Positions 1 through 64,000 of a DNA stretch of 64,000 nt are shown one piece after another. A program made the translations under genes and the position numbers. The notes beneath the pieces are model-generated. The model had not been told where the DNA came from. It saw nothing but the letters and a program-made list of their open reading frames with translations, and searched no databases. This DNA comes from Acidobacteriota bacterium. Lineage in GTDB: Bacteria; Acidobacteriota; Thermoanaerobaculia; Multivoradales; SZUA-115. The number at the start of each line of letters is the position of its first letter. Positions within the stretch are counted from its first letter, which is position 1. Where the stretch lies: the NCBI GenBank assembly GCA_024277255.1, contig JAJRVQ010000170.1, positions 1 to 64,000 on the forward strand, given 5' to 3'.

Positions 1-119
1 AGGGGTTGGGCGGTGAACTCGAGGTGCAGAGCCACAACGGCCTGCGGTTGACGGTGATTCTGCCGCTGGATCGCTCGCGCGACGCAGGTGAGGTGGCGCT
101 GGCCGGGGCAGCTTCGTGA
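1..119 (+). CDS. C-terminal fragment of sensor histidine kinase (5' end outside window)
   Basis: Reads ...GGELEVQSHNGLRLTVILPLDRSRDAGEVALAGAAS* and overlaps the start of a NarL-type response regulator. Confidence 0.6.
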   Translation, partial: GLGGELEVQSHNGLRLTVILPLDRSRDAGEVALAGAAS

Positions 120-718
120 TCCGGGTTCTCATCGCCGAGGATCAGGCGATGGTCCTCGGTGCTCTGGCCGCACTTCTCCAGATCGAAGCGGACATCGAGG
201 TCGTGGGCCAGGCGCGGGACGGCCAAGAGGCGCTGGCTCTGGCTGCTGAATTGGACCCGGACGTGGTCCTTACCGACATCGAAATGCCGAAGATGACCGG
301 TCTGGAGCTGGCCACGGAGCTGCGCCGTCGCAAGGCCCGCCAGCGGGTGGTGATCGTCACCACCTTCGCTCGCGCGGGCTATCTGCGCCGCGCCCTTGAA
401 GCCGGTGCCTCCGGCTACCTGCTCAAGGACTCGCCGGCCGAGGAGTTGGCCAACTCGTTGCGCCGGGTCGCCGCAGGCGGTAGGGCGATCGATCCCGAAC
501 TGGCGGCCGAAGCCTGGACCGAAGCCGATCCGCTGACCGATCGCGAACGCCAGGTGCTGCGCCTGGCGGGGGAAGGGCGGCCGACCGCCGCCATCGCCGC
601 CGAACTCCATCTTTCAGAAGGCACGGTACGCAACTACCTTTCTGAAGCGATCAGCAAACTCGGCGCCGCCAACCGCGTCGAAGCGGCCCGACTGGCCCGA
701 CACAAGGGCTGGCTTTGA
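116..718 (+). CDS. NarL/LuxR-family response regulator
   Basis: Receiver domain (IRVLIAEDQAMV, DVVLTDIEMP) plus LuxR HTH (LTDRERQVLRLAGEGRPTAAIAAELHLSEGTVRNYLSEAISKLGA). Confidence 0.93.
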   Translation: MIRVLIAEDQAMVLGALAALLQIEADIEVVGQARDGQEALALAAELDPDVVLTDIEMPKMTGLELATELRRRKARQRVVIVTTFARAGYLRRALEAGASGYLLKDSPAEELANSLRRVAAGGRAIDPELAAEAWTEADPLTDRERQVLRLAGEGRPTAAIAAELHLSEGTVRNYLSEAISKLGAANRVEAARLARHKGWL

Positions 719-741
719 GGGGTGGAGTGGCCAGTCGTCGC

Positions 742-1077
742 TCACAACGAGGGAGGTGTCGGTTGTGTTGCCACGTGATTGGGGGTGTCTCGGTCTTCGG
801 AGTCATTTGCCAGGGAGGAGGGCGAAGTTCCCTGGAGAATCAATTGCAGGAACTTCACAGCCAGCACTAACTGGACGGTTCCTAGGGCGAGAATCCAGAG
901 AGACAGCTGGAGAGCGGGTGGTTCAAATAGGCCGACTCCTTGCAACCCTAATGTATGGAGTCGAGACACTCCGAATGAGAGAGTCGGAGCGCTTAGGATA
1001 CAAAGACTCCAAAGGAGAATCCTGCTGCCCAGGCGTAGAATCGGTATGTTCTTCGACGCGGTGACCTGAATCTTCAC
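742..1077 (-). CDS. small putative membrane protein, unknown function
   Basis: 111 aa ORF with two hydrophobic stretches; no recognised family. Confidence 0.35.
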   Translation of the reverse strand: MKIQVTASKNIPILRLGSRILLWSLCILSAPTLSFGVSRLHTLGLQGVGLFEPPALQLSLWILALGTVQLVLAVKFLQLILQGTSPSSLANDSEDRDTPNHVATQPTPPSL

Positions 1078-1104
1078 GAGATGTTATTCCCCCATTCTAA
1101 GAGC

Positions 1105-1974
1105 TTACACAGGAGCCTGAGCGCAGGTTCTGTTGCAGAGTGTGAATAGGTAGCTGGCGTTGTTGTTGCATAGTGCTTCATTGCTCCGACACAGGTTGAG
1201 GCTGGTCTGCTGAATCGCGACGCAGGCAGCAAGACAGATTCCGCCGATTATTGGGTTTATGACGGCTGTGGCGGCACAAGCAACCGAACATTCGAGGAGG
1301 ACCAAGGCGGCGGCGTCCGCGCAATCGTAGTAGTTGGATGTGCAGAGTATCCTGTTGTCTATCCGCTCGTCGTAGCACCGCTGGTGGCAGGGGTCATCGC
1401 AGTCTGGAGTAGCTGGAGTCGGAGGGCTCGGTTGCCTCTCCAGCGCTGTCCTAGCGGCTCCGGCCAAGGCCGACTCTTCGTCGAGGGTCACGCCCAGTGG
1501 CAAGAATACGACCAAGTCTTGGTCGAGGGAAGCTGAGGTTGCGCCATAGTTGAGATGAAATACTTCGCCGAAGACATAGGTACTGGAGCCTGTGCTTGGA
1601 TTCATGAGGAGTCCGGCAGCGATGAACTGATGATGAATCGAAAGGCTTCCTCCAATGAACGGATTGGTGGGCACATCCCAGCGAGCGGATTCCACGAAGA
1701 TCCCGGAGGCCTGACTTCCCTCTAGCCTGGAAGTGACGAGGTCCACGGCCCAAGAAGGATTGTGGAGGTTGGCTGTTGTCAGCAGCATGCTTGAGGATCC
1801 TTCCTCGTAGGTAAGGCCAAAGGTCTCCGACCAGATTTGCTCTCGAACCCGCAGAATCTCCTCGTTTGAAAGCAGGGGCGCCAAATCTCCACTCGGCGCG
1901 ACTTGACCAGTAACTTGACGAGGGCAGAATGCAGCGATGGCAAAGCAAAGCAGCAGTTTCAAGGAAGCTTTCAA
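1105..1974 (-). CDS. secreted protein with Cys-rich C-terminus, unknown function
   Basis: Signal peptide MKASLKLLLCFAIAAFCPRQVTG; C-terminal CDDPCHQRCYDERIDNRILCTSNYYDC... Confidence 0.6.
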   Translation of the reverse strand: MKASLKLLLCFAIAAFCPRQVTGQVAPSGDLAPLLSNEEILRVREQIWSETFGLTYEEGSSSMLLTTANLHNPSWAVDLVTSRLEGSQASGIFVESARWDVPTNPFIGGSLSIHHQFIAAGLLMNPSTGSSTYVFGEVFHLNYGATSASLDQDLVVFLPLGVTLDEESALAGAARTALERQPSPPTPATPDCDDPCHQRCYDERIDNRILCTSNYYDCADAAALVLLECSVACAATAVINPIIGGICLAACVAIQQTSLNLCRSNEALCNNNASYLFTLCNRTCAQAPV

Positions 1975-2170
1975 GTCGGATCTCCTTTCGCTCGGTTCAG
2001 ATGAGCTCCGTGAGCTAAGAGTGGATAGAGAAATATCGCGTAGGCAGTAATTGTGATATTATACTGATCCTTTTTCAAGGGTCAAGGTGTAGCCGGATGC
2101 GTCGTGAGGCCACTGCTGATTTGTGCATGCATCGGCAAGTCTCTATACTGGGTCGCCTCACCTGACCAAT

Positions 2171-4459
2171 ATGAGGAGTGCCATGGCTTCCACGCTACGT
2201 AAGACTTTTCTGCTCGCCACCATCGCTGTGCTGCCGGTCTTGTGGCTGCACTCCTCCGGCAAGGCGGCCCCGACGGAGGCCGGTCCGCTGGCCAATCCGA
2301 TCATGTTCGTGACTCAGGTGCCGATCCCGGCCGATTTCGCGACTGTCGGGTCGGTCTTCGCCAACCATCTGGGTGCCGTGGCACAAACGGGGCGTGGGGG
2401 CGATTTGTGGATTCGCTATCCCGACGGCACATTGCGCAATCTGACCGCCGAGGCCGGCTTCGGGGTCGATGGCTTCCAAGGTGCGAACTCGATCGCGGTG
2501 CGCAATCCTGCGGTGCATTGGAACGGCCAGAAGGCGGTTCTCAGCATGGTGATCGGCGCACCGGTGCAGCAGTTCGTGTGGGAGCAGTATTTCTGGCAGC
2601 TCTATGAAGTGACCGGCTTCGATGCCGGCGGCACCGTGTCCATCACCAAGGTCGCCGGCCAGCCCACGGGCGCCAACAACGTCAGCCCGGTCTACGCCTC
2701 GGACGGCCGGATTCTCTTCGTCTCGGATCGTCCCCGCGGCGGCGAGCCGCACCTCTATCCACAGCTCGACGAGTATGAGTCGACCGACTCCAACACCGGC
2801 ATCTGGAGCCTCGATCCAGCCAGCGGAGAGCTGTCGCTGCTGCAGCATGCGCCCTCCGGCTCCTTCGACCCGATCGTCGATTCCTTCGGCCGGGTGGTGT
2901 TCACCCGCTGGGACCACTTGCAGCGCGATCAGCAGGCGGATGCCGATGCGCTCAACGGCAATCCGTACGGCACCTTCAACTATGCCGACGAGAGCGCCGG
3001 TGCGGCGCTGCTCGACAATCGCGACGAGCTCTTTCCCGAACCACGGCCATCGCGTACCGACCTGCTGGCGGGGACCAACCTCGAAGGTCACACCATCAAC
3101 CACTTCTTTCCGTGGACGGTCGAGCAAGACGGCCGCAGCGAGGAAGTGGTGATTCACCTGGGCAGGCACGAACTGCACGACTATTTCAACCGCAGCATGA
3201 ACGACGACCCGAACCTCTTCGAGTTCATCGACGCCAATTCGGGGCGGACCAATCCCAACTCGATTACCAACTTCCTGCAAATCGCGGAAGACCCCTTAGC
3301 CGCCGGCACTTACGTGGGGGTGGACGCGCCGGAGTTTCAGACCCACGCCGCGGGCCAACTGATCGCCCTGTCGGCGGCTCCCGGTCGCAATCCGGACGAG
3401 GTGACGATCTCCTACCTGACCGACCCGGTGACGCGCACGGTGACCCCGGACGGGCAAGCGCCGCCGGCCGGCCACTCCGGTTTCTACCGCAACCCGCTGG
3501 TGAGCGCGGACGGTCAACTCCTCGCTTCGCATACATCGGAGACGCGGTCTGCCGGCAACGAGGGGAGCCGCGCCAGCCCGGTGCCGCGGTACCGTTTCCG
3601 CTTGACCACCCTGGTCAGCGGTGCCAACGGTTTCATGGTGGCGGGCCCGCCTCTGACTTCCGGGATCAGCAAGAGCCTCAGCTACTACGACCCGGACGTC
3701 TTGGTGAGCTACTCGGGGGAACTCTGGGAACTCGATGCGGTGGAAGTACGGTCGCGGCCCGCTCCCCCCGGCGTCCCAGCTCCAGTGCTCGCCGCGCCGG
3801 AGGCGCAAGTCTTCTTGCAGGCAGGGGTCAACCCGTCGTTGATCAGGGCCGATCTCGCAGCGCGCGGACTGGCCTTGATGGTCATTCGCGATGCCACCAC
3901 CCGCGACGGCGGTGACCATCAGCAGCCCTTCAACCTGCGGGTGCCCGGCGGAGTCGAGACGATCGGAGCCGCCGGCAAGGTGTACGACGTGTCGTTCCTG
4001 CAACTGTTCCAGAGTGACCAGATCCGTGGCATCGGCGGCCTCACCAACCCGCGGCAAGGCCGCCGGGTGCTGGCCCAGTTCTTACACGATCCGGCCGCCG
4101 TTGCGCTCAACCCGGTTGTCCCGGGAGCACCGCAAGGCTCGGCTTCGATCGCGCTGGATGGCTCGGTCGCCGCCTTCGTTCCGGCGCGGCGCGCTCTCGC
4201 CTGGCAGCTGACCGAGCCCGACGCCACGCCGGTGGTGCGCGAGCGCTACTGGCTCACCTACCAGCCCGGCGAGATTCGAGCTTGCGACGGCTGCCACGGC
4301 GTCAATACCGCCAACCAGGCGGGAGGTCCGGCAGCGCAGAACCCGCCGCAGGCCCTGGCGGATCTTCTCGCCCACTGGAAGCTCGAGACAGGCGCCATCT
4401 TCTCGAACGGCTTTGAATCCGGCGGTGCCGGCGGTTGGGCGGCGGTGCAGAATCGATAG
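2171..4459 (+). CDS. secreted PD40/HzsA-like beta-propeller protein with CxxCH motif
   Basis: Signal peptide after MRSAMASTLRKTFLLATIAVLPVLWL; repeats of ILFVSDRPRGG type; CDGCHG near C-terminus; ends in IFSNGFESGGAGGW. Confidence 0.7.
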   Translation: MRSAMASTLRKTFLLATIAVLPVLWLHSSGKAAPTEAGPLANPIMFVTQVPIPADFATVGSVFANHLGAVAQTGRGGDLWIRYPDGTLRNLTAEAGFGVDGFQGANSIAVRNPAVHWNGQKAVLSMVIGAPVQQFVWEQYFWQLYEVTGFDAGGTVSITKVAGQPTGANNVSPVYASDGRILFVSDRPRGGEPHLYPQLDEYESTDSNTGIWSLDPASGELSLLQHAPSGSFDPIVDSFGRVVFTRWDHLQRDQQADADALNGNPYGTFNYADESAGAALLDNRDELFPEPRPSRTDLLAGTNLEGHTINHFFPWTVEQDGRSEEVVIHLGRHELHDYFNRSMNDDPNLFEFIDANSGRTNPNSITNFLQIAEDPLAAGTYVGVDAPEFQTHAAGQLIALSAAPGRNPDEVTISYLTDPVTRTVTPDGQAPPAGHSGFYRNPLVSADGQLLASHTSETRSAGNEGSRASPVPRYRFRLTTLVSGANGFMVAGPPLTSGISKSLSYYDPDVLVSYSGELWELDAVEVRSRPAPPGVPAPVLAAPEAQVFLQAGVNPSLIRADLAARGLALMVIRDATTRDGGDHQQPFNLRVPGGVETIGAAGKVYDVSFLQLFQSDQIRGIGGLTNPRQGRRVLAQFLHDPAAVALNPVVPGAPQGSASIALDGSVAAFVPARRALAWQLTEPDATPVVRERYWLTYQPGEIRACDGCHGVNTANQAGGPAAQNPPQALADLLAHWKLETGAIFSNGFESGGAGGWAAVQNR

Positions 4460-4471
4460 GTACGATCCACG

Positions 4472-5533
4472 GTGAAGGGTCCGGCGGCGGGCTCCACAGG
4501 GCGGTGGTGTGCGCCGGTCGCCATCGTTGTTGCCCTGCTCGTGGCCACGGCCTGCCGGCAACCCACAGCCGAGCCGGATCGGCCGCAGGTCCATTTCGCG
4601 GGCGAGACCATGGGCACCACCTTCTCGATCACGGTGGTCGGCCCTGAAGCCGAAAGAGAGGCCGAGGCGCTGCGGATTGCGGTGAGCCGGGTGCTCGATC
4701 AGGTCGACCGGCGGATGTCGACCTACCGCGCAGACTCCGAACTCTCCCGCTTCAACCGCGCTTCTTGGGAGGCGCCGTTCGAGTTTTCGCCGCAGACTTT
4801 CGGGCTCTTCGAGCGGGCGCTCGAGATCGCCGCCGCCTCGGGTGGCCTCTTCGACATCACCGTCGGCCCGCTGGTCAACGCGTACGGCTTCGGTCCCGAC
4901 CAACGAGAGCTGCTTCCTTCCAGCGAGGAGCTAGCCTCGCTGCGCCAGCGAGTCGGCCATCACCTCCTCGAACTGGATGGCGACCGGCGAACGGTGCGCA
5001 AGCTCCATCCCGATCTCTACTGCGACCTTTCGGGGATCGCTAAGGGTTATGCGGTGGATCGGCTGGCCGAGGCCCTGGCCGGCCGCGGAATCGCCGACTA
5101 CCTGATCGAGGTCGGAGGGGAGATGAAGGCGGCCGGCCGGCGCGCCGACGGCGAGTTCTGGCGCATCGGCATCGAGCGGCCGACGGCAGAGCCGGGACAA
5201 CTTCAGCGGCAGATCTCCCTCGACGACATGGCGATCGCCACCAGTGGTGATTACCGTAATTTCCGCATGGTCGATGGCCGACGGATCCACCATCTGATCG
5301 ATCCGCGCAGTGGCCGGCCGGCGGAGCACTCGCTGGCTTCGGTGACCGTGCTGCACCGAGACTGCGCCACCGCGGACGGCTGGGCGACAGCGCTGATGGT
5401 GGCCGGTCCCGAGGAAGGTTGGCGGCTCGCCGAACGGGCAGGGCTGGCGGTGCTTTTTACCGTGCGCAGGCAAGACGGCTCTTTCGACCAGCGCCCCAAC
5501 CCTCTCTTCGACGCCGCGACCACCCGGCCTTGA
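4472..5533 (+). CDS. apbE: FAD:protein FMN transferase (ApbE family lipoprotein)
   Basis: MGTTFSITVVG, DLSGIAKGYAVDRLAEAL, YLIEVGGEMKAAG, HLIDPRSGRPA motifs. Confidence 0.93.
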   Translation: MKGPAAGSTGRWCAPVAIVVALLVATACRQPTAEPDRPQVHFAGETMGTTFSITVVGPEAEREAEALRIAVSRVLDQVDRRMSTYRADSELSRFNRASWEAPFEFSPQTFGLFERALEIAAASGGLFDITVGPLVNAYGFGPDQRELLPSSEELASLRQRVGHHLLELDGDRRTVRKLHPDLYCDLSGIAKGYAVDRLAEALAGRGIADYLIEVGGEMKAAGRRADGEFWRIGIERPTAEPGQLQRQISLDDMAIATSGDYRNFRMVDGRRIHHLIDPRSGRPAEHSLASVTVLHRDCATADGWATALMVAGPEEGWRLAERAGLAVLFTVRRQDGSFDQRPNPLFDAATTRP

Positions 5534-5694
5534 GCTTCGCCTCGCCACGGCCATTGATCTAGGTCAAGGAACCGGCGCCGGTCTCGCCATAACCTCGGGG
5601 CCACTCTGGTGGCGAGGGGACTGTACTTGCAGCCTTCGCAGTCGACTGTGATGAGGAGTTCAACTCTGACCCAGCGCTCAAAGGAGCTATCGAA

Positions 5695-6924
5695 ATGAGA
5701 CTGAGAGCACCCTTGACGGCGGCGCTGGTCGCCATTCTTCTTGCCGGACCCGCCTGGGCGGCGGATCCTCCGGCATCGGTCGAGGAGCGGCTAGAGCGAC
5801 TGGAGCGGTTGTTTGAGAAACTGGCCGCCGAGAATGAGAACCTGCGCCGGGAGAATGCCGAGCTGAAGGCTAGGCAAGAGGAGACGGACGAGAAAGTCGA
5901 GGTCGTGGCGGACTCCTTTCTGATCGACCCCGGCGCGGCGGAGGCGGACGAAAAGAGGCTGCATATCGGTGGGTACGGCGAGATGCACTACAACAACCTC
6001 GATAGCACGGAGGAGATCGATTTTCACCGCCTGGTCACCTACCTGGGCTATGAGTTCAGCGACAAGACACGGTTCTTCTCGGAACTTGAGGTGGAGCATG
6101 CGATCGCCGGAGAGGGGCAGGTCGGCGAGGTCGAGGTCGAGCAGGCTTACATCGAGCATGACCTGAGCGAGAACGCTAGCGCCAAGTTCGGTCTCTTGCT
6201 GATCCCGGTCGGCATCCTCAACGAGACCCACGAGCCGCCGGCCTTCTACGGGGTCGAGCGCAACCCGGTAGAGACCAACATCATCCCGGCCACCTGGTGG
6301 GAGGGTGGTCTTGGTTACCGCCACCGTTTTGGCCAAGGCTGGAGCTTCGATCTGGCGCTCACCTCCGGTTTGCAGACACCGCTTGAAGGCGCCGGCGCCT
6401 TCCTGATCCGCAAGGGTCGCCAGAAAGGGGGGAAGGCGTCGGCGGAGGGTCTTGCCCTGACCAGCCGGCTGAAATGGACGGCTATTCCGGGCGTTGAAGT
6501 CGGCGCAACCTTCCAGTATCAAGACGACATCACCCAGGGGGCGCTCGGGGTCGATGCCACCCTGTTCGAGGTGCACACCGCCATCCAGAAGGCCACGCCC
6601 GGCCGTGGCTCCGTCGGTCTGCGTGCGCTCTATGCACGATGGGATCTGGGCGGCACCGAGCCGGCGGCGGTGGGCCGCGATCAGCAGGAAGGGTTCTATA
6701 TCGAGCCGTCGTACAGGTTCGGCGACAGGTTTGGCTTGTTCGTCCGCTATTCCGAGTGGGACAACAATGCCGGTAACCTGGCCGACACGACGCGAGAACA
6801 AGCGGAATTCGGCTTCAACTATTGGTTGCTCCCCAACGTGGTCATCAAGGCTGATTATGTGGACCAAAGCGGCGCCGCGGACGATAGTGGCTTCAACTTG
6901 GGGTTTGGCTACAGTTTTCCTTAG
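5695..6924 (+). CDS. outer-membrane porin with N-terminal coiled coil
   Basis: Signal peptide, EERLERLERLFEKLAAENENLRRENAEL coiled coil, alternating beta-strand pattern, terminal FGYSFP. Confidence 0.8.
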   Translation: MRLRAPLTAALVAILLAGPAWAADPPASVEERLERLERLFEKLAAENENLRRENAELKARQEETDEKVEVVADSFLIDPGAAEADEKRLHIGGYGEMHYNNLDSTEEIDFHRLVTYLGYEFSDKTRFFSELEVEHAIAGEGQVGEVEVEQAYIEHDLSENASAKFGLLLIPVGILNETHEPPAFYGVERNPVETNIIPATWWEGGLGYRHRFGQGWSFDLALTSGLQTPLEGAGAFLIRKGRQKGGKASAEGLALTSRLKWTAIPGVEVGATFQYQDDITQGALGVDATLFEVHTAIQKATPGRGSVGLRALYARWDLGGTEPAAVGRDQQEGFYIEPSYRFGDRFGLFVRYSEWDNNAGNLADTTREQAEFGFNYWLLPNVVIKADYVDQSGAADDSGFNLGFGYSFP

Positions 6925-6926
6925 CG

Positions 6927-7490
6927 ATGAGAGCTACGATTCACTCCGTTACCCTTGGGCTGTGCGGTCTTTTGTTCATGGCTTTCGCCTCGGCTGAAAT
7001 GACCGCGGACTCCTCAGTACACAGTGTCTATCAGCAGCCGGCGGACTTTCTGCAAGAGGTCTTTGCCGGTGAGGCGCCGACTCCCGAGGTGCTTTGGATC
7101 ACCAAGTCGCTGCGCCCGGAGGTCGAACGCATCATGGGACACAGTCTGGGAGTGTTGCGCGTTCGCTACTGGCGCCGCGGAGAGCGAACGGCGTGGATTT
7201 TGGATGAGATCGGCAAGGACAAGCCGATCACTACCGGCATCGTGATCGACGATGGCCGCATCGAACGCACCAAGGTGCTGATCTTTCGAGAGTCCAGGGG
7301 CTGGGAAGTGCGTTACCCTGCCTTCGTGGAGCAGTTCAAAGGGGCAGAATTGGAAGGCAAGCGACTGGATCGCCGTATCGACGGCATCACTGGCGCGACG
7401 CTGTCGGTGCACGCGGTGACCAAAGTGTCGCACCTGGCCCTGTTTTTCCATCAGCGTGTGACTGCTACGAGTCACAGCGACCTGCAATGA
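6927..7490 (+). CDS. FMN-binding domain protein (ApbE substrate-type)
   Basis: DGITGATLSVHAVTK matches the S/T-GAT flavinylation motif; signal peptide; adjacent to apbE. Confidence 0.83.
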   Translation: MRATIHSVTLGLCGLLFMAFASAEMTADSSVHSVYQQPADFLQEVFAGEAPTPEVLWITKSLRPEVERIMGHSLGVLRVRYWRRGERTAWILDEIGKDKPITTGIVIDDGRIERTKVLIFRESRGWEVRYPAFVEQFKGAELEGKRLDRRIDGITGATLSVHAVTKVSHLALFFHQRVTATSHSDLQ

Positions 7491-8266
7491 CCCGCCGCAG
7501 ACGCAACGACCTCACCAGCCCCCGTTCCAACCGGCGAGCCTTCCGCCGGTGGCATCGCTACTGCGGCTTCTCGGCGGCGTTGTTCGTCCTCGCGCTGGCC
7601 ACCACCGGCTTGATGCTCAACCACAGCGCTGAGCTTGGGCTCGGTTCTCGCCACATCGGTTTCGCTCCGCTCCTGGCCTGGTACGACATCGAAGGCGACT
7701 CGGAGATAACGAGCTTCAGTCTTGCCGAGAGCTGGGTGAGTTGTATCGGCGATGGAACCTTCCTCGATCGAGAGCCGCTGCCGGCCCTCGACGGTTGCCC
7801 GGTCGGCGCGGTGAACAGTGTGGGGATGTGGGTGGTGGTGACAGCGCGGGAACTCGTCCTGCTGACCGAAGGCGGAGAGTTGATCGAGCGTCTCGGACCG
7901 GCCGCGGGTGTGCCGGGCGGGATCTCGGCGGCGGGGATTCGGCCCGACGGAGCGCTGGTGGTCGACACTCCCGCCGGCTCGCTGGTCGCCGACCGAGAGT
8001 TGTTGCAATGGCAACTCCTGGGCAGTGATGCGGAGGTGACTTGGAGCCGTCCGGCCACCGCGCCGCCCGACCTGCGCGACGAGTTATTGCGTGGCTACCG
8101 GGGCCATGGTTTGACCGTCGAGCGTTTCGTCCAGGATCTGCACAGCGGCCGGCTATTCGGACGCTGGGGTATCTACGTGATGGATGGTGCCGCCGTTTTG
8201 TTGTTGACCCTGGTGGTCAGCGGACTGGCCCTGTGGCGGCGAGGCTCCACTTTCCGCCGGACCTGA
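7487..8266 (+). CDS. PepSY-associated TM domain protein
   Basis: RRWHRYCGFSAALFVLALATTGLMLNH N-terminal TM signature; VQDLHSGRLFG; second TM at the C-terminus. Confidence 0.72.
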   Translation: MTRRRRNDLTSPRSNRRAFRRWHRYCGFSAALFVLALATTGLMLNHSAELGLGSRHIGFAPLLAWYDIEGDSEITSFSLAESWVSCIGDGTFLDREPLPALDGCPVGAVNSVGMWVVVTARELVLLTEGGELIERLGPAAGVPGGISAAGIRPDGALVVDTPAGSLVADRELLQWQLLGSDAEVTWSRPATAPPDLRDELLRGYRGHGLTVERFVQDLHSGRLFGRWGIYVMDGAAVLLLTLVVSGLALWRRGSTFRRT

Positions 8267-8378
8267 GCCAACTGTGACGTCGAACCCGATGGTGGCGAAG
8301 TAGGGCCGGGTAGAATGACCTGAAACGAAGGAAAGTGCCGGGTGTTCTTGGGGTGGGTCGACGCCTCCGACTCCGGCA

Positions 8379-9290
8379 GTGAGGATCGTCGTAAGCCTAT
8401 TGAGATCAGCAGGAGGGTCTGATGAATCGCCGCCTTCAAGCCTCAGTCGAGCCAGGTTCGGGCAACGCCCCGGCGCCCGCCGAGGGGGTGACGTGAGAGT
8501 GCTCCGGCCGCCGTTCTCGTGGTTTTCGCCGATCACCGTCCTCGTCGCGTGGACGGCTCTCGCAGCCCTTGCTTGCTCGTCGCAGAGCGCATCCGCCCCG
8601 GCACCCGATGCCAAGCCCGAAGAGAAGGGCACTGCGCCGGCGACTCGCCAGCAGCCGGTCGGTTCGAAGGCATCGGATGGCGCCGGCCTGCACCATGGCA
8701 TAGACGTGTCGAGCTACAGCGGCGAGGTGGACTGGGCGAAGGTGCGCGAGGAGGGGCATACCTTCGCCTTCTTAAAGGCGACCGAGGGGGACGACCTGGC
8801 CGATCCGAGCTTTGCGCAGCAGTGGCCGAAGATCAAAGAAGCGGGTTTGATCCGCGGCGCCTATCACTTCTATGTCACCGAAGACGATCCTGAGAAGCAG
8901 GCGAGCTTCTTTATCAAGACCGTTCAGCTAGTCTCAGGCGATCTGGCGCCGGTGGTGGATATTGAGTTGATCGGCAAGAACACTCCGGCCGGTCTCGCCG
9001 AGCGGCTGAAGATTTTCACCACTCGCCTCGAAGAGCACTACGGCGTCAAGCCGATCATCTACACTGCACCCGACTTCTGGGATGAGCACCTCGGTGAAGG
9101 CTTCGGCGACCATCCACTGTGGGTTGCCGAGTACGAAACGGATCAGCCCCGCTTGCCGGTTGGGTGGAGCGACTGGCACCTCTGGCAGTGGCAGGGCGAC
9201 GCGAAGGTTCCGGGAGTCGCCGGGAGCGCTGATCTCAGCAAGGTCAATCGCGTTGGCGTGGACCTGTCGATATTGCTGATCCCTGAGTGA
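8379..9290 (+). CDS. GH25-family lysozyme-like lipoprotein (true start probably near 8493)
   Basis: HGIDVSSYSGEVDWAKVREEGHTFAFLKATEG...IRGAYHFY...PVVDIE. Confidence 0.88.
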   Translation: MRIVVSLLRSAGGSDESPPSSLSRARFGQRPGARRGGDVRVLRPPFSWFSPITVLVAWTALAALACSSQSASAPAPDAKPEEKGTAPATRQQPVGSKASDGAGLHHGIDVSSYSGEVDWAKVREEGHTFAFLKATEGDDLADPSFAQQWPKIKEAGLIRGAYHFYVTEDDPEKQASFFIKTVQLVSGDLAPVVDIELIGKNTPAGLAERLKIFTTRLEEHYGVKPIIYTAPDFWDEHLGEGFGDHPLWVAEYETDQPRLPVGWSDWHLWQWQGDAKVPGVAGSADLSKVNRVGVDLSILLIPE

Positions 9291-9334
9291 GCCTTGAGTC
9301 TTACGCTGTGGACCAAGTGGACCCCGGCGTGGCG

Positions 9335-9997
9335 TCAAGGTGGCTCTTCTTGGGGAGGGATCGTCCAAGAGAATGTCAGGGAGACATCGATTCCCGTATC
9401 TGCACCGTCTCCCGTGGTCGACTCCGCGTTGGTACCGCTCGGGCGTAGTTGGCTCGGGTTGTAGACCTCGACTCCGAGGTTGCGTTGCGCCTTCTGCGAC
9501 TTGGTGAACTTCTGCATGCCGCCGTCGTGAAGGCCGAGACGGGCCCTTCGAGCTCTGCCCTCCGCCAGACGAATCGCTTTCACCTGTTGCGCCGAGAGTT
9601 CCGACGACGAAGCCCGCAACGCGAGACCGGCGTCGGCGAGCAAGACGGCGAGATCCTGCCCGGGTTCGTCGCCCACCTGAACCTGCACTTGCACAGGTTT
9701 CCCAGCCCTCGGGATGGATAGACCGCGCACGGAGAAGCTCTCGTTGCGCAGAGTGTCGACGACGAATTCTCGGGCCTCGGCACCCTGGTATTCCACCTTC
9801 TTGCCCACCCCCGGCGGAGTGGGGACCCAGACGCCGGCCAGTTTTAGCTGCACCTTCTTGCCGTCGAGCTGCGCGTTGAGAAGGTCGCCGCGGACTACCC
9901 GCAGATCTTTGAGCTGCGCCTCTGCCGGCAACGTACCAAGAGCCAAAGCCACGACGAACACCAAGACCGAAATCCGCATCATCTCGCCCTCTCTCAT
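9335..9997 (-). CDS. secreted SNase-fold (thermonuclease-like) protein, probably degenerate
   Basis: Signal peptide plus VVRGDLLNAQLDGKKVQLKLAGVWVPTP...AREFV...AEGRARRARLGLHDGG, SNase-like layout. Confidence 0.5.
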   Translation of the reverse strand: MREGEMMRISVLVFVVALALGTLPAEAQLKDLRVVRGDLLNAQLDGKKVQLKLAGVWVPTPPGVGKKVEYQGAEAREFVVDTLRNESFSVRGLSIPRAGKPVQVQVQVGDEPGQDLAVLLADAGLALRASSSELSAQQVKAIRLAEGRARRARLGLHDGGMQKFTKSQKAQRNLGVEVYNPSQLRPSGTNAESTTGDGADTGIDVSLTFSWTIPPQEEPP

Positions 9998-10170
9998 GCG
10001 GGGTTTTTCTAAGTTGAGCCGCAGCCTCCGCCGACCTCACGGCTTTACTGATTAGTGGGTAGCTATAAATCCCTAAAATTCTGCAAGATCCAGGCGCGAT
10101 TGTCAACTATCACTTACCGCGAACTCGTTGGCAAAGGCTGACGGTAGAATGTTCGGAGTCCGACAAGGCC

Positions 10171-10878
10171 ATGAAGATCTCCTTTTCCAGTTCAGCTGAG
10201 CACCGCAAGTTCCTCTTTCTCAGTGGGCTGATCGGATTGGCGGCCAGCTTGGTAGTCGGTACCGGCGAGTTCCTCGTCCACTATGCCGGGGATGCGATGC
10301 ACGGTGGTGCGCCGTATGCCTTCTTTCAAGCCATCGCTCCGGGGCGCCTGGTGGTGGGGCAAGCCCTGATCATCCTTGGCTTACCTTTCTACGCCGTGGG
10401 TTACGCGCATCTGTTCCTGGCGCTACGGCCCGGCAGCCGGAAGCTCGCGGTGGCGGTCTTCCTGCTCGGTGTGGCCTCGTTCAGCATTGGTGGGGTTTGG
10501 GTCGGGTCGAGAGCCTTCTTGGGATCGGTCGTGCAGATCCTCGCTGACCAGTCCGCTCCCGCTACTCTGGCCCGGCTCCTCGAGCGCTACGATCTCTTGC
10601 TTGAGAATCTGGTGCAGATCCTGCGACTTCTCGTCGTCGCCAATTCGGCTCTCTTCGCCGTCGCCGTGCTGCGCTTTCGCACCCTCTATCCCCGCTGGAT
10701 GGCGGCGTTCAATCCGGCTGTGTTGTTGGCGATCGTCTTTCTGCTCTTCTTCCAGTGGCCGGCAGTGGGGGATTTTCTGGCTCCGACGGCGATGAACGTC
10801 GCTCACTTTGCGATGTTCACCGCCTCACTGCTGGCGCTGCGACGATCTTGCGACTCAGGGGGCGCCGAGGGGTCCTAG
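10171..10878 (+). CDS. multi-TM membrane protein (DUF6796-like)
   Basis: Multiple hydrophobic helices; LVVGTGEFLVHYAGDAMHGGAPYAFF. Confidence 0.6.
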   Translation: MKISFSSSAEHRKFLFLSGLIGLAASLVVGTGEFLVHYAGDAMHGGAPYAFFQAIAPGRLVVGQALIILGLPFYAVGYAHLFLALRPGSRKLAVAVFLLGVASFSIGGVWVGSRAFLGSVVQILADQSAPATLARLLERYDLLLENLVQILRLLVVANSALFAVAVLRFRTLYPRWMAAFNPAVLLAIVFLLFFQWPAVGDFLAPTAMNVAHFAMFTASLLALRRSCDSGGAEGS

Positions 10879-11129
10879 AGGCCCGGCAGGCAGAAGGTGC
10901 CGGTGGGTGGCCGGCGGAGTTCCTGGGCTGCGACGCTGGTGATGCGAACCTCGCGGTGCAGTTCCGCCCCGGCCTCGCCGGGGAGTTCGGCGAAATCGGC
11001 TCGGCTCTTCCCGTTCGTTTTTCCCCTGCCTATAGGTGCGGCGAGAACCGAATGGGGAGACTGAGGCCGGTAGCGCTCGGCATCCTCTCGCCCTTGCGCC
11101 CTGCCCGAGCTTCGACTACCATCAAGAAG

Positions 11130-11585
11130 ATGGCGAATCGTCCACTCTGCGGAGTGCTTATCCTGCTGTTTCTTCTCGCGCCGCTCAGTGCGGCGTACTG
11201 TGAGAAGTGCACGGCGGGTGGCTGCGACCTTGAGATGATGGCCAATCGTGCCACGGTTCATGTCGCCGCCGAGAGTGCTGCCGAGGAGCCGGCAGCTGGC
11301 GGACACTGCCCGCAGGCGCAACAGAACGCCGAAGATCCGGCGCTTTGCCTTTCGCCGGCTTCGATGACGATGGTGGCGGATTGCTGCGCCATGACCGCGG
11401 GCTCAGACTCCGGCGAATCAGCCCTCCTGGTGATCGCCGCGGCACTCGATCTCGCCGTGGGACCCAGCGGCACGATCGAAGATGTCCCCGCTGTCCAACC
11501 GCAGAGGTGGGAAGGGCTGTGGCGTCAGCCGCAGCACCTGCCGCCACAGCCTCTCTACACGCTCCACAGCGCTTTCCTCATTTGA
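11130..11585 (+). CDS. small secreted Cys-containing protein at the edge of the copper island
   Basis: MANRPLCGVLILLFLLAPLSAAYCEKCTAGGCDLEMM signal peptide and Cys-rich mature part. Confidence 0.55.
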   Translation: MANRPLCGVLILLFLLAPLSAAYCEKCTAGGCDLEMMANRATVHVAAESAAEEPAAGGHCPQAQQNAEDPALCLSPASMTMVADCCAMTAGSDSGESALLVIAAALDLAVGPSGTIEDVPAVQPQRWEGLWRQPQHLPPQPLYTLHSAFLI

Positions 11586-11653
11586 TTCTCACTTCGGTGT
11601 AGCGGCTGCCGCGCCTCTTCGGCGCGCAGCGAACTCTACTCGAAAGGAGAATC

Positions 11654-13081
11654 ATGCTTCACAGGAAGAGCCTGTCCTGGCTGGTGATCAGCCAGGCGAT
11701 CATGCTGGGTGCCGCGGCTACGGTGGCCATCGCTCAGCCGCCAGAAATACCGGAGTCCTCTGCACGGGTTCCGGCTGACCATAGCGGGCGAGAGTCGGCG
11801 CCGGCGGGAAGTCCCTCGTCGGCTAGACCGTCCGAGAGCTTGCTGCAATCGATCGACAACGCCGCCTTGCGCCAACTTGTGTCCGAGGTGCTCGAACGCA
11901 ATCCGGACATTGCCCGCGCCAGGCAGCAGGCTGCCGCGGTGGCCGCCCGGGCGCCGCAGGTGCGTGCCCTGCCGGATCCGGTAGCCGCGTGGACCCTCTT
12001 TGTGCTGCCGGTGGAAACCCGCGTCGGCGCGCAACGGCTCAGTGCCTCCATCCGCCAGAAGTTTCCCTGGTTCGGCAAACTGGCGCTCAAGGAGCAGGCG
12101 GCGCTCTACGCCGCGGCTGCGGCCGAAGCCAATGTCGAGACGATTCGTCTCGACATGCTCACCGACGCCCGCCGCTTGGCCTATGAACTGAGTTTCCTCG
12201 CTGCACAAGAGGGGATCGTCAAAGCGGAGCGCGGGATTCTCGACCGCTTCGAGCAGGCGGCGCAGGCTCGCTATTCGGCGGGGACCGGGTTGCAGCAGGA
12301 GAGTGTGCGCATTCAGGCGCAGATCACCCGGGTAGACACCCGTCTGCTCGAGATCTCGGAACGCCGAGCCTCGCTGCTGGCGGCCCTCAACGCCCTACGT
12401 GACCGGCCCTCCGACGAACCGGTGGCAGCTGTGCCCCTGCCTGAACCGCAAGAGCCGGTGTTCGACCGCGGTGGGCTGCTGAACGATGCTCGGGCGCGGC
12501 GCCCGGAGTTGGCGGCGGCAGCGGCCAAGATCGCCGCCGCGGGGACGCTCGCCGAACTCGCCGAGAAGAACTTCCGTCCCGATGTCACTTTCGGGGTGTC
12601 CTACACCGCCGTGGAACGGCGCGACGATGCCGCCGGCCGCGCCAATCCGCCGGCGAGCAACGGCGACGACATTCTCGCTCTGACCGGCTCGCTCAACCTG
12701 CCGGTCTGGCGACACAAGCTCAAAGCGGGAGTGGAGGAGGCGCAGGCTTCTCGCTGGGCGGCTGAGGAGGGCGAACGGCGGATCCTAGCCGCTATTGAAC
12801 GGTCGATCGGCGACCTCACTGCTCGCATGCCGCTGCTTTTCGACCATTGGCAGTTGCTGGAAACAGTGTTGCGAGTCCAGGCGCGCGAGGCGCTGCGCTC
12901 CGCTGAAACGGCCTATACCACCGGCAGGCTGAACGCGGTGGATCTACTGGACGCTGAAGTCGTCCTCTTTGAAGTGCGCATCGCCACCGCGCGAACCCGA
13001 ACGGACCTCGCCGTGGCCCAGGTGGAACTCGAACGCGCGGTAGCAGGACCTTCACAGGAGAGTCGTGATGATGACCGATAA
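11654..13081 (+). CDS. TolC-family outer membrane efflux protein (CusC/CzcC type)
   Basis: 475 aa; PDPVAAWTLFVLPVETRVGAQRLSASIRQKFPWFGKL; heptad-rich; precedes RND adaptor and pump. Confidence 0.88.
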   Translation: MLHRKSLSWLVISQAIMLGAAATVAIAQPPEIPESSARVPADHSGRESAPAGSPSSARPSESLLQSIDNAALRQLVSEVLERNPDIARARQQAAAVAARAPQVRALPDPVAAWTLFVLPVETRVGAQRLSASIRQKFPWFGKLALKEQAALYAAAAAEANVETIRLDMLTDARRLAYELSFLAAQEGIVKAERGILDRFEQAAQARYSAGTGLQQESVRIQAQITRVDTRLLEISERRASLLAALNALRDRPSDEPVAAVPLPEPQEPVFDRGGLLNDARARRPELAAAAAKIAAAGTLAELAEKNFRPDVTFGVSYTAVERRDDAAGRANPPASNGDDILALTGSLNLPVWRHKLKAGVEEAQASRWAAEEGERRILAAIERSIGDLTARMPLLFDHWQLLETVLRVQAREALRSAETAYTTGRLNAVDLLDAEVVLFEVRIATARTRTDLAVAQVELERAVAGPSQESRDDDR

Positions 13082-14776
13082 GAATGACCGCAAGAAGACG
13101 ATCCGCTCGGTGATCCTGATCATCGTCGCCGTTGCCGCCGGCGTTGGGCTGGCACAGCTTCTGCCGCCCGACCTGTTCGGTCTGCGCGGTGGATCGGCTA
13201 CGGCGAAAATGGAAGCCACCGCCGCCAAGACGGACAAGCAGCTGTGGACCTGCGGTATGCACCCGCACGTCATCGAGGAGGAGCCGGGGCAATGCCCGAT
13301 CTGCGCCATGGATCTGGTGCCCATGCGCGGTCTCGAAGAGGATCACGCGGGCCACGATCACGCCGCAGCCGAGGAGCGCTGGATCTGTCCAGACCATCCG
13401 AACATCGTTGAGGATGGCCCGGGGGAGTGCCCGATCGACGGTAGCCAGCTGGTGCGGGCGCCGGTAGAGGAGGCCGCGGCCTCGACATCGAGTTCGACCG
13501 GTGGACCCCGCAAGATCCTCTTCTATCGCAATCCGATGGACCCGGCGATCACCTCGCCGGTGCCGGCCAAGGACAGCATGGGGATGGACTACGTGCCGGT
13601 CTACGACGACGCGGCGGGTAGCGCGGGCGAGTCCGGTGCGACGGTGCGCATCGATCCGGCGGTGGTGCAGAACATGAACGTTCGCACCGAGGTGGTCGAA
13701 CGCCGCGACCTCACCCAGCCGATCCGCACCGTCGGCTACCTGGAATTCGACCAGCAGCGCATGGTCACCGTCACCACCAAGTATTCCGGCTGGGTCGAGA
13801 AGGTCTACGTCAACTATGTCGGCGAGAAGGTGCGCCGGGGCCAGCCTCTGTTCGAGGTCTACTCGCCCGAACTGGTGCAGACCGAGCAGGAGTTGCTTTC
13901 GGCGCTGGAATTCGTCCGCCAGTTGAGCGATGCGCCCGAAGATGCCCGCGAACGTGCCGAGTCGCTGGTGGATTCAGCGCGCACGAGGCTGGGCTACTGG
14001 GACATTTCCAAGAAACAGATCGCACGACTGGAAGAGACCGGCGAGGTCTTCCGGACGCTCAAGGTGGCGGCCCCATCCAACGGGTTGGTGATGAAGCGCA
14101 TGGCAGGTCTCGAGGGCATGGCGATCAAGCCGGCATGGAGATCTTCCACATCGCCGATCTGGCTAGCCTGTGGATCTCGGTGGAGCTCTTCGAGGATCAC
14201 ATCGCCTGGATCCGCGAAGGGACCTCGGCGCAGATCGAGCTGGCCTACTTCCCGGGCAAGACCTTCAACGGCAAGGTGCGTTTCTTGGAACCCGAGTTGT
14301 CGGAGAAGACGCGCACCATGCGGGCGATGATCGAGCTGCCCAACCCTGAAGGGCGGCTGCGCAAGGGGATGTACGCCACGGTGAAGTTCCAACCGGTGGT
14401 CGTCCACGATGCGGTCGCCGTACCGGCTCAGGCGGTGCTGCGCACCGGGCTACGCAATGTCGTGGTGGTGGCTCTCGGTGAGGGCCGCTTCGCGCCGCGC
14501 GAGGTGACATTGGGCCACGAGGCTGAAGGGTATGCCCAGGTTCTCAGCGGTCTCGAAGTGGGAGCGGAGGTCGTCACCTCGGCGCAGTTCCTCCTCGATT
14601 CCGAATCCAAGCTGCGCGAAGCCATTCAGAAGATGATCGCCGAGCGCAGCGCGGGGAAGGAGTCCGGAATGGTGAAGCCGGCGAGTGGCACAGGCAGCGA
14701 TATGAACGGAATGGACGGCGACAGCGACATGAACGGCGATATGGATGGCGACGACAGCCACGCCGGGCAGCCGTAG
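13065..14776 (+). pseudogene. RND efflux periplasmic adaptor (CusB type) with heavy-metal-binding domains, interrupted by a 1-nt frameshift at about 14132-14134
   Basis: ORFs 13065..14330 and 14135..14776 together encode one HlyD/CusB adaptor; WTCGMHPHVIEEEPGQCPICAMDLVPM motifs; C-terminal SDMNGMDGDSDMNGDMDGDDSH. Confidence 0.88.
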
Positions 14777-14788
14777 GGAGGCACGGCG

Positions 14789-17700
14789 ATGCTCAACCGT
14801 CTCATCGAATGGTCTCTGAAGAATCAGCTCCTGGTGGTCGTGGCTCTGTTGCTCGCCGTCATGGGCGGTGTCTGGTCGATTCGCACCACGCGGGTCGACG
14901 CCATCCCCGATCTTTCCGACGTGCAGGTGATCATCTACACGGAGTTTCCGGGGCAGGCGCCCCAGGTGATCGAGGATCAGGTGACCTATCCCTTGACCTC
15001 CAAGATGTTGTCGGTGCCCTTTGCCAAGGTGGTGCGCGGCTACTCCTTCTTCGGCTACTCGTTCGTCTACGTGATTTTCGAGGATGGTACCGATCTCTAC
15101 TGGGCGCGGTCGCGGGTTCTGGAGTACCTATCGGGGCTCACCGGCAAGCTGCCGCCCGGAGTGGCCCCGCAGCTCGGCCCCGACGCCACCGGTGTGGGCT
15201 GGGCCTTCATGTACGTACTCAACTCGCCCGAACGTTCGCTGGCCGAGCTGCGCAGCTTTCAGGATTGGTACCTGCAATACGGCCTCTCGTCGGTCGACGG
15301 AGTCTCGGAGGTCGCTTCGATCGGCGGCTTTGTGCGCCAGTACCAGGTGGAGGTCGATCCGGTTCGTCTGCGCGCCTACAGCATACCGCTGAAGACGATC
15401 AAGCAGGCGATTCAACAGTCCAACATCGACGTCGGCGGCCGTCTTCTGGAGATGGCCGAACGGGAGTTCATGGTCCGCGGGCGCGGCTATGTCAAGGATG
15501 TTCGCGACCTGGAGAACATCGTCCTCAGCGCTGGGCCGGGGGGCGTTCCGGTGTTGCTCAAGGACGTGGCCCGGGTGGTGATCGGGCCGGAAATCCGCCG
15601 TGGCCTGGCCGATTGGAACGGCGAAGGCGAGACGGTGGGCGGCATCGTCGTGGTGCGCTCCGGCGCCGACACCCGGACCACCATTCAGCGGGTCAAGGAG
15701 AAGCTGGAGGAACTCAAGGCCGGCCTGCCGGACGATGTCGAGATCGAGATCGCCTATGACCGTAGCGGCTTGATCGAGCGTTCCATCGCCACCTTGACCG
15801 ATACCTTGATCGAGGAACTGGCGGTGGTCTCGTTGATATGCATCCTCTTCCTCTTTCACTTCCGCTCCGCCTTCGTCGCCATCGTGTCGATTCCGCTGTC
15901 GATTCTGATGGCTTTCATCCTCATGCGGATCCAGGGGCTGGGGGCGAACATCATGTCCTTGGGAGGGATCGCCATCTCCATTGGAGTTTTGGTCGACGCC
16001 GCCATCATCATGGTGGAAAACGCCCACAAGCACTACGAGGAATGGCAAGGCAAACGCAGCCACTTCGAGATCATCCTGCGCTCGGCGCAGGAGGTCGGTC
16101 CGACCCTCTTCTTTACCTTGCTGGTAATCACCGTCTCGTTCATGCCGGTCTTTACCCTGCAAGCGCAGGAGGGGAGGCTATTCAGCCCGCTGGCATTCAC
16201 CAAAACCTATGCCATGGGCATGTCGGCGATCCTGGCGGTGACCGTGGTTCCGATACTGATGTTCTGGTTCGTGCGCGGCAAGATTCACGGCGAGGCCAAG
16301 CACCCGGTGTCGCGGTTGCTGCGCTACCTCTACACGCCGGTGCTGCACCTGGCGCTGCGCTGGCGTTGGCTGGTGATCGCTGCCATGATCGTCCTCCTGG
16401 CGGTGACGGTGATTCCCATGCAGCGCATCGGTTCGGAGTTCATGCCGCCGCTGTGGGAGGGAGATCTGCTCTACATGCCGACCACCTTCCCAGGACTCTC
16501 GATCACCAAGGCGAAGGAGATCTTGCAGCAGACCGACAAGATCATCCGCACCTTCCCGGAGGTGGAATCGGTCTTCGGCAAGGTGGGCCGAGCAGAGACC
16601 GCCACCGATCCGGCTCCGCTGTCGATGATCGAGACCACCATCGTGCTCAAGGATCCCAGCGAGTGGCGAGAGGGACTCACCCGCGACGAACTGATCGCCG
16701 AGATGGATCGCGCGGTACAGATTCCGGGTCTGACCAACGCCTGGACGATGCCGATCAAGACCCGCATCGACATGCTCTCGACCGGCATCAAGACCCCGGT
16801 GGGGATCAAGATCGGCGGCCCGGATCTGCGTACCTTGGAGGAGATCGCCCAGCGGGTGGAAACGGTGGTCAAGCCGCTGCCGGGGACCCTCTCGGCCTAC
16901 GCCGAGCGGGTGATGGGCGGCAGCTACCTCGACTTCGACATCGATCGCGAGGCCGCCGCCCGCTTCGGCATCAAGGTCGGCGACATCCAAGATGTCATTC
17001 GCTCCGCCGTCGGCGGCATGAACGTCTCGTGGACGGTCGAAGGGCTCGAGCGCTATCCGATCAACGTGCGCTACCCGCGGGAGCTGCGCGACAGCCCGTC
17101 GGCGCTCGGCGAGATTCTAGTGGCCACACCGATGGGCGGCCAGGTGCCGCTGCGCCAGCTCGGCAATCTCGAACTGCGCGATGGACCGCCGGGGATCAAG
17201 TCGGAAGGGGCTCGGCCCAACGCCTGGATCTACGTCGATCTGCGCGGCGTCGATGTCGGCTCTTGGGTAGAGCGGGCCAAGGAGGAGGTTGCCGCCAAGG
17301 TGGAGATGCCGCCCGGCTACACCATCTTCTGGTCGGGCCAGTACGAGTACATGCAGCGGGCGAAGGAGCGACTTGTTCTCATCGTGCCGATCACCCTCTT
17401 CCTGATCTTCTTGATCCTCTACTTCCACACCCAGTCGTTGATCAAGACTGCCATCGTGCTGTCGGCGATCCCCTTCTCCTTGGTGGGATCGGTTTGGTTG
17501 ATGGACTTCTTGGACTACAACTGGTCGGTAGCGGTGGTCGTCGGCCTGATCGCCTTGGCGGGATTGGCGGCAGAGACCGGAGTGGTGATGTTGCTCTACC
17601 TCGACATCGCCTACGACCGCTGGAAAGAGCAAGGCCGCATGCTCACCTTCTCGCACCTGCGCGAGGCGGTCGATCACGGTGCCGTGCAGCGCATTCGGCC

Positions 17701-17959
17701 CAAGATGATGACCGTCGCCGCTACCTTCTTTTCCCTCGTGCCGATCCTGTGGGCGACCGGCACCGGCTCCGACGTCATGCGGCGCATCGCCGCACCGATG
17801 GTCGGTGGCGTCTTTACCTCGTTCGTGGCCGAGCTGGTGGTCTTTCCGGCGATCTACTTCCTCTGGCGGGGTATCGGCCTCGAAAGAACCGCACTCTTCG
17901 CTGGCGACGATGGAGAGAACGGCGATGGAGAAGTGGAAGAGAGTTCAGCTCCCGCATGA
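14789..17959 (+). CDS. cusA: heavy-metal efflux RND transporter, CusA/CzcA family
   Basis: 1056 aa; VDAIPDLSDVQVIIYTEFPGQAPQVIEDQVTYPLTSKM; KTRIDMLSTGIKTPVGIKI. Confidence 0.95.
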   Translation: MLNRLIEWSLKNQLLVVVALLLAVMGGVWSIRTTRVDAIPDLSDVQVIIYTEFPGQAPQVIEDQVTYPLTSKMLSVPFAKVVRGYSFFGYSFVYVIFEDGTDLYWARSRVLEYLSGLTGKLPPGVAPQLGPDATGVGWAFMYVLNSPERSLAELRSFQDWYLQYGLSSVDGVSEVASIGGFVRQYQVEVDPVRLRAYSIPLKTIKQAIQQSNIDVGGRLLEMAEREFMVRGRGYVKDVRDLENIVLSAGPGGVPVLLKDVARVVIGPEIRRGLADWNGEGETVGGIVVVRSGADTRTTIQRVKEKLEELKAGLPDDVEIEIAYDRSGLIERSIATLTDTLIEELAVVSLICILFLFHFRSAFVAIVSIPLSILMAFILMRIQGLGANIMSLGGIAISIGVLVDAAIIMVENAHKHYEEWQGKRSHFEIILRSAQEVGPTLFFTLLVITVSFMPVFTLQAQEGRLFSPLAFTKTYAMGMSAILAVTVVPILMFWFVRGKIHGEAKHPVSRLLRYLYTPVLHLALRWRWLVIAAMIVLLAVTVIPMQRIGSEFMPPLWEGDLLYMPTTFPGLSITKAKEILQQTDKIIRTFPEVESVFGKVGRAETATDPAPLSMIETTIVLKDPSEWREGLTRDELIAEMDRAVQIPGLTNAWTMPIKTRIDMLSTGIKTPVGIKIGGPDLRTLEEIAQRVETVVKPLPGTLSAYAERVMGGSYLDFDIDREAAARFGIKVGDIQDVIRSAVGGMNVSWTVEGLERYPINVRYPRELRDSPSALGEILVATPMGGQVPLRQLGNLELRDGPPGIKSEGARPNAWIYVDLRGVDVGSWVERAKEEVAAKVEMPPGYTIFWSGQYEYMQRAKERLVLIVPITLFLIFLILYFHTQSLIKTAIVLSAIPFSLVGSVWLMDFLDYNWSVAVVVGLIALAGLAAETGVVMLLYLDIAYDRWKEQGRMLTFSHLREAVDHGAVQRIRPKMMTVAATFFSLVPILWATGTGSDVMRRIAAPMVGGVFTSFVAELVVFPAIYFLWRGIGLERTALFAGDDGENGDGEVEESSAPA

Positions 17960-18026
17960 ATCACCACCCAACAACCGCGGGTGACCTCGGGGCCACCCGC
18001 TCTCACTCCAAGCAAGGAAACCAAGA

Positions 18027-18572
18027 ATGAAACCAGCACAAAGAAAGTTCAACCTCGCCATCGCGGCCCTGGCTCTCACCCTGGTCGCTACCTCAAACGC
18101 TTTCGCCGCAGGGGCGGCGGTGAGGAGTCAGGGTGACAGCGACAGCTCGGCCTTTACCACCATCCTCGGCCACTACGAGGGAATTCGGCAGGCGCTGCTC
18201 GCGGATGAAACCGAGGGTGTCGCCGTGCATGCCAAGGCCATCGGCGTCACCGCGCAGGCGCTGGAGAAGGAATTCAGCGCCGAGAAGGCGGGGGTGAAGC
18301 CCGATCTGGCCAAAGAAGCCCGGGATCTTCTGCATACCATCTCGCAAGCGGCTGCCGAGCTAGCTGGCGCAATCGACCTCGAGGCGGCTCGCCAGGCCCT
18401 CTACCCTCTTTCGAAGACTCTCGTTCGCTACCGCAAGCTGGCGACCGGAGAGCTTCCCGCCGTCGCCTACTGCCCGATGGCGAAGAAATCTTGGTTGCAG
18501 CCCTCGGGAGAGATTGGCAATCCCTATCTTGGGCAACAGATGCCGACCTGTGGCGAGATCGTCGATGGTTAG
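18027..18572 (+). CDS. DUF3347-domain periplasmic protein
   Basis: C-terminal YCPMAKKSWLQPSGEIGNPYLGQQMPTCGEIV is characteristic. Confidence 0.82.
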   Translation: MKPAQRKFNLAIAALALTLVATSNAFAAGAAVRSQGDSDSSAFTTILGHYEGIRQALLADETEGVAVHAKAIGVTAQALEKEFSAEKAGVKPDLAKEARDLLHTISQAAAELAGAIDLEAARQALYPLSKTLVRYRKLATGELPAVAYCPMAKKSWLQPSGEIGNPYLGQQMPTCGEIVDG

Positions 18573-18602
18573 CTCTATGTCACCAGCAGTTGGAGAGCGG
18601 CC

Positions 18603-19256
18603 ATGGCCATGAAACGAGTCTCGAGAGTCTTGATCGGTGCCCTCGCCGTGGTCGGCGCCCTGGCCCTCTGCGCGGCTTTGGGCTTCGCCCTGGTCGGTGT
18701 TTCGGCGCGGCCCGAGCCTCCCGCCTTGGAGGCGAAGCTGGCGCGGGCGGCGCGCCACCTGCTGATCCCGCGCGCGGCGCGCGCCCGGGCGAATCCGCAA
18801 CCGGCCAACGCGGAGGCGATCGAAGAGGGGATGGAGCACTGGGCGGACCACTGCGCCATCTGCCACGGCAACGACGGCAAGGGCGACACCGCCATCGGCC
18901 GCGGTCTCTACCCGCGCGCTCCCGACATGACGCTGGCGGCGACCCAAGAACTCTCCGACGGCGAACTCTTCTGGATCATCGAGAACGGCGTCAAGTTGAC
19001 CGGCATGCCGGCCTGGGGCAGCTCCTCGGGAGAGGAGGGCGAGGAGGAAGAGGAGAGTTGGGACCTGGTGCACTTCATCCGCCGCTTGCCTCGGCTCACC
19101 GCGGGCGAGCTCGACGAGATGAGACGGCACAACCCCAGCAGCCGGGAGGAGATCGAGAGAGAGCGAGAGATCGAAGATTTCCTCGCCGGCGATAGGGAGT
19201 CGCGCCATTCCAGCGGCAAGAAACACCGTTCCGACGACAAGAAACACCGCCACTGA
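18603..19256 (+). CDS. membrane-anchored mono-heme cytochrome c with His/Lys-rich tail
   Basis: CAICHGNDGKGDTAIGRGLYPRAPDM heme motif; tail HSSGKKHRSDDKKHRH. Confidence 0.87.
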   Translation: MAMKRVSRVLIGALAVVGALALCAALGFALVGVSARPEPPALEAKLARAARHLLIPRAARARANPQPANAEAIEEGMEHWADHCAICHGNDGKGDTAIGRGLYPRAPDMTLAATQELSDGELFWIIENGVKLTGMPAWGSSSGEEGEEEEESWDLVHFIRRLPRLTAGELDEMRRHNPSSREEIEREREIEDFLAGDRESRHSSGKKHRSDDKKHRH

Positions 19257-19284
19257 ATCCGCGCCGATAGGAAGGAGAAAGGTA

Positions 19285-19596
19285 ATGAAAAGAATCACCC
19301 TGGCGGCCACGCTGCTGGCCTGTCTACTGATGTCCACCGTAGCCCTGGCCCACGGAGGCCATCGCCACGACGCAAAGGGAACGATCGCAGCGATCGACGA
19401 GGCACGACTCACCTTGGCAGACACCGAGGGCACCGAACATCTCTTCACCATCACTGAGGCGACAGCCTTCATGCGGGGCACGGAGGCGAGCTCCCGCGAA
19501 GATGTCGTGGTGGGTGAGAGATCAGTGGTGATCTATGAGAAGAAGGACGGCCGCAACGTGGCCATCGAGGTCAAGCTCGGTCCGAAGATGGAATGA
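19285..19596 (+). CDS. small secreted DUF5666-like / OB-like protein
   Basis: Signal peptide; AHGGHRHDAKGTIAAIDEARLTLADTEGTEHLFTITEAT. Confidence 0.6.
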   Translation: MKRITLAATLLACLLMSTVALAHGGHRHDAKGTIAAIDEARLTLADTEGTEHLFTITEATAFMRGTEASSREDVVVGERSVVIYEKKDGRNVAIEVKLGPKME

Positions 19597-19714
19597 TCGT
19601 GTGCCCGCGACCAATCCTCTTCGCGGCACGAACCAGCGGTCGTTCGGCGTCTGTGCTCAGGCAGTCGAGAACCAACGATTCTGCCTCCTATCACCGACCC
19701 CAGGAGACCCACTC

Positions 19715-20197
19715 ATGCTCCGAGCCTCGATTTCCCTGCTAGCCCTTTTGGCCTTCCCGACCGTTTCCAGCGCCGACGCTCCGCAATCGAAAGAGGGCGC
19801 ACCGGTCACCCCCACCGACTTCGCCCGCCTCTATTTCGAAGCGATGGACAACAAGGATCTCGATATGGCTGAAGTACTCTTCGCCGAGAGTTCCTCGATC
19901 TTCGAAACAGGCGGTGCCGAAGGCGACTGGGAACACTACCGAGCTCACCACATCGGCGCCGAACTCGATGCCATCAAGACTTTCGAGACAACTCTCGGCG
20001 AGCCGGAAGAAGAAATCAGCGCTGACGGCGCCATGGCCTTTGTCGCCTGGCCCATCGAGTACAACATCATTCTCCAAGACGGCCGAGTGATCGACAGCCG
20101 CGGTACCGTGACCTTTGTCTTCGTGCGTTCGCAAGGGCATTTTCGAATCCGCCATATGCACTGGTCGTCCAGGAGATTGGTCAAGCCCCCTAACTAA
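19715..20197 (+). CDS. secreted SnoaL/NTF2-like protein
   Basis: Signal peptide; FARLYFEAMDNKDLDMAEVLFAESSSIFETGG ... HFRIRHMHWSSR. Confidence 0.65.
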   Translation: MLRASISLLALLAFPTVSSADAPQSKEGAPVTPTDFARLYFEAMDNKDLDMAEVLFAESSSIFETGGAEGDWEHYRAHHIGAELDAIKTFETTLGEPEEEISADGAMAFVAWPIEYNIILQDGRVIDSRGTVTFVFVRSQGHFRIRHMHWSSRRLVKPPN

Positions 20198-20301
20198 TAA
20201 TGCCTTACAAGGAATCCTCTTGGAAATGAGGATCCACTTTCTGGTGGAGTAGGATCGGAGTCCGAGTCGTTCAGGTGTACCGTCATGATAGGAGAAAATC
20301 G

Positions 20302-20760
20302 ATGGAAACGAATCGTCTAGTATGTCCGAACTGGGTTGTGTCTTTGTCTTTCGTTTGTGTTCTCGCGTTAGCGAGCGCCAACAGTGCCCTGGCGGGAGAG
20401 CAGGGCAAGATGGCTCACGAGGGACATGAGGGCATGGGGAAGACCGCCGTGACCGAAGAGTCTATGATGGCCATGCGGACCAAGATGCACGAGAAAATGG
20501 AAATGATGGATCAGGGGCTGGATGCTCTTGTCGCCGAGATGAACGCTGCGAGTGGTGCGCAGAAGGTGGAGGCTGTTGCTGCTGTCGTCTCGGAACTTGT
20601 GGCGCAAAGAAAGTCGATGCGCGGAATGATGATGCATATGAGCGCTGGGAAGATGCACGACATGAAGTCGTCGATGGGTAGCTGTCCGATGATGCAGCAG
20701 TCCGCGTCCGATGGGGAGGATAACTCTCAGGAGCATTCCGATCATCATCCCAAGAATTAG
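20302..20760 (+). CDS. Met/His-rich small secreted protein, putative copper binder
   Basis: Signal peptide followed by MAHEGHEGMGK...MRGMMMHMSAGKMHDMKSSMGSCPMMQQ...HSDHHPKN. Confidence 0.6.
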   Translation: METNRLVCPNWVVSLSFVCVLALASANSALAGEQGKMAHEGHEGMGKTAVTEESMMAMRTKMHEKMEMMDQGLDALVAEMNAASGAQKVEAVAAVVSELVAQRKSMRGMMMHMSAGKMHDMKSSMGSCPMMQQSASDGEDNSQEHSDHHPKN

Positions 20761-20918
20761 CCATGGGAGAGCCTTGAACGCCGCTGCCTGCCCCTGGCAG
20801 CCCATGGTGAAAGTCGTCCATCGGCGAGAGCGATGGGTTGGACCTGGTTGTTAATGTGGCCTTCGTGCGATTTGCATGGTGAGAAGTCCGAAATTCGCGA
20901 GGCACCGAGGGAGGTGAA

Positions 20919-21644
20919 GTGATGTCCGAGACGTATGTTTGGCTAGTCTGGTCAGTCGCTTTTCTTGTGCCCTGGGTGATCCTCTTTGTCGTTTTTCCTG
21001 GCTATCGTAAAGCAATGATGTGGGCGAGTCTATTTACTGCCCCTTTTGGCCTGACCGAGCCTCTATTCGTGCCGGAATATTGGAGCCCGCCTAGTCTCTT
21101 CGATCTTGCCCGTCAGACGGGATTCGATATCGAGAGTCTGATTTTTAGTTTTGGAATCGGCGGTGTTGGCGCCGTATTGTTCAAGGCGATGACGAGAAGG
21201 CGCTCACTAGTGCTACCCGACGCCGAACATCACCATCACCGCCATAGGTTCCATCTAGTGGCCCTCGTCTCCCCGTTTATTGTCTTTTTGTTGCTCTATT
21301 GGTTTCCATGGAATCCGATCTATCCATCGATCGTATCGATGGCGTTGGGGGCACTTGCCACCGTCCTTTGTCGCCCGGACCTGAAAGTGGCGTCCGCGGT
21401 TGGCGCGATAGCGTTTCTCGCCTATTATTTGGTTTTTCTCGTAGCGCTTGAACTGAGCGCTCCGGGATACATAGAGAAGTTTTGGAATCTGAGCGCTCTC
21501 AGTGGTTGGATGGTATTCAGTATTCCGGTCGAAGAGTTGATGTTCGCGACCGCGTTCGGAGCATACTGGGCGGGTGTGTACGAGCACTTCACATGGCGGT
21601 CGATGGAGTCGGGCGTGGAGCTATCCGCGAGCGCGCCAGAGTAG
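20919..21644 (+). CDS. lycopene cyclase domain-like membrane protein
   Basis: Multi-TM; LTEPLFVPEYWSPPSLF...FSIPVEELMFATAFGAYWAGVYEHFTW (PxEEL motif). Confidence 0.6.
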   Translation: MMSETYVWLVWSVAFLVPWVILFVVFPGYRKAMMWASLFTAPFGLTEPLFVPEYWSPPSLFDLARQTGFDIESLIFSFGIGGVGAVLFKAMTRRRSLVLPDAEHHHHRHRFHLVALVSPFIVFLLLYWFPWNPIYPSIVSMALGALATVLCRPDLKVASAVGAIAFLAYYLVFLVALELSAPGYIEKFWNLSALSGWMVFSIPVEELMFATAFGAYWAGVYEHFTWRSMESGVELSASAPE

Positions 21645-21751
21645 AGGAGAGACATGTGTCGAATCGACATGCGGTAGGGACGGAATACGGTTGCGAGTCC
21701 GTTCTAGAGCCTGTCGGAATTTGTAAGGAAAATTAGCTTCGAAGGGGCCTG

Positions 21752-23596
21752 ATGAGCGCCGAAATCCTCCACCAACTGCAACTCTCTAGTTGCGTGTTCC
21801 TTTCGCTTATCTTGGTCTTCTTCGTGATGTGGCGGCTGGGGCGGCTTCGAGCGCCGGCTTTTGCTCCGCCCGGCGAGTCTCCAGGCGCGATACAGCTCCC
21901 TGACTTAAACTCTCAGCTTCGCCAACACGCAAGGTGGTTGGTGGGCTTGCGCTGGACCACCGCCGCCACCATCCTGCTCCTGACGCTGATCGCCGTTCCG
22001 ATCGCGGAACTCCTGCCCTACGCGAGTCTTCCATGGTTGCTCGGGTGGCTCTTGGTCCTCGTGGTTGCGAACGTGATGCTTAGCCGGCTGATCGAACGCC
22101 GATCTGCTCCCCAACGCCAGCTGACCATCCAGATCATTATCGATTTGCTGGTTCTGACCGGGCTATTGAACGCCTCGGGCGGGGTCGAGAACCCTCTCTA
22201 TCTTGCCTACGTGTTCCCCGTCATTGTCGCGGCCATGCTTCTCTCTCGGCGAGCAGCCTTCGGAGTCGCGGCCGTAGCCTGCCTTCTGTTCGGCATGCTG
22301 GTGAGCGGCGAGGTTCTTCATTTGCTTCCACATGTCACCTTCGGTCTCTTTCCGCATGTCGAGGCAGTATCGGGAATCGAGCAGTCGCACGGCCACGTTC
22401 CCGCGGCTGCTTTGAGCCACGCTTCCTATGACCCGAGTTTCATTGCCGGCAAGAGCCTCTCTCTGCTCGTCCTGGTTCTCGTCGCTTCGTATCTGACTTC
22501 CCTCCTGCGCGGTCGATTGCGCGACAGCGAGGAGGCAGTGTCGAGAGTGGCTCGCGAAGCGATCCTCGAACACGAGCGGCTGGAAGGCATGGTGCAAGCC
22601 GCCGGCATGGGGATGATGGTGGTGGAGCCCGAACTCATCATCCGGTGGTTCAGCCGGCGAGCCGAGCGCTGGCTGAACTGGCACCAGGATGTTCCTGGCA
22701 GCGTCTGTCCCTTGTTCCGCACGCAGGGAGGATGCCAAGAATGTGTAGCGCTACGTGCTTTCGAAGAGGGCAGAGCTGCCGAAACTGAACGCCGCGTAGT
22801 CGGAGACGACGGTGCTGTGCGATATCTGCGACACGTCGCAGAGCCGGTGAAAGATGATGGCGGCCGAGTTCTCCAGGTGGTCGAGTTGGTGGAAGACATC
22901 ACGCGCCGCAAGGCGCTCGAGTCCGAGGCCGTCCATGCCGGCAAGCTCTCACTCTTGGGCCAGCTGGCAGCGGGGCTGGCCCACGAGATCGGCAACCCGT
23001 TGGCTTCGCTGGCCACCCGCCTGAAACGCCTCGAACGCCAACGCGATCCCGCCTTCCTCGACGAGAGTCTCGGCTTGCTCAAGAATCATATCGAGCGTAT
23101 TGGGCGCACGGTGCGCAATGTCTCGCTCTTTTCACGCAACCGGCCAGCGGAGTGGGAATTATGCAACGTGGATGAGGTGATCGAGGAAGCGGTGAACCTG
23201 ATCCGACTCGACCAAAGAGCGCAAGATGTGACCTTCGATCGAACCTTGTCCAGTCCTTCAGCGGAGATTCGGGGGGTGCGCGATCAACTCGTCCAAGTAC
23301 TGGTCAATCTTCTTCTCAACGCGGTAGAAGCCACTCCGACCGGTGGAACGGTGTGCATCGGTACGAGCCTGGCCGATGAATGGGTCGAACTCACGGTCAG
23401 CGACTCGGGGGTGGGTCTCGCATCGGAGGTTCGGAGCCGGATCTTCGAACCCTTTTTCACCACCAAGAAGCAGGGCGTCGGCCTAGGACTCGCTCTCTCG
23501 AAAAGTCTTGTCGAAGCCCATGGCGGCGACATTCACGTTTATAGCGAGGTCGGCGAAGGAACCTGCTTCACGATCTCGCTCCCCAGGAGAGAGTAG
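21752..23596 (+). CDS. membrane sensor histidine kinase, NtrB/ZraS-like, with PAS domain
   Basis: N-terminal TMs; LGQLAAGLAHEIGNPLASL H-box; VNLLLNAVEATP; GVGLGLALSKSLVEAHGG. Confidence 0.92.
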   Translation: MSAEILHQLQLSSCVFLSLILVFFVMWRLGRLRAPAFAPPGESPGAIQLPDLNSQLRQHARWLVGLRWTTAATILLLTLIAVPIAELLPYASLPWLLGWLLVLVVANVMLSRLIERRSAPQRQLTIQIIIDLLVLTGLLNASGGVENPLYLAYVFPVIVAAMLLSRRAAFGVAAVACLLFGMLVSGEVLHLLPHVTFGLFPHVEAVSGIEQSHGHVPAAALSHASYDPSFIAGKSLSLLVLVLVASYLTSLLRGRLRDSEEAVSRVAREAILEHERLEGMVQAAGMGMMVVEPELIIRWFSRRAERWLNWHQDVPGSVCPLFRTQGGCQECVALRAFEEGRAAETERRVVGDDGAVRYLRHVAEPVKDDGGRVLQVVELVEDITRRKALESEAVHAGKLSLLGQLAAGLAHEIGNPLASLATRLKRLERQRDPAFLDESLGLLKNHIERIGRTVRNVSLFSRNRPAEWELCNVDEVIEEAVNLIRLDQRAQDVTFDRTLSSPSAEIRGVRDQLVQVLVNLLLNAVEATPTGGTVCIGTSLADEWVELTVSDSGVGLASEVRSRIFEPFFTTKKQGVGLGLALSKSLVEAHGGDIHVYSEVGEGTCFTISLPRRE

Positions 23597-23630
23597 AAAC
23601 CTCTGGTTACCAGGAGACGAGGACCCTCTG

Positions 23631-24983
23631 ATGATAGCTCGCATTTTGATCATCGATGACGAAGATCTGTTCCGCGAAGACCTGGCTAGCCTGTTGCGCG
23701 AGGAGGGGTATTCCTGCCGAACCGCCGCGACGGGAGAAGAGGGGCTCCAGGCCGCCGAAAAGGAGGAGCCGGATGTCGTGCTCTGCGACCTTTCGATGCC
23801 CGGCATCGATGGTGTTGCGGTGATCGATCAGCTGGCGATCACGAATCCGGACGTTCCCGTATTGCTGGTCACCGCTCACGGTTCACTGGACAACGCCATC
23901 GAGGCTTTCCGCAAGGGAGCAGCGGACTATCTTCTCAAGCCACTCCAGCACGACGAGTTGCTGGTCAAGGTGAGGCATTGCCTAGAGCGGCGGCGAATGG
24001 AGCGCGAGCTGCGCTTCCTGCGCAGGAAAGTATCTCAGCCGGATGAGGAAACACGCTTGGTCGGCGACAGCCAGGCAATCGGTGAGGTCAAGAGGCTGAT
24101 CCGCCGTGTCGCTACGGCCGACACCACGGTGTTGGTGACCGGCGAGACCGGGACCGGCAAAGAGGTGGTCGCACGGGCGATTCATGAGTTGGGTAAGGGC
24201 CCGGACGCCCCATTTGTGGCGGTCAACTGCGCGGCACTGCCCGGGGAGTTGATGGAGAGCGAGTTGTTCGGTTATCGCAAAGGTGCATTCAGCGGAGCGG
24301 TCCGCGACAAACCCGGCATGTTCGAGCTGGCCAGCGGCGGTACGCTCTTCCTCGACGAGATCGGCGAACTCCCGCTGATTCTGCAACCTAAGCTGCTACG
24401 CGCTCTAGAGCAGGGAGAGGTCATGCCGGTCGGGGCCACGCGAGCGATTCGCACGCGGTTGCGGCTGATCACCGCCACGCACCGGGATCTGCGGAAAGAG
24501 GTGCAAGCCGATCGTTTTCGCCGGGACCTCTTCTACCGTATCCGAGTCATGGAGATCCCCTTGCCACCGCTGCGCGACCACCGCTCGGACATTCCCGGTC
24601 TGATCGATCATCTCCTGGCGCGAATCAATGCGCGTCTCAAGAAGCGTGTTCTTGGAGTCGACGACCAGGCGTTGCGGGCGTTGATGAGTGCCGAGTGGCC
24701 GGGCAACGTCCGTGAGCTTGAGAATGCCCTGGAGAGGGCGGTGCTTCTCACCGACGGGGCCTGTCTGGCTGTCGAGGATCTTCCTGCGGAACTCACCGGC
24801 TCGGGAGGCAGCACCGAACTCTCGCAGGATCTCCGGTGCGCCGTCCGCGCCTACGAGAGAGAGCACATCCGCCGGGTCCTGGAGACCACCAGTGGGAACC
24901 GAGAGGAGGCGGCGCGCCTCCTGGGCATCAATGCATCGACCCTCTACCGCCGATTACAGGGACTCGACTCCCCGTCAGATTGA
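23631..24983 (+). CDS. sigma-54-dependent response regulator (NtrC family)
   Basis: Receiver, GETGTGKEVVARAIHELG, ESELFGYRKGAFSGA (GAFTGA region), Fis-type HTH. Confidence 0.95.
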   Translation: MIARILIIDDEDLFREDLASLLREEGYSCRTAATGEEGLQAAEKEEPDVVLCDLSMPGIDGVAVIDQLAITNPDVPVLLVTAHGSLDNAIEAFRKGAADYLLKPLQHDELLVKVRHCLERRRMERELRFLRRKVSQPDEETRLVGDSQAIGEVKRLIRRVATADTTVLVTGETGTGKEVVARAIHELGKGPDAPFVAVNCAALPGELMESELFGYRKGAFSGAVRDKPGMFELASGGTLFLDEIGELPLILQPKLLRALEQGEVMPVGATRAIRTRLRLITATHRDLRKEVQADRFRRDLFYRIRVMEIPLPPLRDHRSDIPGLIDHLLARINARLKKRVLGVDDQALRALMSAEWPGNVRELENALERAVLLTDGACLAVEDLPAELTGSGGSTELSQDLRCAVRAYEREHIRRVLETTSGNREEAARLLGINASTLYRRLQGLDSPSD

Positions 24984-25084
24984 GACCTTGACGAGCATGC
25001 GGACTCCGTTGCCCTGCCGCATGGTGGCGGCACGGGCTTTGCTTTCTAGAACGCTGACCAGCAACAGGAGATCTTGGAACTCAG

Positions 25085-25915
25085 ATGTTTCGTTTTATCA
25101 AGCCTGAGAGCTCTTCCTCTGACTCGCCACGGTGGGGCCGTCTGCTCGCTCTGAACATCTTGCTGGGAGCCTCCCTGGGGTGGCTGCTGCTCCATCCGCT
25201 CACCATGGTCATCTATTCGCTGGAGTTCAAGGAGGACTCGGTCGGCGCTCCGGATCTGGGGTGGAAGCTGTTCCGGTCGTTGTTGGCGTTCACCCCGTCG
25301 ATGCTGGTGATGAGCGCCATCTTCGCCTTCATCGGCGGGGCGGCGGGCTTCGCATTCGCCTCCTTCCATCGCCTGCTGTTCATTCGCGAGCGAGCTCTCG
25401 GTTTGTTCAAGAATCTGTCGGTCGGCGACCTGCCGTCGCTGATCGCGGCGGGCGAGAGTGAGACGGTCGAGTTCAAGAGGTCGGTACGCTGGGACGCCGA
25501 GCGTCGTTGTGTCAACCGGACCCTGGAGCAACCAGCGACTCGTGCGCTAGCCGGGTTCTTGAACCACCGTGGTGGCAGCCTGGTATTGGGCGTCGCCGAC
25601 GATGGCGCGATCGTCGGTCTGGAGGAGGACTACGCGACGCTCAAACGTCCGGACCGGGACGGTTTTGAGCAGTTCATTGTCGGTCTCGTCAAGAGGCGGC
25701 TCGGGGGCGACGTCTGCGCGCTGATTCATGTCGCCTTCGGACGGCTGGAAGGCAAGGACGTGTGCCGGATCGTGGCCGAGCCCTCTGGCCGGCCCGTCTA
25801 CTGTCGAGAGGGGCAAACAACGACTCTGTACGTTCGCATGGGCAATAGCACCCAGGCGCTCGACGTCCGGGAGGCGATCGAGTTCTCCGCGCGCCGCTGG
25901 CCCTCGTCCGAATAG
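25085..25915 (+). CDS. membrane protein with AlbA_2/Schlafen-type putative DNA-binding domain
   Basis: N-terminal TMs; GESETVEFKRSVRWD...GFLNHRGGSLVLGVADDGAIVGLEEDY. Confidence 0.85.
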   Translation: MFRFIKPESSSSDSPRWGRLLALNILLGASLGWLLLHPLTMVIYSLEFKEDSVGAPDLGWKLFRSLLAFTPSMLVMSAIFAFIGGAAGFAFASFHRLLFIRERALGLFKNLSVGDLPSLIAAGESETVEFKRSVRWDAERRCVNRTLEQPATRALAGFLNHRGGSLVLGVADDGAIVGLEEDYATLKRPDRDGFEQFIVGLVKRRLGGDVCALIHVAFGRLEGKDVCRIVAEPSGRPVYCREGQTTTLYVRMGNSTQALDVREAIEFSARRWPSSE

Positions 25916-26145
25916 AGAACCACCAACTTCCGGGGTGTTGAGCGCTGGCCGCGAGGAGTTGCTGGAGGCCCTTCGAGGCTGGTCGCCGCCGCCGCTATCG
26001 CGCGTCACTATCTTGCACCGTTGCAAGCGCGCTGGCGCGTCCGACTTGCAGGAATGCGAGGAGCCAAGCCGACTCGAGATGACCGGGCTTCGTTGAAAGA
26101 GCGGTTTTCCTGTCTGCGCGCTACCGACGGCTTCTGGAACTCAAC

Positions 26146-26162
26146 CTGGCTCGCTCCTTGCT
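26146..26162 (+). promoter_or_regulatory. candidate sigma-54 (-24/-12) promoter
   Basis: CTGGCTCGCTCCTTGCT versus consensus YTGGCACGNNNNTTGCW. Confidence 0.5.
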
Positions 26163-26187
26163 GTGACAGACCGAGTGAAGTACCGCG

Positions 26188-26508
26188 ATGAGACGAGGAA
26201 CGGACATTGATTTGCAGACGCGTCACCTGATGAAAGCTCTTGAGCCGACACTGCGGCGGCACCTTGGTGCCGATGGCGTGGGACGCCGGTTCGTGTCCTG
26301 CCTTTACGGGCGACTTCGTCAGTCGCTGGAAGAATCTAACTGGCTCGGTTTCGAGGCGGCGTGCCGGGGGACGGCAGACCCTCAAAGACTGGCGCTCGAT
26401 GTCTACCTCACGGCCGCGACCCATCTCGAAGGAAAAGAGGTAACACCGGCCCTACTCAGCGCAGTAAGAAAGGAAATAGAGAGGGTTTTCAAGACTCCGT
26501 CGCGATGA
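26188..26508 (+). CDS. hypothetical protein
   Basis: 106 aa ORF, first gene after the candidate sigma-54 promoter. Confidence 0.45.
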   Translation: MRRGTDIDLQTRHLMKALEPTLRRHLGADGVGRRFVSCLYGRLRQSLEESNWLGFEAACRGTADPQRLALDVYLTAATHLEGKEVTPALLSAVRKEIERVFKTPSR

Positions 26509-26550
26509 TCGAGACCGCCAGCGGGTAGCAGTTTTGAGAGGAGCAAAACT

Positions 26551-26889
26551 ATGAAGCTCATCAAGGCATTTGTCCGGACCAGCAAGATCGATGATGTCCT
26601 GCAGGGGCTCCACGAAGTAGGTGCGCCCGGCGTTACGGTCTCTCCCGTTCACGGCGTGGGCTATGGCTACAGGCGGCATCTTTCGGGGCTCTCCCCCAAC
26701 GACCTTTCCAAGACGCAAGAAGCCTACAAGGTGGAAATCGTCTGCCGCGCGAAGCAGGTCGATGAGCTGTTGAAGGCTCTCGCCGACTCGGCCCGGACCG
26801 GCTACGAGGGGGACGGCATCGTCTTCGTCACTTCCGTCGACCGAGCGATGAAGATCCGTAATGAAGAGGAAGGTCCGGAGGCGCTCTAA
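26551..26889 (+). CDS. P-II family (GlnB-like) protein
   Basis: MKLIKAFVRTSKIDDVLQGLHEVGAPGVTVSPVHGVG..., PII-like fold layout with divergent T-loop. Confidence 0.8.
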   Translation: MKLIKAFVRTSKIDDVLQGLHEVGAPGVTVSPVHGVGYGYRRHLSGLSPNDLSKTQEAYKVEIVCRAKQVDELLKALADSARTGYEGDGIVFVTSVDRAMKIRNEEEGPEAL

Positions 26890-26926
26890 CAGTGTAGCCG
26901 TCAGGGCTCGACGCAGAGGCATCACT

Positions 26927-27280
26927 ATGTTCAATTTATCGATGCTAGTCCCCGACAGATTTGGCCTGCTCCCGATGATCCTGGCTGGGCTACTAGCCCT
27001 CCATCCGGCTGTGCTCCGGGAGGCTCCTTCAGGTGGCCGGTCGCCGAGACTCCCGTTCTGGCCGGGAGTGGTGATGCTGGCCGCGATCGCGGTGTACTTT
27101 CTGTGGAATGAGCACCGGGCACACCTACTCGGAGTGCTGCCATGGTTGCTCCTCCTCGCCTGTCCCGTGATCCATTTGCTGATGCACCGAGGGCACGGGC
27201 ATGGTTCCGCGCATGGGGTTCATCGCTTGGAGAACGAGAAGAAGGCAGACCAGAATCCGGTGCAGGGCGATCGCCCATGA
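26927..27280 (+). CDS. DUF2933-type membrane protein
   Basis: WLLLLACPVIHLLMHRGHGHGSAHG. Confidence 0.72.
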   Translation: MFNLSMLVPDRFGLLPMILAGLLALHPAVLREAPSGGRSPRLPFWPGVVMLAAIAVYFLWNEHRAHLLGVLPWLLLLACPVIHLLMHRGHGHGSAHGVHRLENEKKADQNPVQGDRP

Positions 27281-27933
27281 ACCACGGACAAGACCCGCCA
27301 GCGTATGGTCTGTGGGTGCTCGTGCTCATCAACTCGGCCATCTTCATCGCTTTCGCCTTCAGCTTTTTCAAACCGAGGAGTTCACGCGACTGGAGGACCT
27401 TCGGCAGTTTCTCTGCTTTCATCATCGCGCTGTTCGTCGAGATGTATGGTTTCCCTTTGACCATCTACCTGCTTTCCGGGTGGTTGGCTAAACGGTACCC
27501 CGGCGTAGACTTTCTCACCCATGATGCGGGACACATCTGGTACCGGATCTTCGGCTTCGAAGGCAATCCACACCTGAACCCGATACATATTCTGAGCAAT
27601 GTGCTAATCGTTGCCGGATTCTTCTTGCTCGCATCGGCATGGAGAGTGCTCTATCAAGCGCAGCGCGACGGCACATTGGCGACCGAGGGACCGTATGGCT
27701 CGGTGCGTCACCCTCAGTACATCGCCTTCATCGTGATCATGGGCGGCTTTCTGCTTCAGTGGCCTACACTCGTTACCGCCGTGATGTTTCCGATCTTGAC
27801 GACGGTCTATATTCGTTTGGCTCTACGAGAGGAGCGAGAGGTTGCTGAGGAACTCGGTGAAGTGTGGTCTCTCTATGCTCGCGAAACGCCACGCTGGATT
27901 GCACGGCTAGGACCAAAACCGAGACGAGGCTAG
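27277..27933 (+). CDS. isoprenylcysteine carboxyl methyltransferase/PEMT-like membrane methyltransferase
   Basis: GPYGSVRHPQYIAFIVIMGGFLLQWPT; LREEREVAEELGEVWSLYARETPRW. Confidence 0.85.
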   Translation: MNHGQDPPAYGLWVLVLINSAIFIAFAFSFFKPRSSRDWRTFGSFSAFIIALFVEMYGFPLTIYLLSGWLAKRYPGVDFLTHDAGHIWYRIFGFEGNPHLNPIHILSNVLIVAGFFLLASAWRVLYQAQRDGTLATEGPYGSVRHPQYIAFIVIMGGFLLQWPTLVTAVMFPILTTVYIRLALREEREVAEELGEVWSLYARETPRWIARLGPKPRRG

Positions 27934-27973
27934 GTTTTCGTCGAAACGTAAACTATAGGAAGGAGACTAAGTC

Positions 27974-28231
27974 ATGAAAGATAGACTTTCCCTGAAGGCG
28001 GTCGGCCATACAGCGAGCCTCTTTTTGGCCGTCAGCTTCGCCCTCTGCGTCGGTTTCGATCTCGTTTTGCCCAGTTATTCCATGTACGAAACCTGGCAGG
28101 GCTTGCTGCCTGGGTTTACCTGGATCAGCCCGGAAACATTCTTGCTGGGGCTGGCTGAGTCCTATGTCTGCGGGTGGTACCTTGCCCTAGTTTGGGTGCC
28201 GCTTTACAATTTCTTTAGCCGTCGTGGCTAA
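27974..28231 (+). CDS. DUF5676-like membrane protein
   Basis: 85 aa two-TM: TASLFLAVSFALCVGFDLVLP...FLLGLAESYVCGWYLALVWVPLYNFFSRR. Confidence 0.65.
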   Translation: MKDRLSLKAVGHTASLFLAVSFALCVGFDLVLPSYSMYETWQGLLPGFTWISPETFLLGLAESYVCGWYLALVWVPLYNFFSRRG

Positions 28232-28261
28232 AGAAAACGCTTGAGTCCAGGAGAAAAGTTG

Positions 28262-30763
<2,502 letters not shown>

Positions 30764-30832
30764 CGGGCGGGAAAGACTCACCACGAGCAACCGGCAGTTG
30801 ACCAGTTGAGTTGACCACTGTATCTTGGGGGC

Positions 30833-31072
30833 ATGGACGTGATCGCCATTTCTCAGTTCAAGGCCACCTGCTTGGCAACTCTGGAGAGAGTTCGAAAGAC
30901 GGGGGAGCCGATTCTTGTGACCCGGCGCGGTAAGCCGGTAGCGCAGATTCAGCCACCTCCGTTGCCGGAGCCCGAGGGACGCAGCCTCTTTGGCCGGATG
31001 AAAGGGACGGCGCAAGTGATGGGCGATATCGTGAGTCCCCTGTCCGACCAGGACTGGGAAGTGCTCCGCTAG
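30833..31072 (+). CDS. type II antitoxin, Phd/YefM family
   Basis: MDVIAISQFKATCLATLERVRKTGEPILVTRRGKPVAQI. Confidence 0.9.
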   Translation: MDVIAISQFKATCLATLERVRKTGEPILVTRRGKPVAQIQPPPLPEPEGRSLFGRMKGTAQVMGDIVSPLSDQDWEVLR

Positions 31073-31464
31073 TGCGTTTCCTTCTCGATACTCACATCTG
31101 GATCTGGTACGTCCTCGGCTCGAAGGATCTTCCGCGCAGCCTCCGCGAAGCTCTGGATCAGGCGATCGGTCGCTGCTGGCTGTCCCCCATCTCGCTGTGG
31201 GAAGCTAGCCTATTGAATCGGAAGGGGCGCTTGCGAGTTCACGGCTCTTTGGAGGATTGGGTCGAGGAAGCCCTGGAAGCTGTTCCTATGCGGGAGGCCG
31301 GGTTCAGTTTTGAGGTAGCCAAGACAGTGACGAACGTCACCCTGCCTCATGGCGATCCAGCCGACCATTTCATCGCGGCGACGGCTCTAGTCTACGAGTT
31401 GACCCTGGTGACGGTGGATGGGAAGTTGGTCGATGCGGAGTGGCTCTCGACACTGACGCGCTGA
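31072..31464 (+). CDS. vapC: type II toxin, PIN-domain VapC family
   Basis: RFLLDTHIWIWYVLG...ISLWEASLL...HGDPADHFIAATAL; overlaps antitoxin. Confidence 0.92.
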   Translation: MRFLLDTHIWIWYVLGSKDLPRSLREALDQAIGRCWLSPISLWEASLLNRKGRLRVHGSLEDWVEEALEAVPMREAGFSFEVAKTVTNVTLPHGDPADHFIAATALVYELTLVTVDGKLVDAEWLSTLTR

Positions 31465-31544
31465 GGCGGTATTGGCGTTACTTGCCCTTCTTGATCCAGT
31501 CTTTCTCGCGGCTCCCGATCTTCAAGGTACTCAGAACCTCGTTT

Positions 31545-31582
31545 TCGCCAACGCGCTGCGGCTGCGGGGGGCGAAGGTGTAG
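31545..31582 (+). repeat. 38-bp direct repeat copy 2 (orphan copA 3' end)
   Basis: tcgccaacgcgctgcggctgcggggggcgaaggtgtag; reads [14 protein letters not shown] with upstream bases. Confidence 0.9.
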
Positions 31583-31647
31583 GAGGTGGGTCGTCGCTGA
31601 CCAGCTTTGAAGGGAGTGAGGGACCATGCACTCGCTGGCCTCCTTGC

Positions 31648-32298
31648 TCACCCCGCATCCTCTGATGCGCGGGATCCTCCCTTATCGGACAACAACTCGG
31701 AGAGGGCGTCTCGGAAGGCTCGAAAACTGGGTGAGCTGTTGCGCCTGGGATCCATGTTCTCAGCCACAGCTCTAGCTGCTTCGATCTTGCGGATCCCCGT
31801 CTTGAAGTACCTCGCCCGCTTGAGCACCCGTTCGAAGGCTTCCCAAGTGCCGCCCGCGATAGCATCGGGTTGCCGGAGGCCCTTCAAAGCCCGAACATTG
31901 GTGCTGACACGTGGGTAAGCAGCTCTTACGGCCTCCCAATCACCGAAGAACCAGGCTTCGAGTTCCTCGATGGCCAGCCGATTGATAACCCTGTAGCGAC
32001 CGCTGCTGGGTGCGGACTTGGTTGCCAAGCCCGCATCGAGTGAGGTCTTGTCCAACTGCTTCTTGAGATCTTTGCAGTCGTCGTTGTCGCGATCCACTAC
32101 AACGATGATTCTGTGCGAGTCCGGTAACCACCTGGCGTAGGCCTTGAGCTTGCCGGGCAGGCTGGCGAGTAGGTGTGCCTTGCCTTGGTGGGGATGGAGC
32201 GTGAAAGTGACCTCGCCGACCATCTTCGGCAGCAACAATTCCAGCGCGGCCTCCATCGACGGCTCTTCGACGAGCACCTCAAGGTGCTCCACGCTCAT
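31648..32298 (-). CDS. DUF4276 family (TOPRIM-like) protein, partner of upstream AAA ATPase
   Basis: [22 protein letters not shown]...[17 protein letters not shown]...[14 protein letters not shown]. Confidence 0.85.
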
Positions 32299-33536
32299 CT
32301 CATCCGACCCTTGGATACAGGGGCGCCGGAGTTGACCAAGGGATCGCCAACACCAAAGTGGCCCTCCAACCAGAGGTTCCCCATGGAGGAGCCAGCCTCC
32401 ATGAACTCCGAGACACCCTGAATATTCGCCGCGCGGACCGCTTGTGTGTAGCCCCTGTCGTTCCTGTAGAGAACACGCACTTCTTCAGGTCTAAGTCCAT
32501 TCAGGAAGAAAGGTGAGTGCGTCGTGACCAACAGCTGCGACCGCTCGGCCGCAGCTCGACACTCTTCGGCAAGGTCCGGTAGGAGCCGCGGGTGGAGAAA
32601 GTTCTCTGGTTCTTCGATACCGATGAATTGCGGTGGTTGCGGATCGTGGAGCACCAGCAAGTAGGCGAGCAGCTTGAGAGTGCCATCCGAGGCGAATCGG
32701 GAGAGTACCGGCTGATCGAACGGAGCGTCCTTGATCTGCAACAGCAGCCTCCCGTCGAGCATGGGATCCGCCACCACGTTCTCGATACGGGGAATGCGCC
32801 GACGTAGGGTGGAGAAGATTCTCTCGAGATGATCCGGGTGCTGCTCTTGCAGATATTGGACAACATTGGGCAGATTGTCGCCGGTCTTGCTAAGCCGATC
32901 TTGAGGTCCGGCATCCGGTTGGCCACGCGTATCGTCGATCGAGAGATAGGAGACGTACCAATCGGTAATGAACTCACGCAATGCCGCAACGCGTGGATGG
33001 TCGGCGAACTGCCCCAAGGTGTTGACCGCGATGAGGTCGGGGGAGCGCAAAGCTTTGTCGATTCTCTGGTCAGACTCCTCCGGCATGTCGCCACTGATGA
33101 CTTTCCCTTGCCCCTTCTTGTAGTCGAGAAAACGGAAAGGACGGCCAAAGCGACCACGCTGCCACGCCAGCCACTCCTCGGAAACGAATGGACCTCTGGC
33201 TCCCTCGTCGATGGCGAGGTGGTAGGTGATGATGGGCTGCTTCGGCTTCTCCCGGTACTTGATTTCGATGACTACCGGGCCGTCCTGTCCCCGAGTCTTG
33301 AGTTCTTTCGCCCGGCCCCGGCGATCCCAGGCATGACGCAACCCGAACTGGAAGCACTCGGAGAGGAAATTGAAGACGTCAAAGACGGTGGATTTGCCGC
33401 TGCCGTTGGGACCAAGCAGGACGGTGAGCGGTGTGAGATCTCGTAGCTCTACATCCTTCAGAGCGCGATAGTTCTGGACGTGGAGTCTCTCGATACGGGC
33501 GGGAGAGGCTGGTTGCCCTCCTCGTGTCTGGTTCAT
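32295..33536 (-). CDS. AAA family ATPase (OLD/RecF-like, AAA_21)
   Basis: [49 protein letters not shown]. Confidence 0.92.
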
Positions 33537-33686
33537 GACGTGACTTCCTTCGCCGTCTCTGGACTAGCTCTTGGTGTCTAGGAGGCTGACTCCAGCAAAG
33601 GGATCCTGCCAGAGTTCAAACCAGCAAGGAGGATATCGCGAGGAGCGGCAGGCGTGAGCACTTCTCGGCGACAGTCTCGTCTTCAA

Positions 33687-34301
33687 TCACCCACTGCCGG
33701 CCAACTCCTGCGCTTTCTTGGCGAACCGCTCCGCATCCAGCCTGCGCCCGGCGAAGTCGCGGTGGAGGGAGCCGAGTTGGTGTTCCCACCAGTCGGGCTC
33801 GGGCGCTTGGTCCGGTTCCCAGGTGACGCCGGGGCGGTAGAGCATCCAGAAGTCCCAGGCGGGGTAGTCGAGTCCCTGGACAAAGGGTTGGACGGCGGAG
33901 CCAACTCGCTGTCCACCGTCCCAATAGTGGTGGACGCCCGGCCCGTTCATCAGTTTGATGGCGTTGGCGGTGTGCTTCTCTTTGGCGCTGGATTGGCTGG
34001 AAGAGATGACGAAGACCGTCAGGTTCGGGATGTTCAGTTCCTGGCGCAAGGCTTTGTTAACTTCGGAGACCCCCCGAAGACAGACCCCTCATGTGGGGGC
34101 GACGAGCAGGACCGCGCGGACATCTCCCGATGCTTCGTTGAAGGCGGTGCGGAAGGGGTCGAGATTTTCGCCGATCCGTTCGTGTTCCGGCTCCGTGTCG
34201 GTGGATGCCGAGGTGCGAGTGAGGCCGAAGAGGGCTCCAAGGCCAAGGAGGGCAAAAAGGGCCAGAAGTTCGATTCTCAGATATCGGGTCCAAGGGCGCA
34301 T
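33687..34301 (-). CDS. thioredoxin-like membrane-anchored protein with in-frame TGA in a UxxC motif; candidate selenoprotein
   Basis: MRPWTRYLRIELLALFALLGLG...VRAVLLVAPT-U-GVCLRGVSEVNKALRQELNIPNLTVFVISSSQ...; TGA at 34089-34091, same frame continues to 33687; RBS AGGAG upstream of ATG 34301. Confidence 0.82.
34061..34079 (-). promoter_or_regulatory. candidate bacterial SECIS hairpin
   Basis: CUUCGG-GGGGUCU-CCGAAG starting 10 nt after UGA, apical GGUCU. Confidence 0.72.
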
Positions 34302-34702
34302 CACAGTCTCCTGGCAAGTAGTTGCAGCATGTTGAGGGCCAGAGCGAAGAGCCACAGAGCCGCGGCACTCCACAGTGCGAGGCGAGGGAGCCACGGCCGC
34401 TTCGCGGGGCAGGCTTGCCCAGCGGCGAGGGCTCGTCGGCGGTAGACGCTCCAAAATCCGTAGGCCAGTGGCAGGCTGGCGAGGGCCAATATCAACAGGC
34501 TGTAGGGATGGAGGCCAGCGGCCCACACCGAGCCGCTGACCCCGAGCAGGCTAACCAGTAACGGTGCCAACACCGGAACGCAGCAGGCGGTGGCGGCGGT
34601 GGCGAGCGCGGCCGCTCCGGCTCCGGTGGCGGCTAGGCCGAGCCCTTTGAGGGAGCCCTTGGCGGGCGAGGCGGGGTGGAGGTTGCCTTGCGTGGGCGTC
34701 AT
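34301..34702 (-). CDS. MerT-like mercuric transport membrane protein
   Basis: LAATGAGAAALATAATACCVPVLAPLLVSLLGVSGSVWAAGLHPYSLLILALASLPLAYGFWSVYRRR...CPAKRP. Confidence 0.8.
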   Translation of the reverse strand: MTPTQGNLHPASPAKGSLKGLGLAATGAGAAALATAATACCVPVLAPLLVSLLGVSGSVWAAGLHPYSLLILALASLPLAYGFWSVYRRRALAAGQACPAKRPWLPRLALWSAAALWLFALALNMLQLLARRL

Positions 34703-34745
34703 CACTGTTCTCCTAGCGATTGGAGTCGTTGCGGGTTCTATCTTC

Positions 34746-35291
34746 CTAGTCGGTCTCGGCCTCCGGTTCGACCATCTTCCATTCTTCGACGGCAAGTCCC
34801 GGAGGCTGATCGGCGTGGCTAGCGTGGAGCTGCCCGCGCAAGCGAAGCCGCTGGCCGACGAGATCCTCCTTGCCCCGCAGCGCCTCTACCACCTCGCCTC
34901 CACGAAGCAAGAAGGCGGTGACGGGACCGCCGGTCTCCAGGTACAGGTCCTCCTCGCGGGAGACGAGTTTGCCGCTGACCGTGATCTCCACTTCGGGAGC
35001 CGAGAAGCCGGCGTCGCTGACCGTTTTGCGCAGCAGTCGGGGATCGAAACTCTCGCCCTGAGCAGACCACACGGTGGCGCTACCCGCTTCAAAATCAACC
35101 TCGACACGATCGACGCCATCCAGGCGTCGTAGGGCCTTTTCGGCCCCATAGGCTCACAACGGTCACGTCATGCCGTCGATGCGCAGGTGGGCTTGTTCCA
35201 CCTGGGCGAGGGCGGCGGTAGCGGTGACCATCCAGGCGATGAGCGCCAAGGCGCCCAAGCCGATGATCGAGCGAGTCTTTCTAAGGTTCAT
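34746..35291 (-). CDS. MerP-like HMA-domain protein with two in-frame TGA codons (UxxU); candidate double selenoprotein
   Basis: MNLRKTRSIIGLGALALIAWMVTATAALAQVEQAHLRIDGMT-U-PL-U-AYGAEKALRRLDGVDRVEVDFEAGSATVWSAQGESFDPRLLRKTVSDAGFSAPEVEITVSG...; TGAs at 35163-35165 and 35154-35156. Confidence 0.82.
35111..35129 (-). promoter_or_regulatory. candidate bSECIS hairpin 2 (for UGA at 35154-35156)
   Basis: CGACGCC-UGGAU-GGCGUCG, perfect 7-bp stem, loop begins at the 32nd nt after the second UGA. Confidence 0.55.
35130..35148 (-). promoter_or_regulatory. candidate bSECIS hairpin 1 (for UGA at 35163-35165)
   Basis: UGGGGCC-GAAAA-GGCCCUA, 7-bp stem (one G.U), loop begins at the 22nd nt after the first UGA. 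Confidence 0.55.
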
Positions 35292-36269
35292 TCGGTCCCT
35301 CCTGTAGCTGTAGTTTGTAGACGCGGCTAGTGGCGGCGTCGGTGACGTAAAGATGGCCGTGTGTCCCGAGAGCGAGCCCTTGGGGGGTCTGGACGCGGTG
35401 TTGTTCGGCCTCGGGGACCTTCCATTCGGCGAGGTAGGAGCCGTCGGCGGCGAGCAGCTGCACCCGCCGGTTGGCGCTGTCGGCGACATGCATGCGACCT
35501 GCCGCGTCGACTGCCACGTCCACCGGGTCTTGGAACTGGCCGAACCAGGTGCCGGAGCTTCCCCAGCTACCCAGCGGCTCTCCATCGGTGGAGAAGCGCT
35601 GGATCCGGTGGCTGTGGGCGTCGGCGACGTAGAGCGTTGCGTCCGGCGCTACGATGAGTTTTGCCGGGTAGTGCAGCTGGCCGGGGTCGTGCCCTGCATC
35701 CGCCAAGATGGCGATGGGTTGGCCGTCGCTGGTGAACTTCTGGAGGCGATGGCCGTAGAACTCAGTCACGTAGACGAAGCCTTCGCCGTCGATGGCGATG
35801 CCGGACGGCGAGGAAAGTTCACCGAGGGCCTCGCCCGCCGTTCCCCATTGGCGCAGTAGGGCGCCCGTTTCGTCGAAAACCCGTACGCGATCGAGCAGGA
35901 AGTCGGCGACGTAGATCTCGCCGTCGTCGCCGATCGCCAGATCGATGGGCCGCCCCGCGCCTTGGTCGGCGGCGCTCCAGCTGGCCAGGGCCGCTGCGTC
36001 GGCCGCGAAGATGTGAATTCGACCGCTGCCGGAGTCGGCGACATAGACCTTGCCTGAAGGGCCGACGGCGATCCCTTGCAGCGCTGGCTGGCCACCATCA
36101 CTCCGCGCCACCTCCCAGCTGGTGACGACGCGGTACGAGAACTCCGCCGCCTTGGTCTTTGTCGTCGTCTCTGTCTCCGTCGCCGTCTCCGCTGGACTTG
36201 GGTCGGGGTCAGCGGGTGATTGGCAACCCAGCCAGAGCAAACACAGAAGGAGTGCGGCGACCCATCGAT

Positions 36270-36282
<13 letters not shown>
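35281..36282 (-). CDS. NHL-repeat beta-propeller lipoprotein
   Basis: Lipobox LLLCLLWLGCQS; repeats such as GSGRIHIFAADA, FQDPVDVAVDAAGRMHVADSANRRVQ. Confidence 0.88.
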
Positions 36283-38882
<2,600 letters not shown>

Positions 38883-38964
38883 GGTGCCTCCTTCGTACTT
38901 GAGTTGCGCCCTATCGAGGCGAACTCGGCGGAGCATCGGTCCGTTCTACGCACGAACCGTATCA

Positions 38965-38983
38965 TATCCCCCTGGGGGGGATA
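38965..38983. promoter_or_regulatory. CsoR-type operator palindrome
   Basis: TATCCCCC-TGG-GGGGGATA, perfect 8-bp inverted repeat just upstream of the csoR-like gene. Confidence 0.75.
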
Positions 38984-39022
38984 CAAGTGCGAATGGAGAA
39001 AGCCATTTTGGCGCCAGCGGTC

Positions 39023-40627
39023 TCAGAAACTCCGGCGAGTCGAAACCAACCACTGCACGCCCTGGATCTCGCCGCCCGTCTTGTCCAGAGGGAAGGCAAG
39101 ATCCAGGTGCAGCACATTGCCCGAGCTGGAGCGATTGAGTCCGAGGCGCAGGCCGATGCCGACGTCGCTCAGTGTGCCGGAGCCGGCGTCGCGGGCAAGG
39201 CCGGGCGTCCAAGCACGGCCGACATCGAAGAAGATCGCCCCGCCGACATCCGCTAGCCGGAACAAGCTGCGCGGGGTGAAGAAGCGCTGCTCCAGGGTGA
39301 CCAAGAACTGCCGGTCTCCGTCCTGGAAGCGCAAGGGATAGCCCCGTAGGCCACTGTCGCCGCCGAGCAAGAGTTGACTTTCGCTATCCCGCCGGTGATC
39401 CGCGGCCAGTCGCAGTCGCGCAAAGAACCGGTGGCGGTTCCAGACGCGGCGGTAGTACCTTGCCTCACTGTTCCAACGCACGTTTTCCAGGCCGACGGCG
39501 CCCCACCGCCCGAGGATCGACGTGGTTAGATCGAGCAGGGAAGCCTCCGTGGGTTGCAGATTGTGGTCCAGCACAGCAGCGAAGAGGAGGCGGCCCCGGT
39601 CACCGCTCAAGGCGCGCGGCGAGAGGCCCAGGCGGGCCTGGAGGCGGGTGCCCAGGTAGCGGTCTTCAGTGCGCCCGATGCGGTCGAAGTTCTCTGTTTC
39701 GAGGTAGCGGTTTCCAACTTGCTCGAAACCGATCCAAGGATAGGCGAGGGTGCGATCGGTGGGCACTATAGAGGAGGGCGACTCCGGCGAGGTGGCGAAA
39801 CGCACTTCTTCGAAGGTCAGACCGAAGGTCCAGCGATGGGTCTGGTCGTCGGCCAAACCACGGGAGAAGCCGCGGAAAATCTCCAAGCGCCGGCTCTTCT
39901 GGGCAAACTGATCAACCACCTGGCCGCGTCGATAGAGAGGTACGATCCGCCGGTCCGAGAGTGCCGCGAATCCGACGCTGCGGCGGCTGTCGAGGGCGAA
40001 GAAGGGGAGGCCCACTGCGAGCTTCCACGTCTCGCCGTCACTGCTGTCGGAATACTGCGCCACCAGACGGGTTCGACTGCCGAGGAGATTCGGATCTCGA
40101 TAGCGGAACAAGAGGGTGTCTCGGTCGACTCCGAAAGTCTGGCGCAAGTCGACCGTCTTGCCTGTACCGAGTAGGTTGGTGTCGCTGAGCTTGATGGTCG
40201 AACGGTTGACGCCCCCGCGGCGGCCGAAACTCACCCCCCCTTCGAGAGACCAGGTGTCTTGGGTCTGGACCACCACCTCGACCTTCTGCTGATCGGTCGC
40301 CCTACTCTCGATCTGGGCTTCGGCAAGGTACCGGCTTTGGCGCAGCAGTCTCTCGGTTTCGGCGAGAACCTCTGGGTCCAGTGGATCTCCACGATGAAAG
40401 AGCAACTGCTGGCGCACAACCCTGGGTCGCGTCGTGCGGTGCAGGCGGTTGGCGAGGCGGAACAACCGTTTGTTTTCGCGGGGATCGCTGAGGTCGAAGA
40501 TGTTGCCGATCTCGATGGTGATGGACTGGATCTCCGGGGCCCGCGGAGCGAAGGCGGCCTGAAACGGTGGTGAGCAATCGGGCTGGCCGCAGAGCAGGAG
40601 GAAGAGCGAGACGGCGGCGCTGATCAT
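39023..40627 (-). CDS. BamA/surface-antigen (D15) family outer membrane protein
   Basis: POTRA-like N-terminus; GGDSGLRGYPLRFQDGDRQFLVTLEQRFFTPRSLFRLADVGGAIFFDVGRAW. Confidence 0.85.
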   Translation of the reverse strand: MISAAVSLFLLLCGQPDCSPPFQAAFAPRAPEIQSITIEIGNIFDLSDPRENKRLFRLANRLHRTTRPRVVRQQLLFHRGDPLDPEVLAETERLLRQSRYLAEAQIESRATDQQKVEVVVQTQDTWSLEGGVSFGRRGGVNRSTIKLSDTNLLGTGKTVDLRQTFGVDRDTLLFRYRDPNLLGSRTRLVAQYSDSSDGETWKLAVGLPFFALDSRRSVGFAALSDRRIVPLYRRGQVVDQFAQKSRRLEIFRGFSRGLADDQTHRWTFGLTFEEVRFATSPESPSSIVPTDRTLAYPWIGFEQVGNRYLETENFDRIGRTEDRYLGTRLQARLGLSPRALSGDRGRLLFAAVLDHNLQPTEASLLDLTTSILGRWGAVGLENVRWNSEARYYRRVWNRHRFFARLRLAADHRRDSESQLLLGGDSGLRGYPLRFQDGDRQFLVTLEQRFFTPRSLFRLADVGGAIFFDVGRAWTPGLARDAGSGTLSDVGIGLRLGLNRSSSGNVLHLDLAFPLDKTGGEIQGVQWLVSTRRSF

Positions 40628-41001
40628 GGTTGGCCCACCGGCGTAATCTTGTTCGCCGGCCACAAGCGACCGCGGAACGGGGCCAGATAGAGTCCCAGAG
40701 TCATCGTCCAGCTGAGCAAGGCCGGCCACAGATCATGGAAAACGAAGTCTCGCCTTCCCTGGTGCAGCCACGGGTTGCACCACGGGCTGTGAGCCTCCAA
40801 CTCAAAGGAGTGGGAGGCTCATCGGTTGTTTCTCCCAGACTAGCTGGTTGCCGGCAAGGTATCAACGGTCGATGAATCGGCCATTAACCGGTAGTTCAGT
40901 CATGGCCAGATGCCTTTCAAAGGTGGTGTCGCGCGAGACTATGCTGCTCCGGCAGGTGGAGGCCGTGAGGAGTGGGTTGGAAAGGCGCTAGACTCGCCGC
41001 C

Positions 41002-42198
41002 ATGGAATCCCGCTTGTCGCTGATCGCCACCTGCTCCCTCGGTCTCGAGGAGTTGCTCGCCGCCGAGCTGACCCAACTGGGTGTTGCGGCGCCGGCCAGC
41101 GAGCGGGGAGCGGTGCGCTGGCGGGGTGATTGGGCCTCTTGCTGGCGAGCCAACTGGCGGTTGCGGACCGCCAATCGGGTCTTGGTACAGCTGGCCTCCT
41201 GGCAGGCGAGCGGTGGAGATTCTCTGGCGGCGGGGGCGCAACGGTTGGTGGAGAGCGGCGCTTCGGCTCCCGATCGGGATTGGGGCGGGGTGAGCGTGCA
41301 CCAGCTCTTCGATCCGGCGCGCACCTTCAGCATACGGGCCACCGTTTCCGGCTCGCGCATGCGCGATTCCCGCTGGGTGGCACTCAAGGTCAAGGACGGA
41401 ATTGTTGATGGCCAGCGCCAGGTTTACGGACGCCGATCTTCGATCGACCGGGATTTGCCGGGATTGCCCCTGCGCGTGCGGTTGGTGGGCAAGCATGCGA
41501 CGCTGCTTCTCGACACTTCCGGCATGCCGCTCGACCGGCGGGGGTATCGCTTGCAGATGGTGGGAGCACCGCTGCGCGAGCAGCTGGCAGCGGCTTGCGT
41601 CCTGGCGGCCGATTGGAGTGGCGGCGGCGCGATCGCCGACCCCATGTGCGGTTCGGGGACTCTGCTGGCCGAAGCGGGTTGGATTGCCCTCGGGCGGGCT
41701 CCCGGTGCAATGCGCTGGCGCCAGGCTCGCGACAGCGGCACGTTCGCCTGGGCTTTCGAGGGCTTTCCGGGATTTGACGCCCAGCGCTTTGCCGCTGTGC
41801 GCTCCGAGGCCATCCCGGCGTTGATGGAGGAGGCCGACCTGCGGCTTTACGCCGGTGATACCGAGTCTTCGGCGCTCAACGCCACCGAGAGCAATCTGCG
41901 CCGCGCCGGTCTGATCGAGCGAACCTGGCTGCGGCAAACCGACGCCTTCACCACCGATGCACCCCCCGGGCCGGGCTTGGTGTTGATCAATCCGCCCTAT
42001 GGTGAGCGGCTGGCCATGCAGCCGGATCACTGGAAGCGGATCGGCGACTTGCTCAAGCAGCGCTGGCAGGGCTGGCGCGCGGTGGTGGTGGCCGGTGATG
42101 CCGGCAAAGGCAAGTTCATCGGCCTGCGGCCCAAGCGCAGGCTGCCGATCAAGAATGGGCCGCTGGACGCTCGGATCTTGATCTTCGACCTTTTCTGA
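41002..42198 (+). CDS. THUMP-domain class I SAM-dependent RNA methyltransferase (RlmL/RlmK-like)
   Basis: SLIATCSLGLEELLAAEL; GGAIADPMCGSGTLLAEA; LVLINPPYGERL. Confidence 0.92.
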   Translation: MESRLSLIATCSLGLEELLAAELTQLGVAAPASERGAVRWRGDWASCWRANWRLRTANRVLVQLASWQASGGDSLAAGAQRLVESGASAPDRDWGGVSVHQLFDPARTFSIRATVSGSRMRDSRWVALKVKDGIVDGQRQVYGRRSSIDRDLPGLPLRVRLVGKHATLLLDTSGMPLDRRGYRLQMVGAPLREQLAAACVLAADWSGGGAIADPMCGSGTLLAEAGWIALGRAPGAMRWRQARDSGTFAWAFEGFPGFDAQRFAAVRSEAIPALMEEADLRLYAGDTESSALNATESNLRRAGLIERTWLRQTDAFTTDAPPGPGLVLINPPYGERLAMQPDHWKRIGDLLKQRWQGWRAVVVAGDAGKGKFIGLRPKRRLPIKNGPLDARILIFDLF

Positions 42199-42235
42199 AC
42201 CGCGACTTACCGGCGACCTGCCAGCGTTGCCCCCT

Positions 42236-42690
42236 TTATTTCGCGGCCTTCCGGGCCTCCTCGTCGGTGCTGGCCGGTGGCACCGTCACCGACTGGTAGC
42301 GACGCAGGGTGACCTTGCCCGGAGGTAGGCCGCGCGGCTTGGCGATGTCATCGCAACGTGCCGCGTGCACGGCGACACGACCGCCTCGTTTGGCCTTGGA
42401 ATGGCCGGCGGCCAAGGCCGCGGCGTAGCGCTGGGTCGAGCGGGGCAGGCGGTCGAGCTTGTCCGGGTTGCGCACCACGACGTGGGAGCCCGACTGGCCG
42501 GCGACGTGAAACCAGAAGTCGCGCGGCGCGGCCAGCTTCAGGCTGAGGATGTCGTTGTCCGCCGCGCTACGGCCGACGAGGACGGTCATCCCGTCGGGAG
42601 AGACGAACCGCTTGGCGACCGAACGGCCGCGCCAACTCCCCGCCTCCGGGTCGGGAGGCGGGGGTGCTTCTCCACGCCGGTTCAGTCGAC
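42236..42690 (-). CDS. NFACT-R (DUF814) RNA-binding domain protein; exact start uncertain
   Basis: FVSPDGMTVLVGRSAADNDILSLKLAAPRDFWFHVAGQSGSHVVVRNPDK. Confidence 0.75.
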
Positions 42691-44187
42691 GATCTCCCCG
42701 AACTCGGCGAGCTGTTCGGCGATGGTCGCGCGATCTCCGGCGACGACCAAGGTCATTTCGTCCGGCCGGAGGTATTGGGTCACCACTTCGCGGACTCGCT
42801 CCGGGGTCACCGCATAGATCTGATCGACATAGCTGTTCAGGTAGTCGTCGGAAAGACCGTGCAGTTCGATGCGCGCCAGCTGTCCAATGATTCCCGGCGC
42901 GATGGAATTGCGCAGTACGAAGACGCCCGCCAGGTAGTTCTGAATGCCGCGCAGTTCCTCTGCGGAGGGGGCTTCGGCGCGCATCCGGTCGATCTCCTTG
43001 AAGATCTCGCGTAGAGCTGGGCCGGTGACGTTGGTGGTGATATCGGCCGTCTGCGTCCACAGTCCGGTGCGGTAGTTGGAGGTAATGGCACTGTTCGGCG
43101 AATAGGTGTAGCCCTTGTCTTCGCGGATATTGGCTGTAATTCGTGAGTTGAATGAACCGCCGAGCAGGGCGTTGGCGATCTGCAGGGCGGTGAAGTCGGC
43201 GTGCGAGGGATCGATCGTCGGGATGGCGATGCGCACGGTGGACTGCTGTGCACCCGGCCGGTCGATGAGATGTACCTTGCGTTCCGAGGTCATCTTGGGC
43301 GGATTGCTGATCGGCTCGGCACCGGCCGTCCAGTCGTCGAAGCTCTCGCGGATCGCCGTCTCGACGGCGGCCGGGTCGAACTTGCCCACCACATAGATGT
43401 GCGTCCGGCGGGCGCCGAAGTTGGCCTCGTAGAAGCGGCGAATCTTCTCCACCGAATAGCTCTGGATCAGCTCGGTCGTGGGGAACAGGCGCCCGTAAGG
43501 ATGGTCGCCATAGATCACCGAGGCCAACCGCTGCTGAGCGATCGGTTGCGGTTGGCTGAGCGCGATGGTGACGTCGCGGATCATGTTGCTCTTGAGCCGC
43601 TCGACCTCGCTCGGCGGAAAGGCTGGATTGCGCATCACGTCGGCCACTAGCCGCACCGCTTGCGGCGCGAACTCGGCCAGTACGTTGGCGCCGATGGCGG
43701 TGGAGTCGTTACCGACGTTGAGGTCGAGTTCGCCACCCATGGTCGCCGCCTCGGCGGCCAGCGTCTTGGCGTCGCGGGTGGTGGTGCCCTCTCCCATCAG
43801 GTCGACGGTGAGGTCGGCTAGCCAGACTTCCTCGGCGGTTTCGTTTCCGTTGCCGAGTCGAAGGCGAGCCGAGATCGTCGCCTTGGGGAGTAGGCCGTAC
43901 TGCACCAAGGTGGCACGCAACCCGTTGTCGAGTTCGAAGGTGTGCTTGGCGGGCAACTCGAACCCCTTGGGCTTGCCGGGCGCGGGCGGGGCTTCTTTGT
44001 CCGCCGCGGCCGTGCCGGTGTCGGCAGTCGGTTCAGCGGCGGTCGGTTCAGCGGTGGTCGGTTCAGCGGCGATGGCGGTGGTGCTGAGGAGCAAGGTGAG
44101 CGGCAGCAAGATGAGCAGGGCCGCGAGCAGAAGACGAGGGGAGAGGGGCTGGACGGTGCGGTCTAGTGTGTTCAATGTCTGAGTCAT
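42682..44187 (-). CDS. M16 family peptidase-like protein, non-catalytic subunit type
   Basis: Insulinase architecture but no HxxEH; PFPPSEVERLKSNMIRDV; NALLGGSFNSRITANIREDKGYTY. Confidence 0.88.
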   Translation of the reverse strand: MTQTLNTLDRTVQPLSPRLLLAALLILLPLTLLLSTTAIAAEPTTAEPTAAEPTADTGTAAADKEAPPAPGKPKGFELPAKHTFELDNGLRATLVQYGLLPKATISARLRLGNGNETAEEVWLADLTVDLMGEGTTTRDAKTLAAEAATMGGELDLNVGNDSTAIGANVLAEFAPQAVRLVADVMRNPAFPPSEVERLKSNMIRDVTIALSQPQPIAQQRLASVIYGDHPYGRLFPTTELIQSYSVEKIRRFYEANFGARRTHIYVVGKFDPAAVETAIRESFDDWTAGAEPISNPPKMTSERKVHLIDRPGAQQSTVRIAIPTIDPSHADFTALQIANALLGGSFNSRITANIREDKGYTYSPNSAITSNYRTGLWTQTADITTNVTGPALREIFKEIDRMRAEAPSAEELRGIQNYLAGVFVLRNSIAPGIIGQLARIELHGLSDDYLNSYVDQIYAVTPERVREVVTQYLRPDEMTLVVAGDRATIAEQLAEFGEIVD

Positions 44188-44201
44188 TTTGATCGTTCCT
44201 C

Positions 44202-45584
44202 TCAGCTGCCCGCACCGGGCTCGATGGTGAAAACGGTGCGCGCAGTCGTCCGCAAATACTCTTGCGCCGTGCGTTGGAGCAGCTCCGGGGTGACTTCCTG
44301 GAAATGGCTTTCGATCTCGTTGATGCGGTTGGGGTCGTCGTCAAACAGGGCAAAGCTGGCCAGCAAATCAGCGCGACCGAAGCCGAAGAATCCTCCCATC
44401 GTGTCGTAGAGCGAGGAGCGCAGTTTGACCCGCGCCCGATCCAGAGCCTCGGTTTCGAGCGGGCTCTCCTGTAGCTGAACGACCACCCGATCCACTTCGG
44501 CGAGGATCGCTTCACTGGTGATGTTGGCGTCGTGGAAGAGCTGTGCCTGCCACAGCATGGGGCCCTTGTAGTTGAACATGTTGCCGAGGCTGTTGATCCC
44601 GCCGCCCACGCCGCTGGTCATTCCCTTCTCTTGTACCAGAGCCTGGTGCAGCAGGCTGTCGTCGCCCTGCACCAAGATCTGGTCGATCAGTCCCATGGCG
44701 TAGTACTCCGGTGTGTTGCGCTCCGGCATCCGGTAGGCAAAAGCGAGCGCGGGCCGGTTGGCCAGAGGATCGAGCCGCGAGCCACGGCGCTCCTCCTCTT
44801 GCCTCGGCTCCGCGACGTCGGGTTGCGGCGGAAGGTCGATTGCGGGGATCGAGCGAAAGTACTTCTCGATCCATGCCTTGGCCTGCTCCGGCTCAAAGTC
44901 GCCGACCACGGCGAGTGCCGCGTTGTTGGGAGCGTAGTAGGAGTCAAAAAAGGCCTGCACATCTTCGAGAGTGGCGGCGTCCAGGTCCTTGAGGTCGCCG
45001 TAAAAGTTGTGCGCGTTGTACCAGTTGGTGAAGGCTGTCTGCGGAAGGTCGAGCCACGGAAAACCGCCGAAAGGCCGGTTGAGCACGTTGACCTTGATCT
45101 CGTTCTTGACCACCCCTTGCTGGTTGGTGAGGTTGTCTTGAGTGATCGCCAGGCCACGCATTCGGTCGGCCTCGGCCCAGAGGATCGTCTCCAAAGTGTG
45201 CGCCGGGACGATCTCGAAGTAGTTGGTGTAGTCAAAACGAGTCGAGCCGTTCATCAGTCCCCCGTTTTCTTGCACCAGCTGGTTGAACTCGCGCTTGCCG
45301 AGGTTCTTCGAGCCCTGAAACATCATGTGTTCGAAGAGGTGGGCAAAACCGGTGCGATCGCGAGGTTCGATGCGGAAACCGATGTTGTAGTAGGCCGCGA
45401 CAGTGACGATCGGAGCGGTCGAATCGGTCGAAAGAACGACCCGCAGGCCGTTGTCCAACTTGTAGTAGTCCACCGGAACGCGGAAGCTCGAGGTGGAGTC
45501 TTCTTCTGAGGATGGCGCAGCACAGGCGACGCAGAGCGCCAAGAGGGTCAGGCCGAACGCCATCCGAGAGGTCGAATGTCTCAT
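44202..45584 (-). CDS. M16 zinc metallopeptidase (catalytic)
   Basis: FAHLFEHMMFQGSKN (HxxEH); lipoprotein signal. Confidence 0.92.
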   Translation of the reverse strand: MRHSTSRMAFGLTLLALCVACAAPSSEEDSTSSFRVPVDYYKLDNGLRVVLSTDSTAPIVTVAAYYNIGFRIEPRDRTGFAHLFEHMMFQGSKNLGKREFNQLVQENGGLMNGSTRFDYTNYFEIVPAHTLETILWAEADRMRGLAITQDNLTNQQGVVKNEIKVNVLNRPFGGFPWLDLPQTAFTNWYNAHNFYGDLKDLDAATLEDVQAFFDSYYAPNNAALAVVGDFEPEQAKAWIEKYFRSIPAIDLPPQPDVAEPRQEEERRGSRLDPLANRPALAFAYRMPERNTPEYYAMGLIDQILVQGDDSLLHQALVQEKGMTSGVGGGINSLGNMFNYKGPMLWQAQLFHDANITSEAILAEVDRVVVQLQESPLETEALDRARVKLRSSLYDTMGGFFGFGRADLLASFALFDDDPNRINEIESHFQEVTPELLQRTAQEYLRTTARTVFTIEPGAGS

Positions 45585-45834
45585 GGTTTCTCACAAAGTT
45601 GGCGAAGCCAGTCCAAGCAGAGCCGGCTCGCGGGGTTCGCAGAATTTTGCCAGGGGAGAGAAGAAACCTCGGAAGAGGGCTCACCCGGCGAGAGATTAGC
45701 ACGCAGCCGCTCATACAGTAACTCCCGGGACCGGCGTGATGGCCGGTGGCATCGACGTAGGCCGTCGTGTCTTGCCCGCAGTTCTTTGGACCTGGGATAG
45801 CGTTAGGAATCCAGGGATTCCAAGGAGCAAGCAC

Positions 45835-46141
45835 GATGGCGAGAAAGAGTCGATTGTCAGTCCAAGAGCGCGAGGAGGCGATCCTGCGTTGCCTTCGCAA
45901 AGAAGAACCCGTTGCCGCCGTGGCGCGGCGCTACCAGGTGAGCGAGCAGACGCTGTATCGCTGGCGAGATGAGTTCCTGGCGGGCGGTCGCCAAGCGTTG
46001 TCCAAGAAGGATGGCAAAGGCGACGAGGCAGGCCAGCGAATCGCTCAGTTGGAGAAGCAGCTGGCCAAGCGGGCACAGGTGATTGGGGAGTTGTCGATCG
46101 CCAATGGCATTTTAAAAAAACTTCAGGCGTACCCCGACTGA
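45835..46141 (+). CDS. IS3-family transposase OrfA
   Basis: ARKSRLSVQEREEAILRCLRKEEPVAAVARRYQVSEQTLYRWRDEFLAGG. Confidence 0.92.
46114..46120 (+). promoter_or_regulatory. A7 slippery sequence for programmed -1 frameshift (OrfAB)
   Basis: ttttAAAAAAActtc near orfA end; orfB lies in the -1 frame and is open across the junction. Confidence 0.7.
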
Positions 46142-46143
46142 GC

Positions 46144-47115
46144 GTGGAGCGACGAGCCATGGTACGCAACGAAGTTGCCGCAAACCGCCCAGCTCGCTTG
46201 AAGCGGGTCGTGCAGGCTATTGGTTGGCCTGCTTCGAGTTTCTTCCATCAGCCCAAGGCAGTGAAGAAGCGGCCAGGACCGGCTCCTCGACCGCTGGACC
46301 CAGTCAAGTTCCAGGCGGTGGTTGAAACAGCTCTTGCCTGTCCCTGGTGGGGATACAAGCGCATCGCCGTGGTTTGCCGGCGTTGGGGCTGGCAGGTGAG
46401 CAACCGGTTCGTCTACCGAGTGCTCAAGGCCGAGAATCTGTTGCAACGACGCCAGTCGCGTTCAGCGGAGCTGCATCAAGCGGCGAAACTCTTCGAGCTG
46501 CTGCCCAATGGCCCCAACGAGCTATGGCAAGCCGACGTGACCTATGTGCACATTCCCGGTTTCGGTTGGTGGTACGCCGTCACCGTAATCGACTACTTCA
46601 GTCGCTACCTCTTGGCCTTGCACCTATCGCCCAGCAATGATGCCGTGGCCGTGACGGTAGCCATCGACCAGGCACTCGCCGAGGCTCAGCGCCTGCACGG
46701 GCCGTTGACCACCATGCCGACTCTGGTGACCGACAACGGCTCGACCTTCCTCTCCAAGCTCTTTCGAGCGCATATCGCGGGTCTCTTCAGCCATGTGCGG
46801 ACCCGCTATCGCACGCCGCAACAGCTGGGTTTGCTGGAGCGCTTTCACCAAACGCTCAAGCAGGAAGAGATCTACTGGGAGGTCTATCGCAGCCCCGCCG
46901 AGGCTCGGGACCGGTTGGCCATCTTCCACAAGCGATACAACGAAGTACGGCCCCATTGGGCACTGGTGCCTGATGAGGGTGGCGATCCGCTGACCCCAGC
47001 CGAGGTCTATGTCGGCGGACGCCAAGTGCAGCTACCAGCCTGGCAGGGCTGGGCCAAAGCGGCCAAAAAGAAGCTAGATGCCTTGATGAACAAAGATGCC
47101 GAGATCGCGGCATGA
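46144..47115 (+). CDS. IS3-family transposase OrfB (rve/DDE integrase)
   Basis: NELWQADVTYVHIPGFGWWYAVTVIDYFSRYLLAL; VTDNGSTFLS; LLERFHQTLKQEEIYW. Confidence 0.94.
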   Translation: MERRAMVRNEVAANRPARLKRVVQAIGWPASSFFHQPKAVKKRPGPAPRPLDPVKFQAVVETALACPWWGYKRIAVVCRRWGWQVSNRFVYRVLKAENLLQRRQSRSAELHQAAKLFELLPNGPNELWQADVTYVHIPGFGWWYAVTVIDYFSRYLLALHLSPSNDAVAVTVAIDQALAEAQRLHGPLTTMPTLVTDNGSTFLSKLFRAHIAGLFSHVRTRYRTPQQLGLLERFHQTLKQEEIYWEVYRSPAEARDRLAIFHKRYNEVRPHWALVPDEGGDPLTPAEVYVGGRQVQLPAWQGWAKAAKKKLDALMNKDAEIAA

Positions 47116-47460
47116 CTCACACAAAACCAACAGATCCCGGTCCAACCGAACTGCGAGCCGAGACAGAGGTTTCGGATACCGTGTAGTGGCAAGTCAATCG
47201 AGCCAGCGGTCTTCGCGGCTATCGCTGCTATCGAGATGGGACTCATCGACTGACCGTTGAGCGGTAAGGCGTAGTGGGACAGCTGCCGAAAGAGAGTTTC
47301 GGAGCCTTTCGAAGTGATCACCGCGATGGAATTTGCGTCCGCTGAGAGTCAAGGGCCGGGCAGCGGTCCAAAATGGTGCCATCCTGACGGCGTACCCGGC
47401 ACAACATCTGCAGATTCGCCAGTCCGGAAGGTCGATCAATCAAGTACGGGAGGTGTCGAA

Positions 47461-48519
47461 ATGCTCGTCAAGAGAATCGGGCTTCTGATCATGTTGACAG
47501 CGTTGAGTACGCTGGGTTCGAGAGCGGTTGCTCAAGGTGTAACCAGGGCGCAACTCGAGGGTGTCCTCGGGGACTTTCCGAAAGCCCCTCCTCTTCACTT
47601 GGTCGTCTTGGAGACAGACTCTGTGGAGGGTGGGGTACGGCAGCTCATAGAGTATTCAGTGGAGGAGGCAGACCCTCTCTTTGACCGTCCTGTCGACAAG
47701 GTCAGAGCCTACCTGTTCATTCCGGAACACGTCGAGGGGCAGAGGCTGCCGGCAGTCGTAGCGATCCACCAAGATGGTCCATCAACCCACCTTGGAAAGG
47801 TGGAACCCGCGGGGCTTGCGGGAGCTGAAGACCAGTACTACGGTTTGGAGTTGTTTCAGCGAGGATACGTCGTCATTTGTCCAGACCGCTACTACCATGC
47901 TGAACGGCGCCGGATTCCCGACGCGGCCAACGCACCCTCCATGATGATGCGAGATCTTGGGCTATGGCTCAAATGGGCCGGACAGCTGATCCTCTCGGGG
48001 AGAACACACTTCGGCAAAGAGATCTATGATCTCGAGCGGGCTGTGGATGTCCTCGCTACGCTGGGATTCGTCGATCAGGATCGAATCGGGGCCATCGGCC
48101 ACTCCGCGGGCGGCAATGTGCTCGTCTATTTCATGTTCATGGACGAGCGCGTCAAGGTCGGAGTTTCGTCTTGTGGATTCTACGAGTTGCTCGCGGATTT
48201 CAACGACCGCGATCACTCTTTTTCGAACTCGGTGTTCGCCATCCCTGGACTTGCAAAGATAGGGAGGTCCGCTGACTACCTGGCCTATATTGCCCCGAGA
48301 GCCGTCTTGATGACGCGGGGTCTGCACGAACTGGCAACCGACCAGGCAAGCCAGCAACACGTAGAGAAAACACGTCGGATGGAGAAGAGCGCCCGCTTTC
48401 GTTACGATCAACTCGGTGTTTCTCGAGAACTTGTGGTCCAGTACTTTGACGGTGGTCACGAGTTCCCGCGGGAGATGAGAGACGTAGCCTACAAGTGGAT
48501 CGATAGCCATCTCAAGTGA
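47461..48519 (+). CDS. secreted dienelactone-hydrolase-like alpha/beta hydrolase
   Basis: Signal peptide; PAVVAIHQDGPSTH; IGAIGHSAGGNVLVYFM; DGGHEFPREM. Confidence 0.82.
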   Translation: MLVKRIGLLIMLTALSTLGSRAVAQGVTRAQLEGVLGDFPKAPPLHLVVLETDSVEGGVRQLIEYSVEEADPLFDRPVDKVRAYLFIPEHVEGQRLPAVVAIHQDGPSTHLGKVEPAGLAGAEDQYYGLELFQRGYVVICPDRYYHAERRRIPDAANAPSMMMRDLGLWLKWAGQLILSGRTHFGKEIYDLERAVDVLATLGFVDQDRIGAIGHSAGGNVLVYFMFMDERVKVGVSSCGFYELLADFNDRDHSFSNSVFAIPGLAKIGRSADYLAYIAPRAVLMTRGLHELATDQASQQHVEKTRRMEKSARFRYDQLGVSRELVVQYFDGGHEFPREMRDVAYKWIDSHLK

Positions 48520-48697
48520 CAGACCTCTCCTTTAGCGAGTGCCGACCCAGTGGCTGAGGCCCCGAAGAGTGAGAAGAGACTTTCCACCCGGTCTTGCGTG
48601 AAGAACTCCAACGCGCAAGTTCAGTTCGGCCGGGCCTCTAGCTCCGAGCGGCTCTCTGGCCGTGGCTCACGCTTACATCCCCAAGGAAAACCCACCA

Positions 48698-49999
48698 ATG
48701 ATGAGAAAGACACGACGGAACTGGTTCCTGGCGATGGCAGCGGTCTTCCTGGTTGCTTGGGCTGGCGACAGTCCAGCTCAGCCAGCCGGGAGCTGGGTTG
48801 GCGAAATTCGGCGCCAGGGTGGACGGATGCCGCTTCGTGTCCACTTTGGCACCGAGGAGGGCAGCGCCTCCTTGGACTTTCCCGAGTTGGGGATGAGCCG
48901 ACTTTCGGCCCCGGCAGTGATCAGCCCGGACAACCGCCTCACGCTGATGTTTCCCTTCGGCATCGGCGATGTCGAACTCGAAGAGGTGAACGGCGCGTTG
49001 GCGGGCTCGGCTGGTCGATTTGAGGTCGAACTGCGGATCGATCAACAGCCTCGACCGGAGGAAGTCCCGATCACATTCCGCAGCGGAGATCTCCGTTTGG
49101 CGGGCTCGCTTTTCCTGCCGGCCACATCCGGCCCCCATCCCGCCGTCGTGGTCGTTCCCGGCGGCGCCGGTGTCAGTCGAGCGTCCAACAGAGCCTACTA
49201 TGGATGGGGCGACTTGCTGTCGCGTTGGGGCTTCGCCGTCCTGTTGTATGACAAGCGGGGCTGCGGAGAGTCGGAGGGGGAGTGGAGGAGCGCCAGTTTC
49301 GATGCTCTGGCCGGCGACGCCGTTGCGGCGGTGGATTTCTTGCGGGCGCGAGACGATATTCTGGCCAACCATGTCAGTTTGCTAGGGCGAAGCCAGGCGG
49401 GATGGATCATCCCGATGGTCGCGACCCAGACCCAGGTCGCTTCACTCGTCTTGATCGCCGCGCCCGCGGTCGATCCTGCTACCGCCGAGTTGCAGGTTAT
49501 CGAGCACGAGTTCCGAGATGACGGCTACTCGGAGGCTGTGATCAAAGACGCCCTGACCCACATGCGGCTTTACTTCTATGTGGTCCGCACCGGTCGCGGC
49601 TTTGAGGAACTGGTCCACTCCTCGAAGGCGGTCAATGAACAGCCGTGGGGCGACTTCGTGTACCGTGTGGAGAAGCCCGAAGAACTCCGCTGGTGGCGTC
49701 TCGTCGACAATCATGACCCCCGCAAGTACCTGCGCGGCGGGCTACCACCGACTCTCGCCCTTTACGGCGGTCACGATCTCGTCATTCCACCGATCGAAAA
49801 CGCGGAGAAGTTGCGACGGTTGCTCGCAGAAGGGGGCACGCCGGTGACGCTACGCGTCTACCCGGAAGGCGACCACCGGATCGAAATACCCTCCAGGGAG
49901 CTAGAGGATGAGACCTTCCGTTTTCCACGACTCGCGCCGGGGATGCTCCGGGATGTGGAGAAATTTCTGCATGAAAACGGTGGTCCAGCACCTCACTAG
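48698..49999 (+). CDS. secreted alpha/beta hydrolase (S9-like)
   Basis: Signal peptide; HPAVVVVPGGAGVSR; HVSLLGRSQAGWIIPMVA; GDHRIEIPS. Confidence 0.87.
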   Translation: MMRKTRRNWFLAMAAVFLVAWAGDSPAQPAGSWVGEIRRQGGRMPLRVHFGTEEGSASLDFPELGMSRLSAPAVISPDNRLTLMFPFGIGDVELEEVNGALAGSAGRFEVELRIDQQPRPEEVPITFRSGDLRLAGSLFLPATSGPHPAVVVVPGGAGVSRASNRAYYGWGDLLSRWGFAVLLYDKRGCGESEGEWRSASFDALAGDAVAAVDFLRARDDILANHVSLLGRSQAGWIIPMVATQTQVASLVLIAAPAVDPATAELQVIEHEFRDDGYSEAVIKDALTHMRLYFYVVRTGRGFEELVHSSKAVNEQPWGDFVYRVEKPEELRWWRLVDNHDPRKYLRGGLPPTLALYGGHDLVIPPIENAEKLRRLLAEGGTPVTLRVYPEGDHRIEIPSRELEDETFRFPRLAPGMLRDVEKFLHENGGPAPH

Positions 50000-50092
50000 G
50001 AACAGCCGCTGTTGCAGGCTCATCAGGTAGACTACTCCAGCAGCGCACAGCGCAGCACGACGCCGATGCTGACCATTGGATGGGAGGACGGC

Positions 50093-50326
50093 ATGAACTG
50101 CCCAGCGTGTGGAACGAAGATGGCTCCGGGTTCTTTCGAGGTGCGAGGGACCTTCTTGCGTTTTCTCGTCGTCGGCCTCTCGTGGCAGAGTCTGTGGTTT
50201 CGACCTCAGCTTCCCGGTGAGCCACTCCGGCCCCCTCTTCCTGTTCTCTCCAGGGGAGATGGCCCGCGCCGTGGCTGGCTCTGCCACGAGTGCCAGACGA
50301 GCGTCATAGAAGGTCCGGGCGATTGA
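50093..50326 (+). CDS. small zinc-ribbon protein (DUF6487-like)
   Basis: MNCPACGTKMAPGSFEVRG...WLCHECQTSVIEG. Confidence 0.6.
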   Translation: MNCPACGTKMAPGSFEVRGTFLRFLVVGLSWQSLWFRPQLPGEPLRPPLPVLSRGDGPRRGWLCHECQTSVIEGPGD

Positions 50327-50411
50327 TCCCGACTCAAAGAGGTCGCAACCTGAACTGCGCTAGCGACTTGACTGACACTCTTCTGGACAGATCGTGGTTT
50401 AGACTCGGATC

Positions 50412-50615
50412 GTGCTGAGGACCGTGAAAGCCGAGATTGACGAAGAAGGCCGGATCCGGCCCGATGAGGATGTGCCTCTGGAGCCGGGAACAAAAGTGCT
50501 GATTACCTTCCTCGGCGATGTGACCGAGGCGTCCTTGTTGAGTGAACGGTCGCTTTCGGCGGACTGGTTGCGCCTGGAGGAAGATGAGGCGTGGTCACAC
50601 TTGAATCAGGCGTAG
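50412..50615 (+). CDS. antitoxin-like protein (AbrB/DUF104-like) of a MazF-type module
   Basis: LRTVKAEIDEEGRIRPDEDVPLEPGTKVLITF; next gene is a MazF/PemK fragment. Confidence 0.6.
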   Translation: MLRTVKAEIDEEGRIRPDEDVPLEPGTKVLITFLGDVTEASLLSERSLSADWLRLEEDEAWSHLNQA

Positions 50616-51107
50616 TCGTCCTCTTCCGTTTCCCGTTCTCCGATCTGTCCGCGTCTAAGTTCCGCCCGGCAGTAGTTCTGGCTCATGCAGGCGGCCCGGA
50701 CTGGGTGCTGTGTCAGGTTACGAGTGTCCCGTCCGGTTGATTCGGTAGACACCGAGAGAGTCGAGGCGCCCGCTGGGCTTTGGCGTCGCGACGCAGTCAT
50801 AGCAGGGCTATGGCGAGGAGCGACAACGTCGCACAGCGGGATGCATCGGCTCTCGAATGGCAGCGAATTAACCGGACGGGACACCAACAATCCATACGGA
50901 GACCCGCGGGCGGTGCCGCTTCTGGATGCGGCCTTCGTATCCGGCGGGCTTCGCCGCGCCAGTTTCGCGCGGCCGGGCAAACTCTTCACCGCGAGCCGGT
51001 CGATTGTTGAAAGGACTGTGGGTAGGCTCACCTCCACTGCTCTGAGGAGCCTCGTCGAGGCGGTGGTGGGCGTTCTTCATGGCGGTGTCAGGGAAGAAGA
51101 TCGCTAG
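50591..51107 (+). pseudogene. MazF/PemK-like toxin split by a 161-bp inverted-repeat element
   Basis: N-part 50591..50740 VVTLESGVVVLFRFPFSDLSASKFRPAVVLAHAGGPDWVLCQVTS; C-part (to 51107) NNPYGDPRAVPLLDAAFVSGGLRRASFARPGKLFTASRSIVERTVGRL. Confidence 0.8.
50724..50884. mobile_element. MITE-like hairpin element, 161 bp with 21-bp terminal inverted repeats
   Basis: gtgtcccgtccggttgattcg ... cgaattaaccggacgggacac, 20/21 complementary; interrupts toxin gene. Confidence 0.78.
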
Positions 51108-51180
51108 CCCATTGGCACAGCGGGCTCGGGCCTTCGATGCCACCGAAATGCGAGCCGAGTCATACCGGTCCGCACCGTAC

Positions 51181-54100
51181 CTAGATTCCCCTAAGCTCAA
51201 CCCCCTTCTTACGATTCTCGGCTCTCTGAAGTTCCTGCCCGGCGATCTCCATCCCGTGGCGGGCAGTTTCGGCTAGCTCGTCAGCTTCTCGGGTGAAAGC
51301 GGCGAAGGCGTCGATCCACTCTTGCCAGTGTTGGGATCCGTAGCCAACGATGGAGTGGCCGTGTGTCCATATAGTGTGATCAGCGATCTCGCGCGGGGAG
51401 TATCCGTGTTCCAGTGCGAGGCGAGCCTTCTTTGCCCAAATCTCGTCCGGGATGCCACCCAGGCCGCGGAGGTGGTATTCGGCGAGATGATCCAGGGAGA
51501 GGAGATGGCGAAAGACCTCCAGATGATCGCCAACCACCAGCGGTACCAGAAAGTATGCTGCGCTGCCTGGCAACAGCCAGTCGAGCATGGAGATTCTCGC
51601 CGCTGGCTCCAGCGCTTTCACCGTGGCTCGGACGACCTCTCTGTGCGTATTCGACTCCAGGCTCTCATCGTTCCGTCGGCGCAATAACCAGTCATAGGAG
51701 AGAGCTGGATCGGCCGCTAGAATCTGGCGGAGCCAGTAGCCGGTACCACTGTCAGGTAGGTCGGCGGGGCTGCGGAGAATGGCCTCTCGCCAGGGGTCGG
51801 AGAGCTCCGGTCGGATGGTGCCCTGGGGGTTGGAGGCCCACTCGCCGACAGCCGCGTTGATGGCGATCTCGCGGCGGGGATGTTCGAGCAGACGAAGCAG
51901 AGTCGGAATCGGGACTTCGTTCCTGAGAACCAGCGTTTCGACGCTGTTCGGGTAGAGCTGAGGGTGTGACAGCGCGCGTTCTAGCAGCTGAGGTGGCGGA
52001 TGGGCCATGGTCAGGAGTAACGAAACCGCGTGCGAGGCGAGGTTATCCCGATCCAGCATGCCAGCAAGCTGCTCTTCCGCGGGCACCTCTTCGTCCCGGA
52101 GTCGCTCCGCGAAGGGGACAACCAGGTCACCGGCGAGGTCCGCGTTGGCGAAGTTCGCCAGCCATTCCTCTGGATTGGCCACGGTTGTGGCGAGTTGCTG
52201 GCACAGCAATGGGGTGAGACGAGGCCATTGCCGCTGTAGCCACCGAGCTTCCCACTCCAACTCGACGAGCCGAGCCGCCACCTCTACCGGTTGCCCGAGG
52301 CACCACTCCTTGGCGAGCGCCTCAACGGCGACGCCGCGTTCCTGCTGCCGTCGTTGCCAATTCTCCGGGTTGTCGTGGCTGTCGTCGGGGAAGAGGCGCT
52401 CAAAGTCTGGATCTTTGGGTAGATTGAGGGAGATGTCGAGTCTGCTCGCCAACCGTTGCAGGCGAGCGGCCATGCCGGTGGAGTTCTTCGCCTTGGGGGC
52501 TAGGTCGCGCAGAATCTCTCGCGCGAGATCGTCCATTGTCGCTTGGTCTTCCTCCGAGGGCAGAACCGCTGGCGTGAGTCGGTCCGGGATTCTCAGGGTC
52601 TCCACCGTCTCGCTTACTCTGCGAAGCAGATCTGGATCGAGCCGGTCGAGTAGCGAACGGTAACGGCGCCAAATCTCGCCCAGCTGGTGGAGGGCGGTAC
52701 CGGAAAGGAGGCCCCACTCCATGGTGACTCTACTGCCGTACCCGGGGTCACTCGTCATCACCTTGAGACTAGGTGAGAGCGTTGCCAGGAGTGCCCTAAC
52801 AGCGATGTCGTAGTCGCCTCCTCGTTGGTGATAATTCTCGGCCTCACGGGCTACAAGCTTCCTTCGGCGCAGGGGTTGCGAACCCTCCACCAGCCCGTCC
52901 TGCATCCAATCTTGAAGAATCCGCAGCGGATGGTGTGGTTGCGAGTGCAAGGGGCCCGATGCCTCTTCGGCGGCGGCCAGGAGGTAAGGGATGGCCACCT
53001 CCGGTGCCACCACGAGGGCTACCGGTGTGAGCTCCATGGGGCTCGGGGCGTTGTCCAGCACCCACTGCGTATCCTCGGGTCGGAACTGCATCCAGGCGAC
53101 CCAAACTCGGAGAGCGGAGGACTTTGCGACGCGCTCTCGAAGCTCGTCGGGAGGGTGGATTGGCGCCTCTTCGGTCCGGGCGCGAAGCGCGGCGAGAAGC
53201 AGCGCCTCGGTGGCGGAGTCTTCGCTCGTGGCCTGGGCGAGTAGGGGGCGCGGGTCAAGGACCGGGGGCTCGGTACGCAAGAAGTTGGCGGCGATGAGGG
53301 AAGAGCGCAGCGGTTCTGGATCCACCCGCAGACGTTGGTCATGAAGCTGGGTGAGGAGGCCGCCGTGGGCCATCGAGGCAGTCGCTGTCGCCACGGAGGC
53401 GTGGTCGAGACGTAGGAAAGCCGCCACCTCCTCGATGGCGAATCCCGCCGTGCCACCCACGGCGAAGCAGGCCAAAAGGATCTGGAAGTTCTCTCCCGCG
53501 ATGGGAGTGAATAGGCTGACCAAATGGCGTCGCAGCCGGCTGCCAGAGAGGATCTCATTCCATTCGTCCCGTTTGCTGACGAGAACCAAACTGGCCAGTG
53601 TTGCCGCGAGCCCCGGTTTGTTGGCCGCTTGGGTCACGAGGTCGCGCAGAATGGAGGAAGGATCTGAGAAGCCCTGCCGGCGCAACGCTTCTTCGTCGAT
53701 TCCAGCGAGGCTGTAGAGATTGACCAGGTGATCGCGGGTGAGCAGCTCCAACTTGCGGATCTGGGAGCTGGGCAGAGAACCGAGCCTCTCGGCGAGATCA
53801 TCGCAGGCACCCGGCCAGGTCACAGCAAGAATCGAAAAGTCACCGATTCCTTGTTGGCGAATCCGTTGCAGTGTCTCGATCCGTTCGAGCTTCACATGAG
53901 CGTCGTCGACGATGAGGATTTTGGGCTGTCGATCGCGGATCTCGCCGGCGATCTCTGCCGCGTCGTCCGATTCCACGAAGAGCGCTTCAGCGCAGGCTGC
54001 CCAGCGGTGGAGGAGGAAGGTCTTGCCGCTTCCCGGCTGGCCACTGACGAGACGATTGCCTTCGGTGGTGTTGAGCCATTTGAGGTCCGCTTCCCGGCCG

Positions 54101-54621
54101 ATCAGCTCAATCTCGAAGAAGGGACGGTGGTTCGTCGGTACCGCGGTGAGTGCCGGCGGTGGGCCTGAGATCCCGAGAAGCTCCCTGCACCAACGGCTGT
54201 CTCGATAGAGCAGCTCGGCGAGCCGCTCGCGGTCGAAGATCTGAACGAGGGTGAAACCACGCTCCCGTGCAGCCTCTTCCAGCCGAGTCCGAGCCCGGGG
54301 CGAAACCTCGCGCGAGGTCACCAGGATGACCTTGCGGCGCGGCAACCCATCCTTGAGGTAGGAATCGAGGCTCTCTCGGAGATTTCTGGCAAAGTCTTTG
54401 GCCGTCGTGCATACGACGGGGAAGACTTCGGCCTCGCCGTCGAAAACGGCGCCGTCTCGACCGCTGTCTTTGCCGCGCGGCGCGATGGGGACCAGACCGG
54501 GAATCTCTCGTGCCAGCAGGTGGCAAGCCGCCCGTTGAAAGATCTTCCAGTTCAGCGGGCCGTCGAGACCTTCCAGGATCTTGTGGAGGTAAGGATCTCT
54601 GATCGAGCAGTCCGAACTCAT
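51181..54621 (-). CDS. large NTPase with N-terminal restriction-endonuclease-like domain (STAND/Avs-like candidate)
   Basis: N-term FQRAACHLLAREIPGLVPIAPRGKDSGRDGAVFDGEAEVFPVVCTTAKD; Walker A VSGQPGSGKTFLLH; Walker B KILIVDDAH; long helical repeat C-terminus. Confidence 0.75.
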   Translation of the reverse strand: MSSDCSIRDPYLHKILEGLDGPLNWKIFQRAACHLLAREIPGLVPIAPRGKDSGRDGAVFDGEAEVFPVVCTTAKDFARNLRESLDSYLKDGLPRRKVILVTSREVSPRARTRLEEAARERGFTLVQIFDRERLAELLYRDSRWCRELLGISGPPPALTAVPTNHRPFFEIELIGREADLKWLNTTEGNRLVSGQPGSGKTFLLHRWAACAEALFVESDDAAEIAGEIRDRQPKILIVDDAHVKLERIETLQRIRQQGIGDFSILAVTWPGACDDLAERLGSLPSSQIRKLELLTRDHLVNLYSLAGIDEEALRRQGFSDPSSILRDLVTQAANKPGLAATLASLVLVSKRDEWNEILSGSRLRRHLVSLFTPIAGENFQILLACFAVGGTAGFAIEEVAAFLRLDHASVATATASMAHGGLLTQLHDQRLRVDPEPLRSSLIAANFLRTEPPVLDPRPLLAQATSEDSATEALLLAALRARTEEAPIHPPDELRERVAKSSALRVWVAWMQFRPEDTQWVLDNAPSPMELTPVALVVAPEVAIPYLLAAAEEASGPLHSQPHHPLRILQDWMQDGLVEGSQPLRRRKLVAREAENYHQRGGDYDIAVRALLATLSPSLKVMTSDPGYGSRVTMEWGLLSGTALHQLGEIWRRYRSLLDRLDPDLLRRVSETVETLRIPDRLTPAVLPSEEDQATMDDLAREILRDLAPKAKNSTGMAARLQRLASRLDISLNLPKDPDFERLFPDDSHDNPENWQRRQQERGVAVEALAKEWCLGQPVEVAARLVELEWEARWLQRQWPRLTPLLCQQLATTVANPEEWLANFANADLAGDLVVPFAERLRDEEVPAEEQLAGMLDRDNLASHAVSLLLTMAHPPPQLLERALSHPQLYPNSVETLVLRNEVPIPTLLRLLEHPRREIAINAAVGEWASNPQGTIRPELSDPWREAILRSPADLPDSGTGYWLRQILAADPALSYDWLLRRRNDESLESNTHREVVRATVKALEPAARISMLDWLLPGSAAYFLVPLVVGDHLEVFRHLLSLDHLAEYHLRGLGGIPDEIWAKKARLALEHGYSPREIADHTIWTHGHSIVGYGSQHWQEWIDAFAAFTREADELAETARHGMEIAGQELQRAENRKKGVELRGI

Positions 54622-54631
54622 GGCGGGTGAC

Positions 54632-55222
54632 TCAAGCTTTCAGCAGCCGGGCTAGCTCGACTTGGAGGTTCTTTTCTCCCGAGTACCCTCTGCGTTCAAT
54701 CAGATCGATGGCTTCCCTGGCGGTGGCGAGATCACTCTCGCTGGCATGCTGGAGGAGTTGGTAGGCGTCATCGTAGTCTCGCTTCCTCTTGGGACCGGCG
54801 GCGAGGAGCTTCATGGCGATGAGGTGACCGATCGAGGCCACGGGTGGTTGCAGGCCAGGCAGTATCTCTATGTGGGTTGCCGCGGCCACGATTTCAGGCT
54901 CAATCCCGGAGCTGGCGAGAAGCAGATCAACCATGACCTCCCGCGAAGCGGGCGGTGGTGGACGAAGGCGAAGAGTCGACAACCTGCCGGTGGATCGGTG
55001 TTCGAGGTGTTGAAAGGTCTGATAGCCGAGCTGAAGAAAGGAGGCTCCAATCTTCTCGGCTTCGGTGTCGTCGGCGACCGCGATTACCACATCGACGTCC
55101 TTTGTGGTCCGAGGAGCGGTGCGGAGGGAAACGGCGATTCCACCGACCAGTGCCCACTTCAACCGCAAACGTTGGATGTCACGTTCGGCGCGCCTGAGGG
55201 TCCCGACCAGGTTGCTGGGCAT
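54632..55222 (-). CDS. nucleotidyltransferase (AbiEii-like/MNT fold)
   Basis: WALVGGIAVSLRTAPRTTKDVDVVIAV; HLIAMKLLAAGPKRKRDYDD. Confidence 0.82.
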   Translation of the reverse strand: MPSNLVGTLRRAERDIQRLRLKWALVGGIAVSLRTAPRTTKDVDVVIAVADDTEAEKIGASFLQLGYQTFQHLEHRSTGRLSTLRLRPPPPASREVMVDLLLASSGIEPEIVAAATHIEILPGLQPPVASIGHLIAMKLLAAGPKRKRDYDDAYQLLQHASESDLATAREAIDLIERRGYSGEKNLQVELARLLKA

Positions 55223-55227
55223 GACCG

Positions 55228-55440
55228 CTAAGACCGAGAGTTCGAGGGCCGAATCACTTCGTGATCGGGAGGAATCTCGTTTTGAAGCCATTCCCGAAGC
55301 CGCGCAGCGATCTCCCTCTCGTCGGCCTGAGGATTTCGCCGCCGAAGGTTCTGACGCATGATGGCTTTTGCCGTCTCGAAGAGGTCGACAACGCCCTCCA
55401 TTCGGTCTTGGTACTTAGACTCTGCGATTGACTCCGTCAT
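55228..55440 (-). CDS. small protein paired with nucleotidyltransferase (putative antitoxin)
   Basis: 70 aa; 5 bp upstream of the NTase gene; KAIMRQNLRRRNPQADEREIAARLREWL. Confidence 0.6.
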   Translation of the reverse strand: MTESIAESKYQDRMEGVVDLFETAKAIMRQNLRRRNPQADEREIAARLREWLQNEIPPDHEVIRPSNSRS

Positions 55441-55476
55441 GGCTCTATTCTACCGCCTCGCGCCCCAGCGAACGGG

Positions 55477-56313
55477 CTACTTCTCCCGGGCCAACACCCG
55501 ATTCAACACCGCCGCCAGCCGGACACCGGCTTGCCGTAGCCGCTTCTCGACCACCGGCAGGTTTCGTTGGTAGTACTCGTCGCCGAGGTCGTCGCCGGCT
55601 TGGGCGGCGTAGGCGTGGCTGCGGGCAAGATCGAAGGACTCTTGGGCCCAGTCGAGCGGAGTGCTGTCGCCCCAAATCCGTCTTTCCTCGTCCGTGGTCT
55701 TGCGGTCTAGGGTTTTGGCCCGGTAGCGCCAGCTGCGGAAGGTCCGCCAGGAGAGGCTGGCTTCGATGATCGAAGTGTCCCACAGGGCGTGCAGGTTGAC
55801 TGCCTCGCCGTAGAAGGTGACCAGCAGCCGGTTGCCGCCGCGGTCGGCGGCATAGCTGGCGTGGAGTGGTTGGTGGACGTCGCCGATGAAGTGGGCGAGA
55901 AACTTGAGCGCCTCGCGACGCTCGGCGAGGGAGCGCTGCCGGTCGGCGAGTTCGTCGCGGAACCGTTCGATGGCCCGCACCACGCAGCCACGAGGTGGAC
56001 AGTCCTGGTTGAGGTCGATGTCTTCAGCGCCCTCGGCGCCGTTGATGTAGTGCAGCGGAGCGGCCCAGCTGTAGGACTCGTTGGCGCGAATCCGGTCGGC
56101 CCAGGTGGAGGCGTAGGCGAGGGTCTTGTCGTCCCCGCGCAGGAGCCGACTGACTTCCGAGCGTGCCTCGCTCGTCAGGTTACGCCAGGCGATCTCGCCG
56201 ACGATCTGGTGTCCGGTGGCGCCCCAAGCGGTGGCGGGTCGGGGCAGGGCGATCACCGCCAGCAGGAGGAGCAGAGGTACGATGTGGAAAGGCAGGCGTG
56301 TTTTTCGCAGCAT
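55477..56313 (-). CDS. S1/P1 nuclease family protein
   Basis: Signal peptide; WGATGHQIVGEIAWRNLT; FLAHFIGDVHQPLHASYAADRGGN. Confidence 0.94.
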   Translation of the reverse strand: MLRKTRLPFHIVPLLLLLAVIALPRPATAWGATGHQIVGEIAWRNLTSEARSEVSRLLRGDDKTLAYASTWADRIRANESYSWAAPLHYINGAEGAEDIDLNQDCPPRGCVVRAIERFRDELADRQRSLAERREALKFLAHFIGDVHQPLHASYAADRGGNRLLVTFYGEAVNLHALWDTSIIEASLSWRTFRSWRYRAKTLDRKTTDEERRIWGDSTPLDWAQESFDLARSHAYAAQAGDDLGDEYYQRNLPVVEKRLRQAGVRLAAVLNRVLAREK

Positions 56314-56321
56314 GGTTTCGC

Positions 56322-58751
56322 CTATTCGCCGTAGGGCACCCAGACGTTCTTGATCTGCGTCGCGTGGCGCAGGAAGTCTTGGCCGGCGCCCTGGAGGGGA
56401 TCCGACCAGTCGCGGGCGTGGCCGTAGTTCACCCAGGTCTGCTTCAGGTTGTCGGCGGAGGCTCGTTCGATCGCGGTGCTGCCTTCGCGGCTCCCGAAGT
56501 ACCAGATGGCGTCGATGTCCGCGTGGTCGGCCAACACACCGGCCAGCAGTTCGCGCTCGCCGGTGACGATGTTGACCACGCCGCCCGGCAGGTCGGAGGT
56601 GTCGAGCACTTGATAGAGATCGGTCACCGCCAGCGGATGGCGCTCGGAGGGAACGGCGACGACGGTGTTGCCCATCGCCACGGCGGCGAAGACGGCCGAG
56701 ACGAAGGCGAGCAGGGGCGCTTCTTCGGGGCAGAGGATGGCCAGCGTGCCGATCGGTTCCGGCACGGCCAGGGTGAAGTTGCGGATCGGGGTCGAATGAA
56801 TCCGGCCGTCGTACTTGTCGGCCCAGGCCGCCCAGTGGAAGAGCCGTTCCACGGCGAGATCCACCTCGCGCTGGGCCGCCCGCTTCTTGGCGCTGGTCAT
56901 CGCGGTCAGCCGGTGGGTGAATTCGTCGCGGCGGGCCGCCAGGTTCTCACCCACATAGTAGAGAATCTGCGCCTTGAGATGGCCGTTGCACCCTCCCCAT
57001 CCGGCCGCTTTGCGCGCCGCGGCCACGGCGTTGCGGATGTCTTTGCGGTTGCCTTCGCCCGCCTCGCCGATCAACCGACCTTTGGGATCGACCACCGGAC
57101 GGCTGTAGCCTCCGTCGGGCCGTGCCTGTTTGCCGCCGATGTACATCTTGGCGGTGCGGTCGATGGTGCGCAGACCGGAGTTGGGGGCCGGCGCGGCTAC
57201 GGAGTGAGCCGTTGCGGCGGCTGACTTGCCGTCGTCGTCCGCCGGCTTGCGGCTCGCCTTGGCCTTGGCTTCCCAATTCGGCTGGAGATACTCGAACAGC
57301 CCCTCGCGCCCGCCTTCGCGCCCGTAGCCGCTCTCGCGGTAGCCGCCGAAGCCGGCGGCGGCGTCGAAGAGGTTGGTCGAGTTGATCCACACCGTACCAG
57401 CCTTGATCTTGGCGGCGACGTCGTGGGCCAGGTTGATGTTCTCGGTCCACACGCTAGCCGCCAGCCCGTAGCGGGTGTTGTTGGCCAGTTGCACCGCCTC
57501 GGCCGGCGTGCGGAAGGTCATCGACACCAGGACCGGTCCGAAGATCTCGACCTGGGCGATAGTAGAGGCGGGAGAAACGTCGGTGAACAGGGTCGGCGGG
57601 TAGAAGCAACCGTTTTCGGGGAGCTTGCAGGAGGGTTGCCACAAGGTGGCCCCTTCGTCGACGCCTTGCTGCACCAGGTTGCGGATCGTATCGAGCTGCA
57701 CCGGCGCCACGATGGCGCCGATATCGATCGCCTTGTCGGCGGGATCACCGACGCGCAGCTTCTCCATGCGGGCTCGCAGCTTGGCGTAGAACGGTTCGGC
57801 GACCCCCTCCTGGACCAGCAGCCGCGAACCGGCGCAGCAGACCTCGCCCTGGTTGAACCAGATGGCGTCGACCACCCCCTCGACGGCGCTGTCGAGATCG
57901 GCATCGTCAAAGACGGTGAAGGGGGATTTGCCGCCCAGTTCGAGGGAGAGCTTCTTGCCGCTGCCGGCGGTGGCGCGGCGGATGATGCGCCCCACTTCGG
58001 TGGAGCCGGTGAAGGCGATCTTGTCGATTCCTGAGTGGTTGACCAGTAACGCGCCGGTACGTCCATCGCCGGTGACCAGGTTGACGACTCCGGGCGGCAG
58101 CCCCACTTGCTGGCAGATCTCGGCGAAGGCGATCGCCGACAGGTTGGTGAACTCGGCCGGCTTGAGCACCACCGTGTTGCCCATGGCGATGGCCGGTGCG
58201 ATCTTCCACGCCAGCATCAACAGCGGGAAGTTCCACGGGATGATCTGGCCGGCGACGCCGAGGGGAACTTGGTCGGGCAGCTCGGTGGCCATCAGCTGGC
58301 TCCAGCCGGCATGGTGGTAGAAGTGGCGCGCGACCAGGGGCACATCGAGGTCGCGGGTCTCGCGAATCGGCTTGCCGTTGTCCAAGGTCTCGAGCATCGC
58401 CAGTAGCCGGGAGTTCTTCTGCACGTGGCGGGCGATGGCGTAGAGGTAGCGCGCCCGGCCATGGCCACCGAGTTTCCACCAACCGGGCTGCGCCCGGCGC
58501 GCCGCGGCCACCGCGGCGTTGACTTGCGCCTCGCCGCACTGGGCAACTTGGCCGAGTTCTTCGGAGGTCGCCGGGTTGAAGGTGGCGAAACTCTCCACCT
58601 GCAGTTCGCTGGCGGGGTGCAGCTGGCCGTCGATAAAGGGCCCGAAGGAGCGTTGATGGGCTTCCAGCCATCTCTCGGCCGGGCCGGCTCCTTCGGGGGC
58701 GGGACCATACTCCATGGTCTCGAACAGCTCGGCAATCGGGGCGGTTGTCAT
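56322..58751 (-). CDS. double-domain aldehyde dehydrogenase
   Basis: Two ALDH halves; complete first half (ELGGKSPFTVFDDADLDSAVEG, NQGEVCCAGSRLLVQ) plus degenerate second half (GTLAILCPEEAPLLAFVSAVFAAVAMGNTVVAVPSE). Confidence 0.92.
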   Translation of the reverse strand: MTTAPIAELFETMEYGPAPEGAGPAERWLEAHQRSFGPFIDGQLHPASELQVESFATFNPATSEELGQVAQCGEAQVNAAVAAARRAQPGWWKLGGHGRARYLYAIARHVQKNSRLLAMLETLDNGKPIRETRDLDVPLVARHFYHHAGWSQLMATELPDQVPLGVAGQIIPWNFPLLMLAWKIAPAIAMGNTVVLKPAEFTNLSAIAFAEICQQVGLPPGVVNLVTGDGRTGALLVNHSGIDKIAFTGSTEVGRIIRRATAGSGKKLSLELGGKSPFTVFDDADLDSAVEGVVDAIWFNQGEVCCAGSRLLVQEGVAEPFYAKLRARMEKLRVGDPADKAIDIGAIVAPVQLDTIRNLVQQGVDEGATLWQPSCKLPENGCFYPPTLFTDVSPASTIAQVEIFGPVLVSMTFRTPAEAVQLANNTRYGLAASVWTENINLAHDVAAKIKAGTVWINSTNLFDAAAGFGGYRESGYGREGGREGLFEYLQPNWEAKAKASRKPADDDGKSAAATAHSVAAPAPNSGLRTIDRTAKMYIGGKQARPDGGYSRPVVDPKGRLIGEAGEGNRKDIRNAVAAARKAAGWGGCNGHLKAQILYYVGENLAARRDEFTHRLTAMTSAKKRAAQREVDLAVERLFHWAAWADKYDGRIHSTPIRNFTLAVPEPIGTLAILCPEEAPLLAFVSAVFAAVAMGNTVVAVPSERHPLAVTDLYQVLDTSDLPGGVVNIVTGERELLAGVLADHADIDAIWYFGSREGSTAIERASADNLKQTWVNYGHARDWSDPLQGAGQDFLRHATQIKNVWVPYGE

Positions 58752-58781
58752 GGGCTGGTTTCCTCTTGGGATGCCCCAGGC

Positions 58782-59816
58782 TTAGCCGATGGGGTGGCGG
58801 AACGAGGCGGAGTAGTGGCCGGTGAGGTGGTGTTCGAGTTGCCGTTCGAGGTCGGCCAGCAGGCTGCTGGCGCCGAAGCGAAACAGTTCGCGGCGCAGCC
58901 AAGCGTCGCCCAGCTCCTCTTTCATCAAGGAGAGCCACTCGACCGCCTGCTTGGCCGTACTGATGCCACCCGCCGGCTTGAAACCGACCCGCCAGCCGGT
59001 GCGCTGTTCGTACTCGCGGATGGCGCGAACCATGATCAGGCTGACCGGCAGGGTCGCGTTGACCTTCTCTTTGCCGGTCGAGGTCTTGATGAAGTCGGCG
59101 CCGGCCATCATCGCCACCCGGCTGGCGCGCGCCACGTTGCGCAGCGTGCCGAGTTCGCCGGTGGCGAGGATCGTCTTGAGATGAGCCTCGCCGCAGGCCT
59201 GGCGGAAGGCTCGGATTTCGTCGTAGAGGGCCTGCCAGTCACCGCGCAGCACATGGGCGCGGGTGACCACGATGTCGATCTCCTGAGCCCCCCGCGCCAC
59301 CGAACGGTGGATCTCCTCGAGGCGTTGCTCGAAGGGCGAGAGGCCGGCCGGGAATCCGGCGGAGACGGCGCAGACCGGAACCGCGGAGCCGGCGAGCGCC
59401 TCGACCGCGGTTTCGATCATCGCGTCGTAGACGCAGATCGAAGCGACGCGCAACTGAAGATCGCCAACGCCAAGGCCGTCCAGGATCTCCTGGCGAACCG
59501 GTTGCCGTGCCTTGGCGCACAACCGGCGGACCCGACCGGGAGTGTCGTCCCCGGCCAGGGTGGTCAGATCGATGCAGGTGATGGCGCGCAGCTGCCAGGC
59601 CGCTTGCCATGCCTTCTTCACCGAGCGCCGCTTGCCCATGGTGGCGGCACGGCGCTCGACGGCGCTGGTGTTGACCCGCACATCGCCCACCCAATCCAAG
59701 TCGAGTTCGGTGCCCGCGTTGCGCTGCGCGTGGTCGCCTGCCTCGGTGGGGGATGCGGGTACTGGCTGTGGATCGGGTGCGGGGCGCGGGCGGCTACGGA
59801 TCTCTTCGACGGTCAT
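58782..59816 (-). CDS. deoC: deoxyribose-phosphate aldolase
   Basis: TCIDLTTLAGDDTPGRV; GADFIKTSTGKEKVNATL; VGFKPAGGISTAKQA. Confidence 0.94.
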   Translation of the reverse strand: MTVEEIRSRPRPAPDPQPVPASPTEAGDHAQRNAGTELDLDWVGDVRVNTSAVERRAATMGKRRSVKKAWQAAWQLRAITCIDLTTLAGDDTPGRVRRLCAKARQPVRQEILDGLGVGDLQLRVASICVYDAMIETAVEALAGSAVPVCAVSAGFPAGLSPFEQRLEEIHRSVARGAQEIDIVVTRAHVLRGDWQALYDEIRAFRQACGEAHLKTILATGELGTLRNVARASRVAMMAGADFIKTSTGKEKVNATLPVSLIMVRAIREYEQRTGWRVGFKPAGGISTAKQAVEWLSLMKEELGDAWLRRELFRFGASSLLADLERQLEHHLTGHYSASFRHPIG

Positions 59817-59989
59817 AGGGCAGGTACCTGGCGCGAGCGAGGCCGGTTGCGGGTTAACCCTGAGGATATCACGCGCTTATGGGCCCTTCGGTGGTGGCGC
59901 GGGCGCTCATCGCGGACGATTCTTCAGCACGCAGCGTATAGAGCGTATAGTTGGATAACAAACCGGCAACGAGAAGGAGGTCCGGAGTG

Positions 59990-61300
59990 ATGAGCAAGCT
60001 CAGCCGTCGTGCGTGGATGGTGATGTTGGTCGTGGTGCTGGGCGTAGCCGTGGTTCTGGTGGTAGGCAGAGCACGCGCTCGTGAAGCCGACGCTCAGATG
60101 CTGGCCACCTGGAAGGCCGAGCTTGGCGGGCAGACCTTTCCGGAACGCTTTCCGTCCCGCCCGACCAACAGCGCTGCGGTGGAGCTGGATCGGATCGTTG
60201 CGGAGATTGGGATCGACCTCCTGGGGTTGGAAGCCACCGGCAACGACCTCGACGCTCCCAGCGTAGACAGTGAACTGACCCTGGGTCTCACCAAGGTCCG
60301 GCTGTATTTGACCACGCTGAATGCGTCCAAAGCGGGCAAGCTCCCAGCTCCCGCCGAGGAACTCCAAGAGTTTCGCCAGCGTGCGGCCCCCGTGACCCAA
60401 GCCGTCATCGCGGCCCTGAACGAGGGTCCACTACCGCAGTGGGGTATGGATCTCAGTCGTGGCTTTGAGGCACCGATTCCCAATTTCTTGGGCCAACTTC
60501 AGTTGGTGGACTTGCTGGTCTTCGAAGCCATGGAGCAAAGTCGCACGGGAACCACAGAGGCGGCTCTCGAAGCGCTAGAGGCGGCCTGGCGGCTGAGCGG
60601 TACGGCGCGCGAGATGCCGTACCTGATTAGCCAGTTGATCGCCAATTCCCAGGTCAAGCGTCACCTGCTGGCTCTGCGCCAGATGTGCGACGTACCTGCG
60701 GTCTGGGGGGAGAGGTTGCGGGAACTCGATCCGCATCAGGGGTTGACTCGGGCTTTTCACGGTGAAGCGTGGGTGGCGTACCACACCGCCTCGCTCGATG
60801 AGCTGCCGGCGCTCGGCAGTCGCCTCCCACCTTCTCGATTCGCGCCCGAGCGGTGGATGCTGCGCGATCATGCCCGCCGTCTCGCCAAGTTGACCGCCGA
60901 GTTGTCGATGGAGCCGCTGAACACTTTCGATCCCGCTGTATTTGGCGCCCGGGCCGCCGAGCAGATCCCGCGCTGGCAGATCTACAGCCGGCAGATTCTC
61001 CCCAACCTGTGGGACCCTTGGGCGCGCACGACGCGCATCGGCCTCTCTTCCGAACTGGCCGCCCTGGTGATCGAAGAGCGCGCCCGTCTCGCCGCTGGCG
61101 GGCAGATCGGTGAGTCAGGGCTTGTGCCCAGCCAACCGTCTCGCATCGAAGGTCTCACCTGGCGCTTCGAACGCTCGGCCGATGCGGTGACCATCTCTCT
61201 CGATGGCGAGTTGGTGACGCCAGCACCCATCGCCCCCGGCAAGATGCCGCTCCCACTCAGCTACACGATTCATCGCGGAGAGTGCGCGGCACTCTCTTAG
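59990..61300 (+). CDS. membrane-anchored hypothetical protein
   Basis: N-terminal TM AWMVMLVVVLGVAVVLVVG; consistent coding frame; no recognised family. Confidence 0.6.
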   Translation: MSKLSRRAWMVMLVVVLGVAVVLVVGRARAREADAQMLATWKAELGGQTFPERFPSRPTNSAAVELDRIVAEIGIDLLGLEATGNDLDAPSVDSELTLGLTKVRLYLTTLNASKAGKLPAPAEELQEFRQRAAPVTQAVIAALNEGPLPQWGMDLSRGFEAPIPNFLGQLQLVDLLVFEAMEQSRTGTTEAALEALEAAWRLSGTAREMPYLISQLIANSQVKRHLLALRQMCDVPAVWGERLRELDPHQGLTRAFHGEAWVAYHTASLDELPALGSRLPPSRFAPERWMLRDHARRLAKLTAELSMEPLNTFDPAVFGARAAEQIPRWQIYSRQILPNLWDPWARTTRIGLSSELAALVIEERARLAAGGQIGESGLVPSQPSRIEGLTWRFERSADAVTISLDGELVTPAPIAPGKMPLPLSYTIHRGECAALS

Positions 61301-61318
61301 CGGTTCGTGATGCGGGAA

Positions 61319-61349
61319 GCAGGGAAAGACTCGAACGGTCTTTCCCTGC
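61319..61349. terminator. hairpin between convergent genes
   Basis: gcagggaaagac-tcgaacg-gtctttccctgc, perfect 12-bp stem, 7-nt loop; no long U-tract. Confidence 0.6.
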
Positions 61350-61371
61350 CAGCTCCTAGATCTGCCAACCC

Positions 61372-63714
61372 CTAGATCAGAGTCACGAACGGGTCGTTGA
61401 TGTCGAACGGAGGAAGGCCGGCCGTCTCCTCGGCTGCGGGGGGTGCCTCGGCGGCCGGTGGCGGCGGCGGGGCGGCAGCAGTGCTGTCCGCCCCATCTTC
61501 CGAGCCCACTTCCTGACTTTCGTCGCTCTGCGACTTCGCGCGACCCCGCGGTCTGCGGCGGCTACCGGACCTCGGGCGCCGAGCGCGCGGCTTCGCTTCG
61601 GCCTGGTCCTCAGACCCGTCGCTGTGTGAGTCGGCTTGTTCGCCGGCCGTCGTAACCTCTGGCTGCTCGCCGGCCTCCGGCTGTTCGCTGGCCTCGGCGA
61701 CCGGCCGCCGGCTGCGTCGCTTGCGGCGCGGCCGCTTGGGGAGCATCACGTCGCCGTCCTCGTTGACCAGCAACTCGGGCTCGTCGCTTGAGTTTGGCTG
61801 CACTTCAGCCGCTGCGCTGTGCTGTGTTGCCGAGTCCGCCACATTGGCCTCGTCTGTCATTTCGGCCTCGCCCGGCGAGCGCCGTCGACCGCGACCACTC
61901 CGCGAGCGCCGCCTGCGACTGGCCGGTTTGGTGTCAGCCTCGGTGGCCCCTTGGTCAGCGTCGTTTTCGCTCGACCCGGCGCTCAGCTCGGTCGGTGGCT
62001 GAGCCGCGAACGGTTCCTCGCCGGTCCCGTCCTCTGACTCTTCGCCGCGTGCCTCCCGCTCTATCACCTCGGGCTCGGTGGCACGCCGGCGTCCGCGACC
62101 TCCGCGGCGGCCCCGCCGCCGCCGACTGCGGCCTCGGGGTGCTTCGTCCTCAGTGCTGTCGCCGGTGTCGTCTGCGAGGATTGGCTCGATCAGCGCGGAA
62201 GCGTCCACCTTCGCTTTGGTCACCCGTGGCGTGCGCGGGCGAGCCTTCCTCGGGTCGCGCGTCGTCCACTCGATCTCCTGCTCGGGGCGGTGGAGAAGCG
62301 GGTCCGAGATGACTTCGATCTTCATATCGAACTCGGTTTCGAGTTCCGCCAGCTGCCGGCGCCGCGCATTCTGAAAATCGTCGGCCAGCGCCGGGTGAAG
62401 CCTCACCCTTGCCTTGGCCAGCCTGCCGCCCGCGGCTCGGGCTTCGATGCGCCGAATGAGGCCGAGCGCGACCATCTCCGGGCTGGGGACACGGCCGGTG
62501 CCGTCGCAGGTCGGACAGGCCTGGTGAGTGCGGATGTGGAGCGCTTGCTGGATCCGCTGGCGGTTGATTTCGAGCAGGCCGTTGCCGCTGATCCTGCCGA
62601 TCGTGTGGCGTGCCTTGTCTGCCTTCATCGCATCGCGCAGAGCCTTCTCCAGCTTGCGCCGGTGGCGCATGTTGCGCATGTCGATGAAGTCCACCACCAT
62701 CAGACCGCCGATGTCGCGCAGGCGCAGCTGGCGGGCCACTTCGACAGCGGCTTCGAGGTTGGTGTTGAGGGCGGTTTCCGCTTGGCTGCTGGCGCCGGTC
62801 GATCGCCCGGAGTTGACATCGATCGCGGTCAACGCCTCGGTTGGGTCGACGACGATGGAGCCGCCGCCGGGCAGGTCGACACGGCGCTGGTAGATCTTCT
62901 CGATCTGTACTTCCAAGTTGAATTTTGAGAACAGCGGCGCGCGCTCGGTGTAGCGAATCAGTTGCGTCTTGCTACGCGGCATGAAGGCCTTCATGTACTC
63001 CTCGGCCTTGGCGTACGCTTCGTCTGTGTCGACGAGGACTTCGCCGATCGAGCTGCTGAGGTAGTCGCGAAGCGCTTGCAGGATCAGGTTCTGATCGCTG
63101 TACAGTAGACGAGTGCCTTTGCCCTGGCGGGCGGCGGTGCCGACCTTCTTCCACACGCGCAGCAGCGCCGATAGATCGCGACGCAGCGCCGTCTTGTTCT
63201 GGTCGATGGCGTTGGTGCGCACGATCAGGCCACAGCCCGGCGGCAGTTCCAGGCTGTTGATATGGGTGCGTAACGCCTTGCGGGTTTCTTCGTCCTCCAC
63301 CTTGCGCGAGATGCCGCGGGTGCTGTCGAAGGGGGTGAGCACCAGGTAGCGACCGGCGATCGAGATGTTGGTGGTCAGCGCGGCGCCTTTGTTGCCTTCG
63401 GGCTCACGGACCACCTGCACCACGATCGGCTTGCCGCGCTCGAGGACATCCTCGATCCGCGGGCGGCTGCCCTTGTTGGGCTTGCGGTAGTAGGCCTCGG
63501 GGACGACGTCTTGAATGGGCAGGAAGCCGTGGCGCTCGGCGCCAAAATCGATGAAAGCTGCGTTGAGGCTGGGTTGAACGTTGGCGATGGTGCCGCGGTA
63601 GATGTTGCCTCGGGTCAGGCCGTGCTCGGCGACTTCAACCTGGTATTCCTCCAGGGTCGAGTCGCTCACGACGGCGACGCGTAGTTCTTCCGGAACCTGC
63701 GCGTTGATGAGCAT
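61372..63714 (-). CDS. rne: ribonuclease E/G with acidic/Arg-rich C-terminal tail
   Basis: MLINAQVPEELRVAVVSDSTLEEYQVEVAEHGLTRGNIYRGTIANVQPSLNAAFIDFGAERHGFLPIQDV; RQLRLRDIGGLMVVDFIDM. Confidence 0.93.
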   Translation of the reverse strand: MLINAQVPEELRVAVVSDSTLEEYQVEVAEHGLTRGNIYRGTIANVQPSLNAAFIDFGAERHGFLPIQDVVPEAYYRKPNKGSRPRIEDVLERGKPIVVQVVREPEGNKGAALTTNISIAGRYLVLTPFDSTRGISRKVEDEETRKALRTHINSLELPPGCGLIVRTNAIDQNKTALRRDLSALLRVWKKVGTAARQGKGTRLLYSDQNLILQALRDYLSSSIGEVLVDTDEAYAKAEEYMKAFMPRSKTQLIRYTERAPLFSKFNLEVQIEKIYQRRVDLPGGGSIVVDPTEALTAIDVNSGRSTGASSQAETALNTNLEAAVEVARQLRLRDIGGLMVVDFIDMRNMRHRRKLEKALRDAMKADKARHTIGRISGNGLLEINRQRIQQALHIRTHQACPTCDGTGRVPSPEMVALGLIRRIEARAAGGRLAKARVRLHPALADDFQNARRRQLAELETEFDMKIEVISDPLLHRPEQEIEWTTRDPRKARPRTPRVTKAKVDASALIEPILADDTGDSTEDEAPRGRSRRRRGRRGGRGRRRATEPEVIEREARGEESEDGTGEEPFAAQPPTELSAGSSENDADQGATEADTKPASRRRRSRSGRGRRRSPGEAEMTDEANVADSATQHSAAAEVQPNSSDEPELLVNEDGDVMLPKRPRRKRRSRRPVAEASEQPEAGEQPEVTTAGEQADSHSDGSEDQAEAKPRARRPRSGSRRRPRGRAKSQSDESQEVGSEDGADSTAAAPPPPPAAEAPPAAEETAGLPPFDINDPFVTLI

Positions 63715-64000
63715 TCTGCGGGTCACATAGTCTCCAATGCTGTTTTGGGCGCCTAGAAATAGGCGGGGGGCCGGACATCGGCCTCGGCGCCCTGTTCTCC
63801 TAAAGAGTTCGGCGCCGAGGAGGCCAGGATGAGTTTGCGAGCTAGTTGTGCTCAAGCAAGGACCCGCGCGGGCTCGGCTTCTACTTTTTTCGCCGTAGCC
63901 CGGGGTCGACTGACCTCGGGTGCAGACTCTATCCCGGATTGACCTTGCTGGCTACCGTCAACTTGCCGATTTGACAAATCGGTGATGATCTTCCATCCTT

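What the first reader, a model, noticed from the sequence alone, without database searches (positions are those of the whole stretch)
51181..54621. 1146-aa STAND-like NTPase with N-terminal nuclease-like domain: candidate anti-phage protein
The N-terminus resembles a restriction-endonuclease fold (GKDSGRDGAVF...FPVVCTTAKD), followed by Walker A GQPGSGKT, Walker B ILIVDDAH and a very long helical repeat C-terminus. This effector-NTPase-sensor layout is that of Avs/STAND defence proteins. The neighbours are TA-like or nucleotidyltransferase genes. I cannot assign it to a named family.
Basis: partly seen in the sequence, partly recalled or inferred. Interest (0 to 1): 0.7.

Follow-up and report, generated by a model that had tools for sequence, protein, structure and literature searches.

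The report
Immune-sensor gene wired to tRNA toxin
This gene encodes a bacterial relative of animal and plant immune sensors (most like the phage-sensing protein Avs4), and it is the third gene of a conserved operon whose first two genes are an antitoxin and a tRNA-modifying toxin, which suggests, but does not prove, that the sensor controls that toxin.

Summary
The 1146-aa ORF is real, at the stated coordinates, on the minus strand. It is a STAND-type ATPase: its full-length model matches phage-sensing Avs4 best in the PDB (E=1e-9), then AVAST5, Apaf-1 and plant NLRs. Its first 150 residues are modelled with a restriction-endonuclease fold, but across ten homologues the catalytic (E/Q)xK signature is missing: only the Asp pair is invariant, and the candidate Lys is present in 3 of 10. 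No PADLOC family covers it. The order MenA-MenT-STAND, gaps of at most 18 nt, recurs in six genera (one truncated); those STAND proteins form one clade (98/98). Relatives outside the clade lack the pair and sit beside Gabija, dCTP deaminase, Avs2, SIR2 or XhoI restriction genes. In a congener the STAND gene is deleted, leaving its first codons, and menT has a one-base frameshift. Best reading: an Avs-like sensor gating a MenT tRNA toxin. The anatomy is well supported; the wiring is inferred.

The parts
55228..55440 (-). MenA1-like antitoxin gene, 70 aa
   Evidence: Pfam PF18993 Rv0078B-related antitoxin E=8e-13; family profile finds MenA1 chain 8an5_C E=2.3e-12
54632..55291 (-). MenT1-like nucleotidyltransferase toxin gene (ORF 219 aa; the likely start is the ATG at 55222, giving 196 aa as in MenT1)
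   Evidence: Pfam AbiEii E=1.6e-11; family profile finds MenT1 8an4 E=1.3e-64; catalytic positions T63, D65, K161, D175 invariant in five STAND-linked copies
51181..54621 (-). STAND (Avs4-like) protein, 1146 aa; starts 10 nt after menT
54172..54597 (-). N-terminal restriction-endonuclease-like domain (aa 9-150) with D52/D56 kept and no conserved (E/Q)xK
   Evidence: AlphaFold2 and Foldseek; alignment
53722..54096 (-). P-loop NTPase core (aa 176-300)
   Evidence: Pfam AAA/NACHT/nSTAND matches below cut-off, AAA_16 in 10 of 10 and nSTAND3 in 9 of 10 homologues
54019..54042 (-). Walker A GQPGSGKT (aa 194-201)
   Evidence: sequence; G194, P196, G197, G199, K200 invariant
53896..53919 (-). Walker B ILIVDDAH (aa 235-242)
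   Evidence: sequence; D239, D240, H242 invariant
53272..53721 (-). Helical and winged-helix-like segment (aa 301-450), including the QAANKPGLA GxP-like motif near aa 331-339
   Evidence: model secondary structure; weak ArsR winged-helix match, E=0.058, not significant alone; A332 and G337 invariant
51184..53271 (-). C-terminal all-helical repeat (aa 451-1146), putative sensor
   Evidence: model

Best explanation
The gene is the sensor of a three-gene immune or abortive-infection operon: menA1-like, menT1-like, STAND. In the resting cell the 70-aa MenA-like protein holds the MenT-like toxin inactive. The C-terminal helical repeat of the STAND protein binds a phage product, the ATPase switches and probably oligomerises, and this frees or activates MenT, which extends tRNA 3' ends and stops translation. 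The N-terminal restriction-endonuclease-like domain lacks the usual catalytic signature and more likely serves as a binding or coupling module than as a standard nuclease. Shown here by computation: the three genes, their homologies, the shared gene order and its single origin in the STAND tree, the invariant MenT catalytic positions, and the degenerate endonuclease motif. Inferred: phage sensing, oligomerisation, and control of MenT by the STAND protein.
For: MenA1 and MenT1 are the best PDB relatives of the two upstream genes; MenT1 is a tRNA nucleotidyltransferase blocked by MenA1 (PMC10435456). Same order with 1-18 nt gaps in G021, G015, G014, G008, and in G011 up to a contig edge. The six linked STAND proteins are one clade, 98/98. 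Catalytic positions of MenT are invariant. Avs4 is the top fold match. The endonuclease motif is degenerate. Four unlinked relatives lie among defence genes. In congener G001 the STAND gene is deleted and menT is frameshifted.
Against: No direct evidence that the STAND protein touches MenA or MenT. The MenAT pair is common without it, and four STAND relatives lack the pair, so each can work alone. The window copy keeps K75, so nuclease activity is not excluded. The G001 frameshift is one base in a draft genome and could be an assembly error. The linked loci are not themselves in obvious defence islands.
Confidence: 0.45

Rival explanations
1. A stand-alone Avs4-like nuclease defence protein: a phage protein binds the C-terminus, the ATPase oligomerises and the N-terminal domain cuts DNA. 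The MenAT pair is an independent neighbour that stabilises the locus.
For: Fold match of the N-terminal domain to EcoT38I, MspJI and Avs4 and of the whole model to Avs4; D52 and D56 invariant and K75 present in the window copy; relatives without MenAT lie beside defence genes.
Against: The (E/Q)xK element is not conserved; position 75 is K in only 3 of 10. Strict operon order and spacing in one clade argue against an accidental neighbour.
Confidence: 0.33
2. The STAND protein is an additional antitoxin, chaperone or transcriptional regulator of the MenAT pair (tripartite toxin-antitoxin system) answering to stress in general rather than to phage.
For: Operon conservation; an Xre-type HTH is fused to two relatives; loss of the STAND gene goes with a broken menT in G001.
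Against: The linked proteins have no HTH in front; a 1146-aa STAND ATPase with a long repeat resembles phage sensors most; unlinked relatives keep company with defence genes.
Confidence: 0.15
3. Chance neighbourhood: the three genes are unrelated in function.
For: MenAT pairs without the STAND gene are common in the class.
Against: All six loci of the clade (one truncated at a contig edge) have the same order and spacing, from one origin in the STAND tree.
Confidence: 0.07

Closest known systems
Avs4 (AVAST type 4), PDB 8dgf
   Same: Top fold match of the full-length model (E=1.1e-9); its chain is also among the top matches of the N-terminal domain; effector-ATPase-helical repeat layout
   Different: About 10% identity in the structural alignment, low TM-scores, 1146 versus about 1540 aa; no PADLOC Avs model matches; endonuclease active site not conserved; joined to MenAT
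AVAST type 5 (PDB 9nc9), Apaf-1, plant NLR Roq1, NLRC4
   Same: STAND ATPase core matches
   Different: Other effector domains (Avs5 uses a Sir2 NADase, PMC12931631) and other sensors
MenAT1 (Rv0078B-Rv0078A) toxin-antitoxin pair
   Same: The two upstream genes are homologous and in the same order; toxin catalytic positions kept
   Different: Here followed by a STAND gene within 18 nt; the pair described in PMC10435456 is a two-gene system
AbiE (AbiEi/AbiEii) abortive infection system
   Same: The toxin matches Pfam AbiEii
   Different: The antitoxin is of the short MenA1 type, not the two-domain AbiEi type
NTP-dependent conflict systems of Kaur et al. 2020 (PMC7159879)
   Same: Large regulated NTPase systems with effector domains, some of restriction-endonuclease fold; several effector domains there are inactive enzymes
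   Different: Built on MoxR-vWA and other cores; the term AbiEii does not occur in that text

Membership tests
STAND NTPase | Walker A and Walker B of a P-loop NTPase | tested here: met
   GxPGxGK and hhhDDxH invariant in 10 homologues
STAND NTPase | Helical and winged-helix segment with a GxP-type motif after the NTPase core | tested here: inconclusive
   Conserved (N/G)(K/R)PG motif and modelled helices; winged-helix match weak; Pfam STAND models below cut-off
STAND NTPase | Fold similarity to known STAND proteins | tested here: met
   Avs4, AVAST5, Apaf-1, Roq1 among the best PDB matches, E from 1e-9 to 6e-4
Avs (Avs1-5) | Sequence match to a PADLOC Avs model | tested here: not met
   No Avs model at E up to 0.5 in 10 homologues, while the Avs2 neighbour in L027 scores 1485 bits
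Avs (Avs1-5) | N-terminal effector, STAND core, C-terminal repeat sensor in one chain | tested here: met
   effector role of the N-terminal domain not shown
Avs (Avs1-5) | Activation by phage terminase, portal or other phage protein | not testable with these tools
   Needs experiment
PD-(D/E)XK nuclease | Restriction-endonuclease fold | tested here: met
   Model pLDDT 80; EcoT38I, MspJI, Avs4 at probability 1.00, TM 0.45-0.48
PD-(D/E)XK nuclease | Conserved D ... (D/E/Q)xK catalytic set | tested here: not met
   D52 and D56 invariant; positions 73 and 75 vary, K75 in 3 of 10
MenAT1 toxin-antitoxin | Toxin homologous to MenT1 with its catalytic residues | tested here: met
   8an4 E=1.3e-64; counterparts of T39, D41, K137, D152 invariant
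MenAT1 toxin-antitoxin | Short Rv0078B-type antitoxin gene directly upstream | tested here: met
   PF18993 in all five full operons; 8an5_C E=2.3e-12
MenAT1 toxin-antitoxin | Toxin arrests growth by tRNA modification and antitoxin neutralises it | not testable with these tools
   Needs experiment

The most novel reading that the evidence does not exclude
A bacterial NLR-like sensor that delegates its effector step to a separate tRNA-nucleotidyltransferase toxin-antitoxin pair: menA-menT-STAND as a tripartite system in which detection of a phage product by the STAND protein releases MenT, while the STAND protein's own endonuclease-like domain has become a non-catalytic coupling module.
Probability: 0.4. 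Interest if true: 0.78.

Novelty: new variant of a known kind. Interest (0 to 1): 0.62.

Why it matters
Avs1-5 carry their effector within the same chain. What triggers MenT-type tRNA toxins is little known, and a phage-defence role has only been proposed (PMC10435456). An operon conserved by descent that joins an Avs-like sensor to MenAT1 offers a testable answer to both: a sensor that could switch MenT on during infection, and a STAND protein acting through a separate toxin. It also gives a clear case of a STAND protein whose endonuclease-like domain lacks its catalytic signature.

Tried and rejected
Chance ORF: rejected (homologues). Phage or plasmid gene: no relatives in viral contigs, plasmids or phages. 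Known PADLOC/NCBIfam family: none. Sequence-level PDB relatives of the STAND protein: none meaningful. Loss of the RPGAxxGD/WPR tail in STAND-linked MenA proteins looked like a signature, but many unlinked MenA proteins lack it too, and the tail is dispensable for MenA1 when overexpressed, so it was dropped. The NTase tree neither shows nor rejects a single linked clade (p-AU 0.19). Promoter scan gave nothing and terminator hits are near chance level. The G413 match covers only the C-terminal half of an open frame that starts at the contig edge, so domain swapping was not inferred. Laying out the whole genome, the one plasmid record tried and searching a phylum by name were not possible, so occurrence outside Acidobacteriota was sampled only by one strict pattern scan.

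Full report
Observation. The ORF 51181-54621 exists, on the minus strand, with 1146 codons and both Walker motifs as quoted. Homologues occur in 7 of 59 genomes of the order, 8 of 150 of the class and 11 of 396 of the phylum (own genome counted; the last figure includes fragments and two weak hits), so it is a real, patchily distributed family. Record titles place the relatives in Acidobacteriota, largely Thermoanaerobaculia. No relative was found in viral contigs, plasmids or phages.

Anatomy. AlphaFold2 on a six-row alignment gives an N-terminal alpha/beta domain, a P-loop ATPase, a helical and winged-helix-like segment and a long helical C-terminus (pLDDT 73.5, pTM 0.43). Foldseek puts Avs4 first (E=1.1e-9), then AVAST5, Apaf-1 and the plant NLR Roq1, with NRC3 and NLRC4 lower down. 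TM-scores are low and other helical-repeat proteins also appear, so this supports the class and layout rather than a detailed superposition. The N-terminal domain folded alone (pLDDT 80) matches EcoT38I, MspJI and Avs4 at probability 1.00, with TM 0.45-0.48 for the listed best chains. Pfam Mrr_cat matches the same stretch below its cut-off.

Catalytic residues. In ten homologues G50, D52, G54, D56, G57, T72, N80, L81 and L85 are invariant, but no (E/Q)xK follows the aspartates: position 73 is T, I or S, and position 75 is K,Q,E,Q,T,K,K,A,R,Q. The window copy has K75. By contrast, the Avs2 neighbour in L027 shows a normal QAK (sequence, identity as Avs2). The domain is therefore endonuclease-like in fold, but only doubtfully a canonical nuclease. 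Some active restriction enzymes lack the Lys (from general knowledge), so activity is not excluded.

The operon. Upstream and 10 nt away lies an AbiEii-family nucleotidyltransferase, preceded by a 70-aa protein of the Pfam family 'Rv0078B-related antitoxin'. Profiles of the two families find MenT1 (8an4, E=1.3e-64) and MenA1 (8an5 chain C, E=2.3e-12) in the PDB. MenT1 extends tRNA 3' ends and MenA1 blocks it; its catalytic residues T39, D41, K137 and D152 (PMC10435456) correspond to invariant T63, D65, K161 and D175 here (correspondence read by eye from the alignment). The same three genes in the same order, with 1-18 nt between menT and the STAND gene, occur in G021, G015, G014 and G008; in G011 the contig ends inside menT. 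The six linked STAND proteins are one side of a branch with 98/98 support against the four unlinked ones. The MenAT pair alone is common in the class (19 of 20 further NTase loci examined have the small gene upstream), so the pair looks like the older module to which the STAND gene was joined, probably once.

Relatives without the pair. L010 lies beside an integrase, a dCTP deaminase (E=5e-135) and Gabija GajA/GajB; L027 beside Avs2 (1485 bits); L029 beside a SIR2 protein (PDC-S65) and a large helicase; L028 beside a XhoI-type restriction-modification pair. This is guilt by association for defence. L027 and L029 carry an Xre-type HTH fused in front.

A natural deletion. In congener G001 the locus is collinear at about 87% identity, but window bases 50636-54592 are missing, with 33 unmatched bases at the joint. 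The first codons of the STAND gene remain, which points to loss in G001. In the same copy menT is interrupted by a one-base deletion, while menA and the first part of menT show dN/dS near 0.22-0.25. This is what one would expect if MenT is useless, or not tolerated, without the STAND protein; it is one case in a draft genome.

Judgement. That this is an Avs-like STAND protein in a conserved MenAT1 operon I hold at about 0.9. That the STAND protein gates MenT I hold at about 0.45; the nuclease-effector rival stands at about 0.33. Filing it as a named Avs type fails on sequence. 'Works like an Avs' stands on architecture and neighbourhood. Searches of the open paper library gave no title or abstract describing such an operon; subscription papers and preprints were not searchable, so absence from the literature is not proven.

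Noticed in passing
window:50724-50884: A 161-bp stretch bounded by 21-nt inverted repeats (95% complementary); parts of it recur at 88-90% identity in contigs C90 and C44 of the same genome, so it looks like a small mobile (MITE-like) repeat. It lies inside the segment missing from congener G001.
   Followed up: partly
window:45767-47115: A two-ORF transposase (a short helix-turn-helix ORF followed by an rve integrase-core ORF), IS3-like.
   Followed up: no
L027:7944-11540 and L029:7959-11735: Relatives of the STAND protein with an Xre-type HTH fused to the front, HTH_31 E=5e-10 and 1.6e-7: a variant that may regulate itself or bind DNA.
   Followed up: partly
L070:4035-6302: A second MenAT pair in G021 is followed, about 600 nt downstream on the same strand, by a KAP-family P-loop NTPase fused to an FGE-sulfatase domain; another possible NTPase-MenAT association.
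   Followed up: no
L065:5306-6250: In G007 a MenAT pair is followed after 8 nt by a 314-aa gene with no Pfam match.
   Followed up: no
L028:4798-8148: The G099 relative is broken into two open frames (917 and 181 aa), so it is probably a pseudogene or carries a sequencing error.
   Followed up: no
window:54632-55291 compared with L011:9349-9984 and L012:5244-5861: Three of the five STAND-linked MenT proteins have end branches of 1.3-1.6, about twice the median of 0.64, suggesting faster change after joining the STAND gene. Not tested formally.
   Followed up: no
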